Below are positions 1 through 43,755 of a stretch of DNA of 43,755 bases, piece after piece. Source of the stretch: Verrucomicrobiota bacterium. Lineage in GTDB: Bacteria > Verrucomicrobiota > Kiritimatiellia > SS1-B-03-39 > UBA6053. A program made the translations under genes and the position numbers. The DNA lies in the NCBI GenBank assembly GCA_020831635.1, contig JAFIGC010000033.1, positions 1 to 43,755 of the forward strand, in the 5' to 3' direction. Within the stretch, counting starts at the first letter, position 1. The number at the start of each line of letters is the position of its first letter. The notes beneath the pieces were generated by a model that saw only the letters and a list, made by a program, of their open reading frames with translations, had not been told where the DNA came from and did no database searches.

Positions 1-67
1 GTCTGTGGTTTCAGGGTTTTGACCGCGCCTGTACTTTCAATCGACCCTTAAGTTACCATTCGGGTTG

Positions 68-239
68 GACCCCGTTGGGGTCAATCGGAAATGAGGTCTC
101 ATTCCGGCATTTGCATCCCAACGGGATGCCACTCGTCAGACCGGGGTGAAACCCCGGGGCTTTGATCCCCACTCGAACGCGCATCCCAACGGGATGCAAC
201 TCTACCAGGTTTCATTTAGCCGGTTGCGTAAAGCCCCTG
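68..239. repeat. ~170 bp palindrome-rich repeat, copy A
   Basis: The block contains GACCCCGTTGGGGTC (68-82), GCATCCCAACGGGATGC (113-129 and again 181-197) and a hairpin ACCGGGG/CCCCGG around 140-157. The same elements recur in the same order and orientation at 1374-1543, with only scattered differences. The two copies flank the two small genes at 557-838 and 880-1287. Function is unknown; such palindromes are typical of interspersed REP-like sequences. Confidence 0.8.
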
Positions 240-303
240 GTGTTGGCCGAATGGAGTGGCGTATCTTCAAGCGTTTGTCACGAAAACGTGCCAAAGGAAT
301 GCG

Positions 304-396
304 TTTCCGACGCTCGGAAGACCTCCGAAAAATCTTTCCGAGCTTCGGAAGGTTCGTGAAAAAACTATCCGAACGTCGGAAGACTTTTTTTCAACC
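304..396. repeat. 31 bp tandem repeat with dyad core, three units
   Basis: Three units start at 304, 335 and 366. Each begins with a dyad of the form TTCCGAnnnTCGGAAG (the third is TATCCGAACGTCGGAAG) and ends in an A-rich or T-rich tract; the third ends in seven Ts. The same period and dyad recur upstream of zwf at 33811-33903. A 31 bp spacing is close to three helical turns, so the dyads would lie on one face of the DNA. Confidence 0.75.
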
Positions 397-556
397 GAAA
401 CTTCTTAGAGCTCGTCTTCTTCTCTCACCCTCCGACTCCATTTGAGGCGGAGACTGCGTATAAAACTTCCATATAGTCTTGTAGGTGTTTTGGATTTTTG
501 GCATGGATCAACAAAGCAACCTGTTAATCCATATAATGTTTACAGAAGGGTATCAT

Positions 557-838
557 ATGAAAATTACGTCAGTCGGTTTCGGGTTTTGTGCATTGGGAGT
601 GCAATTGTATTTAGTTAATTTTTTGGCGGCTGTTTTTCATGTCATGGAGGTGAACCGGTGGCCAACAGAAGAAGGAAGAATCAGTGTGGCGTATGATTGG
701 GTTGGACGAGAACCGGCAAAAATTGGATTTGGTTTGTTCGTCCTGGGTTTGATTCTCATGATAGGTTCCTGTCGGAAATCCAGGAGATGTGAGAATAGAA
801 ATATTGCTTATGGAACCATGAAAAAATCAGGGAATTAA
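557..838 (+). CDS. Small two-helix membrane protein, unknown
   Basis: I do not recognise this 93-residue protein. It has two hydrophobic segments, roughly residues 5-27 and 55-72, joined by a polar loop containing WPTEEGR, and a basic C-terminal tail (CRKSRRCENR), so it should sit in the inner membrane. The ATG at 557 is preceded by GAAGGG at a suitable distance; an in-frame GTG at 485 would add 24 residues without a ribosome site and is less likely. The gene looks AT-richer than the core genes of the window. Together with the next gene it lies between two direct copies of a repeat, which suggests an acquired or mobile pair. Confidence 0.6.
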   Translation: MKITSVGFGFCALGVQLYLVNFLAAVFHVMEVNRWPTEEGRISVAYDWVGREPAKIGFGLFVLGLILMIGSCRKSRRCENRNIAYGTMKKSGN

Positions 839-879
839 CGGAGTTTCGCTGCGCTCCACTCCATGAATCATGACTAACG

Positions 880-1287
880 ATGGCCGAGGTGAAAACAGGT
901 AAATACACGAAACAGATTCAGGAAAACGGTAAGGAAATCTCTCGGCTGCATGCTCGTATTCATGAAAAGTTCAACAAATCACACGCACATCGAGACGATG
1001 AAGAAGCTTGGAAAAACGCGTGTGCTGAATTTCACGCCCGTTTCGACGAGTTGGCTTTTCCAGGTGGTCTCAATACGGCTTATGAACGTGTTGAGTCAGG
1101 TGAACCGGATGCGGTCGAAGCGGCATTATGTTTCTTGGAGTGTAGGCCGTATTTCTTTCGATCGGGATACATCTGGAAAAAACTGTTGCGTAAAATGAAA
1201 AAAGCGGAATTGTCCCAGGAACAACAAACTCGATTTGAGGTTGTGCGCGAAGATTTGAACCGATACAAGAAGCATCGCAATGCCTAA
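880..1287 (+). CDS. Conserved-looking hypothetical protein, soluble
   Basis: This 135-residue protein has no signal peptide or membrane segment. Residues 1-60 are charged and helical (RLHARIHEKF, EEAWKNACAEFH). The middle contains FDELAFPGG and then AALCFLECRPYFFRSGY, followed by a basic helical C-terminus. The pattern is reminiscent of a conserved hypothetical family found in several phyla, but I cannot name it and assign no function. It starts 41 bases after the preceding membrane-protein gene, and the two could be co-transcribed. No strong ribosome site precedes the ATG at 880. A short palindromic sequence (GGAG...CTCC, about 840-858) lies between the two genes. Confidence 0.6.
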   Translation: MAEVKTGKYTKQIQENGKEISRLHARIHEKFNKSHAHRDDEEAWKNACAEFHARFDELAFPGGLNTAYERVESGEPDAVEAALCFLECRPYFFRSGYIWKKLLRKMKKAELSQEQQTRFEVVREDLNRYKKHRNA

Positions 1288-1373
1288 CGGACAAAGAGGG
1301 TTGCGACCCCGTTGGGGTCGTCGAACTAGGGCGGATACGTTTCCCGGGGCGTTGCCGCCGGGCTGACGGGTAT

Positions 1374-1543
1374 GACCCCGTTGGGGTCAATCGGAAATGA
1401 GGTATCATTCCGGCATTTGCATCCCAACGGGATGCCACTCGTCAGACCGGGGTGAAACCCCGGTGACTCGCGCCCCCACAACCCGCATCCCAACGGGATG
1501 CCACTCCTCCCGGTTTCATTCCGCCGGTTGAGTAAGGCCCCTG
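1374..1543. repeat. ~170 bp palindrome-rich repeat, copy B
   Basis: This is the second direct copy of the block at 68-239. It contains GACCCCGTTGGGGTC (1374-1388), GCATCCCAACGGGATGC (1419-1435 and 1485-1501) and the ACCGGGG/CCCCGGT hairpin, and ends in a shared GGCCCCTG-like segment. The block is nearly identical over its first ~90 bases and diverges more after that. Confidence 0.8.
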
Positions 1544-1571
1544 AAATACAATATCTGTTGGAAAAGAGATT

Positions 1572-1591
1572 ATCGGCAAGGGACTGCCGAT
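1572..1591 (-). terminator. Possible intrinsic terminator of the topoisomerase gene
   Basis: Read on the minus strand, ATCGGCA and TGCCGAT form a 7 bp stem with a 6-base loop directly after the stop codon, followed by AATCTCTTTT. The stem is short and the T-tract interrupted, so this is a weak call. Confidence 0.35.
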
Positions 1592-3928
1592 CTACTGGGT
1601 TCGATTAAAATCCATTGCCACCTTGCCTTTTTCCACTTTGAGTCGGGCGGTGAAGGGTTTTCCGGCTTTGGAGGTGAAGTCGGTGATGGGGGCGGTGATG
1701 CCTTGTTCGAGGAGTTCTTTGACGATGGCTTGGGTGATGTTTTTTTTGGCGATGGTTTTCCAAATGACGAAGGAACAGCCCTGCTGCCAGTTGCTGCATC
1801 CGTAGGCTTTTTTGCCGGGGATGATGTCTCCGCCGCAGAGGGGGCAGCTTCCGAGGGATTTCTGCCCCTTGGCGGCTTTTTTGGATTTGACGGCTTCGGC
1901 GGTGACGGTACCGTCTTTTTTGAGGTGGAGGACGGCGAGGCCGGGTTGATTGTCGGTGCGGATGGCGACGGGTTTGAGGGTGTGGCCCAAATCCAGCATT
2001 TCGCTGGCGAGGCCGGGGTCGATTTCCGCCCCCAGGGTTTCTTTCCAGAGCACGAAATCGCATCCGCTCTTCCATTGGCTGCAGCCGTATCCCCGTTTGC
2101 CTTCGATGACCGGGGCTCCGCATTTTGGACAGGCGCCCAGTCCGCCACTGACGGCGTTGTCTTTGCCGCTGACCAGGGTGGCGGCGTGTTGGCGGATGCC
2201 TTGCATGAATTCTTCGGGATCGCCTTTGCCCAGTTCGATGTCTTTGAGTTTGGCCTCCCAGTCGCCGGTGAGTTCGGCGGAGGTGAGGCTGGGATCCTGA
2301 ATGAGACGCAGGAGATGTCGTCCGGCTTCGGTGCTGACGAGGTTTTTCTTTTGGCGGAGGATGTACTTGCGTCCGATGAGGGTTTCGATGATGGCGGCCC
2401 GGGTGGCGGGGGTGCCGAGGCCACGCTGTTTCATGGCTTCGCGCAGGGCATCGTCGTCCACCAATCGTCCGGCGGTTTCCATGCGCTTGAGGAGGGAGGC
2501 TTCCGAGTAGCGTTTGGGCGGGCGGGTGGATTTGGCGAGCAGATCGGGTTCGTGGGGGCCGGATTCGCCCTTCTCCATGGGGGGCATTTCCTGTTCGGGA
2601 TCCTCGTCGTCGGCCTTTTTTTCCTTTTTCTTTTGCATGTGGGGATAGAGGGCCTGCCATCCCCAATCGGCCACCACGGTGCCTTTGGCTTCGAAGGGTT
2701 CCTTGTCGATTTCCGCGTTCACGGTGGTGATGTCCTTGAGACAGGGCGGAAACAGGGCCGCCAGCAGACGGCGGGTCACGGCGGCATAGACTTTGGCCTC
2801 CATGTTTTGCAGATTCCGGGGGCATTCGGTGGTGGGCAGGATGGCGTGGTGATCGGTGACCTTGGCGTCGTCCACAATCCGCTTGCCGAGGGAAAGCTTT
2901 TCCAGATCGAGTTGTTGTACGAAGGGTTGGTAGTCCGTCGGCAGCGCCCGCAGGAGGGCGGGGAGTTCCCCGGCGATTTCCTCGCCGATGTGGCGGCTGT
3001 CGGTCCGGGGGTAGGTGAGGTGCTTGGCCTCGTAAAGGTTTTGGGCGGCGGCCAAGGTCTGTTCGGCGGTGAATCCGAACCAGGTGTTCATGTCCTGTTG
3101 CAAACTGGAGAGGTCGTAGAGCTGGGGCGGGGGAATACGCTGCTGCTTTTGCTCGATGTCCAAAACCACCAGGGGATGGGGACGCAGACGCTCCACCAAC
3201 TCGCGGGCCTTTTCCTCGTTGTCGAATTTGACCTTGGGTTGAATAAAACGGGTGTCGCGGTAGTTGGTGACCACCCGCCAATAGGCCTCGGGTTTGAAAT
3301 TGTCGATGTCAAGGTCGCGTTCCACGATGAGGGCCAACACGGGGGTTTGCACCCGTCCCACGCTCCAAAGGGTGCCGCGGGATCCATATTTGGCGGTGTG
3401 GTAGCGGGTGGCGTTGAGTCCGATGATCCAATCGGCCTCGCTGCGGCAGCGGGCGGCCTGATAAAGGGGATCGAATTCGTGGCCGTCGCGCAGGGATTCG
3501 AATCCCTTGCGAATGGCGTCGCGGGTGAGGGACTGAATCCACATGCGCTTGAAGGGTTTGTGTCCGGCTTTGGCCCATTGCTGAATGTAGCGGAAAATCA
3601 ATTCCCCCTCGCGTCCCGCGTCCGTCGCGCAGATGATCTCCTCGGCGTCCTTCATGAGGCGGGTGACCACTTTCAGTTGGTCCCTGGCTCCCTGGTCTCC
3701 GCGCGGACGCAGGGTAAAGGCGTCCGGCAGCAGCGGGAGGTCCTCGACCCGCCATTGCCGCCAGGCCGGGTTGTATTCATGGGGTTCGCACAGTTCCACC
3801 AGGTGGCCCAAGGCCCAGGTTACGGCCCAGTCGTTGCCTTCCAGATATCCCTGGTTTCGACGGGTGGCGCCTAGGACTTCGGCCAAATCCCGGGCCACAG
3901 ATGGTTTTTCCGCTAGAACTACACGCAT
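1592..3928 (-). CDS. topB: DNA topoisomerase III-like type IA topoisomerase
   Basis: This 778-residue type IA topoisomerase relaxes or decatenates DNA by single-strand passage through a covalent 5'-phosphotyrosine. The TOPRIM domain is at the N-terminus (EKPS at 7-10, acidic motif DAGREGEL at 103-110). The catalytic tyrosine is Y306 in HLTYPRTDS. The C-terminus carries two zinc-ribbon-like repeats with CPKC/CPLC pairs followed by YGC...GC (roughly 600-635 and 690-730), which bind DNA in relatives. Within the family it resembles TopB rather than TopA, because the sequence opens with MRVVLAEKPS and the tyrosine motif lies near residue 306. A lysine/glutamate-rich linker sits around 430-460. AGGGAG lies 7 bases upstream of the ATG. 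No partner gene lies next to it. Confidence 0.92.
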   Translation of the reverse strand: MRVVLAEKPSVARDLAEVLGATRRNQGYLEGNDWAVTWALGHLVELCEPHEYNPAWRQWRVEDLPLLPDAFTLRPRGDQGARDQLKVVTRLMKDAEEIICATDAGREGELIFRYIQQWAKAGHKPFKRMWIQSLTRDAIRKGFESLRDGHEFDPLYQAARCRSEADWIIGLNATRYHTAKYGSRGTLWSVGRVQTPVLALIVERDLDIDNFKPEAYWRVVTNYRDTRFIQPKVKFDNEEKARELVERLRPHPLVVLDIEQKQQRIPPPQLYDLSSLQQDMNTWFGFTAEQTLAAAQNLYEAKHLTYPRTDSRHIGEEIAGELPALLRALPTDYQPFVQQLDLEKLSLGKRIVDDAKVTDHHAILPTTECPRNLQNMEAKVYAAVTRRLLAALFPPCLKDITTVNAEIDKEPFEAKGTVVADWGWQALYPHMQKKKEKKADDEDPEQEMPPMEKGESGPHEPDLLAKSTRPPKRYSEASLLKRMETAGRLVDDDALREAMKQRGLGTPATRAAIIETLIGRKYILRQKKNLVSTEAGRHLLRLIQDPSLTSAELTGDWEAKLKDIELGKGDPEEFMQGIRQHAATLVSGKDNAVSGGLGACPKCGAPVIEGKRGYGCSQWKSGCDFVLWKETLGAEIDPGLASEMLDLGHTLKPVAIRTDNQPGLAVLHLKKDGTVTAEAVKSKKAAKGQKSLGSCPLCGGDIIPGKKAYGCSNWQQGCSFVIWKTIAKKNITQAIVKELLEQGITAPITDFTSKAGKPFTARLKVEKGKVAMDFNRTQ

Positions 3929-4285
3929 GTACGCTCCCTAAAACTTCTGGGCGGGGATGTCTATGAAAAAACGGATGGTTCTATCGCAAATGAATGCGAA
4001 TTCAGGATGTATTGGGGCTTGGGTTTTGAGAAAAGAGACCACGGATGCCATTCGGCAGACCACGGATGGGGATTGGGAAATGGAATCAGAGAAAAACACT
4101 GAATTTTCAAACGCAGAAGTCCGTCCACAACCGGATCGAAGAAGAACCAACGGATGGCTTTGCCGTCCAAAGGATATGAAAAATCCGTCCGCAACCGAAT
4201 CGAAGAAGGGCCAACGGATGGCTTTGCCGTCCAACGGATATGAAATCTTTTGCAAAAAGATGGGAAGTCGTCATGAAGTAAGTTC
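3929..4285. other. Intergenic region with ACGGATG repeats
   Basis: The two flanking genes diverge from this region. It holds a 64 bp tandem duplication (4120-4247) and, before it, loose copies of ACCACGGATG (around 4030-4070). Open frames of about 105-118 codons on both strands consist mostly of this repeat sequence and are not called. Confidence 0.55.
4120..4247. repeat. 64 bp tandem duplication
   Basis: Two adjacent units start at 4120 and 4184. Both run TCCGTCC-CAACCG-ATCGAAGAAG, then CCAACGGATGGCTTTGCCGT and end in GGATATGAAA, with only a few differences. Each unit contains an ACGGATGG element like those just upstream. Confidence 0.85.
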
Positions 4286-5269
4286 ATGGATAAGGACGAA
4301 ATTCTTCAAATGACGCCGGAAGGGATTTATTGCCCGGCGGGTGATTTTCACGTGGATCCGGTTCGCCGGGTGCCGCGGGCCCTGATTACCCACGGTCATG
4401 CGGACCACGCGCGCCGTGGGCACAAGTCCGCGCTCACTTCCGCCTCCGGGCGGGAGATCGTGCAACATCGGGTGGGCAACAAAACGCCGGTCGAAGGACT
4501 TCCCTTCGGCGAGAGCCGGACGCTGGGGGATGCCAAGGTGTCTTTTCATCCCGCCGGACATATTCTCGGCAGCGCCCAAATTCGGATCGAGGTCAAGGGC
4601 AGGGTGGCGGTGGTGACCGGGGACTACAAACGGGGAACGGACCCCACCTGCGAGGCATTCGAACCGGTCCCGTGTCATTTGTTGGTGACGGAAACGACCT
4701 TCGGTCTGCCCATTTACCGTTGGCCGGACTCCGCCGAAGAGGCGGCCAAAATCGACCGATGGTGGGCCGCGAACCAGGCCGACGGGGTGAACAGCCTTCT
4801 TCTCGGCTACAGTTTGGGAAAGGCCCAACGCCTTTTGGCTCTGTTGAATCGGGAACGCGGTCCAATTTTGCTACACGGGGCCGTGGTTCCGTTTCAGAAA
4901 TTTTATCGCAACGCGGGCATCGATTTGCCCCATGCGCATCACGTGAATGCCGAGCGCATTCGCGAGACGCGGGGTCAGGCCATGATCATCGCTCCGCCCT
5001 CGGGCATGAATGCCGCCTCGAATAGTTCCTGGATCAAAAAATTGTCTCCCCTGCGCGTGGCCATGGCCTCGGGATGGTTTCTCACCCGGAAACGGTCCGC
5101 GCGTTCGAGCTATGATCAGGGCTTCGTGATCTCCGATCACGTGGACTGGCCCGAACTCCTGGACACCGTGGCGGATTGTCAGCCCGACACCCTGTGGGCC
5201 ATGCACGGGCAAACCGAGACCGTGGCCCGGTATTTCGCGGAAAAAGGGTTGAAAACACAGGCCTTATAA
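4286..5269 (+). CDS. Ligase-associated type MBL-fold DNA exonuclease
   Basis: The 327-residue protein is a metallo-beta-lactamase-fold nuclease of the kind annotated as ligase-associated DNA exonuclease. The metal motif HGHADH is at residues 36-41, followed by HPAGHILGSAQI (about 91-102), GDYKRGTDP and a C-terminal SDHVDW and MHGQTE that complete the metal site. In other genomes this family is encoded beside an ATP-dependent DNA ligase and an Lhr-like helicase, and is thought to act in DNA repair. Here neither partner is adjacent: a topoisomerase gene diverges from it, and hrpA runs into it tail to tail with a 6-base overlap. The ATG at 4286 gives a normal N-terminus; an in-frame ATG at codon 9 is possible. 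The function is inferred from the family. Confidence 0.85.
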   Translation: MDKDEILQMTPEGIYCPAGDFHVDPVRRVPRALITHGHADHARRGHKSALTSASGREIVQHRVGNKTPVEGLPFGESRTLGDAKVSFHPAGHILGSAQIRIEVKGRVAVVTGDYKRGTDPTCEAFEPVPCHLLVTETTFGLPIYRWPDSAEEAAKIDRWWAANQADGVNSLLLGYSLGKAQRLLALLNRERGPILLHGAVVPFQKFYRNAGIDLPHAHHVNAERIRETRGQAMIIAPPSGMNAASNSSWIKKLSPLRVAMASGWFLTRKRSARSSYDQGFVISDHVDWPELLDTVADCQPDTLWAMHGQTETVARYFAEKGLKTQAL

Positions 5270-8200
5270 AGTGCGTCCGACTGAAGTCGGGACTTGCACT
5301 TCTGCCAACCAGGTTTCCAAGCGTTTGAGGCTGATTTTTTCGTGGGGGCGGAGATCGGGACAGAAAACGGCGATGCGCAGTTCTTCGATTTTGCGGAATC
5401 CTTCCCGCAGTTGGTCGGCGGTGAGGTTTTCGGCGGCTTCGGCGATGAGGGTGAGGGCGGGCTCCAGGTCTTCGCGTTTCCGGGCGTCTTTGGCGGGATC
5501 GCGTCGCAGGCGTTCGACGCGGTTGAGGGTGGCCCGCAAATACCGGGGATATCGGACGAGGTTCTCGGGGTCCTTGACCCAGCCCGCCGCCCACAGGGTG
5601 GATTGCTGCAATTCCAAATCACCGCGCACGGGGTCGGGGAGGGGACCGGCGAGGATTTCACTGACCTTGGAACGCAAATCGAAGATTTCCTTGAGTTGTT
5701 GGCCTCTGCGGGTGGCGATGGCGTAAAGTTCGCCCCGGGCGGTTTCGGCGACGGTCTGGAAGTCTTCCGCGTTTCGCGGCAGGGCGAGGTGCAGGGACAT
5801 GGCTTCGATGAAAACGCCGTTCATGATGTCGGCCATGGGGTCCCCGGAGCCGTCATGCATGGTGGTGAGGTCGAGTTGCACGCTGGTGGGCAGGGGGAAG
5901 CGCTTTTCGAGATATTTGACGGGTTCGGGATGCTGTATGCGGAAGAGTCGGATGAGTCCGGCCCGATGGGCGTTTTCGGCGGCTTCGGTCTGAGTGTACA
6001 GGCGCACCCTGCAGGTTTTTCCTTCGTCGACCAATGCGGGATGGTAGGTTTGTCCTTTGATTTCAATGCTTTCGGGAAGATCGCGTTGAGGCCACGCCAC
6101 CAGTCCGCTCTGCTGCCATTCCCGGGTGACGCCGGTTTGAATGGGGCGGGTTTGGGTGGGCAATTGGCCCTGTCCGGGAAAACGGAGGCCGGTATGGACG
6201 GTTTCGCTTTTGTCGTTGATGACTTCGAGCTTGGTGACGAGATGTGCGGGAAGTTTTTCCGGGTTCAGGTCGGGGGCGGCGAGGATGCGCTCGAGCTTGG
6301 CGGCGAGAAAGGCGGCGAGGGCGTGGTGGAGGGAGTGGGTCCATTCGAAGTTTTGCTGGCGCATCCAGTCCAGGGCTTCGAGGGCGGTGTCGCGGACGGG
6401 ATTGCAGGCGTTACGCAGGGGTTTGTCGAGGGTGCGGATGAGGGCTTCGATTTTTTCGGCCTGCCAGGCGGGAATGGTCCATTGTAGGAGTTCGTCGGGG
6501 AGCCGGGACAGGTCCCGGTCGCGAATGATCAGGGTGATGCCGTCGCGGTCGGGCTGATCGGGGGCGAATTCGTAGCGGACGCGGATGGGCGCTTTTTCGA
6601 TGGTGAACTCGTCGGGATAGTCCCGGGGGGAAATGGTTTCATCCGCGAAGAGGTCCTCGATGCGGGGCACCCAGTCCCGGCCTTCCATCCAGGTTTGAAA
6701 ATCGGCAATGCTGACCACGTCGGGGGGGAGGAGATTGCGGAAGTGGTCCAGAATCGGCAGGGCACCGGTGAAGTAGTCGGGACGGCGCAGTTTGTGTTCC
6801 CAATTTTTGAGGTCATCCAGCAATTGCCGGTAGCGCTTTACGGAGGGATGGTGAAGGGTGAAATTGGCGGGGACGAGTCCGTCGGTGAGGAAAATCTTGC
6901 GGGCCGCTTCCGGGTCCACGCGTCCGTAATGCACTCGGCGTCCGACGCTGAGGGTGAGTTGTCCCAAGACCACGCGTTCCTCGGCTTCGACAAAGCCGCG
7001 TTTGGCATTCCAGTAGGGACGTTCGTAAATGCTGCGGCAGAGGTGGGGGGCGACCTGTTGGACCCATTCGGGTTTGAGGGCGGCGCATTCGCGGGCAAAC
7101 AGGCGCGAGGTTTCCAGGAGGGTGTAGGCCATGATCCACTTGGGCGGCTTTTTGCCGAGGGCGCTGCCGGGAAAAACGTGAAAAAGCTGTCCGCCGGGAT
7201 TGCGGAAGACCTGGTTTTCCTCGCGCTGGCCAACCATGCGGGGCACGCCGGCGAGCAGGCTTCGGTGCAGGCCGTCGGCATCGGCGAGTTCCATTTCGCC
7301 AATGGATTTGGGGACCTGCCACTTGTGCTTGGCGCAGGTTTCGCGCAGGTCGTCGACCATGTTGATCCACTCTTCCACCCGCCTTGCGTTGAGAAAGGCG
7401 TTTTGGCAGAATTTGCGGCGTTGGGTGCGGCTGGAGGAGGCCTGGCAGACGGCGTTCCAGAGGTTGAAAATGCCCATGAAGTCGGAATCGGGGTCTTTCC
7501 AGGCCGCGTGGGCGCGGTCGGCGGCTTCGGCTTTGTCGGCGGGACGTTCCCGCGGGTCCTGAATGGAGAGGAAGGTGGCGACCACGAGCACGGCGGGCAG
7601 GATGTTTTCGGCGTGGCCCTCCTCCAACATGCGGGCCAAGCGCGGTTCGAGGGAGAAGGCGGCCAGACGGCGTCCGCGTTTGGTGAGGGCGCGGGTCCGG
7701 GTCATGGCTCCGATTTCGAAAAGGGTGCGGTATCCTTCGGCGATAAAGGCGCCTTTGGGGGGATCGATGAGGGGGAATTCCGTGAGGGGGGGCAACCCGA
7801 GAACGGCCATGCGCAGGATGACTTCGGCCAGGGAACTGCGGCGGATTTCGGGGTCGGAATAGGCGGGGGCGTCGTTGAGGGTTTGCTCGGCGTAGAGACG
7901 GACGCAAACCCCTGGTCCGGTGCGTCCGCAGCGTCCGCGCCGCTGACGCGAGGAGGCTTGGGACACCTGTTCGGTGAGCAGCCGTTGGATTTGGGACTGG
8001 GGATGAACGCGGTGGACGCGTACTTGTCCGGTGTCGATGACGGCGCGGATGCCGGGGAGGGTGATGGAGGTTTCGGCGACGTTGGTGGCGAGGACGATTC
8101 TGCGGCTTCCGCCGCTTGCGAACACGCGCTGTTGGTCCTTCAGGCTGAGGCGGGCGAAAAGGGGAAGCACGTCGGCCCGGTCCCGATAATGGCCTTCGAC

Positions 8201-8944
8201 CTTTTGGGTGGTTTCGCGGATTTCCCGTTCACCGGGCAGAAACACCAGGGTATCGAGGGCACCGTGGTCTCGGTCCAGTTTCAGAAGGGCGTCGAGGACC
8301 TGGTCGGCGGTGTCGCGTCCATCCTCCTCGGCTTCGGGCACGAAGATGTCCTCGATGGGGTGGAGGCGGCCCTCGACGGCGAGGATGGGGGCGTCATGGA
8401 AAAATTCGGAAAAGCGTTCCGCGTCGAGGGTGGCCGAGGAGATGATGACCTTCAGGTCCTTGCGCCGCTCCAGCAAATTTCGCAGGCATCCGAGGATGAA
8501 ATCGATGTTGAGGCTGCGCTCGTGGGCTTCGTCGATGATGAGGGTGTTGTATTCGCGCCAATCGGGGTCGTGCGGCAATTGGGCCAGCAGCATGCCGTCG
8601 GTCATGAACTGGATGCGCGTGTTGGGTCCGGTGCGGTCCTCGAAGCGGACGCGAACCCCGACCGCGTCTCCGTAGGCGCATTTGCATTCCTCGGCCACGC
8701 GCCGGGCCATGCTGGTGGCGGCAAGGCGGCGGGGCTGGGTGACTCCGATTTTGCCGTGGTCGCCGCCGCCCGCTTCGATGGCCATTTTGGGGAGTTGGGT
8801 GGTCTTCCCGGAACCAGTGTCGCCGCAGACGATGACCACGGGATGCGCGCGGATGGCCGCGACAATGCGTTCCCGATCCTGACTGACGGGGAGGTCTTCA
8901 GGATAGCGAAGGGTCAATGGCGCAAGGGTGGGACGGGAGGACAT
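5264..8944 (-). CDS. hrpA: ATP-dependent DEAH-box RNA helicase HrpA
   Basis: The 1226-residue protein matches HrpA, a DEAH-box helicase that in E. coli is linked to mRNA processing and rescue of stalled ribosomes. Walker A is GDTGSGKT (41-48), the DEAH box is at 138-141, SAT at 170-172, and motif VI reads QRRGRCGRTGPG (about 330-345). The winged-helix/OB region follows, then a long C-terminal extension typical of HrpA (E. coli about 1300 residues), which separates it from the shorter HrpB. The start at 8944 lies just before the first helicase residues and is preceded by AAGGGCAGG. The 3' end overlaps the convergent exonuclease gene by 6 bases. Confidence 0.93.
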   Translation of the reverse strand: MSSRPTLAPLTLRYPEDLPVSQDRERIVAAIRAHPVVIVCGDTGSGKTTQLPKMAIEAGGGDHGKIGVTQPRRLAATSMARRVAEECKCAYGDAVGVRVRFEDRTGPNTRIQFMTDGMLLAQLPHDPDWREYNTLIIDEAHERSLNIDFILGCLRNLLERRKDLKVIISSATLDAERFSEFFHDAPILAVEGRLHPIEDIFVPEAEEDGRDTADQVLDALLKLDRDHGALDTLVFLPGEREIRETTQKVEGHYRDRADVLPLFARLSLKDQQRVFASGGSRRIVLATNVAETSITLPGIRAVIDTGQVRVHRVHPQSQIQRLLTEQVSQASSRQRRGRCGRTGPGVCVRLYAEQTLNDAPAYSDPEIRRSSLAEVILRMAVLGLPPLTEFPLIDPPKGAFIAEGYRTLFEIGAMTRTRALTKRGRRLAAFSLEPRLARMLEEGHAENILPAVLVVATFLSIQDPRERPADKAEAADRAHAAWKDPDSDFMGIFNLWNAVCQASSSRTQRRKFCQNAFLNARRVEEWINMVDDLRETCAKHKWQVPKSIGEMELADADGLHRSLLAGVPRMVGQREENQVFRNPGGQLFHVFPGSALGKKPPKWIMAYTLLETSRLFARECAALKPEWVQQVAPHLCRSIYERPYWNAKRGFVEAEERVVLGQLTLSVGRRVHYGRVDPEAARKIFLTDGLVPANFTLHHPSVKRYRQLLDDLKNWEHKLRRPDYFTGALPILDHFRNLLPPDVVSIADFQTWMEGRDWVPRIEDLFADETISPRDYPDEFTIEKAPIRVRYEFAPDQPDRDGITLIIRDRDLSRLPDELLQWTIPAWQAEKIEALIRTLDKPLRNACNPVRDTALEALDWMRQQNFEWTHSLHHALAAFLAAKLERILAAPDLNPEKLPAHLVTKLEVINDKSETVHTGLRFPGQGQLPTQTRPIQTGVTREWQQSGLVAWPQRDLPESIEIKGQTYHPALVDEGKTCRVRLYTQTEAAENAHRAGLIRLFRIQHPEPVKYLEKRFPLPTSVQLDLTTMHDGSGDPMADIMNGVFIEAMSLHLALPRNAEDFQTVAETARGELYAIATRRGQQLKEIFDLRSKVSEILAGPLPDPVRGDLELQQSTLWAAGWVKDPENLVRYPRYLRATLNRVERLRRDPAKDARKREDLEPALTLIAEAAENLTADQLREGFRKIEELRIAVFCPDLRPHEKISLKRLETWLAEVQVPTSVGRTL

Positions 8945-8997
8945 GCGCCTGCCCTTAAGCCGAAATCAAAATTTTCCAAGGCGGGATTTGGATTTGC

Positions 8998-9107
8998 GAT
9001 TACGATTAAGATTAAGATTAAGATTAAGATTAAGATTTAGATTTAGATTAGGATTACGATTAGGATTAGGATTAGGATTAGGATTACGATTAGGATTAGG
9101 ATTTAGG
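8998..9107. repeat. Hexanucleotide array (GATTAN), 18 units
   Basis: About 18 consecutive 6-base units of the form GATTAN fill this stretch between hrpA and rnpB. The sixth base is ordered in blocks: C, then five A, two GATTTA variants, then mostly G with C at two positions. The same family runs in the opposite orientation at 33705-33764, and a two-unit remnant (GATTAAGATTGG) follows rnpB at 9548-9559. Any frame through it gives dipeptide repeats and no real protein. Confidence 0.9.
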
Positions 9108-9146
9108 AGTGAGCGTGGGATTCGGAGGGATTTCAGGTGAATGTCA

Positions 9147-9175
9147 TTGACCGGACGGGCGTAGGCGGGTAGTTT
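9147..9175 (+). promoter_or_regulatory. Predicted sigma-70 promoter of rnpB
   Basis: The -35 TTGACC (9147-9152) is followed after exactly 17 bases by TAGTTT (9170-9175). Transcription would start about 7 bases later, near 9182, which is where the rnpB P1 helix begins. This agreement supports both calls. Confidence 0.55.
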
Positions 9176-9181
9176 GGGAAA

Positions 9182-9539
9182 TGAGCGGCAGTCAGTCGCC
9201 CCGGGTTTCGGCCCGGGGAGGAAAGTCCGGACTCCATAGAGCAGGATGCCTCGCTGTGAAGGCGTGGAACCCCGTGTCAATCGCGGGGGATGGAAAGTGC
9301 CACAGAAAACAAACCGCCCCGCGCAAGCGGGGCAAGGGTGAAAAGGTGGTGTAAGAGACCACCGGGTCCGCGCGAAAGCAGGACCGCATGGTAAACCCCA
9401 TCCGGAGCAAGATCACATAGGGAACGTCAGAGGCGGCTCGTCTCGCCCGCTTCGGCGGAACGTTCCGGGTAGATCGCATAGACACATGACTGACCCGCGT
9501 GCTGGTCACGCGGACAGAATCCGGCTTATCGCCGCTCAC
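9182..9539 (+). ncRNA. rnpB: RNase P RNA, bacterial type A
   Basis: This is the catalytic RNA of RNase P, which matures tRNA 5' ends. The conserved core is visible: GAGGAAAGTCCGGACTCC (about 9219-9236) with AGAGCAGGATGCC after it, GGAAAGTGCCACAGAAA (about 9292-9308) and the 3' element ACAGAATCCGGCTTAT near 9514-9529. The terminal P1 helix is TGAGCGGC (9182-9189) paired with GCCGCTCA (9531-9538), followed by CTTTTTT, which can act as the terminator. The length of about 358 bases is normal for type A. Confidence 0.96.
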
Positions 9540-9591
9540 TTTTTTATGATTAAGATTGGTTTCGGGGCTGATTATGGGGTATGGCGTGCAC

Positions 9592-10833
9592 ATGAATGCA
9601 GATGATGTCGTTGTCACCGGAATGGGTGTGATTTCCCCTTTGGGAAACACCCTGAATGAATTTTGGAATGCTTTGGTGGAGGGCCGAAGCGGTGTGGGGC
9701 CCATCCGGAGCTTTGACGCGTCCTCGTTTCCGGTGCAAATCGCGGCGGAGTTGAAGTCTTTCGATTTGACCCGCTACATGACGGAAAAGGAGGCCCGCCG
9801 CATGGATCCTTTCACCCGCTACGGTTTTGCGGCCGCGTGTGACGCCTGGGAGGATGCGGGATTGGACGCCGGCCAATTGAATCCCGAACGCGCCGGGGTG
9901 ATCATGGGTTGTGGGGTTGGGGGGCTGCATGTGGTGCAAACCGCCGGAACCGATCTCAATGAAAAAGGCCCCAAGGCGTTCAGTCCTTTCATGGTGGCCC
10001 AATTGATTCTCAATATTGTTTCCGGTCACATCGCCATTCGCTATGGCTTGCAGGGACCCAATTACGTGGTCACCACCGCCTGCGCCAGCGGCAACCATGC
10101 CATCGCCGAGGCCATGCACACCATTCGCCGGGGGGACGCGGATCTGATGATCTGCGGGGGATGCGAGGGATCGATCAATGAACTGGGCATCGGCAGCTTT
10201 GCGGCCATGCGGGCGCTGACTAAAAAATTTCAGGACGAACCCGAACGCGCCTCCCGTCCGTTTGATGCCGAACGCTCCGGCTTCGTGATGGGGGAGGGGG
10301 CTGGCGTTTTGGTGCTGGAAAGCGCCGAACACGCCAAGAAGCGGGGTGCCCGCGTGTATGCCACCGTTGCCGGCGCGGGGATGACCTGTGACGCCCACCA
10401 CATCACCGCCCCGCATCCCGAGGGTACCCGGGCGGCCCGATGCATGACTTTGGCCATGGAACAGGCGAAGGTTTCCCCCGGGGAAATCGATTACATCAAC
10501 GCCCACGGCACCGGCACCGTCCTGAACGACGCCGGAGAAACGCGGGCCATCCGGGAGGCCTTTGGCGCCGCGGCCGATGCTGTGAGCGTGAGTTCAACCA
10601 AATCCATGACCGGCCATTTGCTGGCCGGCGCCGCCGCGATTGAATCCGTGGTCTGCATTCTGGCCTTGAACCGTCATGTGGTCCCCCCCACGATCAACCG
10701 CGATACCCCGGACCCGGAATGCGACCTGGATGTCACCCCGCACACCGCCAAAGAACGCACCCTGCGCGTCGCCATGAACAATGCCTTTGGGTTTGGCGGA
10801 CACAATTGCTGCGTGGTTTTTGAAAAACGCTAG
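9592..10833 (+). CDS. fabF: Beta-ketoacyl-ACP synthase II
   Basis: The 413-residue enzyme condenses malonyl-ACP with acyl-ACP in fatty acid elongation in the cytoplasm. The Cys-His-His triad is complete: C164 in TTACASGNHA, H305 in NAHGTGT and H342 in KSMTGHLLAGA. The protein ends in the usual NNAFGFGGHN segment. I chose the ATG at 9592 because MNADDVVVTGMG aligns with the family N-terminus; an in-frame ATG at 9574 would add six residues, and neither has a strong ribosome site. It is not next to acpP or other fab genes, but stands alone after rnpB. A chain-length factor or KAS I is unlikely given the intact triad and overall fit. Confidence 0.93.
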   Translation: MNADDVVVTGMGVISPLGNTLNEFWNALVEGRSGVGPIRSFDASSFPVQIAAELKSFDLTRYMTEKEARRMDPFTRYGFAAACDAWEDAGLDAGQLNPERAGVIMGCGVGGLHVVQTAGTDLNEKGPKAFSPFMVAQLILNIVSGHIAIRYGLQGPNYVVTTACASGNHAIAEAMHTIRRGDADLMICGGCEGSINELGIGSFAAMRALTKKFQDEPERASRPFDAERSGFVMGEGAGVLVLESAEHAKKRGARVYATVAGAGMTCDAHHITAPHPEGTRAARCMTLAMEQAKVSPGEIDYINAHGTGTVLNDAGETRAIREAFGAAADAVSVSSTKSMTGHLLAGAAAIESVVCILALNRHVVPPTINRDTPDPECDLDVTPHTAKERTLRVAMNNAFGFGGHNCCVVFEKR

Positions 10834-10845
10834 CACCCTCTTCTT

Positions 10846-10875
10846 GACAGAAGGGCGGGGATGGCGCAAGTTTAC
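10846..10875 (+). promoter_or_regulatory. Candidate promoter of the PDZ-protein gene
   Basis: TTGACA (10846-10851) is followed after 17-18 bases by CAAGTTT. The -35 is perfect but the -10 is poor against the TATAAT consensus. If used, transcription starts near 10882 and favours the start codon at 10909 over the ATG at 10861. Confidence 0.3.
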
Positions 10876-10908
10876 CCCATCAATCTTTTCTTTCCTCCCC
10901 ATCTTCCC

Positions 10909-11604
10909 ATGCAACGCACAGTTTTTTATCTTTTCCTGACCTGTCTACTGGTCCCGGTGACGCTTCTGCGGGCAAACCGTCCGGACCTTTCCGAAATCAT
11001 GGCCCGGATTGAGGCCATGGGCGACGAGGACTTTCATGTGCGCCAAGCGGCCAGCGAACGGATGCGCGAGTGGTCCGAAGCGTATCCGCGGTATTTGCTC
11101 ACCGCCATGGCCGAGGCTTATGCGGACCAAAAAGACATGGAAATCGTCATCCGTCTGGAAGAGTTGATGGAGCCGTTGGCCCGTAGATGGGTGCTCAACA
11201 TGCCTTCCGGATTCATTGGCATCAACATGGGCTGGGAAACGCGAAATGGGAAGTCCGGGGTGTCCATTCTCAATGTGTTGGACGGCCATGCGGCCGCAAA
11301 TGTGGGCTTGCAAGCCGGGGACATGATTCTGGCCGTCAACGGAACGCCCGTGTCCGAACTTCAACAATTGGAAGGGTTTTCAGAGAAAATCGCCTCCTTT
11401 TTGCCCGGCACGATTATCGAGTTGACCCTTCTCAGAAGAAATGATGAATTCGTGCAACTACTGCAATTGGGCAGCCGTCCCGATCAACGGGCCCGGCCCA
11501 ACGACGCCAGGGAAACGTATGCCGCCTGGCTCCTGAAGCTGAAAAGCGAAGCCGCGGATTTCGACCCCACTTTTCCGGTGGGGCACTTTCCGATGGAGGA
11601 TTGA
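10909..11604 (+). CDS. Secreted PDZ-domain protein
   Basis: The 231-residue protein starts with a signal peptide (MQRTVFYLFLTCLLVPVTLLRA), so it is exported. Residues about 25-90 form charged helices, and residues about 100-185 look like a PDZ domain: GFIGINMGWE, then VLDGHAAANVGLQAGDMILAVNGTPV, the typical peptide-binding-loop and GxxAGDxIxxVNG pattern. There is no protease domain, so it is probably an adaptor or binding protein of the envelope; no substrate can be named. An upstream ATG at 10861 has GAAGGG nearby but would bury the signal peptide behind 16 residues, so I prefer 10909. Confidence 0.75.
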   Translation: MQRTVFYLFLTCLLVPVTLLRANRPDLSEIMARIEAMGDEDFHVRQAASERMREWSEAYPRYLLTAMAEAYADQKDMEIVIRLEELMEPLARRWVLNMPSGFIGINMGWETRNGKSGVSILNVLDGHAAANVGLQAGDMILAVNGTPVSELQQLEGFSEKIASFLPGTIIELTLLRRNDEFVQLLQLGSRPDQRARPNDARETYAAWLLKLKSEAADFDPTFPVGHFPMED

Positions 11605-12043
11605 GGAATTCGGGGAGTTCAATCCCCGCCAGAGTAACGAGTGCGGCGAAGCCGCTTTGGAGTGCTTACCTACTGGATTGGAACAGAAGCACGCAAAGGG
11701 AGCGAAGGCAATTCCACCGCGTTTACCTCCCTACTCCCTCTGCTCTGAAATTATCAGTGAATATGCCTCATGATATGACCTTGCGTGGCGACGGCGAGGA
11801 TTTGGTCCCAAAATTGCGTCGCGTAGCGACGGGCCGACGCATAGCCGTGGATTTCAATCCACGGTCCCGGTTGCGCCTAAGGATGTGCGCCGCGTAGCGT
11901 CGCCTGACGGACCTGGGGGGCATCGATCATCGAACGTCAAAAGTGCGGGTGATTATGGGTTAGAATTGACTAAATCCAAGGGCTGGCCTTCCGCCTGACC
12001 CCTTCCCCTTGTAAACCGGCTATGCTCGGGTATATTAAGTTTG
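11605..12043. other. Intergenic region with small hairpins, no credible gene
   Basis: The region holds several compact palindromes: CGGGGA/TCCCCG (11611-11628) right after the PDZ-protein stop, CGTCGCGTAGCGACG (11817-11831) and a 9 bp stem CCGTGGATT/AATCCACGG with a 2-base loop (11845-11864). None is followed by a T-tract. A 98-codon open frame (11601-11897) crosses them and is not called. A possible promoter lies at 12009-12036. Confidence 0.55.
12009..12036 (+). promoter_or_regulatory. Candidate promoter of the DUF2071 gene
   Basis: TTGTAA (12009-12014) and TATATT (12031-12036) are separated by 16 bases; TATTAA at 12033-12038 is an alternative -10. A start about 7 bases downstream would fall at or next to the ATG at 12044, implying a very short or absent leader. 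Confidence 0.35.
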
Positions 12044-12775
12044 ATGATGAACCTACCCGCAATTCAAGGCATAATCCGTCGGCGCATTCTCCTGAATTAC
12101 AGGATGGATCCGGAGGTGGTCCGGGCGGTTCTGCCCGAAAGGTTTCGCCCCAAAGTGGTCGATGGAAAGGCGATTGCGGGCATTTGCCTGATACGGCTGG
12201 AGGAAATCCGCCCCAAAGGCTTTCCCGGTTTCATGGGGATCTCCAGCGAAAACACCGCGCATCGTATCGCCGTTGAATGGGAGACGGAGGACGGAAAGAC
12301 GCGGGAGGGTGTCTTTGTTCCCCGCCGCGACACGGACTCCCGCATGAATGCGCTTGCGGGTGGTCGCCTCTTTTCCGGCGTTCATCATCTCTCCCAATTT
12401 CGCGTGACCGACAAAGAAGGGCGGATTTCCATGCGGATCACGTCAAAGGATTTCAAGGATCCGCTGGTGGATCTTCAGGTCGGTGAAACGGATGTGTTTC
12501 CCACATCATCCGTGTTCCCGACTTTGGAGGCCTCCTCGTCTTTTTTCGAGGCGGGTTGTGTGGGTTATTCTTCCCGACCCGATTCTTCTGATCTCGACGG
12601 AATTCTCCTGAAGGTGCCGGAATGGCGGGTGTCCCCCTTGGAAGTTTCCCATGTTTCGTCGGCGTATTTTGACGATCCATCGATCTTCCCGTCCGAAAGC
12701 ATTGAATTTGATCATGCTTTATTGATGAGAGACATCCGCCATGAGTGGCATTCCGAGCCGGCCATGGTCACCTGA
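12044..12775 (+). CDS. DUF2071 (YqjF-like) protein
   Basis: The 243-residue protein resembles the YqjF/DUF2071 family, which shares a fold with acetoacetate decarboxylase. The family pattern is seen in the N-terminal half: LLNYRMDPEVVRAVLPERFRP, then GKAIAGICLIRLEEIRP and ENTAHRIAVEW. A later segment (FVPRRDTDSRMNALAGGRLFSGVHH) also fits. No signal peptide is present. The biochemical role of the family is unknown. The start is either ATG at 12044 or 12047; no ribosome site precedes them. The gene ends 2 bases before the convergent ThuA-like gene. Confidence 0.75.
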   Translation: MMNLPAIQGIIRRRILLNYRMDPEVVRAVLPERFRPKVVDGKAIAGICLIRLEEIRPKGFPGFMGISSENTAHRIAVEWETEDGKTREGVFVPRRDTDSRMNALAGGRLFSGVHHLSQFRVTDKEGRISMRITSKDFKDPLVDLQVGETDVFPTSSVFPTLEASSSFFEAGCVGYSSRPDSSDLDGILLKVPEWRVSPLEVSHVSSAYFDDPSIFPSESIEFDHALLMRDIRHEWHSEPAMVT

Positions 12776-12777
12776 TT

Positions 12778-13554
12778 TTATTTGAATCCGGCTTCGCCTT
12801 CTTCGTGGAGCTTGCCGCCTTTGATTTGGATTTTTTCGGGCGCTTTTTCCACGGGGATGTTGGGAGCGCTGTCTTTCCAGATGGAGCCTTCGGGGCGAGC
12901 CCATTTCACGGCGTTTTTGAGCACGAGTTTCACGTCTTTGTTGAAGTAGATGGGATAGGTTTCATGCCCGGGCCGGAAATAAAAGATTTTTCCGTTGCCG
13001 CGGCGGTACACGAGACCGGAGCGGAAGACTTCTCCGCCTTCGAACCAGGAAATGAAAATGGTTTCGTCGGCAGTAGGCACGCCAAAGGGCTCGCCGTACA
13101 TTTCCGTGTTGGGCAATTCGAAATAGGGACCCAAGCCTTGCACGATGGGATGACCGGGGTTGCAGACCCAGAGGCGTTCTTTTTCTCCGGCTTCACGCCA
13201 GGTGAGGCTGCAGGTGGTGCCCATGAGGCGTTTGAAAATTTTGGAATAGTGACCGGAATGCAGTACCAGCAGTCCCATGCCTTCCAAGACCCGTTTCTGC
13301 ACGCGGTCGACAATGGCGTCCTCCACCTTGCCATGGGCGCAGTGTCCCCACCAAGTCAGCACATCGGTGTTGTCCAGAACTTCTTGGGTCAGCCCGTGTT
13401 CGGGTTCCTGCAGGGTGGCGGTGCGGGTTTCGAGTTCCGGGTCCTCCGCCAAGCCTTCGGCGATGACGGTGTGCATGCCATTGGGGTAGAGGGCTTTCAC
13501 GGTTTGATTGGTTTGTTCGTGGACGTTTTCGCCCCAGACGGTGACTCTGATCAT
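12778..13554 (-). CDS. ThuA-like (trehalose utilization) protein
   Basis: The 258-residue protein belongs to the ThuA family, a glutamine-amidotransferase-like fold linked to sugar, especially trehalose, utilization in rhizobia. Typical segments are [12 protein letters not shown] (3-14), [34 protein letters not shown] and a C-terminal [18 protein letters not shown]. It has no signal peptide. It lies upstream and opposite to a TIM-barrel sugar isomerase-like gene, a pairing consistent with sugar metabolism, but the substrate cannot be told from sequence. Confidence 0.85.
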
Positions 13555-13884
13555 TTGATGGCCTTTGTGGTTGGGATTTTCGATTGCGGGAATTGAATGG
13601 GTAGTAGCATAGGAAATGCAGAAAAAAATGCCAGTGCAAATCAGGCAAGAACATGGATTTTGAAGGAATTCCAGCCCGAATTCACCCCCTCCGCCCCGCC
13701 AATGCGGCGATTGGCGCTCCCGTCCCCTCGAATTCCTTCAAAATCCATGTCCTTGGAAATCAACCTTGCCAAGCTCTTTTGCTTGAAGTAACGTTGGACT
13801 TCACTGGGAAAATGCCTTTCGCGGCATTTCGTCCGGCTCATTTCGCACGTCCATTGAACCCCACACAACCCGATTACACGCATT
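13555..13884. other. Divergent intergenic region with a long palindrome
   Basis: This region separates the two divergent sugar-related genes. Its main feature is the 100 bp palindrome at 13651-13750. Further on, AAATGCC (13810-13816) and GGCATTT (13823-13829) can form a small hairpin in the leader of the sugar-isomerase-like gene. I find no convincing promoter. Confidence 0.6.
13651..13750. repeat. Palindromic element, copy 1 (100 bp)
   Basis: The ends are perfect 21-base inverted repeats: 13651-13671 begins ACATGGATTTTGAAGGAATT and is the reverse complement of 13730-13750. An inner stem contains GCCAATGCGGCGATTGGCGC near the centre. A second copy in the opposite orientation is at 25529-25627. 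There is no coding capacity, so it is a REP- or MITE-like element. Confidence 0.88.
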
Positions 13885-14658
13885 ATGAAAATTGAACAAG
13901 TTGCCGTACAGCTCTACACCCTTCGCAATCATCTGAAAACCCCGGAAGACATGGCCAAAACGCTGAAGCGCGTTCGTGAAATCGGGTATCAGGCGGTGCA
14001 GATGAGTGGGGTGGGGCCGATTGATCCCACGGAATTCTCCAAAATGTGCCAGGGGGAAGGGCTGACGCTTTGCGCGACCCATGAAAGTTCGGATGACATC
14101 CTCCAAAATCCCGAGGCGATTGTCTCCCGCATGAAGGCCTTGGGTTGCACCCTGACGGCGTACCCGTATCCGCGCGGCATTGACTTCGGTTCCGAGGAAA
14201 GTGTGGGCCAACTGATTTCGGACCTGACCCGCGCGGGCACCGTCCTTCGCGACGCGGGCATCACCCTCTGTTACCATAATCACAATCTGGAATACCGGAA
14301 ATTGAAGGGCAAGGTGATCATGCACCGCATTTACGACGAAATTCCCGCCGATGTGTTGGGCGCGGAACTGGACACCTATTGGGTGCAAATGGGCGGGGCG
14401 GATGTGGTCGATGAAATCGACCGCGTGGCCGGACGTCAACCGATTCTGCACCTCAAGGATTGCGGCGTGGATGCCGACAACAAAACCGGATTCTGTGAAA
14501 TCGGAAATGGCAACCTGCCTTGGAAAAAAATCATCGCCGCCGCGGAGAAGGGCGGTACCCAATGGTTTGCCGTGGAACAGGATACCTGTCCCGGGGATGC
14601 GTTCGACAGCGTGAAACAAAGCTTCGACTATATCGCCGCCAATCTCGTGGAAGGTTAA
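13885..14658 (+). CDS. Sugar phosphate isomerase/epimerase-like TIM-barrel protein
   Basis: The 257-residue protein has the xylose-isomerase-like TIM-barrel pattern shared by IolE and related sugar isomerases, epimerases and dehydratases. Metal- and substrate-binding motifs are seen in order: CATHES, LCYHNHNLEY, GAELDTYWVQMGG, ILHLKDCG, CEIGNGNLPW and FAVEQDT. No signal peptide is present, although many PVC relatives are secreted. It lies divergent from a ThuA-like gene and just upstream of tmk (8 bases), with which it may be co-transcribed. The substrate cannot be inferred. Confidence 0.85.
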   Translation: MKIEQVAVQLYTLRNHLKTPEDMAKTLKRVREIGYQAVQMSGVGPIDPTEFSKMCQGEGLTLCATHESSDDILQNPEAIVSRMKALGCTLTAYPYPRGIDFGSEESVGQLISDLTRAGTVLRDAGITLCYHNHNLEYRKLKGKVIMHRIYDEIPADVLGAELDTYWVQMGGADVVDEIDRVAGRQPILHLKDCGVDADNKTGFCEIGNGNLPWKKIIAAAEKGGTQWFAVEQDTCPGDAFDSVKQSFDYIAANLVEG

Positions 14659-14666
14659 GGCCGGGG

Positions 14667-15299
14667 ATGCGGGGGCGTTTCATTTCCCTGGAAGGTCCGG
14701 AAGGTTGCGGCAAAAGCACCCAAGCCGGATTGCTGGCCACGCATTTGCGTGAGCGCGGGCAAACCGTGGTGATGACCCGCGAGCCTGGCGGCACCCCCAC
14801 CGGGGAGATGATTCGGGACATTCTCCAGCATCACGCCTCCGGCGAAGACATTTCTCCCGAGGCGGAAGTCTTGCTTTTTGCCGCCAGCCGGGCCCAACAT
14901 GTGGCCCGGGTGATCCGTCCGGCCCTGGAACGGGGCGACTGGGTGATTTGCGATCGGTTCGTCGATTCTTCCCTGGCCTATCAAGGCGTGGCCCGCGGAA
15001 TGGGACTGGAAACGGTTCTGGCCGCAAACGAAGTCGCCCTGGGCGGCCTTTGGCCGGATGTGACCCTTTGGTTCGACCTGCCCGTGGATGTGGCTCTTTC
15101 CCGGGTGGCTGCCCGCGGGGCCGACGCGGACCGTTTTGAATCCGAAGCCCGAGCCTTCCATCAGAAGGTCGCGGAAGGGTATCGCGAACTGGCCAAGCGG
15201 TTCCCGGAGCGCATTTTGCGCGTGGAGGCGTCCGGGGAAATCGATGCCATCGCGGAATGCGTCAGTGCTCATCTGGATTGTTTCTCGGAGGTTTCATGA
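14667..15299 (+). CDS. tmk: Thymidylate kinase
   Basis: The 210-residue enzyme phosphorylates dTMP to dTDP. It has the P-loop GPEGCGKST (10-18), the REPGGTPTGE motif and DRFVDSSLAYQG, the usual DRY-type substrate motif. The start at 14667 gives the standard MRGRFISLEG N-terminus; AAGG lies about 10 bases upstream. Its stop codon overlaps the start of holB (ATGA), a common tmk-holB arrangement. Confidence 0.95.
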   Translation: MRGRFISLEGPEGCGKSTQAGLLATHLRERGQTVVMTREPGGTPTGEMIRDILQHHASGEDISPEAEVLLFAASRAQHVARVIRPALERGDWVICDRFVDSSLAYQGVARGMGLETVLAANEVALGGLWPDVTLWFDLPVDVALSRVAARGADADRFESEARAFHQKVAEGYRELAKRFPERILRVEASGEIDAIAECVSAHLDCFSEVS

Positions 15300-16225
15300 A
15301 CTTGTTGGATCAAATTTCCACGTTGGTGGCCGAAGACCGTTTGGCCCATGGGTATGTCGTTCGCGGAGATCCGATGGGCGAGGGGAAGGCCTTTGCGGTG
15401 GAGGTGATGGTGCGGTTGTTCGAGGGGACCGCGAAAGGCGATCCCGCGAAGCTTCGCCATCGAATCGAAACCCGGGTTCACCCTGATGTTCTCTGGGTGG
15501 AACCGGCCAGCAAGCTCCGTCAAATCGTGGTCAAAGACGTGGAAGGGGCGCTCAAACGCGTTCACGAGAAAAGCTTTGAAGGGGGCTGGAAGGCGGTGGT
15601 GTTTTTGGGCGCGGAACGCATGAATGCCAGCGTGGGCAACAAATTGTTGAAGAGTCTGGAAGAACCGCCGCCGAAAACCTTGATCCTTTTGGTCAGCGGG
15701 GTGCCCGAACAACTGTTGACGACCCTGCGTTCGCGTTGCCAATTGCTGATTGCCCCCTCCGAGAGCGGTCCGCCGCCGGAGTGGGAGGCGGATTTGTTGG
15801 ATCTGTTGCGCATGGGCCCGCCCCGCAACTTGTTGGAGCGACTGCAAAGGGCGGCCCGTTTCCGCGATTTCCTGCAATTCGCCACCGCGAACCTGGAGGA
15901 GGAAACCGAGGATGAAGAGGGGGAAGGCGAGAGCGAGGAGGTCGACGAGGCCGTGGCCAATGCCCGGGAAGCGGCTGCGAAGAAGGTTTTGTACCGGAAA
16001 GTGATGGAGGCGGTGGAGGCTTGGTATCGGGATGTGTTGGTGCTCAAAACCGCCGGAGAACAAGCGCCGCTGCGTTATCCGTCCGCACGCGACGATCTAC
16101 GCCAACAGAGCGAAAACTTGCAGATTCCCCATTTGCTGAAACTGCTGGACAACTGCCGCGACATCGCGGCCCGGTTCGACACCAACGTGCCCGTGCACGT
16201 GGTGTTGGACAGCGCGGTGATTTAA
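15296..16225 (+). CDS. holB: DNA polymerase III delta' subunit
   Basis: The 309-residue protein is the delta' subunit of the clamp loader. The family signs are NKLLKSLEEPPPKTLILLVSG (about 115-135) and the SRC motif (146-148). Delta' normally lacks a functional P-loop, and here the N-terminal region reads GDPMGEGKAFAVEV in its place. A run of Glu/Asp at about 201-219 (EEETEDEEGEGESEE...) interrupts the C-terminal region and is unusual for the family. The start overlaps tmk (ATGA), with GGAGG just upstream. The 3' end overlaps the convergent ABC transporter by four bases. Confidence 0.88.
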   Translation: MNLLDQISTLVAEDRLAHGYVVRGDPMGEGKAFAVEVMVRLFEGTAKGDPAKLRHRIETRVHPDVLWVEPASKLRQIVVKDVEGALKRVHEKSFEGGWKAVVFLGAERMNASVGNKLLKSLEEPPPKTLILLVSGVPEQLLTTLRSRCQLLIAPSESGPPPEWEADLLDLLRMGPPRNLLERLQRAARFRDFLQFATANLEEETEDEEGEGESEEVDEAVANAREAAAKKVLYRKVMEAVEAWYRDVLVLKTAGEQAPLRYPSARDDLRQQSENLQIPHLLKLLDNCRDIAARFDTNVPVHVVLDSAVI

Positions 16226-17988
16226 CCTTGCAGATCTTTCATCCGGCGGAAGGCGCTGCCTTCGCGGTTGGCCAGTTCGTCATATTTGCCCGATTCCACG
16301 ATGCGACCGTTTTCCATGACCACCACGCGGTCGGCATTGCGGATGGTGGAGAGGCGGTGAGCGACGATCAGGGTGGTGCGGTTTTTGACCAGCCGCTCGA
16401 TGGCTTCCTGCACCAGTTTTTCGCTCATCACGTCGAGGGCCGAAGTGGGTTCGTCGAGAATGATCACCCGCGGATCCCGAACCAGGGCCCGGGCGATGGC
16501 CAGACGTTGCCGCTGTCCCCCGGAGAGTCGGGCGCCACTTTCGCCGATCCGCGTGTCCAATCCGGCCGGGAGACGGTCCACGAATTCCCGCACGTTCGCG
16601 GCGTCGAGGATTTCCTGGAACCGCGACTCGTCGATCTCCTCGACGCCAAAGAGAATATTGTCCCGAATGGAGCCCTCGAAAAGAACGCTTTCCTGGGGAA
16701 CGACCGAGATGAAGCGCCGCCAACTGCGCATGTCGATTTCCTCCATGTCCTTGCCATCCAAAAAGATCTTGCCGGAGGAGGGGCGGCGGAAGCCAATGGT
16801 CAGGCGGAGCAGGGTGGATTTCCCGCCACCGCTGGGGCCCACCACGGCCACGCATTCCCCGGGGGGGATGTGGAAGTTCACCCCGGTGACCGCCGGGGCC
16901 TCGCCTTCGTGGTAGATGTATTCCACATCCCGATAATCAATTTCCCCTTGGACCCCGCCGACTTCCGCTTTCCCTTGGTTTTTCTCCAAATCCGGACATT
17001 CCAAAACTTCGCCAATGGAGCGAATGGATTCAAATCCCTTGGCCATTTGCGGGTACATGTTCAGGATCATGTTGAAATTCATCAGGATATAGTTGAACAA
17101 GGCCTGAAACAGGACGACGTCCCCCACGCTGATGACGCCACGCCGGCTGAACATAACCCCCACCAACAGCATGCCGAGGTTGGCAAACTGGAAAATCGCC
17201 CAACTGGAGGATTGAAACAGGGCGTTGACTTTGTCTAGACGCCGTCCCGTTTCCTGCACCAAATGGATGCGTTGCTCCACCCGGTCGGTGGCCCGGTCCT
17301 CGATTCCGTGGGCGCGGCTGACCGGAATCATGTCGATCATTTGACTGACTTCCGAGTTCATGACTTCCAAATTTTGCCGGAAATCGCGGTTTTCCTTGCG
17401 GATTCTGTTTTTAAACACCCGGGTGATCAGCAGCACCACTGGAACCATCAACACATAGACCAGCAAAATCAAGGGTTGCTTCACCAAGGTGATGGCAATC
17501 ATGGCCACCAGCGTGGCTGCGGTCATAATGCCGTTTTCCCCGATTTGGTTGGTGACGGTTTGCACCTGTTCCACGTCCCGAAGCACCTTGGCCTGCAGGC
17601 GTCCTGATTCGTTTTCATCGTGGTAGGGGATGGACAATTGTTGCAGGCGGGTTACCAACGCCTGCCGCAAACGGCTTTCAAGCCTTCGGGTCAACCGGCT
17701 GAGTTGGCTGATATAATACGTGTGAAACGGGACATTCCCGAGCAACAGCACGAATTGAATCGACAGGCCCCAGAGCACATAATTGGTACTGATTCCCGGT
17801 TCCCGGTTGAGCCAATCGATCATCATGCCCGTGACCAAGGGGACGCCCCAGGCCGGGGACTGTTTCACCGCGAAGACCGCGAGCATCCAAAGGGTTCTGG
17901 GCACCGAACAGTCGGTCCATCGCCACAAGGTACGGAGCGGGCTGCTGCTTTGGTAAGACCATTCGAGGGGGTGAAAGGAACGTTTCAT
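16222..17988 (-). CDS. ABC exporter, fused permease and ATPase
   Basis: The 588-residue half-transporter resembles MsbA/LmrA-type exporters. Up to six membrane segments occupy residues about 30-310. The ATPase domain follows, with Walker A GPSGGGKST (384-392), signature LSGGQRQR (488-495), Walker B VIILDEP ending at E513, and H-loop H544 in AHRLST. It should work as a homodimer in the inner membrane. The substrate (lipid, drug or peptide) cannot be told. No partner gene is adjacent, and it converges on holB with a four-base overlap. Confidence 0.88.
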   Translation of the reverse strand: MKRSFHPLEWSYQSSSPLRTLWRWTDCSVPRTLWMLAVFAVKQSPAWGVPLVTGMMIDWLNREPGISTNYVLWGLSIQFVLLLGNVPFHTYYISQLSRLTRRLESRLRQALVTRLQQLSIPYHDENESGRLQAKVLRDVEQVQTVTNQIGENGIMTAATLVAMIAITLVKQPLILLVYVLMVPVVLLITRVFKNRIRKENRDFRQNLEVMNSEVSQMIDMIPVSRAHGIEDRATDRVEQRIHLVQETGRRLDKVNALFQSSSWAIFQFANLGMLLVGVMFSRRGVISVGDVVLFQALFNYILMNFNMILNMYPQMAKGFESIRSIGEVLECPDLEKNQGKAEVGGVQGEIDYRDVEYIYHEGEAPAVTGVNFHIPPGECVAVVGPSGGGKSTLLRLTIGFRRPSSGKIFLDGKDMEEIDMRSWRRFISVVPQESVLFEGSIRDNILFGVEEIDESRFQEILDAANVREFVDRLPAGLDTRIGESGARLSGGQRQRLAIARALVRDPRVIILDEPTSALDVMSEKLVQEAIERLVKNRTTLIVAHRLSTIRNADRVVVMENGRIVESGKYDELANREGSAFRRMKDLQG

Positions 17989-18420
17989 GCCATGTGAGTT
18001 TGATAAAGGGGGGGGTATTGCATGTGTTCATATCGAATTTTCATGTGAAGCGCGACACTTGAAATCAGAAAAGCTCCATGGGAGGGGCTGAATGACAGGG
18101 GACGGAATGATGATGGTTTAGGTTTGGACAGAATGATGAGATGACGGAATGATGAGATGACAGAATGATGGGTTTGGAATGATGCGAGGATGAATCGTCA
18201 CTCGACACTCGAAATTCGACACTCCCAATGACAAAGTGATGTAGGGGGCGCTACCAACAACCCTCAACCAACAACCAGCAACCAGCAACCAACCCAGACC
18301 TCTTTCCTGAAAAAAGGGAAATCTATGATTGACACTTGGCGGTGTTGTGACTATTTTCCGCGTCCCTTGACCTCCATGCCCTTTTGGCGTGGGAAACGAA
18401 TTTGAAGGACTTATTTTTTC
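17989..18420. repeat. Intergenic region with low-complexity repeats and rplM promoter
   Basis: Between the divergent ABC exporter and rplM lie several low-complexity blocks: a 16-base unit GAATGATGAGATGACR at 18131-18162 with further partial copies, a CACTCGA/TCGACACTC block near 18195-18220, and CCAACAACC/AACCAGC repeats near 18255-18295. None codes for a recognisable protein. The rplM promoter lies at 18329-18357. Confidence 0.6.
18329..18357 (+). promoter_or_regulatory. Sigma-70 promoter of rplM-rpsI
   Basis: A consensus -35 TTGACA (18329-18334) is followed after exactly 17 bases by TATTTT (18352-18357). It lies about 63 bases before the rplM start. It is one of the best promoter matches in the window. 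Confidence 0.7.
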
Positions 18421-18849
18421 ATGAAAACAACTTTTCTCAAAGAATCTGAGATTGATCGTAACTGGCACGTCGTGGATGCCGCCGGGAAGCCCTTGGGCCG
18501 TTTGGCCGCCGAAGTGGCGACCGTATTGCGTGGCAAACACAAGCCCACCTTTGCGCCGCATGTCGACAACGGCGATTTTGTCATCGTTTTGAACGCCGAA
18601 AAGGTTCACCTCTCCGGCAACAAAGAAGAGCAGAAGATTTACAAACATTATACCGGTTACACCAACGGACTGAAGGAGCACACCGCCGCATTCATTCGCG
18701 AGCGCAAGCCCGAACGGATGATCCGCCAAGCGGTTTGGGGGATGATTCCCCGCACGCGTCAGGGCCGTCAAGTGATTCGTCGCCTCAAGGTGTATGCCGG
18801 ATCCGAACACCAACACCAGGCTCAACAGCCGCAAGCGCTTGAAATTTAA
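18421..18849 (+). CDS. rplM: 50S ribosomal protein L13
   Basis: The 142-residue protein is L13, an early-assembling large-subunit protein. The family pattern is clear: RNWHVVDAAGKPLGRLAAEVATVLRGKHKP at the N-terminus, then YKHYTGYTNGLKE and GMIPRTRQGRQVIRRLKVYAG. GAAGGA lies about 12 bases upstream of the ATG. It forms the standard operon with rpsI, 17 bases downstream. Confidence 0.98.
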   Translation: MKTTFLKESEIDRNWHVVDAAGKPLGRLAAEVATVLRGKHKPTFAPHVDNGDFVIVLNAEKVHLSGNKEEQKIYKHYTGYTNGLKEHTAAFIRERKPERMIRQAVWGMIPRTRQGRQVIRRLKVYAGSEHQHQAQQPQALEI

Positions 18850-18866
18850 GAAGGAATCCACATCAT

Positions 18867-19268
18867 ATGGCCACTGCCGCACTCCCTGAATTCACTGCCA
18901 CCGGACGTCGCAAGACTTCCGTCGCCCGCGTACGCCTGACGGAAGGCGTCGGAAAAATCTTCGTGAACGGAAAAGAATTTTCCGTCTATTTTCCCGATGA
19001 CTCGCTTCGCGCCTACATCGAGCAACCCCTGAACCTGCTCAACGCCAAAGACAGCTTTGACGTGCAGGCCCGCCTCGATGGCGGTGGTCTCGCCGGACAG
19101 GCCGGCGCTTTGCGCCACGGGATTTCCCGTGCTTTGGTTGAGGCGAATGCCGAACACCGCGAAATTCTCAAAAGCAATGGCTGTTTGACCCGTGACGACC
19201 GGATGAAAGAACGCAAAAAGCCCGGTCAGCCCGGTGCCCGCAAGCGCTTCCAGTTCTCCAAGCGTTAA
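18867..19268 (+). CDS. rpsI: 30S ribosomal protein S9
   Basis: The 133-residue protein is S9, a small-subunit protein whose C-terminal tail reaches the P site. It has TGRRKTSVARVRL near the start, GGGLAGQAGALRHGISRAL in the middle, and the ARKRFQFSKR tail. It follows rplM and ends before a strong intrinsic terminator. Confidence 0.98.
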   Translation: MATAALPEFTATGRRKTSVARVRLTEGVGKIFVNGKEFSVYFPDDSLRAYIEQPLNLLNAKDSFDVQARLDGGGLAGQAGALRHGISRALVEANAEHREILKSNGCLTRDDRMKERKKPGQPGARKRFQFSKR

Positions 19269-19327
19269 ACCCGCCAACTCTCCTTGTCCATTGCGTCCCC
19301 TCGGCGGACTCGATGGAAAAATTCTTC

Positions 19328-19362
19328 AAACTCCGGGTGTTCGCGCCCGGAGTTTTTCTTTT
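19328..19362 (+). terminator. Intrinsic terminator after rpsI
   Basis: AAACTCCGGG (19328-19337) pairs perfectly with CCCGGAGTTT (19346-19355) around an 8-base loop, followed by TTTTTCTTTT. It ends the rplM-rpsI transcript and separates it from the next gene. Confidence 0.92.
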
Positions 19363-19394
19363 CACGCTTCAACCAAACCGCAAAGATCGCGCAT

Positions 19395-20615
19395 ATGAAA
19401 CTCAATGCCTTCTCGCCTCTCCGTCCCCCCGCCGAACTCGTCTCCACGGTCGCGTCTCCGCCATACGATGTGATTGATTCCGACGAAGCCCGTCGCATGG
19501 CCGCCGGAAACCCGAAATCATTCCTCCACATCATCAAACCGGAGATCGATTTGCCGGATACGATGGATGCGTATGATGACCGGGTCTATGCCAAGGCGGC
19601 GGAAAACTTCGAGCACTTCCAACAAAACGGCTGGTTGCGGCGCGAAAGCGAAGCCGGGATTTATCTGTATCGCCAGTCTTTTCGCGAACACAGTCAGACC
19701 GGGGTCGTGGCCGTTTGCCATACCGAGGATTATGAGCGGGACGTGATCAAAAAACACGAAAAGACGCTTCGGAAAAAAGAAGACGACCGGACCCGACACG
19801 TGGCCACGCTGAAAGCGAACGCGGGACCGGTGTTCCTGATGGTACGCGCCCAGGCGGAGCTGAAGGCATTGATGGCGAAAGAACAGGAAGCCGAACCCGA
19901 TGTCGATTTCCACAGTCCCGACCAGGTGCGGCATACGGTTTGGAAGGTCGTGGATGTTTCGGGGATGCTACGGTTTTTTCATGAATTGCCGAATGCGTAT
20001 GTGGCCGATGGACACCATCGTTCCGCCAGCGCGGCCCGTTGTGCCAAGGAATTTGCGGACGCCAATCCCCGCCACACGGGCGAGGAAAATTACAACTGGT
20101 TTTTATCCGTCCTCTTTCCGGCGGATGAATTGCAAGTCTTGCCCTACAACCGATTGGTGAAAGGACTCAACGGAGAAACCCCCGACAGCCTGCTCACGAA
20201 AATCAAAGGCGCCGGATACGGCGTGACCTTGGTGGAAAGTGGCGAAGCGGAGGAAAAAGGGGAGGTCCGCATGTTTATGGATGGCAAATGGTACCAACTC
20301 ATCCAGCGGGCGGAAGCGGACGCCGACCCGGTATCTTCCCTGGATGTCAGCATTCTGCAAAACCGTCTGTTGGGTCCGGTGCTGGGAATCGAAGATCCCC
20401 GGACGGATTCACGCATCCGCTTCAAAGGGGGCTTCGATTGTCTCGATCAAATGACCCAAGCCGTGAACCAAGGCCATGCCGACGTTGCTTTTTCGCTGTA
20501 CCCCACCGGAACGGAAGAGATCATGGCGGTGGCCGACGCCGGGTTGATCATGCCGCCGAAAAGCACTTGGTTTGAGCCCAAGTTGCGCAGCGGTCTGTTT
20601 GTGCACACACTTTAG
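19395..20615 (+). CDS. DUF1015 (SerK-like) protein
   Basis: The 406-residue protein belongs to DUF1015. It opens with LNAFSPLRPPAELV...VASPPYDV, the typical family start, and has RQSF, HEKT and ADGHHRSASA (about 210-220) motifs. Some archaeal members are ADP-dependent serine kinases (SerK), feeding free serine phosphorylation; that activity is not established for this bacterial protein. The ATG at 19395 is chosen because the conserved N-terminus begins there and the open frame upstream runs through the rpsI terminator. It sits 33 bases after that terminator, so it needs its own promoter. Confidence 0.85.
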   Translation: MKLNAFSPLRPPAELVSTVASPPYDVIDSDEARRMAAGNPKSFLHIIKPEIDLPDTMDAYDDRVYAKAAENFEHFQQNGWLRRESEAGIYLYRQSFREHSQTGVVAVCHTEDYERDVIKKHEKTLRKKEDDRTRHVATLKANAGPVFLMVRAQAELKALMAKEQEAEPDVDFHSPDQVRHTVWKVVDVSGMLRFFHELPNAYVADGHHRSASAARCAKEFADANPRHTGEENYNWFLSVLFPADELQVLPYNRLVKGLNGETPDSLLTKIKGAGYGVTLVESGEAEEKGEVRMFMDGKWYQLIQRAEADADPVSSLDVSILQNRLLGPVLGIEDPRTDSRIRFKGGFDCLDQMTQAVNQGHADVAFSLYPTGTEEIMAVADAGLIMPPKSTWFEPKLRSGLFVHTL

Positions 20616-20698
20616 GAGTGCGGAGTGCGGAGTGCGTAGTGACGAGTGATGAGTGACGAATTACGAGTGACGAATGCGGCGTGGGGCGTGGGGAATGA
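20616..20698. repeat. Degenerate GAGTGCGGAGTGACGA repeat
   Basis: Tandem, degenerate 7-9 base units (GAGTGCG, then GAGTGACGA) fill the gap between two convergent genes. The segment GAGTGACGAATTACGAGTGACGA is related to the reverse complement of the block near 18195-18220, so one family flanks rplM-rpsI-DUF1015 in opposite orientations. Confidence 0.6.
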
Positions 20699-21340
20699 TT
20701 AAAAGGCTTTGCGGATGCGTTCCCGGATGGCCATCGCAATGATGCGGTTTCCGTCTTCATCGGGATGCAGACCGTCCGGAAAGCGCTCCGTGGCAGCATC
20801 GCCTCGGAATTCCCTGGCCAAATCCACCAAGCCCACCTTTTCCTCGCGCGCGATATTTGCCAAGGACTCATTCAGACGATCCACGGTTCCCTGAAAAATG
20901 ATTCGTCCCTGGGTCATGGGCATGATGTTGACCAAAATTGGAATGGAATCCCGGGAACGCACTTCATTGATCATCGCCCGGATATCATTTTCGAATGCCC
21001 CCGTATTTCCATTGATGGCGTTATTGGCCCCATACATGATGACCACCACGTCGGGGTTGTGGCGGTTCATCTGTCCCGGCAGGCGTGAACGACCGCCTTG
21101 GGCTCTTTCGGCATCCACCCCGGAATTGATCACCCGCCATTCCGGTTCCATGGCCCGCAAATGTCCGGTCCAAGGCCCGACGCGCGGATAGTGAAAGCCC
21201 CGTGTGTTGCTGTCGCCCATGGCGAGTACGGTGATGGGGCCTTCGGGACCGTCGTCACCACTCCCGCCACATCCGGTGAAGGACATGAGGATCAGCGGAA
21301 CAAGGAAAGGCAAAAGGAAACGGCGAAAAGTGTGTTGCAT
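20699..21340 (-). CDS. GDSL/SGNH-type lipoprotein hydrolase
   Basis: The 213-residue protein is a predicted lipoprotein: a hydrophobic signal (LLPFLVPLILM) and lipobox FTGC with C24. The mature part has the SGNH blocks: GDSN (42-45), VVVIMYGANNAI with the conserved N and a C-terminal DGLHPDEDG giving the Asp-His pair. These hydrolases cleave esters of polysaccharides or lipids; the substrate is unknown. The ATG at 21340 is preceded by AGGAG at 8 bases, which favours it over an upstream in-frame ATG at 21388. Confidence 0.8.
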   Translation of the reverse strand: MQHTFRRFLLPFLVPLILMSFTGCGGSGDDGPEGPITVLAMGDSNTRGFHYPRVGPWTGHLRAMEPEWRVINSGVDAERAQGGRSRLPGQMNRHNPDVVVIMYGANNAINGNTGAFENDIRAMINEVRSRDSIPILVNIMPMTQGRIIFQGTVDRLNESLANIAREEKVGLVDLAREFRGDAATERFPDGLHPDEDGNRIIAMAIRERIRKAF

Positions 21341-21469
21341 TGGGTTTCTCCTAGAATAAAAATAAGCTTCCATATGTGCTGAACGCAATAATTCAACAAC
21401 ATTTGTACAAAAGGAGAAAATTGTGTAGGGTCATGAGCGGTGTACGAACTCGGACGTCACAGAAGCGTT

Positions 21470-22789
21470 TTAACAACTCCGAATCAGGTTCAGGGCCTTG
21501 TCCCGCTGTGTTTCCATTTCCGCTTGTGTGGGGGCTTCCAGATTGAGGCGGCAAAGCGGTTCGGTATTGGACATGCGCACGTTGAACCACCAGTCGGGAT
21601 ACTCGACGCTGAGTCCGTCCAATTCGAAATAATGGGCGTCGGCATATTCTTGTCGGATTTTTTCAAACACGGCCTCGGGATGGGCCACTTTCGAGTTGAT
21701 CTCGCCGCTGGCCACGTATTTTCGGATGGGTTTGACGAGTTCGCTCAGGGTTTTGTCGCTTTTGCCCACCAGATTGGCGATGTAGAGGACGGCCAGTCCC
21801 GAGCTTTCGGTAAAGAAATTCTCCCGGAAATAATAGTGTCCGGAAAGCTCTCCCGCAAACACGGCGTTGGCTTCGCGCATTTGCTGCTTGATGAAGGCAT
21901 GTCCGACCCGGCACATGCGGGCTTCGCCGCCGTTTTCCTCGATCAGTTCCTTGACCGCCTTGCTGGAGCGCAGATCGTAAAAAACCACTCCTTTTTCTTT
22001 TTCCAATAGCGCCCGGGCAATCAGGGCGGTGATCATGTCCATGCTGATGACTTCCCCGTGTTCATCCACGAACCCCACTCGGTCGGCGTCGCCATCGAAG
22101 GCGATGCCGAAATCATAGTCCCCCTCCCGAACGAATTTCGTCAGGCTCCCGTAGGTTTCCGGGTCCAGGGGATTGGCCTCGTGGTTGGGAAAGCTGCCGT
22201 CATATTCGTCAAAGAGGGGGTCGATTTCCACCAGGCCTTTGAGGACTTCACCTTCGGCGATGCCCATGGCGTTCGCGTAGTCCACGGCGATTTTCAGGGG
22301 ACGTTTGATGTCCGCGAATTTACGGATGTGGGCCAGATATTCCGGGCGGATATCATATTCGGTGCGAATGCCGGGAGAATTCGGCAGCGGGGCGAATTTT
22401 TCTTCGAGAACGATCTTTTCCAGTTCCTGGATCCCGGTGGCGCCGCTGATGGGCACGGCGTTGGCCCGACACAGTTTGAAGCCGTTGTATTCGCCGGGAT
22501 TGTGGCTGGCGGTGATGATGATGGAGGCGTCCGCTTCCAAATGTCCGTTCGCGAAGTAACACATGGGGGTGCTGACCATGCCGATGTCCACGACATTCAC
22601 CCCTTGGAGGGTGAGTCCTTCCGTCAGGGCCCGGGCGAGGGCGGGGGAGTGGGGCCGCATGTCCCGTCCAATGACCACCGTGGTGGGGGAAAGCAGGGTG
22701 GCAAATCCGCGGCCAATGCCCCGGGCCAGATTCTCGTCCAGTTCCGTACCCACGATCCCGCGGATGTCATACGCTTTGAAAATACTCAT
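21470..22789 (-). CDS. Phosphomannomutase/phosphoglucomutase
   Basis: The 439-residue enzyme is an alpha-D-phosphohexomutase of the ManB/AlgC type, converting hexose 6-phosphate to 1-phosphate for nucleotide-sugar synthesis. The phosphoserine loop is TASHNPG (93-99, S95), the Mg2+ loop DGDADR (232-237), the sugar-binding GELSGHYYF and the phosphate-binding RMSNTEP near the C-terminus. GGAAGGAAGAG lies before the ATG. Its promoter overlaps the divergent region shared with prfB. Mannose or glucose specificity cannot be read from the sequence, so no gene symbol is given. Confidence 0.9.
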   Translation of the reverse strand: MSIFKAYDIRGIVGTELDENLARGIGRGFATLLSPTTVVIGRDMRPHSPALARALTEGLTLQGVNVVDIGMVSTPMCYFANGHLEADASIIITASHNPGEYNGFKLCRANAVPISGATGIQELEKIVLEEKFAPLPNSPGIRTEYDIRPEYLAHIRKFADIKRPLKIAVDYANAMGIAEGEVLKGLVEIDPLFDEYDGSFPNHEANPLDPETYGSLTKFVREGDYDFGIAFDGDADRVGFVDEHGEVISMDMITALIARALLEKEKGVVFYDLRSSKAVKELIEENGGEARMCRVGHAFIKQQMREANAVFAGELSGHYYFRENFFTESSGLAVLYIANLVGKSDKTLSELVKPIRKYVASGEINSKVAHPEAVFEKIRQEYADAHYFELDGLSVEYPDWWFNVRMSNTEPLCRLNLEAPTQAEMETQRDKALNLIRSC

Positions 22790-22841
22790 TTCTCTTCCTT
22801 CCGTTTCTCATTTCATGTTTATTTTTGCAAAATACTCCCTT

Positions 22842-22869
22842 ATTTTGCTTCGATATGGACGAATGTCAA
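22842..22869 (-). promoter_or_regulatory. Candidate promoter of the phosphohexomutase gene
   Basis: On the minus strand, TTGACA (complement of 22864-22869) and CAAAAT (complement of 22842-22847) are separated by 16 bases. The -35 is perfect and the -10 matches at four of six. Confidence 0.45.
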
Positions 22870-22885
22870 GGTTTGCAATGTCCGC

Positions 22886-22914
22886 TTGCAATCTCCGTGG
22901 AAATCGGCTATCTC
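22886..22914 (+). promoter_or_regulatory. Candidate promoter of prfB
   Basis: TTGCAA (22886-22891) and TATCTC (22909-22914) are 17 bases apart, about 25 bases before the prfB start. It lies back to back with the phosphohexomutase promoter. Confidence 0.4.
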
Positions 22915-22938
22915 TGCGCGCCTTCACAGGAGCCTATT

Positions 22939-24055
22939 ATGCAAGAAAACGTTGAAATACAATTGAAAGAGTGGCGGGACAAGTTGGAAGAGATGCGGGG
23001 GTATCTTTGACGTCGCCTCACGGAAAACCCAACTGAAAGCCCTCGAGGAAAAATCCGCTTCGCCCAATTTTTGGGACGACCAGAACGCGGCCCGGCAGGT
23101 GATTGCCGAATCCAATGCCCTCAAGTCGGTCACGGATCCGTTTGACCGCTTGGAGTCCTTGCTGGACGACTGCTCGGTGATGACGGAACTGCTGGGCATG
23201 GAGGAGGACGAAGAGCAAATCCGCCAAGGCGAGAAAGAGCTTTCCACCAACATGAAGCAGATGGAGAAGCTTTTCAACGAGATGGAACTGAAATCCCTGC
23301 TCGGCGAAAAGTTTGACGCCAACAACGCGTATCTTTCCATCAATGCGGGCGCGGGAGGCACCGAATCCTGCGATTGGGCCTCCATGCTCTACCGCATGTA
23401 CCAGCGTTTTTGCGAACGCAACGGGTTCACCTTCTCGATTCTCGACTTGCAGGACGGAGAAGAGGCGGGGATCAAAAGCGTGACCGCCCACGTGGAAGGT
23501 CCCTATGCCTATGGCATGTTGAAAGCGGAGCGGGGCGTGCATCGTCTGGTGCGTATTTCCCCCTTTGATTCCGCCAGCCGTCGGCACACCTCCTTCACGG
23601 CCGTGGATGTGGTCGCGGAAATCGATGACACCGTGGAAGTGGAAATTCTTGACGCGGATTTGCGGGTGGACACCTATCGGGCCAGCGGCTCCGGCGGACA
23701 GCATGTGAACACCACTGACTCGGCGGTGCGCGTGACCCACGCCCCCACCGGGATCGTGGTGCAATGTCAATCCGAACGCAGCCAACATTCCAACCGCGAC
23801 AAGGTCATGAAAATTCTGGCCGCGAAGATCTACGAATGGGAAATGGACCAAAAGCGCAAGGAAATTGAAAAATTCTATGACCCCAAAGGCGCCATCGCCT
23901 GGGGCAGTCAGATTCGTTCCTACGTTCTGCAACCCTACACCATGGTGAAAGACCATCGCACCAATGCGGAAATCGGCAATGCCCAAGGGGTGTTGGACGG
24001 GGAGATCCTGCCCTTCATCGAAGCCTATCTGAAAGACAAGCGAAAGAAAGCGTGA
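22939..24055 (+). CDS. prfB: Peptide chain release factor 2, programmed +1 frameshift
   Basis: RF2 ends translation at UAA and UGA. The 371-residue product is read from two frames: codons 1-23 (ATG at 22939, CAGGAG upstream) end in CTT followed by an in-frame TGA at 23008-23010, and the ribosome slips +1 so that GAC at 23009 becomes residue 24. The signal CGGGGGTATCTTTGAC is nearly identical to the E. coli site, including its internal Shine-Dalgarno-like run before CTT TGA. The SPF codon-reading motif is at 207-209 and GGQ at 252-254. Low RF2 favours slippage, so the gene is autoregulated. Its stop codon TGA overlaps the trpC start. Confidence 0.96.
22998..23011 (+). promoter_or_regulatory. 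prfB programmed +1 frameshift site
   Basis: CGG GGG TAT CTT TGA C: the slippery CTT, the UGA stop and the following C, preceded by a G-rich run that acts as an internal ribosome-positioning site in E. coli. Confidence 0.95.
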
Positions 24056-24831
24056 TGAATATTCTCGAAGAGATCATTTCCAGAAAACGCCTGGAAATCG
24101 GCAATTGTCGCCACGATACATTGGTGGGGGAGTTGCAAGACGAGGCCCTGCGCACGCCCGAACCCAAGCCCTTTGCCGAAAGCCTGCGAAAAGCGCCGAT
24201 GGGTTTGATCGCGGAGGTGAAACACAAGAGCCCCAGCGCGGGCGTGATCCGCGACCCCTTCGTTCCCGCCGAAATCGCCAAGGCGTATGCGTCCGCGGGC
24301 GCCCATGCGATTTCGGTTTTGATGGACCGCGAATTTTTCGGGGGCGGCGAGGCGCATTTCCAAGAAGTGCGTGCCGCCGTGGATCTGCCCATGCTCTACA
24401 AGGAGTTTGTGGTGGACCCCTGGCAAATCTGGCATGCCCGTTTGATTGGCGCCTCGGCGGTATTGCTCATCGCCGCCGCTTTGCCGGAAACGCTTTTGTC
24501 CGGATTGATTCAGGAAGCCAAACTCGCGGGTCTGGAGGTTTTGTTTGAAGTGCATGACGCCGAGGAACTGGAAGCGGCCAAGCGTTTGGAGGTCGAACTG
24601 ATCGGCATCAACAACCGTAACCTGAAAACCTTCAAAACCCGCTTGGAACAAACCTTGGATTTGTTGCCCGAGGTGCCGGAAGGCGTGACCCTCATCAGTG
24701 AAAGCGGCATCAAAAGTGCGGACGACGTCCGCCGATTGCAGGACGCGGGCATGCACGGCGTGCTGGTGGGCGAGCACCTGTTGCGACAGAAAGATCTGGC
24801 CGCGGCGGTCCGCAATTTGATGGCCACCTAG
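24055..24831 (+). CDS. trpC: Indole-3-glycerol-phosphate synthase
   Basis: The 258-residue TIM-barrel enzyme closes the indole ring in tryptophan synthesis. Family motifs are AEVKHKSPSAG (catalytic Lys and Glu region), MDREFFGGG, LYKEFVVDPWQIWHARLIGA, IGINNRNLKTF and SESGI. The ATG at 24055 shares its A with the last base of the prfB stop (TGATG), so its translation is probably coupled to prfB termination. No ribosome site is needed for that. trpF follows after 58 bases. Confidence 0.95.
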   Translation: MNILEEIISRKRLEIGNCRHDTLVGELQDEALRTPEPKPFAESLRKAPMGLIAEVKHKSPSAGVIRDPFVPAEIAKAYASAGAHAISVLMDREFFGGGEAHFQEVRAAVDLPMLYKEFVVDPWQIWHARLIGASAVLLIAAALPETLLSGLIQEAKLAGLEVLFEVHDAEELEAAKRLEVELIGINNRNLKTFKTRLEQTLDLLPEVPEGVTLISESGIKSADDVRRLQDAGMHGVLVGEHLLRQKDLAAAVRNLMAT

Positions 24832-24874
24832 CGTTCAACCCCTGAAAAGCATCCAACCAAGCGGCGAATCCAAC

Positions 24875-24904
24875 CACTGATGGACACTGATGAACACTGA
24901 TAAA
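24875..24904 (+). repeat. 10 bp tandem repeat CACTGATRRA, three units
   Basis: Three units, CACTGATGGA, CACTGATGAA and CACTGATAAA, lie between trpC and trpF. The second and third units supply the trpF start codon (24890) and its first codons. The motif resembles the ACGGATG repeats around 4030-4240. Confidence 0.75.
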
Positions 24905-25513
24905 CCAATCGTAAAACTATGTGGTTTGGCCCGGGAAGAGGATGTGGTTTTTGCCATTGAGGCGGGGGCGGATGCCTTGGGGTTTAATTTTTGGCCCAAA
25001 AGTCCCCGGGCGGTTTCCGTCAATCAGGTGGCGGCTTGGTCGCGCCTTGTGCCTGCGGGTGTGAAAAAGGTGGGGATATTCGTGAACCAAAGCGTGGAGG
25101 AGGTGCGGCGCATTTTCGACGGCGCCGGTCTGGACATCGCCCAATTGCACGGGGACGAAAGCGCCGAGTATATTCGCCGTCTGGATCGTCCGGCTTGGAA
25201 AGCCATTCATTTGGACCGTTGTCCGGAAGGGGTGGACGAATTGCTCGTGGAGGCCTTGCTGATCGACAGCGGGACCGTGGACATGCCGGGAGGCACCGGC
25301 AAGCGGGTGGACACCGACCGCGCCGCCGAGTTCGTGCGTACTTCGTCGCACCGGGTCATTCTCGCCGGTGGCCTGCGCCCCGAAAACGTTGCCGAGGCCA
25401 TCCGCGAGGTGCGCCCGCATGGGGTGGACGTCAGTTCCGGCATTGAGATCCGTCCCGGGGTCAAAGACGCCGGGGCCATGCGGCGGTTCGTGGACGCGGC
25501 CCTAAATCCATGA
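24890..25513 (+). CDS. trpF: Phosphoribosylanthranilate isomerase
   Basis: The 207-residue TIM-barrel enzyme isomerises PRA to CdRP. It has VKLCGLAREEDV at the N-terminus (catalytic Cys), GADALGFNFWPKSPR, IAQLHGDES, LLIDSGT (catalytic Asp) and LAGGLRPENV/VDVSSGIE near the C-terminus. The start ATG lies inside a 10 bp tandem repeat and has no clear ribosome site, so its translation start is unusual. It is followed by the second palindromic element and then trpB. Confidence 0.94.
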   Translation: MNTDKPIVKLCGLAREEDVVFAIEAGADALGFNFWPKSPRAVSVNQVAAWSRLVPAGVKKVGIFVNQSVEEVRRIFDGAGLDIAQLHGDESAEYIRRLDRPAWKAIHLDRCPEGVDELLVEALLIDSGTVDMPGGTGKRVDTDRAAEFVRTSSHRVILAGGLRPENVAEAIREVRPHGVDVSSGIEIRPGVKDAGAMRRFVDAALNP

Positions 25514-25528
25514 CCCACAGCCCAAGAC

Positions 25529-25627
25529 CATGGATTTTGAAGGGATTCGGGGTGGAAGGGAGCGCCAATCTCCGCATTGGCTGGGCAAAGGGGGCGAATT
25601 CGGGCAGGAATCCCTTCAAAATCCATG
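25529..25627. repeat. Palindromic element, copy 2 (99 bp)
   Basis: Perfect 20-base inverted ends: CATGGATTTTGAAGGGATTC (25529-25548) is the reverse complement of 25608-25627. The whole element is the inverted counterpart of copy 1 at 13651-13750, with clear identity in the ends and in the central GCCAATGCGGAGATTGGCGC (reading on the minus strand). It separates trpF from trpB. Confidence 0.88.
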
Positions 25628-25737
25628 ACGTTGAATTTCCCCGCATTCGGATTTTGCAAAGGAAACCTTTTTTCTTTATGAGGAAAGCGACGTAGAATGG
25701 ATTTCCGTTTCCATCACATTCAACCCCATTTTCATTT

Positions 25738-26976
25738 ATGACCACAGCAGCGACGCCATCTTTCACTTCCCAACCGGATGCCGGGGGGCATTTCGGACCT
25801 TACGGCGGCATGTTTGTGCCGGAAATTCTTGTGCATCCCCTGCAGGAATTGACCCGTGCCTACCTGAAAGTTCGTGAAGACGAAGGGTTTCAAAAAGAAC
25901 TTGCCGATCTTCTCAACGAGTACGTGGGGCGTCCGACCTCCCTCTATTATGCCAAGCGCATGTCCGAGGCCCTGGGCGGCGCGAAAATTTATCTGAAGCG
26001 CGAAGACCTCTGCCACACCGGTGCCCACAAGATCAACAACAGCCTGGGACAGGTCTTGCTGGCCCGCCGCATGGGCAAAACCCGCATCATTGCCGAAACC
26101 GGCGCCGGACAGCACGGGGTGGCCACGGCCACCGTGTCGGCCATGTTTGGACTGGAATGCGTGGTGTACATGGGCGAAGTGGACATGAAACGGCAGGCCT
26201 TGAACGTCTACCGCATGCGCCGTCTGGGGGCCAAAGTCGTCGGCGTGACCGCCGGACAGAAAACGCTCAAAGAGGCCATCAGCGAAGCCATGCGCGACTG
26301 GGTCACCAACATCGAAAACACCCATTATATCATTGGGTCCGCCTTGGGCGCGCATCCGTATCCGATGATGGTGCGGGATTTTCAATCCGTGATCGGCAAA
26401 GAGGCCCGCCGACAGATTCTCGAACGGGAAGGCAAGCTGCCCGATCATTTGGTGGCCTGCGTGGGCGGCGGTAGCAATGCCATCGGGTTGTTTTATCCGT
26501 TTCTCGGTGACGAAGGCGTGAAAATGACCGGCGTGGAAGCGGGCGGACTGGGCTCTGGGCTGGGCGAACACGCGGCTCGCTTCAATGGCGGTTCTTTGGG
26601 CATTTTGCAGGGAACCAAAACCTACGTTTTGCAGGATGCGGAAGGGCAAATCAGCCTCACCCATTCGGTGAGCGCGGGCTTGGACTATGCCGCCGTGGGA
26701 CCCGAACACGCCTGGCTCAAGGATTTGGGGCGAGTGGAATACACCTCCGTGGAAGATCAGGTGGCCGTGGACGCGCTGAGCGAGTTGAGTCGCTTGGAAG
26801 GCATTCTCCCGGCCTTGGAAACCGCCCACGCCGTGGCCCACGCCATGCAAATCGCCCCGAAAATGGGCAAAGATCAAATCGTGATCATCAACTGTTCCGG
26901 ACGCGGCGACAAGGATGTGCAGGAACTCGCCGCATGGGAAGCGCGCCAGGCCGGAAAAAAGGAGTCCGAACTTTGA
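25738..26976 (+). CDS. trpB: Tryptophan synthase beta chain
   Basis: The 412-residue PLP enzyme joins indole and serine. The Schiff-base lysine is K98 in [12 protein letters not shown], the catalytic glutamate E120 in [10 protein letters not shown], and the phosphate-binding loop is [10 protein letters not shown]. No trpA is in the window, although trpB usually precedes it; the next gene is yicC. TAGAAT at 25693-25698 may be a -10 of an internal promoter but has a weak -35. The stop TGA overlaps the yicC start (TGATG). Confidence 0.96.
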
Positions 26977-27848
26977 TGAAGAGCATGACCGGTTTCGGCC
27001 AGGGCACCGCCTCCGCGGAAGGTGTCTGGGTTCGGGTGGAACTCAGCACCGTCAACCGCCGCAACCTCGACGCCCAGGTTTCCCTGCCGCGCGCGTTTTC
27101 CGCCCTGGAGGCCAATTGCCTGCAAGTCCTCCAAAAAAGATTGCACCGGGGCCGGGTACAAGTGCGGGTGGACGTGCAACGGGACGCGGCGGAAAGCAGC
27201 CTGATTTTGGATGAAGCCCGCGCCGACGCCGCCCTGCGGAAAATCAATGCATATGCGGCCTCCCGCAACTTGTCTCCGGTGGCCTCGGTTCGGGAAGTCG
27301 TGACCTTGCCCGGGATTTTGCGGGACGAAGAGTCCGCCCTCGCCTCGACCGAGGTGGTCCAACCCCTCGAAGCGGCCTTGAATGCCGCCTTGGATGACCT
27401 CATCGCCATGCGCGAACGAGAAGGGGAGCACCTGCGGGAAACGCTGGGCGAACAACTCGCGGGCATGGGCGATCTCATGGAAAACCTGGAGCCCTTGATT
27501 GCGGAGGCCCGGGAATCGCTGGTGCCTCGGTTTCGCAAAGCGATGCAGGATTTGCAAGTGGACCCCGACGCCGCCGACGTTCGTCTCTGGCAAGAGGTCG
27601 CCCTTTACGGAGAGCGTTCGGACGTGCGGGAGGAAACGGATCGCATCCGGGGGCATTTGCAACAGGCGGCGGAAAAAATTTCCGGGGACGAACCCTGCGG
27701 GCGCGCCTTGGATTTTCTTTGTCAGGAAATGGCGCGTGAATTCAACACCCTGTCGGTGAAGGCGGCCCGGGCCGATATCAACCGACTGGCCCTGGAGGGC
27801 AAGGAACGGGTGGAAATGTTCCGGGAACAGGTGCAAAACGTCGAATGA
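26976..27848 (+). CDS. yicC: YicC family endoribonuclease
   Basis: The 290-residue protein has the typical YicC N-terminus KSMTGFGQG, a charged helical middle and a conserved C-terminal half with EETDRIRGHL and GRALDFLCQEMAREFNTLSVKA. YicC proteins are RNA-cleaving enzymes in E. coli. The start at 26976 overlaps the trpB stop (TGATG); GGAG lies upstream. It overlaps gmk by four bases (ATGA), the usual yicC-gmk pairing. Confidence 0.93.
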   Translation: MKSMTGFGQGTASAEGVWVRVELSTVNRRNLDAQVSLPRAFSALEANCLQVLQKRLHRGRVQVRVDVQRDAAESSLILDEARADAALRKINAYAASRNLSPVASVREVVTLPGILRDEESALASTEVVQPLEAALNAALDDLIAMREREGEHLRETLGEQLAGMGDLMENLEPLIAEARESLVPRFRKAMQDLQVDPDAADVRLWQEVALYGERSDVREETDRIRGHLQQAAEKISGDEPCGRALDFLCQEMAREFNTLSVKAARADINRLALEGKERVEMFREQVQNVE

Positions 27849-28468
27849 ACCCCACCACATATCCACGTCCGGTCCTTTTATTGGTCAGCGCCCCCTCCGG
27901 CGCCGGCAAAACCACCCTCTGCCAACAACTTTTGGCGGCGGAATCCGCAAACCTCCGGTATTCGGTGAGCTGCACCACGCGTCCGCCCCGCAAAGGGGAA
28001 ACCGACGGCGAAGACTACTTTTTTCTCAGCCGGACCCAGTTCGAACAGGAAATCGCCGCCGGCGCTTTTCTGGAATATGCGGAGGTCTACGGAAATTATT
28101 ACGGCACCCGCATCTCCTTTTTGCACGAAACCCTCAACCAGGGCGGGTCCGTGCTCATGGACGTGGATGTGCAGGGGGCGGACATCATCCGCAAGGCCCT
28201 GCTGGCATCCGATGGCGATCCGGTGTTGCGGCGCGCTTTGGTGGACGTCTTTATTCATCCGCCCTCCCTCCAGGCCCTGCGGCAACGTTTGGAAAGCCGA
28301 GGCAAGGACGACCCACAGGTCATCGAACGCCGCATGCGCAATGCGGAGATTGAAATGGTGGCCGCCGATCAATATCAATATCAATTTGTCAACGGGGATT
28401 TGACTACCGCCTTCGAGACTTTCCGCGCCATTTATACCGCCTCGCGTCACCGGACCGCCTCCGTTTAA
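27845..28468 (+). CDS. gmk: Guanylate kinase
   Basis: The 207-residue enzyme phosphorylates GMP to GDP. The P-loop is SAPSGAGKTTL (15-25), followed by SVSCTTRPPRKGETDGEDYFF (the GMP-binding segment), EYAEVYGNYYGT and LMDVDVQGA. The start overlaps the yicC stop (ATGA). Confidence 0.96.
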   Translation: MNPTTYPRPVLLLVSAPSGAGKTTLCQQLLAAESANLRYSVSCTTRPPRKGETDGEDYFFLSRTQFEQEIAAGAFLEYAEVYGNYYGTRISFLHETLNQGGSVLMDVDVQGADIIRKALLASDGDPVLRRALVDVFIHPPSLQALRQRLESRGKDDPQVIERRMRNAEIEMVAADQYQYQFVNGDLTTAFETFRAIYTASRHRTASV

Positions 28469-28498
28469 TTTTTTTCACCACAATACAGGAACCCACCC

Positions 28499-30235
28499 AT
28501 GCTGCGAACTTTTGCCGAACACTGCCTCCGCCCCGTCCAATCCTTGGACGGCCTTTGGGATTTTCTGCCGGAATGCGACCGGGCCGTCCGCGGGAATACT
28601 CCCAAAACCTTCACCCGCAAGATCGAATGCCCCTCCGCCTGGGAATCGATTCCCGACTTAAGCGGCTATCGGGGCGCGGCTTGGTACCATCGCACTTTCC
28701 AAGTCATGGAAGGCAAAAACGTTCGCTTGGCCTTCGGAGGCGTCAGCCATACCGCCACTGTATTCGTGGATGGAAAAGAGGTGGGCGGCCACTACGACGC
28801 ATTCACGCCGTGGGAAGTTCTGCTGACGGGACTGAAGCCCGGCAAGCACGACCTCACCGTCAAAGTGGACAACACCTTCGGGGACCACAGCACCCTGCAC
28901 ATCCCCAATGATTATTACACCTACGGCGGCATCACCCGGCCCGTGGAACTGCATTTGGTTCCGGACCTGTTCCTCGACAAAATTTTCGCCGTGCCCAAAT
29001 CCGGGAAAAACGGATGGTCTTTGCAAGTCCGCGTCCGTGTACGCAATGTGGGCGACACCGCAAAAGGCGGGGTGATCCGGTTTTCCGTGGCAGGTCAGCA
29101 GGTGGAGTGGAAACTTTCCGAGATTCCGGCGGGGGAATCCGCCGAAATTTCCAAATCCGTCACTGGCCTGGATGTCAAACCCTGGAGTGAAACCGCCCCC
29201 AACTTATATGATATGGTGGCACAATTGTCCGTAGACGACAAAGTGATCGACGACAAAGTGGACCGGGTGGGCTTCCGCGAGGTGAAAGTCAAAGGCAAGC
29301 AGCTTTTGCTCAATGGCAAGCCGCTGCATTTGCGGGGCTTCAACCGACACGAAGACCATCCCATGTATGGTTGTGCGATCCCCGCCATCGGCATGGCCCA
29401 GGATTTGGACCTCTTCAAGGACCTGAACTGCAATTTCCTGCGGACCTGTCACTATCCCAACGACATGCGGATTCTCGACATGTGCGATGAGCGCGGAATT
29501 TACGTTTGGGAAGAGAGTCACTCCCGGCAAACGCCGTTTGATCCCCCGAATTTTGAAGCCCAGATCCGGCAAAGCACCCTTGAAATGGTCGAAAATCACT
29601 TCAACCATGCCTGCATCGTCATGTGGGGCACGCTCAACGAATGCGATACCGCCAGCGACCGGGGGATGGAAGTGCATGGCGAGGTTTTGGAATACTTGCG
29701 CGGGCTGGACGCCTCCCGTCCGGTGACCTACGCCGGGCATTTGCGTCAGCGGGACCGTTGCACCCGTTATGCGGACATCGTTTCCTGGAACCTGTACACC
29801 GGTTGGTACGGCGGAAAACCGGAAAAAACCTTGGCGGAACTCGAAGAGATGATCGCTTGGCTGGACAGCGCGGAAAGTGGCGGCGGCAAGGGGAAACCCG
29901 TGATTGTCAGCGAATTCGGCGCCGGCGCCATTTACGGTTGCCGGAATCAGCGCGCCGATCCCTGGTCGGAAGAATGGCAATGCGTGGTCCTCGACGAAGC
30001 CTTGAAAGCCTATTTGCACCATCCCAGGGTGGTGGGTGCCTCCATCTGGCAATTCTGCGATGTGCGCGTGACCCGCGAAGGCAACAACCACACCTACAAT
30101 GCCTACAGCCCCATGGGCCGACCCCGTTGCATGAACAACAAGGGGGTGGTGGATGAGTACCGCCGTCCGAAATTGTCCTATGAAACCGTGAAAGCCCACA
30201 TGGTCGCGGCCGAGAAAAAACGCGGACGGGTTTGA
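28499..30235 (+). CDS. GH2 beta-glucuronidase-like glycosidase
   Basis: The 578-residue enzyme has the GH2 layout: jelly-roll sugar-binding domain (about 10-155), immunoglobulin-like domain (about 170-265) and TIM barrel (about 270-575). The acid/base is E381 in MWGTLNECD and the nucleophile E472 in VSEFGAG. N546-x-K548 in NNKG matches the carboxylate-reading N-x-K motif of beta-glucuronidases, which favours glucuronides over galactosides. No signal peptide is present, so it should act in the cytoplasm on imported oligosaccharides. It lies 30 bases after gmk, an unexpected place for a sugar hydrolase. Confidence 0.85.
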   Translation: MLRTFAEHCLRPVQSLDGLWDFLPECDRAVRGNTPKTFTRKIECPSAWESIPDLSGYRGAAWYHRTFQVMEGKNVRLAFGGVSHTATVFVDGKEVGGHYDAFTPWEVLLTGLKPGKHDLTVKVDNTFGDHSTLHIPNDYYTYGGITRPVELHLVPDLFLDKIFAVPKSGKNGWSLQVRVRVRNVGDTAKGGVIRFSVAGQQVEWKLSEIPAGESAEISKSVTGLDVKPWSETAPNLYDMVAQLSVDDKVIDDKVDRVGFREVKVKGKQLLLNGKPLHLRGFNRHEDHPMYGCAIPAIGMAQDLDLFKDLNCNFLRTCHYPNDMRILDMCDERGIYVWEESHSRQTPFDPPNFEAQIRQSTLEMVENHFNHACIVMWGTLNECDTASDRGMEVHGEVLEYLRGLDASRPVTYAGHLRQRDRCTRYADIVSWNLYTGWYGGKPEKTLAELEEMIAWLDSAESGGGKGKPVIVSEFGAGAIYGCRNQRADPWSEEWQCVVLDEALKAYLHHPRVVGASIWQFCDVRVTREGNNHTYNAYSPMGRPRCMNNKGVVDEYRRPKLSYETVKAHMVAAEKKRGRV

Positions 30236-30262
30236 GCAACTGACGGAAGCCATTCCTTTGCT

Positions 30263-30706
30263 ATGAATACTTCTGATTGGGCTGTGGACTTGCCTGAATT
30301 TTTGCGGGAGGGCCTTCGTTTTGCGTGTACGCAATGCGGCGCCTGTTGCACGGGCGCCCCCGGAAAAGTCAGGGTCAACGAAGCCGACCTTGCCGCGATA
30401 TCGGATTTTCTGGGGGAAACCCCGGAACAACTGCGCGCGCGTGTTTGCAAAGAGGATTCCCTGTTGCTCCGCGAACGGGCAAACGGCGATTGCGTGTTTT
30501 TTGAAGACCAACGCTGTCAAATACATGCCGTAAAGCCCAAGCAATGCCGCTTGTACCCCTTTTGGTTCCGCAACGTCCGCAGCGCAGACGCATGGGCGCG
30601 CACCTGCGAAGCCTGCCCCGGCATCGGCACGGGTCCCCTGATTCCCCCCGACGAAATCCTCCGGCAGGTGCAGGAAGATTTGACGGATTCGAAATTTCCG
30701 CGGTAA
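30263..30706 (+). CDS. YkgJ-type cysteine-cluster protein
   Basis: The 147-residue protein has CTQCGACC near residues 22-29, a later CVF...RCQIHAVKPKQCRLYPFWF and a CEAC pair. These conserved cysteines define the YkgJ family, which is thought to bind zinc or an iron-sulfur cluster; the function is unknown. No signal peptide. It follows the GH2 gene by 27 bases. Confidence 0.82.
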   Translation: MNTSDWAVDLPEFLREGLRFACTQCGACCTGAPGKVRVNEADLAAISDFLGETPEQLRARVCKEDSLLLRERANGDCVFFEDQRCQIHAVKPKQCRLYPFWFRNVRSADAWARTCEACPGIGTGPLIPPDEILRQVQEDLTDSKFPR

Positions 30707-30850
30707 ATCGGGAATTCGATCCCTGTAGAGTCATGTTGTCTCATTCGATTAATAGCGGCTGCTTTCGGGGGATTTTCAGGATTGGTTGTGTCATTATGGC
30801 GCAATTTGGAAAGTATGAATGTGCACAGTAAACTTTCTTTCAACATGTTA

Positions 30851-30879
30851 TGGATATGCATGTCTGATTGTGGTAGAAT
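30851..30879 (+). promoter_or_regulatory. Predicted sigma-70 promoter of clpB
   Basis: TGGATA (30851-30856) and TAGAAT (30874-30879) are separated by 17 bases and match the -35 and -10 at four and five of six. AAGGAG precedes the clpB start. No CIRCE element or sigma-32 consensus is seen. Confidence 0.5.
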
Positions 30880-30911
30880 AAAAACCATAAAGATTTCAAG
30901 GAGTCTTTCAG

Positions 30912-33539
30912 ATGAATGCAGAAAAGTTTACTGAAAAAACGGTTGCGGCCTTGTCGGCCGCGCAAGAAATGGCCCGTACTCGGGAACATTCCGAGTTGGG
31001 GTTGGCGCATGTGTTGTTGGCATTGTTGGAACAGCCGGAGGGTCTGGTGACTCCGGTACTGTCCCGTGCGGGCGCGGATGTGCCCGGATTGAGGGAAAGT
31101 TTGACACGGGAACTGGAGCGATTGCCCCGGGTGGCGGGCGAGGCCGTGCAGCGGGGCATGAGTCGGGAGGTGCGGGAGGTCCTGGATGCCGCCGAGAAGC
31201 ATATGCGGCGGATGAAAGATCAATATTTGAGTACCGAACATCTTTTGTTGGCGATTCTGGAGCAAAAAACGGGGCCGGTTCCCGAATGTCTGCGCCGTCA
31301 TGGCGTGGATCGTGCCGCCGTTGAAACCGCAATTCAATCCATGAGAGGAAAACAAACCGTGAGCGATCCCCATCCCGAAGACAAATACAATGTGCTTGAA
31401 AAGTACGGGCGCGACCTGACGAAGGACGCCCGGGAGCAGAAGCTCGATCCGGTCATCGGACGCGACACCGAGATCCGTCGGGTCATCCAGGTTTTGTCCC
31501 GCCGCACCAAGAACAATCCGGTGCTCATTGGCGAGCCGGGGGTGGGCAAAACCGCGATCGCCGAAGGGTTGGCCCTCCGCATTGTCGCGGGGGACGTGCC
31601 GGAAAGCTTGAAAGACAAGCGGGTCATCGCCCTCGACATCGGCTCCATGCTGGCAGGCGCCAAATACCGCGGGGAGTTCGAGGACCGGTTCAAAGCCTTC
31701 ATCAAAGAGGTGATGGACGCCGAAGGCGAAATCGTCCTGTTTATCGATGAGCTGCACACGCTGGTGGGCGCGGGCGGCGCCGAAGGGGCGGTGGATGCCT
31801 CGAACATGATCAAACCGCCCTTGGCCCGGGGGCAGTTGCGCTGTATTGGCGCCACCACCTTGGACGAATTCCGCAAACACATCGAAAAGGACCCGGCCTT
31901 GGAGCGCCGCTTTCAGCAGGTGTTGGTGGACGAGCCGACGGTGGAGGACACCATCGGCATCTTGCGCGGACTCAAGGAACGCTACGAGGTTCACCACGGC
32001 GTGCGCATTCAGGATGCGGCCCTGGTCTCCGCCGCCACCTTGTCCCATCGCTATATTTCCGACCGTTTTCTGCCCGACAAAGCCATTGACCTCGTGGACG
32101 AGGCCGCGTCGCGGATTCGCATGGAAATCGATTCCAGGCCCACGGAAATCGATGAAGTCGAGCGCCGGGTGACGCAATTGGAAATCGAACGGGAAGCGTT
32201 GCGCAAAGAGAAGGACGACGACTCCAAGCGCCGGCTCCAAGAGTTGGAATCCACCTTGGCCGAACTGAAAGAGCGCAGTGCCGGCATGAAAGCCCATTGG
32301 CAGCAGGAAAAGAAACTGATTGGCGACATTTCCGCTTTGGGCGAAGCCCTGGATCTGCTGCGCGCCCAGGAAGCACAAGCCAAACGGGAGAATGACTACA
32401 GTAGGGCCGCGGAAATTCTCTACGGCAAAATCCCCGCCACCGAAAAACAATTGGAGGCGGCCAAAGCGGAGCTGGCCGAATTCCAAAAAGAAAAAAGCAT
32501 GCTCAAACAGGAGGTGGACTCCGAGGACATTGCCGAAATCGTTTCCATGTGGACGCATGTGCCGGTCAGCAAATTGTTGCAGGGTGAGCGCGAGAAACTC
32601 CGGAATATCGAGGAAAATCTCCGCAAGCGCGTGGTGGGGCAGGACCGGGCCGTGGAAGCCGTGTCCGCCGCCGTGCGTCGGTCGCGTTCCGGCTTGCAGG
32701 ATCCGAATCGTCCCATTGGCTCCTTTATCTTCCTTGGACCCACCGGCGTCGGGAAAACCGAGCTGGCCCGGGCCTTGGCAGAGTTTTTGTTTGATGACGA
32801 GCAAAACATGGTTCGCATCGACATGTCCGAATTCATGGAAAAACATGCCGTCAGCCGCCTGGTCGGGGCCCCTCCCGGATATGTCGGCTATGACGAAGGC
32901 GGATATTTGACCGAGGCCGTGCGCCGCAAGCCGTACAGTGTGCTGTTGTTCGACGAAATCGAAAAAGCCCATCCCGATGTCTTCAACATCCTTCTGCAGG
33001 TGTTGGACGACGGACGCCTGACCGATGGTCACGGACGCACCGTGGATTTCACGAACACCATACTGATCATGACCTCCAACATTGGCGGGGCCCTGATCCA
33101 CGAACGTTTGGGACAGCTTGATCCCGATGACACCACCGGATTCGACAAGCTCGAAAACGAGGTGTTTCTGGAGCTACGGCGTCAGTTCCGTCCCGAGTTT
33201 CTCAACCGCGTGGACGAAACCATCGTCTTCCACAGCCTGCGACCGGACCAGCTCACCCACATCGTGGAGTTGCAATTGGCGCGGGTCGCCCGTTTGCTCA
33301 AGGATCATCGCATTGAATTGACCTTGAGTGACGAAGCCCGGGAATTGCTGGCCAAGTTCGGATACGATCCCGCCTTCGGGGCGCGCCCCCTGAAACGCGC
33401 GATACAGAAACTCGTCGTCGACCGACTCGCCGAAGAACTGTTGGACGGCCATATCACCGAAGGCCAAACCCTCCGCGGCGAGCTGGACCCGGAGAACGCC
33501 GAGCGATTGGTTTTTCAGGTGACGTCCGATGTAGGATGA
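30912..33539 (+). CDS. clpB: ATP-dependent chaperone ClpB
   Basis: The 875-residue AAA+ disaggregase rescues aggregated proteins together with DnaK. An N-terminal repeat domain (1-145) is followed by NBD1 (Walker A GEPGVGKT 207-214; Walker B LFIDE up to 280), a coiled-coil M-domain (about 405-530) rich in Glu/Lys, and NBD2 (Walker A GPTGVGKT 609-616; [10 protein letters not shown]; sensor-2 [10 protein letters not shown]). The long M-domain and the absence of a ClpP-binding IGL/F loop separate ClpB from ClpC/ClpA. AAGGAG lies upstream of the ATG. Confidence 0.94.
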
Positions 33540-33579
33540 GGGTTGTTGGTTTCCGGTTGAATGTTGAATGTTAACTTTT

Positions 33580-33626
33580 CCCGGGGTGTGGAGAGCCTCG
33601 TGAAACTCGGCCCTCCACACCCCGGG
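33580..33626. repeat. 14 bp stem palindrome after clpB
   Basis: Bases 33580-33593 and 33613-33626 (CCCGGGGTGTGGAG and its complement) form a perfect 14 bp stem with a 19-base loop 41 bases after the clpB stop. It may end transcription, but no T-tract follows, so a repeat element is equally likely. Confidence 0.6.
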
Positions 33627-33704
33627 CTAAGACCGTTTGCCACTCCGGGGCATCTTCACCATTGTCCCCAGCTTTGTCTGAAACTTTGCCCTACATGGCC
33701 ATCC

Positions 33705-33764
33705 CTAATCCTAATCCTAATCCTAATCCTACTCCTAATCGTAATCGTAATCCCAATCGTACTC
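33705..33764. repeat. Hexanucleotide array (CTAATC), 10 units
   Basis: Ten consecutive units of CTAATC with variants GTAATC, CTACTC, CCAATC and GTACTC. It is the reverse complement of the GATTAN array at 8998-9107 and shares its GATTAG and GATTAC variants. Confidence 0.88.
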
Positions 33765-33810
33765 GCACCCCAAGACCCAACCTGCTTACAGATCTCGCGC
33801 ATTTAGAATT

Positions 33811-33903
33811 TTCCGACCGTCGGAAGGAATTTTTTCGAGTGTTCCGAGCCTCGGAAGAAGTTTTTTCTGGTGTTCCGAGCGTCGGAAAACTCGGTTTTGG
33901 CAC
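33811..33903. repeat. 31 bp tandem repeat with dyad core, three units
   Basis: Units start at 33811, 33842 and 33873, each opening with TTCCGAnnnTCGGAA. The first two dyads are followed by AGGAATTTTTTC and AGAAGTTTTTTC, like short terminator hairpins. It is the same repeat type, phase and unit number as at 304-396. Confidence 0.8.
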
Positions 33904-33929
33904 GATTTTGCCAAAAATCGACAGAATAT

Positions 33930-33958
33930 TTGACATCCGCCGTTCCTATGGCAAAGGC
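33930..33958 (+). promoter_or_regulatory. Candidate promoter of zwf
   Basis: TTGACA (33930-33935) is a perfect -35; 17 bases later the sequence is AAAGGC, a poor -10. The start codon would lie only about 7 bases downstream, so a leaderless mRNA is possible. Confidence 0.25.
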
Positions 33959-33964
33959 AAGCGC

Positions 33965-35536
33965 ATGAGTCGCGTTATCAATATCCATCACGAACCCGAC
34001 ACGGGATCCCGCTTGCCCGAGATCCGGGTCGAACATCCGCTCACCCTTGTCATTTTTGGCGGCACCGGGGATTTGACCCGTCGCAAACTTCTGCCGGCGC
34101 TGTATGCCTTGGCCACGGAGAAGCGGATGCCGGAAGCCTACCGCATCGTGGGGTGCGGACGGCGGGACTACACTTCTGAAAGCTATCGCGATGAAATGCT
34201 GGAGGAAATCAAGCGGTTCCGTCGGGTCGAGGGGTCCGACGCGGATCTCAAGGCGTTTGTGGAGCGCATCGATTATTTCAAGGGCGAGTTGGACGATTCC
34301 GAGGCTTATGACAAGCTGAACAAAACCCTGTCCGACAAAAAAGCCTATCCGACCAACCGGTTGTTTTATCTCAGCACTTCTCCCGAGTTTTTCGGGCCCG
34401 TGATCGGGCACTTGAAAAAATCCAAGCTCATTTATTCGGCCTCGGACCCTGACAAATGGAGCCGGGTGGTGATTGAAAAACCTTTCGGACGCGATTTGGA
34501 AAGCGCCCTGGCGTTGAACCGCGAGGTCTTGCGTCTGCTGAACGAATCCCAAGTGTATCGCATCGACCATTATCTCGGCAAGGAAACCGTGCAGAACATA
34601 TTGTCGTTTCGCTTTGCCAACACCATTTTCGAACCGTTGTTCAACAACCGTTTCGTGGACCACATTCAGGTGACCGCCAGCGAAACCGTGGGCATGGAAT
34701 CGGGGCGGGGGGCTTATTTTGATCAGGCCGGCTCGCTGCGCGATATGATGCAGAACCATTTGACCCAATTGCTGTGTCTGGTGACCATGGAGCCGCCCAG
34801 CGGTTTGGCTTCGGACGCGGTTCGCAACGAAAAAGTCAAGGTCCTGCAAAGCATCCGGGTGCCCAAGTTGGACGATGTGGCCAAAAACATGGTGCGGGCC
34901 CAGTATGCGGCGGGTCAGGTGAATGGCAAACGCGTTTCCGCTTATGTGGACGAGGAGCGCGTCCCCGGCGATTCGCGGACCGAAACCTATGTGGCGGCCA
35001 AATTTTTCATCGACAACTGGCGTTGGTCCGGCGTTCCGGTGTTGTTGCGGACCGGCAAGCGCATGGCCAAAAAGCAAACCAGCATTACCGTACAATTCAA
35101 AAAACCGCCCATGCGTCTGTTTCGGACCGTGGCCTGTTCGGATGATATTTGCGATTTGACCGAAACCCAGCCGAACGTCCTGACCTTCCGTATTCAACCC
35201 GACGAAGGCATTTCCCTGCATTTCGCCACCAAACGTCCCTCCATGCATATGGTGGTGGAGGATTCCGAATTGAATTTCGGGTATGCGGACAACTATCGGG
35301 GAACGCTGCCCGAGGCCTATGAACGCTTGCTCATGGACGTGATGCGCGGGGACGCCACTCTGTTCACCCGTTCGGACGAAGTGGACGCGGCCTGGCAAAT
35401 CATGGACCCGATCCTCAGAGGATGGAAAGAACGGGACGTCTCCATTCCCTTGCATTTTTACGCCCCCGGCTCTTGGGGACCACTGGCCGCCGACCAGCTC
35501 TTCCAAAACGAAACCGGCCACTGGCGCAACGAGTAA
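33965..35536 (+). CDS. zwf: Glucose-6-phosphate 1-dehydrogenase
   Basis: The 523-residue enzyme oxidises glucose 6-phosphate with NADP+ to 6-phosphogluconolactone, the entry to the oxidative pentose phosphate pathway. NADP-binding GGTGDLTRRK is at 32-41, and the active-site motif RIDHYLGKE at 199-207. The rest (EKPFGRDLES, LRDMMQNHLTQLL) fits the family. The start at 33965 is chosen because the conserved part begins there; the reading frame stays open upstream through repeats and would add 101 non-conserved residues. gnd and pgl are not in the window. Confidence 0.95.
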   Translation: MSRVINIHHEPDTGSRLPEIRVEHPLTLVIFGGTGDLTRRKLLPALYALATEKRMPEAYRIVGCGRRDYTSESYRDEMLEEIKRFRRVEGSDADLKAFVERIDYFKGELDDSEAYDKLNKTLSDKKAYPTNRLFYLSTSPEFFGPVIGHLKKSKLIYSASDPDKWSRVVIEKPFGRDLESALALNREVLRLLNESQVYRIDHYLGKETVQNILSFRFANTIFEPLFNNRFVDHIQVTASETVGMESGRGAYFDQAGSLRDMMQNHLTQLLCLVTMEPPSGLASDAVRNEKVKVLQSIRVPKLDDVAKNMVRAQYAAGQVNGKRVSAYVDEERVPGDSRTETYVAAKFFIDNWRWSGVPVLLRTGKRMAKKQTSITVQFKKPPMRLFRTVACSDDICDLTETQPNVLTFRIQPDEGISLHFATKRPSMHMVVEDSELNFGYADNYRGTLPEAYERLLMDVMRGDATLFTRSDEVDAAWQIMDPILRGWKERDVSIPLHFYAPGSWGPLAADQLFQNETGHWRNE

Positions 35537-35574
35537 CTAAATTTGGCCGTTCATTGGCTGATGTTTCACATGTT

Positions 35575-35736
35575 CCTGAAGCCGTGAGATCTTTGCTTTG
35601 AATCCGCACAATCTCATGGGCTACAAGGGATTCTCGGGAATACTCGACAGACCGCAAGGGTATGCCTCGATTCCCGACAATTCCTTTCGCTCCATGATCT
35701 TGCACGCCTTCTTTGCAAATATCTCACGGATTCAGG
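35575..35736. repeat. 162 bp gapless imperfect palindrome
   Basis: The arms 35575-35640 and 35671-35736 pair without any gap around the centre near 35655; I count 48 matches in 66 positions, including CCTGAA, CCGTGAGAT, TTTGC and TCGGGAAT. It fills the gap between the convergent ends of zwf and the beta-barrel gene. No gene of its own is seen. It may be a decayed MITE. Confidence 0.75.
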
Positions 35737-35777
35737 ATGTTTGGAAAAACCCGGTTCGATCAATCATGAAGGTGTGT

Positions 35778-36695
35778 TTAAAAACTTACCCCTAGACCCG
35801 CCGTAACACCGAACGCTTTCGCTTCCCAGTCATAATCTCCCGTAATGGGTCCAAACAGGGTACTTGACGTTTGGGTGCCATCCGCATCCCAGTACCGCAT
35901 GTAGCATTTGATAAAATACCCAACCCCGTTTTTACCGACGTGCGTAAATCCAAAATGAATGTTTAGCCCGCTTCCATCCAGACTCAACGTGCTGTATGAA
36001 CCGCCGCCAAATGAATCGGAGCCGCTGATTTCCCGATCAGCGATCATGGCCACAAAAACTTCACCCCCCGCGTAAAAAACGGTTTGGGGCGTTATCGCAA
36101 TATCGATATCGATGCCAACGGTCGGTCCGAGCCAGAGATAATTATAATCCGCTGACACGCTTGCGCGTGTAAATCCGTCCGCACCCGTAAACCCGGAGCG
36201 TTCAAGTTTAAAGCTGTTGAAATCCATCTTGCCCCCCACCACGGGTCGGATTCGAAATGAATCACCGAGATTGAGATTGTATCCAAGTTTGAACACCGAG
36301 CCGATTAAGAGTCCAGAATCATAATCCAAATCCTCATTTTGGGAAACCCTCCTCGATCGGGTTCCCGTGGTATCCCGCACAACTGAACTCCCGCGGTATT
36401 CGGCTTTCGCATTCCCGGAAAACCCAAAATCAGCACCGACTTTGAAAAACCAAGGTTCACCATTGGACACATAATGCAGCGTGGTGACCAGAAAAGTGGC
36501 CGTATCCGTTTGGGTAATATTATTCATGGTTCCGGAACCTTGTTCAAAGCTGGTGATCACATGTTCCGTCTTTTGTAGTCCGACTCCAAATGAGAGCCCT
36601 TTGATATGAGGGTATTCGTTCTGAGGGTGCTGCCCATAAGCCATATGAATGAAAATCCAGCTAACGAACAACGAAATGCTTATGACTTTTTGCAT
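35778..36695 (-). CDS. Predicted outer-membrane beta-barrel protein
   Basis: I do not recognise the family. The 305-residue protein has a signal peptide (about 1-21, MQKVISISLFVSWIFIHMAYGQ), then alternating aromatic and polar strands (SFRIRPVVGGKM, YNYLWLGPTVGIDIDI, AKAFGVTAGLGVSF) and a C-terminal phenylalanine, the usual signature of outer-membrane barrels. AAAGGAG precedes the ATG by 9 bases. The gene looks AT-richer than its neighbours, which suggests transfer or relaxed selection. It is convergent with zwf. Confidence 0.7.
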   Translation of the reverse strand: MQKVISISLFVSWIFIHMAYGQHPQNEYPHIKGLSFGVGLQKTEHVITSFEQGSGTMNNITQTDTATFLVTTLHYVSNGEPWFFKVGADFGFSGNAKAEYRGSSVVRDTTGTRSRRVSQNEDLDYDSGLLIGSVFKLGYNLNLGDSFRIRPVVGGKMDFNSFKLERSGFTGADGFTRASVSADYNYLWLGPTVGIDIDIAITPQTVFYAGGEVFVAMIADREISGSDSFGGGSYSTLSLDGSGLNIHFGFTHVGKNGVGYFIKCYMRYWDADGTQTSSTLFGPITGDYDWEAKAFGVTAGLGVSF

Positions 36696-36957
36696 GTTTC
36701 CTACTCCTTTTCACGTAATGGCATTCTGTTCAGAAACCAGTACATATGATATATGATTGCAATAGATTCCAATCATTAGGCCATATCAGAGACATTGATC
36801 ACACTGTAAGTGCCAGTACCTATGATTAAAATCGACGAACGGGATTGGTTTCCCTTATATCTCTTAATTAACATTATAGGTTGTGCATGAAAAAAATGGC
36901 AAGAAGTTTTTATGATTTTTTGATAAAATGAACCAAAGGTGTATGCTCCCCCAAACC
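36696..36957. other. AT-rich intergenic region
   Basis: This 262-base, visibly AT-rich stretch separates the barrel gene from the DUF2723 gene. A 70-codon open frame overlapping the DUF2723 gene end is not called. I see no clear terminator or RNA. Confidence 0.4.
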
Positions 36958-39900
36958 CTACCTCAGGAGTTGTTGGAACTGCTGCCATCTGGAGATGTCG
37001 GTGAAGCGGGGATCTTCGCGAAGTCGGTTTTGGGTGGCGAAGCGGTCTCGGCGCAGGGCCTCGAGTAGGTAGTCGAAGGTTTGCTGGAAGTCCTCGTCGG
37101 ATAGCGCCATGGCCGCGAGGTCGAGGACGGGTCTGATTTCCTCGGGTTGGCTGCGGGCCCAGGCGATGAGGGCCCGTTGGTAATAATCGCGGTTTTGAAA
37201 TTCCCGCATGAGGGCGGCGATGACGGGATAAAAGGCGGGATCGAGGCCTTCGATGCCGAGAAGGAGGTTCACGGCATCTTCCATGGGTTGGATTAAATCC
37301 AGTTCACCGTATAGATGGACCAGATCTAGGGTGAGGTTGGCTCCGGGCCGCTCGTCCCAGGCTTCTTCGGTGGCCTTCAGGCGTTCGTGGACGGTTCGCA
37401 GTTGCGCGAGGCGTCTGGAATAATGCCGCAACCACGACGATGTGGGGTCAAAAGCCGCGTAGCGGGTCACGACGGCGGCGGCTTCGTCGAAGCGCAGTTG
37501 GCCCTCGTACATGCGGGCGAGTCGGTCGGAAACTTCGGGACTGCGGGGGAAAAGCCGTTCCGCTTGCAGGTATGCGGCCTCCGCTTCCGGATACCAGCCT
37601 TGTTCCGCGTAAACCCCGGCGATATTGCCGCGGAGTTTGGAGAAAATTTTACGGGCCATGAGATCGCGGTGAAAGCTTTGGCGGCGTTCGGAGACGGGCA
37701 AGTGGGTTTCCAAGAGGGTCTCCTTGTACCAGGTCCAGAATTCGCGGTCGCGTTGCATGTCCTCGTTGGTGAGTCGCACGGGTTCGCTTTCCAGCTTGAG
37801 TACGAGACCGTGGGGACGGAGGCGGGGCATCATCCAGGGAATGGGGTAGGATTCCTCGACGTAGACGGCGTGGTCATGCTGATTGCGCTCGGCGATTTTG
37901 CGGGCGAGGTGGAAGTTGATGAAGTTGACCTGATCCACGCCGCGGACGGCGAGGTTGTCCCCGCTTTCCATGAGGGCGGCGAAGTCCACGGGGTTCCAGA
38001 TGCGCAAGTGGTGGGCGTAGGCGCGGAAGGCGAGGCTGCTGTCGAGGGCGGAGGGTATGAAGATGTCGTCGCCATACAAATCCCGCATGGAATCCAGATA
38101 GGTGGAATCGGCGAGAGCGTTTTGGGTGAGCAAAAACACATCGGGCCGCATGTGGGCGCTGAAAAGCATGTAGGTGGGCACGAAGCGTCCGGGGTCGGTG
38201 CCGCCGAAGAGGATGGCCTTTTGCGCCAGTTCGGGCGGGTAATCGAGATCGGGGGGGAGCCGATGGAGTCCGCGCAGGGCGGCGGTCTGTTCTTCGCGGG
38301 AGAGGGCGCGAAAGGCGCCGAGCATGGCGTATTCTTCGACCTGTCTGCGGTGGGTGTCGGTGAGGTCGGGGAGTTGGTCGAGCACGCCTCGACGAAAGTC
38401 CCGACGGGACAGGGGTTTCTCCTCGGAAAGGGTCAGGGCGAGGTCGAGGGTTTCGTCGGGGAGGTTTCGCGCCCGGAGTTGGGTGATCGCCCAAGGGGTG
38501 AGTCGGGCCTTGGGGTCGTCGTGGAGGTACAATTCATCGAGGAGAATGCCGTTCATGCCCCGGAGGATGTGGTTGCCGAAACGCCAGCCGAAATCGTGTC
38601 CGCGTTGTTTGGAACTGCCGACAAATTCCAAGTGTCGGGGGTCGCGGGCGTCTTTGTGGATCGGGAAAACCAAGAACAGCAGGGCCAGGGAAATGCCGCC
38701 CACCCGCAGGGTCATGGTTTTGGGGAGGATCGCGTAAACCCACAAAATCAGAAAAAAGCCGCCCATGGCCATCCAGAGGGCGTAAAAGACGTGGGCCTGC
38801 ACGTATTGCACCCGTTTGACGAAGAGGTCGTTGTGGTTGAGTTCGGGCCATTGAATGATGAGGAACACCACGGTGAGGAAAAACATGGCGATGAGGGTGC
38901 ATTGGAACCAGGCGCGGCTCCGGGCATCCAACCGGTGGAAACACAAGAGCGGCAAAAGGCCCAGGAGGGCGAGGGGGATGTTGCGTTCCGGGGGCGGCGG
39001 TTCCCGTCCTTCGGGATCGGGGGGATGTCGCGGAAATTGCCAACTGAACTGACTGGCGATGGAGGTCTTCCAGGCGGGATCGTGGAAATAGGCGCCCAAT
39101 TGTCGGATGAAAAGGGTGCGCCGGCGATGTTGATCGAGCAATTCGCGTTCGTTGCCCGCTTCGAGCATGTCCACGGTGGGTTTCATGGACATGCGGTGGC
39201 CGATTTCGCGAAAATTGTCAGCCACCTCGAACCGTGCGTATTGTCCGCGGGTGACGGCCCGGAGGAATCCCTGGGTCGTGCGCGCGTAGCCCCAGTTCAT
39301 GGGGGGATTTTGTTCGGAGGCGATGGGCATGAACAGATGGAAGCCGAGGCCGAATCCCCCCAAAAACAGGATCATGAGCATTTTCCGCAAGCCGGGCAGG
39401 GTTTTTCCGGGAGAGAAAATGACGACCAGCGAAAAGACCAGCGCCAAGGCGGAATATCGTAAAAAGAAATTCATGGCCTCGGGATCATCGATTCGCGCGT
39501 ACTGCCGGGCTTTGTAGGTCAAGAACAGGCAGATGAACAAGCCGCCGAGGAAGAGCCCGGCTTTGAGAATGGTTTTTCGTCCCGAGGCGGCCACGCCGGC
39601 AATGAGAAAGAAGACCAGAAACAGCAGGGCTTGGTGATTGGTGAGGCCCAGGGCGAACAAAAAGGCAATAAGGTAAAGGGTGCGGTCGTAAGGGCGGTGA
39701 ATGTAGTCAAAGACCAGCAGCATGATCAGGGCGATGAAAAACGCGTTGAGGCTGTAGACTTCGATCATGACGGATTGCGACCACATCAAGGGCGTGAAGG
39801 CTAGCAGCAGTCCTCCGCCCATGGCGCAAAGCACATCCAGCCCGGCGGCGCGCACGGCCCGGGCCAGTCCTTCCTTTCTGGCGGTCAGGGCCAGGAGGGT

Positions 39901-40644
39901 GTCGCCCAGTGCGCACAATCCCATGGCCGCGAGGGTGAAGACCAATGCCAGGGGCAGAACCAGAACCGGGGAGGGGACGGTGACATGCGACCAGGCGAAA
40001 AAATACGCGGTGCCGGACACGCATGCGCCCATGAAGATGGGTCCGAAATTTTCAGGCGCGGGAAGGAAACGGAAGCGCCAAGGAGCCAGTTTTTCGGTTG
40101 GCGGCAGGCACCGCAACAGGGTGATGAGCGCAAACCCGGGAAGAAGCCATTGAAGCAGGTTGGTTCCGATGTCCGGGGTGGCGTGGACCAGCAGGGCCAG
40201 CAAAAGGCCGGTGCCCAAACCGATGCCCCAGGCGGGGGCAAAGATGCTCAATCGGCTGCGTCCGGGCGCGAGCCCTTCGGAAATCATGCGCAGGGATTTG
40301 CACAGCAACATGGCCAGAAGACCGCACGCCAAGGCCCCGAAAAAGGCGCTGCAAAAGGCTACGCCCCAGGCGGGATTGGGGTGACCCCGAAAGTGGACGG
40401 CGTGGAAGATCCATTGGAAAAACCAGGCGAAAAAGGTCCAAAGCGGATAACCCGGCGGATGCGGTACGCCCATCCAGTCCGCCGCAACCGCGAATTCCCC
40501 GGCGTCCTCCAGGGTGACTGAAGGGGGCAGGCTCCAGACATAGACGCCGAGAACCGCGACAAAGGTCAGCGCAAAGGCCACGAAATCGCGGCGTGCCCAA
40601 AAAGCGCGGGGCGGGGGCGTGGAGAGCGGACCCGATGCGGTCAT
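36958..40644 (-). CDS. DUF2723 membrane protein, probable glycosyltransferase, with TPRs
   Basis: The 1228-residue protein has the DUF2723 N-terminus: a first helix, then PPSVTLEDAGEFAVAADWMGVPHPPGYPLW at residues 40-69, where E46, D47 and E50 are the likely catalytic or metal-binding acids of this GT-C-like family. Some dozen membrane segments follow to about residue 670. The C-terminal part has TPR-like helices (LRGNIAGVYAEQGWYPEAEAAYLQAERLFPRSPEVSDRLARMYEG, about 1025-1070). The family is considered to transfer polyprenyl-phosphate-linked sugars; acceptor and sugar are unknown. It is last in a four-gene operon, 10 bases behind a small membrane-protein gene. Confidence 0.8.
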   Translation of the reverse strand: MTASGPLSTPPPRAFWARRDFVAFALTFVAVLGVYVWSLPPSVTLEDAGEFAVAADWMGVPHPPGYPLWTFFAWFFQWIFHAVHFRGHPNPAWGVAFCSAFFGALACGLLAMLLCKSLRMISEGLAPGRSRLSIFAPAWGIGLGTGLLLALLVHATPDIGTNLLQWLLPGFALITLLRCLPPTEKLAPWRFRFLPAPENFGPIFMGACVSGTAYFFAWSHVTVPSPVLVLPLALVFTLAAMGLCALGDTLLALTARKEGLARAVRAAGLDVLCAMGGGLLLAFTPLMWSQSVMIEVYSLNAFFIALIMLLVFDYIHRPYDRTLYLIAFLFALGLTNHQALLFLVFFLIAGVAASGRKTILKAGLFLGGLFICLFLTYKARQYARIDDPEAMNFFLRYSALALVFSLVVIFSPGKTLPGLRKMLMILFLGGFGLGFHLFMPIASEQNPPMNWGYARTTQGFLRAVTRGQYARFEVADNFREIGHRMSMKPTVDMLEAGNERELLDQHRRRTLFIRQLGAYFHDPAWKTSIASQFSWQFPRHPPDPEGREPPPPERNIPLALLGLLPLLCFHRLDARSRAWFQCTLIAMFFLTVVFLIIQWPELNHNDLFVKRVQYVQAHVFYALWMAMGGFFLILWVYAILPKTMTLRVGGISLALLFLVFPIHKDARDPRHLEFVGSSKQRGHDFGWRFGNHILRGMNGILLDELYLHDDPKARLTPWAITQLRARNLPDETLDLALTLSEEKPLSRRDFRRGVLDQLPDLTDTHRRQVEEYAMLGAFRALSREEQTAALRGLHRLPPDLDYPPELAQKAILFGGTDPGRFVPTYMLFSAHMRPDVFLLTQNALADSTYLDSMRDLYGDDIFIPSALDSSLAFRAYAHHLRIWNPVDFAALMESGDNLAVRGVDQVNFINFHLARKIAERNQHDHAVYVEESYPIPWMMPRLRPHGLVLKLESEPVRLTNEDMQRDREFWTWYKETLLETHLPVSERRQSFHRDLMARKIFSKLRGNIAGVYAEQGWYPEAEAAYLQAERLFPRSPEVSDRLARMYEGQLRFDEAAAVVTRYAAFDPTSSWLRHYSRRLAQLRTVHERLKATEEAWDERPGANLTLDLVHLYGELDLIQPMEDAVNLLLGIEGLDPAFYPVIAALMREFQNRDYYQRALIAWARSQPEEIRPVLDLAAMALSDEDFQQTFDYLLEALRRDRFATQNRLREDPRFTDISRWQQFQQLLR

Positions 40645-40654
40645 GGGGTTGACT

Positions 40655-40885
40655 TCAACGACGTTCGTTCAGCCGACGAATGGCGAAGATGGCGCGAACG
40701 AAGGTGATGCAGCCGAAGATCATGATGAAACCGTAACCGATGACATGTCCGCGGCTCATTTCAGGTCCGCCTTCCGAGGGGGCGCGGAGGCCGTTGAGGC
40801 GGTTCATGGCGAAGACGGCGAGAATCACCGAGAGTACGGAGATGACCATGAGGAGTTGCTTGCGTTTTTTGGAGTCGAGGTTCAT
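40655..40885 (-). CDS. Small two-helix membrane protein, unknown
   Basis: This 76-residue protein has two hydrophobic segments (about 11-27 and 46-66) and basic ends, so it should lie in the inner membrane. I do not recognise the family. The gene lies in a tight operon between the divergent PAP2 and DUF2723 genes (9 and 10 bases apart), and GGACCCTCC-type sequence precedes the start. A role as a membrane partner of the DUF2723 protein is possible but unproven. Confidence 0.65.
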   Translation of the reverse strand: MNLDSKKRKQLLMVISVLSVILAVFAMNRLNGLRAPSEGGPEMSRGHVIGYGFIMIFGCITFVRAIFAIRRLNERR

Positions 40886-40894
40886 GGAGGGTCC

Positions 40895-41329
40895 TTAGTA
40901 GAGAGGCAACAGAAAACCGGTGAGAATGCCCACGGCCATGCCGGCGAAGACTTCCAGGCGGGTATGGCCGAGGAGTTCGGCCAGCTTTTGTTGGGAAAGA
41001 TGATGTTGGTGCAGAAGTTCGTCCACGATTTGGTTGAGAATCTTGGCCTGCTCGCCGGCGGCGCGGCGTACGCTTTGGGCGTCGAACATGACAATGACCG
41101 CAAAGAGGACGGCCACGCCAAAGACCGGGGAGGCGATGTTGGTGCTGCGGCCCACGCTGGTGGCCAGGGCGCAGACGCTGGCGGAATGCGCGGAGGGCAT
41201 GCCGCCGGTGCTCACGAAATAGGTGAAGTCCAGTTTGCGGTGTTTCACCCATTCGGTACAGAATTTGATGAATTGGGCGATGAGCCAGGCCAGAAGCGCG
41301 GCCATGATGGCGTGATTGCGGTGAATCAT
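40895..41329 (-). CDS. Divergent PAP2 family membrane protein
   Basis: The 144-residue protein is of the divergent PAP2 type (YuiD-like). The family pattern includes GGMPSAHSAS near residues 42-51 and FDAQSVRRAAGEQAK near 82-96, with four hydrophobic segments. PAP2 relatives remove phosphates from lipids such as undecaprenyl pyrophosphate; activity in this branch is not established. The start follows the PfkB stop codon directly (TAAATG). Confidence 0.85.
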   Translation of the reverse strand: MIHRNHAIMAALLAWLIAQFIKFCTEWVKHRKLDFTYFVSTGGMPSAHSASVCALATSVGRSTNIASPVFGVAVLFAVIVMFDAQSVRRAAGEQAKILNQIVDELLHQHHLSQQKLAELLGHTRLEVFAGMAVGILTGFLLPLY

Positions 41330-42409
41330 TTAGCGTTTCACCCGGGCATTGCCCTTCCAAATGCTCCAAACCTGTTCTTCGTCGGCGGGCTGGCCGTAAT
41401 CGGTCAGCAGGGTGGCGGCGAGGGCGCCGCTGGCCCAGCCGAACTGAATCCATTTTTCCGGTTCCCAGCCCCGGAGAATGCCGTACAACATGCCGCCGAC
41501 AAAGCCGTCGCCGCCGCCAATGCGGTCCTGCACGTAGATTTCGCGGGGTTCGACCACATGCCAGTCGTTGCCCACGGCCATGATGCCGCCCCAAAGGTGG
41601 GTGCCCACGCTCACGACTTCGCGGAGGGTGGTGGCGAACACGCGGGTGTTGGGGTAGGTGGACTGCGCGTTGCGGATCATGCCTTTGAAACTGTCGATTT
41701 TTTGGGCCAGCCCTTCGCCGCCCGCTTCCGGACCTTCGACGCCGAGGCAGAGTTGGAAATCCTCCTCGTTGCCGATGAGAATATCGGTCACGCCCGCGAT
41801 TTCGTGAAAAATGCCGCGCAATTCCTCGTCGCGTCCTTTCCAGAACGAAGCCCGGTGATTCAGGTCGAAAGAAATCAGGGTGCCGTGTTTTTTGGCGGCC
41901 CGGGCGATTTCGAGGCAGAACTGTCCGGTTTCAGGGGACAGGGCGGCGATGAGGCCGGAGAGGTGTACGATTTGCACGCCTTCTTCGCCGAAAATGCGCT
42001 CCAAATCAAAATCCGAAGCTTTGAGGGTGCGACCGACTTCCCCGGCGCGGTCGTTGTGGACCCGGGGACCGCGGGAGCCGCTGCCGGAGTCGGCCAAATT
42101 GAACTGATGCCGATAGCCCCAGGGATCGCCCTGGGGAACGGACGGGCCTTCCACGGTGATGTGGCGGGAGGCGAGGTTGTCGAGAATCAAGCGTGAAATG
42201 GGGCTGCCTTCGACGAATTTGCTGAGGACCTTGACGGGAAGGCCGAGATAGGAGGACACGCTGACCACGTTGGTTTCGGCGCTGGTCACCTGCATTTGCA
42301 GGGTGGTGGCGGTATGGAAGGGCTGTCCGTCCGGCGGGGTGAGGCGCACGCCCATGCTGGTGGCAGTGCTCAGGGCGAATTTTGCATCTTTGCGTAGGGA
42401 TAAGGTCAT
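41330..42409 (-). CDS. PfkB family sugar kinase
   Basis: The 359-residue enzyme is a ribokinase-fold (PfkB) kinase, similar to 2-keto-3-deoxygluconate kinases. The substrate-binding N-terminal region (ATSMGVRLTPPDG) and the ATP/catalytic motif GGGDGFVGGML near residue 300, where D is the expected catalytic base, are intact; SFDLNHRASFW is also typical of KDG-kinase-like members. The ATG at 42409 gives the usual start; a TTG at 42448 would add 13 residues. It is first in a tight operon with the divergent PAP2, small membrane and DUF2723 genes. The substrate is unproven. Confidence 0.8.
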   Translation of the reverse strand: MTLSLRKDAKFALSTATSMGVRLTPPDGQPFHTATTLQMQVTSAETNVVSVSSYLGLPVKVLSKFVEGSPISRLILDNLASRHITVEGPSVPQGDPWGYRHQFNLADSGSGSRGPRVHNDRAGEVGRTLKASDFDLERIFGEEGVQIVHLSGLIAALSPETGQFCLEIARAAKKHGTLISFDLNHRASFWKGRDEELRGIFHEIAGVTDILIGNEEDFQLCLGVEGPEAGGEGLAQKIDSFKGMIRNAQSTYPNTRVFATTLREVVSVGTHLWGGIMAVGNDWHVVEPREIYVQDRIGGGDGFVGGMLYGILRGWEPEKWIQFGWASGALAATLLTDYGQPADEEQVWSIWKGNARVKR

Positions 42410-42554
42410 AAGAGAAAAATGGGGTTGAAATTGGAATTCGATACTCAAGGTCTATGTGCAATTTTGAGACGAATTCCAAGATCAAAGCGGGAAAATCCGA
42501 CGGCAGCGGTGTGAACCATCGCAAACGGTATCGCGGCCCCCGTGGAGGATCCGT

Positions 42555-43442
42555 TCAGACTCTGCGGCGGTTTGCAAACCAGGCCATGGACAAGGTCAGT
42601 GCCGTGAGGCCCAGCATTGCGGGCTCAGGTATGACAATCAATTCTGATAATTCTTCAGTGATTTGCGCGAATTTGTTTGTGGCCAGAATCACGTCCTGAA
42701 ATCCGGGGCCGTCGGATCCGGAATTTCCAGTGATACTGGTTAAGGCCCAGAATTCAAATTGATTGGACCTGTAGGACGGGGCGATGTTGGCCGTTGAGAT
42801 TTCATCCAAATAGCTTTGGGCCAAGGCAATGGCATCATTCCGAAATGCGGGGTCACTGCCTCCGGCTTGGGTCGGAACAAAGTTCCAGCCGTTCGTATTG
42901 GATAGACTCAAATCGGTGTCATGGGTCACCTCCCATACGGCCAATTGGAAGGCGTGCAGTTCAATTTGGTTCCATTCGGTCAGGGATTCGGAAATGTAGT
43001 GTTGATCAAAGAGATACGCCAGGCGGGCGGCACGATGAACGCCAATCCCATTGTTGGGAATTCCGGCGCTGGCCGTTCCGCTGGATCCACCGTGACCCGC
43101 CGCCAATCCACGCAGGGGAGCGGCCTTGAACGTGTAGGTGCTCGTTGAAATGGGCTCCTGTAGCTCACTGCAAAACGCCGCGATCGGTCCAATGTTGAGG
43201 GGGGTGCCATCCACGTCGTTGATCGTGATCTCAAACCCGATCACAAACCGGCTTTGCGCCGCCGTGTCTCCGACCACATAGTCCGTGTAATTCATGCCCG
43301 AGTCTATGCTGGTGTTGAGGTTGAGCGTGAAAGTGACATCTGACGGGTTTTGTTGGGCTCCCGCCAACATGCCGAAGGTCAAGAAGATGGAAAAAATCAT
43401 GACACGGACGTTTTGGAGTTGGACGGGTAAATTCGTATTCAT
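42555..43442 (-). CDS. PEP-CTERM protein with probable thioester domain
   Basis: The 295-residue protein has an N-terminal hydrophobic signal (MIFSIFLTFGMLAGAQ) and a C-terminal sorting signal: PEP at 272-274, a hydrophobic segment and a final RRRV. PEP-CTERM proteins are processed by an exosortase and anchored or released in the envelope or matrix. In the middle, C91 (AAFCSEL) and Q166 in AFQLAVWE form the spacing of thioester-domain proteins, where Cys and Gln cross-link and can bond to a target. The call rests on motif pattern only. No exosortase gene is in the window. The start at 43442 has no clear ribosome site. Confidence 0.72.
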   Translation of the reverse strand: MNTNLPVQLQNVRVMIFSIFLTFGMLAGAQQNPSDVTFTLNLNTSIDSGMNYTDYVVGDTAAQSRFVIGFEITINDVDGTPLNIGPIAAFCSELQEPISTSTYTFKAAPLRGLAAGHGGSSGTASAGIPNNGIGVHRAARLAYLFDQHYISESLTEWNQIELHAFQLAVWEVTHDTDLSLSNTNGWNFVPTQAGGSDPAFRNDAIALAQSYLDEISTANIAPSYRSNQFEFWALTSITGNSGSDGPGFQDVILATNKFAQITEELSELIVIPEPAMLGLTALTLSMAWFANRRRV

Positions 43443-43755
43443 GGGGATATCTTTGGGTGTCGGTACGGTTTTAAAAACAATACGAACCTTATTAAACAGA
43501 CGTACGGTACTGTCAATACGAATATTACATATATTATAAAATTACGATAACGTCCTTGGATTTGCCAATGAATGTGCGCGCATGAGCTGCCCAAGCTGCC
43601 CTTTAGACACAAATTCTTCAGGACACGAGCTGAACATCGTTCCGTTTGATCTGAGGATCGGATCGATAAAGCTTCCCGTCCTCCGGTCAAATCCACGGCT
43701 ATTTTTTGAACAGGAGGACGCGGAGGGCGCAGAGGGAAATGGCGGTGGATTTGCC
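43443..43755. other. Upstream region of the PEP-CTERM gene
   Basis: The first ~100 bases are AT-rich and contain the candidate promoter 43489-43516. The rest, to the window end, is non-coding as far as I can see; it includes a GGAGGACGCGGAGGGCGCAG low-complexity stretch near 43710-43730 and an imperfect inverted pair CAAATCCACGG / CGGTGGATTTG near its end. Confidence 0.5.
43489..43516 (-). promoter_or_regulatory. Candidate promoter of the PEP-CTERM gene
   Basis: On the minus strand, TTGACA (complement of 43511-43516) is perfect, and TAATAA (complement of 43489-43494) lies 16 bases downstream. The -10 match is moderate. It lies about 47 bases before the start codon. Confidence 0.45.

Follow-up and report, generated by a model that had tools for sequence, protein, structure and literature searches.

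NrdR operators consist of two 16-bp boxes set 15-16 bp apart (spacer range 14-17 bp) and are bound by paired NrdR dimers in a helix-phase-dependent manner (PMC12051234), indicating that such a layout of paired palindromes is workable as an operator. Sites scattered over the chromosome are known for Noc (about 70 NBS) and SlmA (24-52 SBS), both depleted around the terminus (PMC4726725), while the RefZ motifs of Bacillus are near-palindromic, conserved in position and probably occupied by two dimers together (PMC6657595). Short palindromic repeats in many copies also make up the intergenic REP, BIME and REPIN elements, and the uptake sequences of Pasteurellaceae and Neisseriaceae are short over-represented motifs that accumulate in place, both within and between genes.

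Here we describe an array of palindromes found between clpB and zwf in a 43,755-nt stretch of DNA (the window), and compare it with these systems. The zwf array consists of three perfect TTCCGA-N3-TCGGAA dyads with start-to-start spacings of 31 and 31 bp (Table 1). A first-pass annotation of the window had correctly recognized the three phased dyads and their start, but had placed the end of the array at 33903, 16 bp beyond the last dyad; the gap of 27 bp that it gave between this end and the candidate -35 of zwf is correct. It had also noted a second array (copy 1) with the same number of units. The period of 31 is indeed common to both, but the third dyad of copy 1 carries one mismatch. Both arrays are recovered independently by Tandem Repeats Finder, while an Rfam search of the window gives no match at the zwf array.

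Table 1. Coordinates of the two dyad arrays and of the features flanking the zwf array (positions in the window).
Feature	Position	Strand	Description
Copy 1 of array	305..381	.	Dyads 305-319, 336-350 and 367-381; period 31
clpB, left neighbour	30912..33539	+	Pfam Clp_N, AAA_2, ClpB_D2-small
Dyad 1 of zwf array	33811..33825	.	TTCCGACCGTCGGAA, exact match
Spacer 1 of zwf array	33826..33841	.	GGAATTTTTTCGAGTG, 16 bp, with T6 run
Dyad 2 of zwf array	33842..33856	.	TTCCGAGCCTCGGAA, exact match
Spacer 2 of zwf array	33857..33872	.	GAAGTTTTTTCTGGTG, 16 bp, with T6 run
Dyad 3 of zwf array	33873..33887	.	TTCCGAGCGTCGGAA, exact match
TTGACA, candidate -35 of zwf	33930..33935	+	From sequence; outside the array, 27 bp after 33903
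zwf (glucose-6-phosphate dehydrogenase), right neighbour	33965..35536	+	Pfam G6PD_N, G6PD_C

Several other features of the window were observed. A strong GC-rich inverted repeat at about 33583-33627 (arms GGGGTGTGGAG and CTCCACACCCC), located directly after the clpB stop, is a stronger candidate for a terminator than the dyad array is, but lacks a T run behind it. Two hexamer runs, GGATTA (8984-9108, ~20 copies) and CCTAAT (33704-33758, ~9 copies), are apparently intergenic simple repeats, the former adjoining a bacterial class A RNase P RNA on the plus strand (9180-9544). At 4120-4245, a 64-bp unit occurs twice in tandem, with the copies 91% alike.

The zwf array represents an element made of paired 15-base palindromes, which has ~150 copies and occurs chromosome-wide, even inside essential genes. 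The source genome (G000; 6.0 Mb in 308 contigs) contains 364 perfect dyads, compared with about 0.3 expected from base composition and 0 for a reversed-pattern control. When 14-19 bp were permitted between dyads, 167 pairs spaced at 31 or 32 bp were found in this genome (control 0). The earlier view that repetition at unrelated loci is not due to chance is thus borne out, and the genome search that it proposed for arrays with a 31-base period is strongly positive. Start-to-start distances between perfect dyads, counted at loci largely chosen around pairs, are 31 (72), 32 (21), 62 and 93 in G000, and 31 (21) and 32 (19) in the complete genome G008 from another genus, with no other distances in either; for G000, context and spacing describe sampled loci rather than a whole-genome scan. 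Almost every dyad belongs to a pair or a short array with a spacing of 31 or 32 bp. Lone dyads are rare. Of the six in the sampled G000 sequence, four are accompanied by an imperfect partner at one of these two distances. The pair is the unit of the element.

The chromosomal distribution of the pairs was studied in G008, where the GC skew reverses at 0.45-0.66 Mb and again near 2.9-3.0 Mb, positions taken as the origin and terminus. The 49 pairs are dispersed around the whole chromosome and include sites at both ori and ter, among them those at 2.72-3.09 Mb around the terminus switch. In three tests on this one genome, spacing is more even than expected at random for the 26 pairs of the 31-bp class (CV 0.50, P=0.0002) and, less strikingly, for all 49 pairs (P=0.02), while the 32-bp class by itself does not reach significance (P=0.08). 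Like NBS and SBS, the dyad pairs are short palindromic sites that number in the tens and are dispersed around the chromosome, but they span the terminus, around which NBS and SBS are depleted, and form strict 31/32-bp pairs, which NBS and SBS do not. They likewise differ from the matS sites of MatP, which are confined to the Ter macrodomain. RefZ motifs are similar as near-palindromic chromosomal sites with conserved position and likely dimer-pair binding, but number only five, lie near the origin side and are not strictly paired with a second palindrome. One 32-bp pair of G008 (568641; L310 2142-2188) is located before nrdBA, beside the DnaA-box-like TGTGGATAA and near a GC-skew switch, and its surroundings are possibly the origin neighbourhood.

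The two spacings differ in their gene context, as judged from gene calls made with our own codon-usage script rather than an annotation. Among sampled G000 loci, 27 of 29 32-bp pairs lie inside genes, whereas 54 of 63 31-bp arrays are intergenic; the other nine are called coding, mostly near a called start, and may therefore reflect start-site errors. Classification of all 49 pairs of G008 gives 19 coding and 4 intergenic pairs for the 32-bp spacing (19/23 coding), and 9 coding and 17 intergenic pairs for the 31-bp spacing (9/26 coding), placing about half of the sites of this genome inside genes. A strict rule by which 31 bp is intergenic and 32 bp coding is therefore rejected, being strong in G000 but a tendency only in G008, and the presence of both spacings in G008 genes suggests that the sharp split is a feature of G000 or its genus. 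The split fits a frame lock, in which coding sites are unable to shift by 1 bp, with few of the G000 31-bp arrays compared with G008. Coding pairs translate as FRxSE...S(D/E)xR(K/N) and also in two other frame arrangements, and the use of all three arrangements argues that it is the DNA, and not the peptide, that is conserved.

The spacers carry a further signal. The 72 31-bp spacers of G000 follow a loose directional consensus, GACTTTTTTCCAAGGC (8.1 bits, compared with 1.6 for shuffled spacers), and 81% of them contain AAAA or TTTT, while G001 has another spacer style and favours the loops TGA/TCA. Across genomes, A/T runs mark the 31-bp spacers and not the 32-bp ones. They are found in 20 of 26 31-bp spacers but 6 of 23 32-bp spacers in G008 (P=0.0005), and in 9 of 21 compared with 4 of 65 when the coding sites of all genomes are considered (P=0.00025). 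A-tracts are slightly overwound. Together with the A/T runs as a mark of the 31-bp class only, this suggests twist compensation, and it is plausible that a one-base-pair difference in length is offset by spacer twist so that both bound dimers would face one side of the DNA.

Most 32-bp pairs occupy the native sequence of conserved genes (carA, ileS, a kdtA-like gene and PBP2) and involve no insertion. The CarA protein aligns with E. coli CarA without gaps across the dyad site, and the PBP2 alignment at its site differs by few residues, not 16. In-frame insertion, first hinted at by the occurrence of 32 bp in genes and 31 bp between them, is rejected by these alignments and by that of CarA among the relatives. 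The same carA codons carry a perfect pair in five genomes of two genera (G000, G002, G003, G007 and G008), while G005 and G010 have one damaged dyad, and G001, G004, G006, G009 and G011 lack a full pair. The length of the site is identical with or without the pair, with no indel, and the spacer codons differ silently among carriers. Of 28 G000 coding sites, 11 are found at the same codon position in G008, including those in carA, ileS, the kdtA-like transferase, PBP2 and an FAD oxidoreductase, and none of the 15 same-codon site groups identified across genomes combines 31 with 32 bp. Outside the arms, agreement at third codon positions is only ~0.4 for these common sites, so the sharing of sites across genomes needs selection on the DNA. 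Arm synonymous sites are conserved in 75 of 75 cases, a figure that is biased and not used as proof because both sites of each pair were picked for perfect dyads. Pairs within genes appear and disappear through point substitutions, and their spacers drift in the meantime. Intergenic arrays are not kept in place between the sampled genomes, suggesting that their individual positions matter little.

The strict spacing of about three helical turns, the perfect symmetry, the selection on DNA within enzymes, the occurrence in every context, and the restriction to one family with apparent losses together point to a pair-binding protein acting at the chromosome level. Our preferred reading, to which we assign a probability of roughly 55%, is that the dyad pairs are composite operators for a putative dimer-of-dimers DNA-binding protein with a chromosome-level role. 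Each TTCCGA-N3-TCGGAA pair, at 31 or 32 bp, would form one composite operator for a sequence-specific protein that would place one dimer on each palindrome, with the two dimers touching across three helical turns on the same DNA face, and arrays of three and four dyads would lengthen the row of dimers. The sites are scattered wherever the sequence permits, genic or intergenic, and such dispersal suggests that the target of the protein is most likely the entire chromosome. Its action might lie in nucleoid anchoring or bridging, segregation, or division control, rather than in the control of single genes such as zwf.

Local control of transcription, in which the pairs would serve a large regulon as NrdR-like operators, with the zwf array controlling zwf, is considered unlikely. 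Two palindromes 31-32 bp apart do have the geometry of NrdR boxes (PMC12051234), both systems having two palindromes of 15-16 bp about three turns apart (spacer 16-17 bp here), and a pair is found 216 bp upstream of the nrdB open frame in G008. However, the dyad differs from the NrdR box consensus ACACAATATATTGTGT, and the pairs occur in tens to hundreds of copies, many of them within genes, as are about half of those in G008. Divergent intergenic regions, where promoter sites would be expected, are not favoured (9/47). The target genes have no common function, and a search for neighbour genes common to arrays across genomes, as a clue to autoregulation, gave nothing consistent, such genes recurring rarely. 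At zwf itself, the array is missing upstream of the gene in 11 of 11 relatives, including the closest one, G002, which nevertheless keeps the sequence TTGACATCCGCCGT. The link to zwf proposed in the first-pass annotation is therefore not supported, a zwf operator is unlikely, and the array most likely has no role specific to zwf or clpB. As to NrdR as the binder, the indirect evidence speaks against it as far as tested: NrdR is encoded as a single copy in 13 of 13 genomes checked, including the site-free G006, G011 and G012, and the nrd and nrdR promoters retain near-canonical NrdR boxes.

An origin from mobile elements, either REP/REPIN-like or in-frame palindromic, spreading through the genome by self-copying appears similarly improbable. 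The hundreds of copies, the mostly intergenic location of the 31-bp class, the common degenerate spacer consensus and the 21 Y1_Tnp (RAYT-like) matches in G000, some of them weak or partial, would fit such elements, as would a few identical spacers at separate loci. The near-identical 31-bp spacers at separate places in G000 (C120:19973/22202; C74:2747/C196:13088; C149:23725/C153:1768) are probably recent duplications of some intergenic arrays. Mobility is nevertheless contradicted for the coding copies, which align without gaps to their homologues and come and go by substitution, and spacers have diverged while the dyads are perfect. No enrichment of arrays at RAYT genes is seen among the loci sampled: with 10 of the 21 RAYT matches inspected directly, three arrays lie within ~1.5 kb of a RAYT gene (at 2 of 10 sampled RAYT loci, plus one near the C20 RAYT), about the chance level of ~1.9. 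The lack of insertion, the presence of the same codon sites in another genus, and the gain and loss by substitution lead us to reject a transposon. Of the earlier description of the array as a "mobile or regulatory element", the fixed phase and plausible binding by a protein are borne out, while mobility is not supported because the coding copies are not insertions.

Molecular drive by biased DNA uptake, with the pair as an uptake signal, is very improbable: the in-situ origin, the genic and intergenic spread and the lineage restriction do resemble those of uptake sequences, but at one pair per 35-90 kb their density is far too low for tagging uptake fragments, and the known uptake sequences of Pasteurellaceae and Neisseriaceae are non-palindromic (PMC1939737). 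Tandem bidirectional terminators insulating genes such as clpB and zwf have as little to recommend them. The first-pass annotation had envisaged tandem terminators setting zwf apart from clpB, from a T6 after two of the dyads. The T6 runs are real, terminator-like scans match here and convergent regions are somewhat over-represented in pooled genomes (26/76), but the runs begin 4-5 bases past the stem and not directly behind it, their strand is random with respect to transcription (17 sense, 14 antisense), single hairpins are weak (-6.5 to -9.5 kcal/mol), copies lie in the middle of carA, ileS and other genes, and the convergent bias, when judged against length, falls short of significance in the larger G000 sample (P=0.11). 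The dyads thus lack the stable GC-rich stem followed directly by a U run on the transcribed strand that marks intrinsic terminators. Known DNA uptake sequences are also far denser than the dyad pairs.

Returning to the proposed pair-binding protein, its sites are limited to a single family. Pairs are present in G000 and nine relatives of a 58-genome sample. Three congeneric species have 88, 59 and 122 pairs, and six further family members have 1 to 61, while pairs are absent from the family member G006 and from every sampled genome outside the family. Among 388 sampled genomes of the phylum, they are confined to this one Kiritimatiellota family. A scan of 84,980 named genomes yielded at least 91 stretches, the matches listed all being titled PVC group, Verrucomicrobia or Kiritimatiellota/Kiritimatiellae, while a search of phage sequences gave no match. 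Within genus g3, nearly all pairs are gone from G005 (3 pairs) and G010 (1 pair), compared with 17-49 in their sister species, as would be expected if the binding protein had been lost there. The range of 0 to 167 sites within the family fits a non-essential function.

To our knowledge, chromosome-wide binding systems (Noc, SlmA, MatP, ParB) have been described in few lineages only. Our literature search found none described for Kiritimatiellota, and none of five common dyad strings is printed in any of the papers searched. That the present system is a previously undescribed one is a tentative suggestion. The strict code, two palindromes of 12 specified bases each at 31 or 32 bp, provides a ready bait for the binding protein, for which G005 and G010 could serve as natural knock-outs. 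The carA and ileS sites are open to silent-mutation tests, and the contrast in A/T runs between the 31- and 32-bp classes offers natural variants with which the role of DNA twist in an operator is directly testable. It is possible, though we hold it with less confidence than the operator reading itself, that this one family of Kiritimatiellota possesses a private chromosome-organizing system, which would read palindromes three turns apart, trade spacing against A/T runs, and, in more than one genus, impose a DNA code at fixed codon positions of conserved enzymes.
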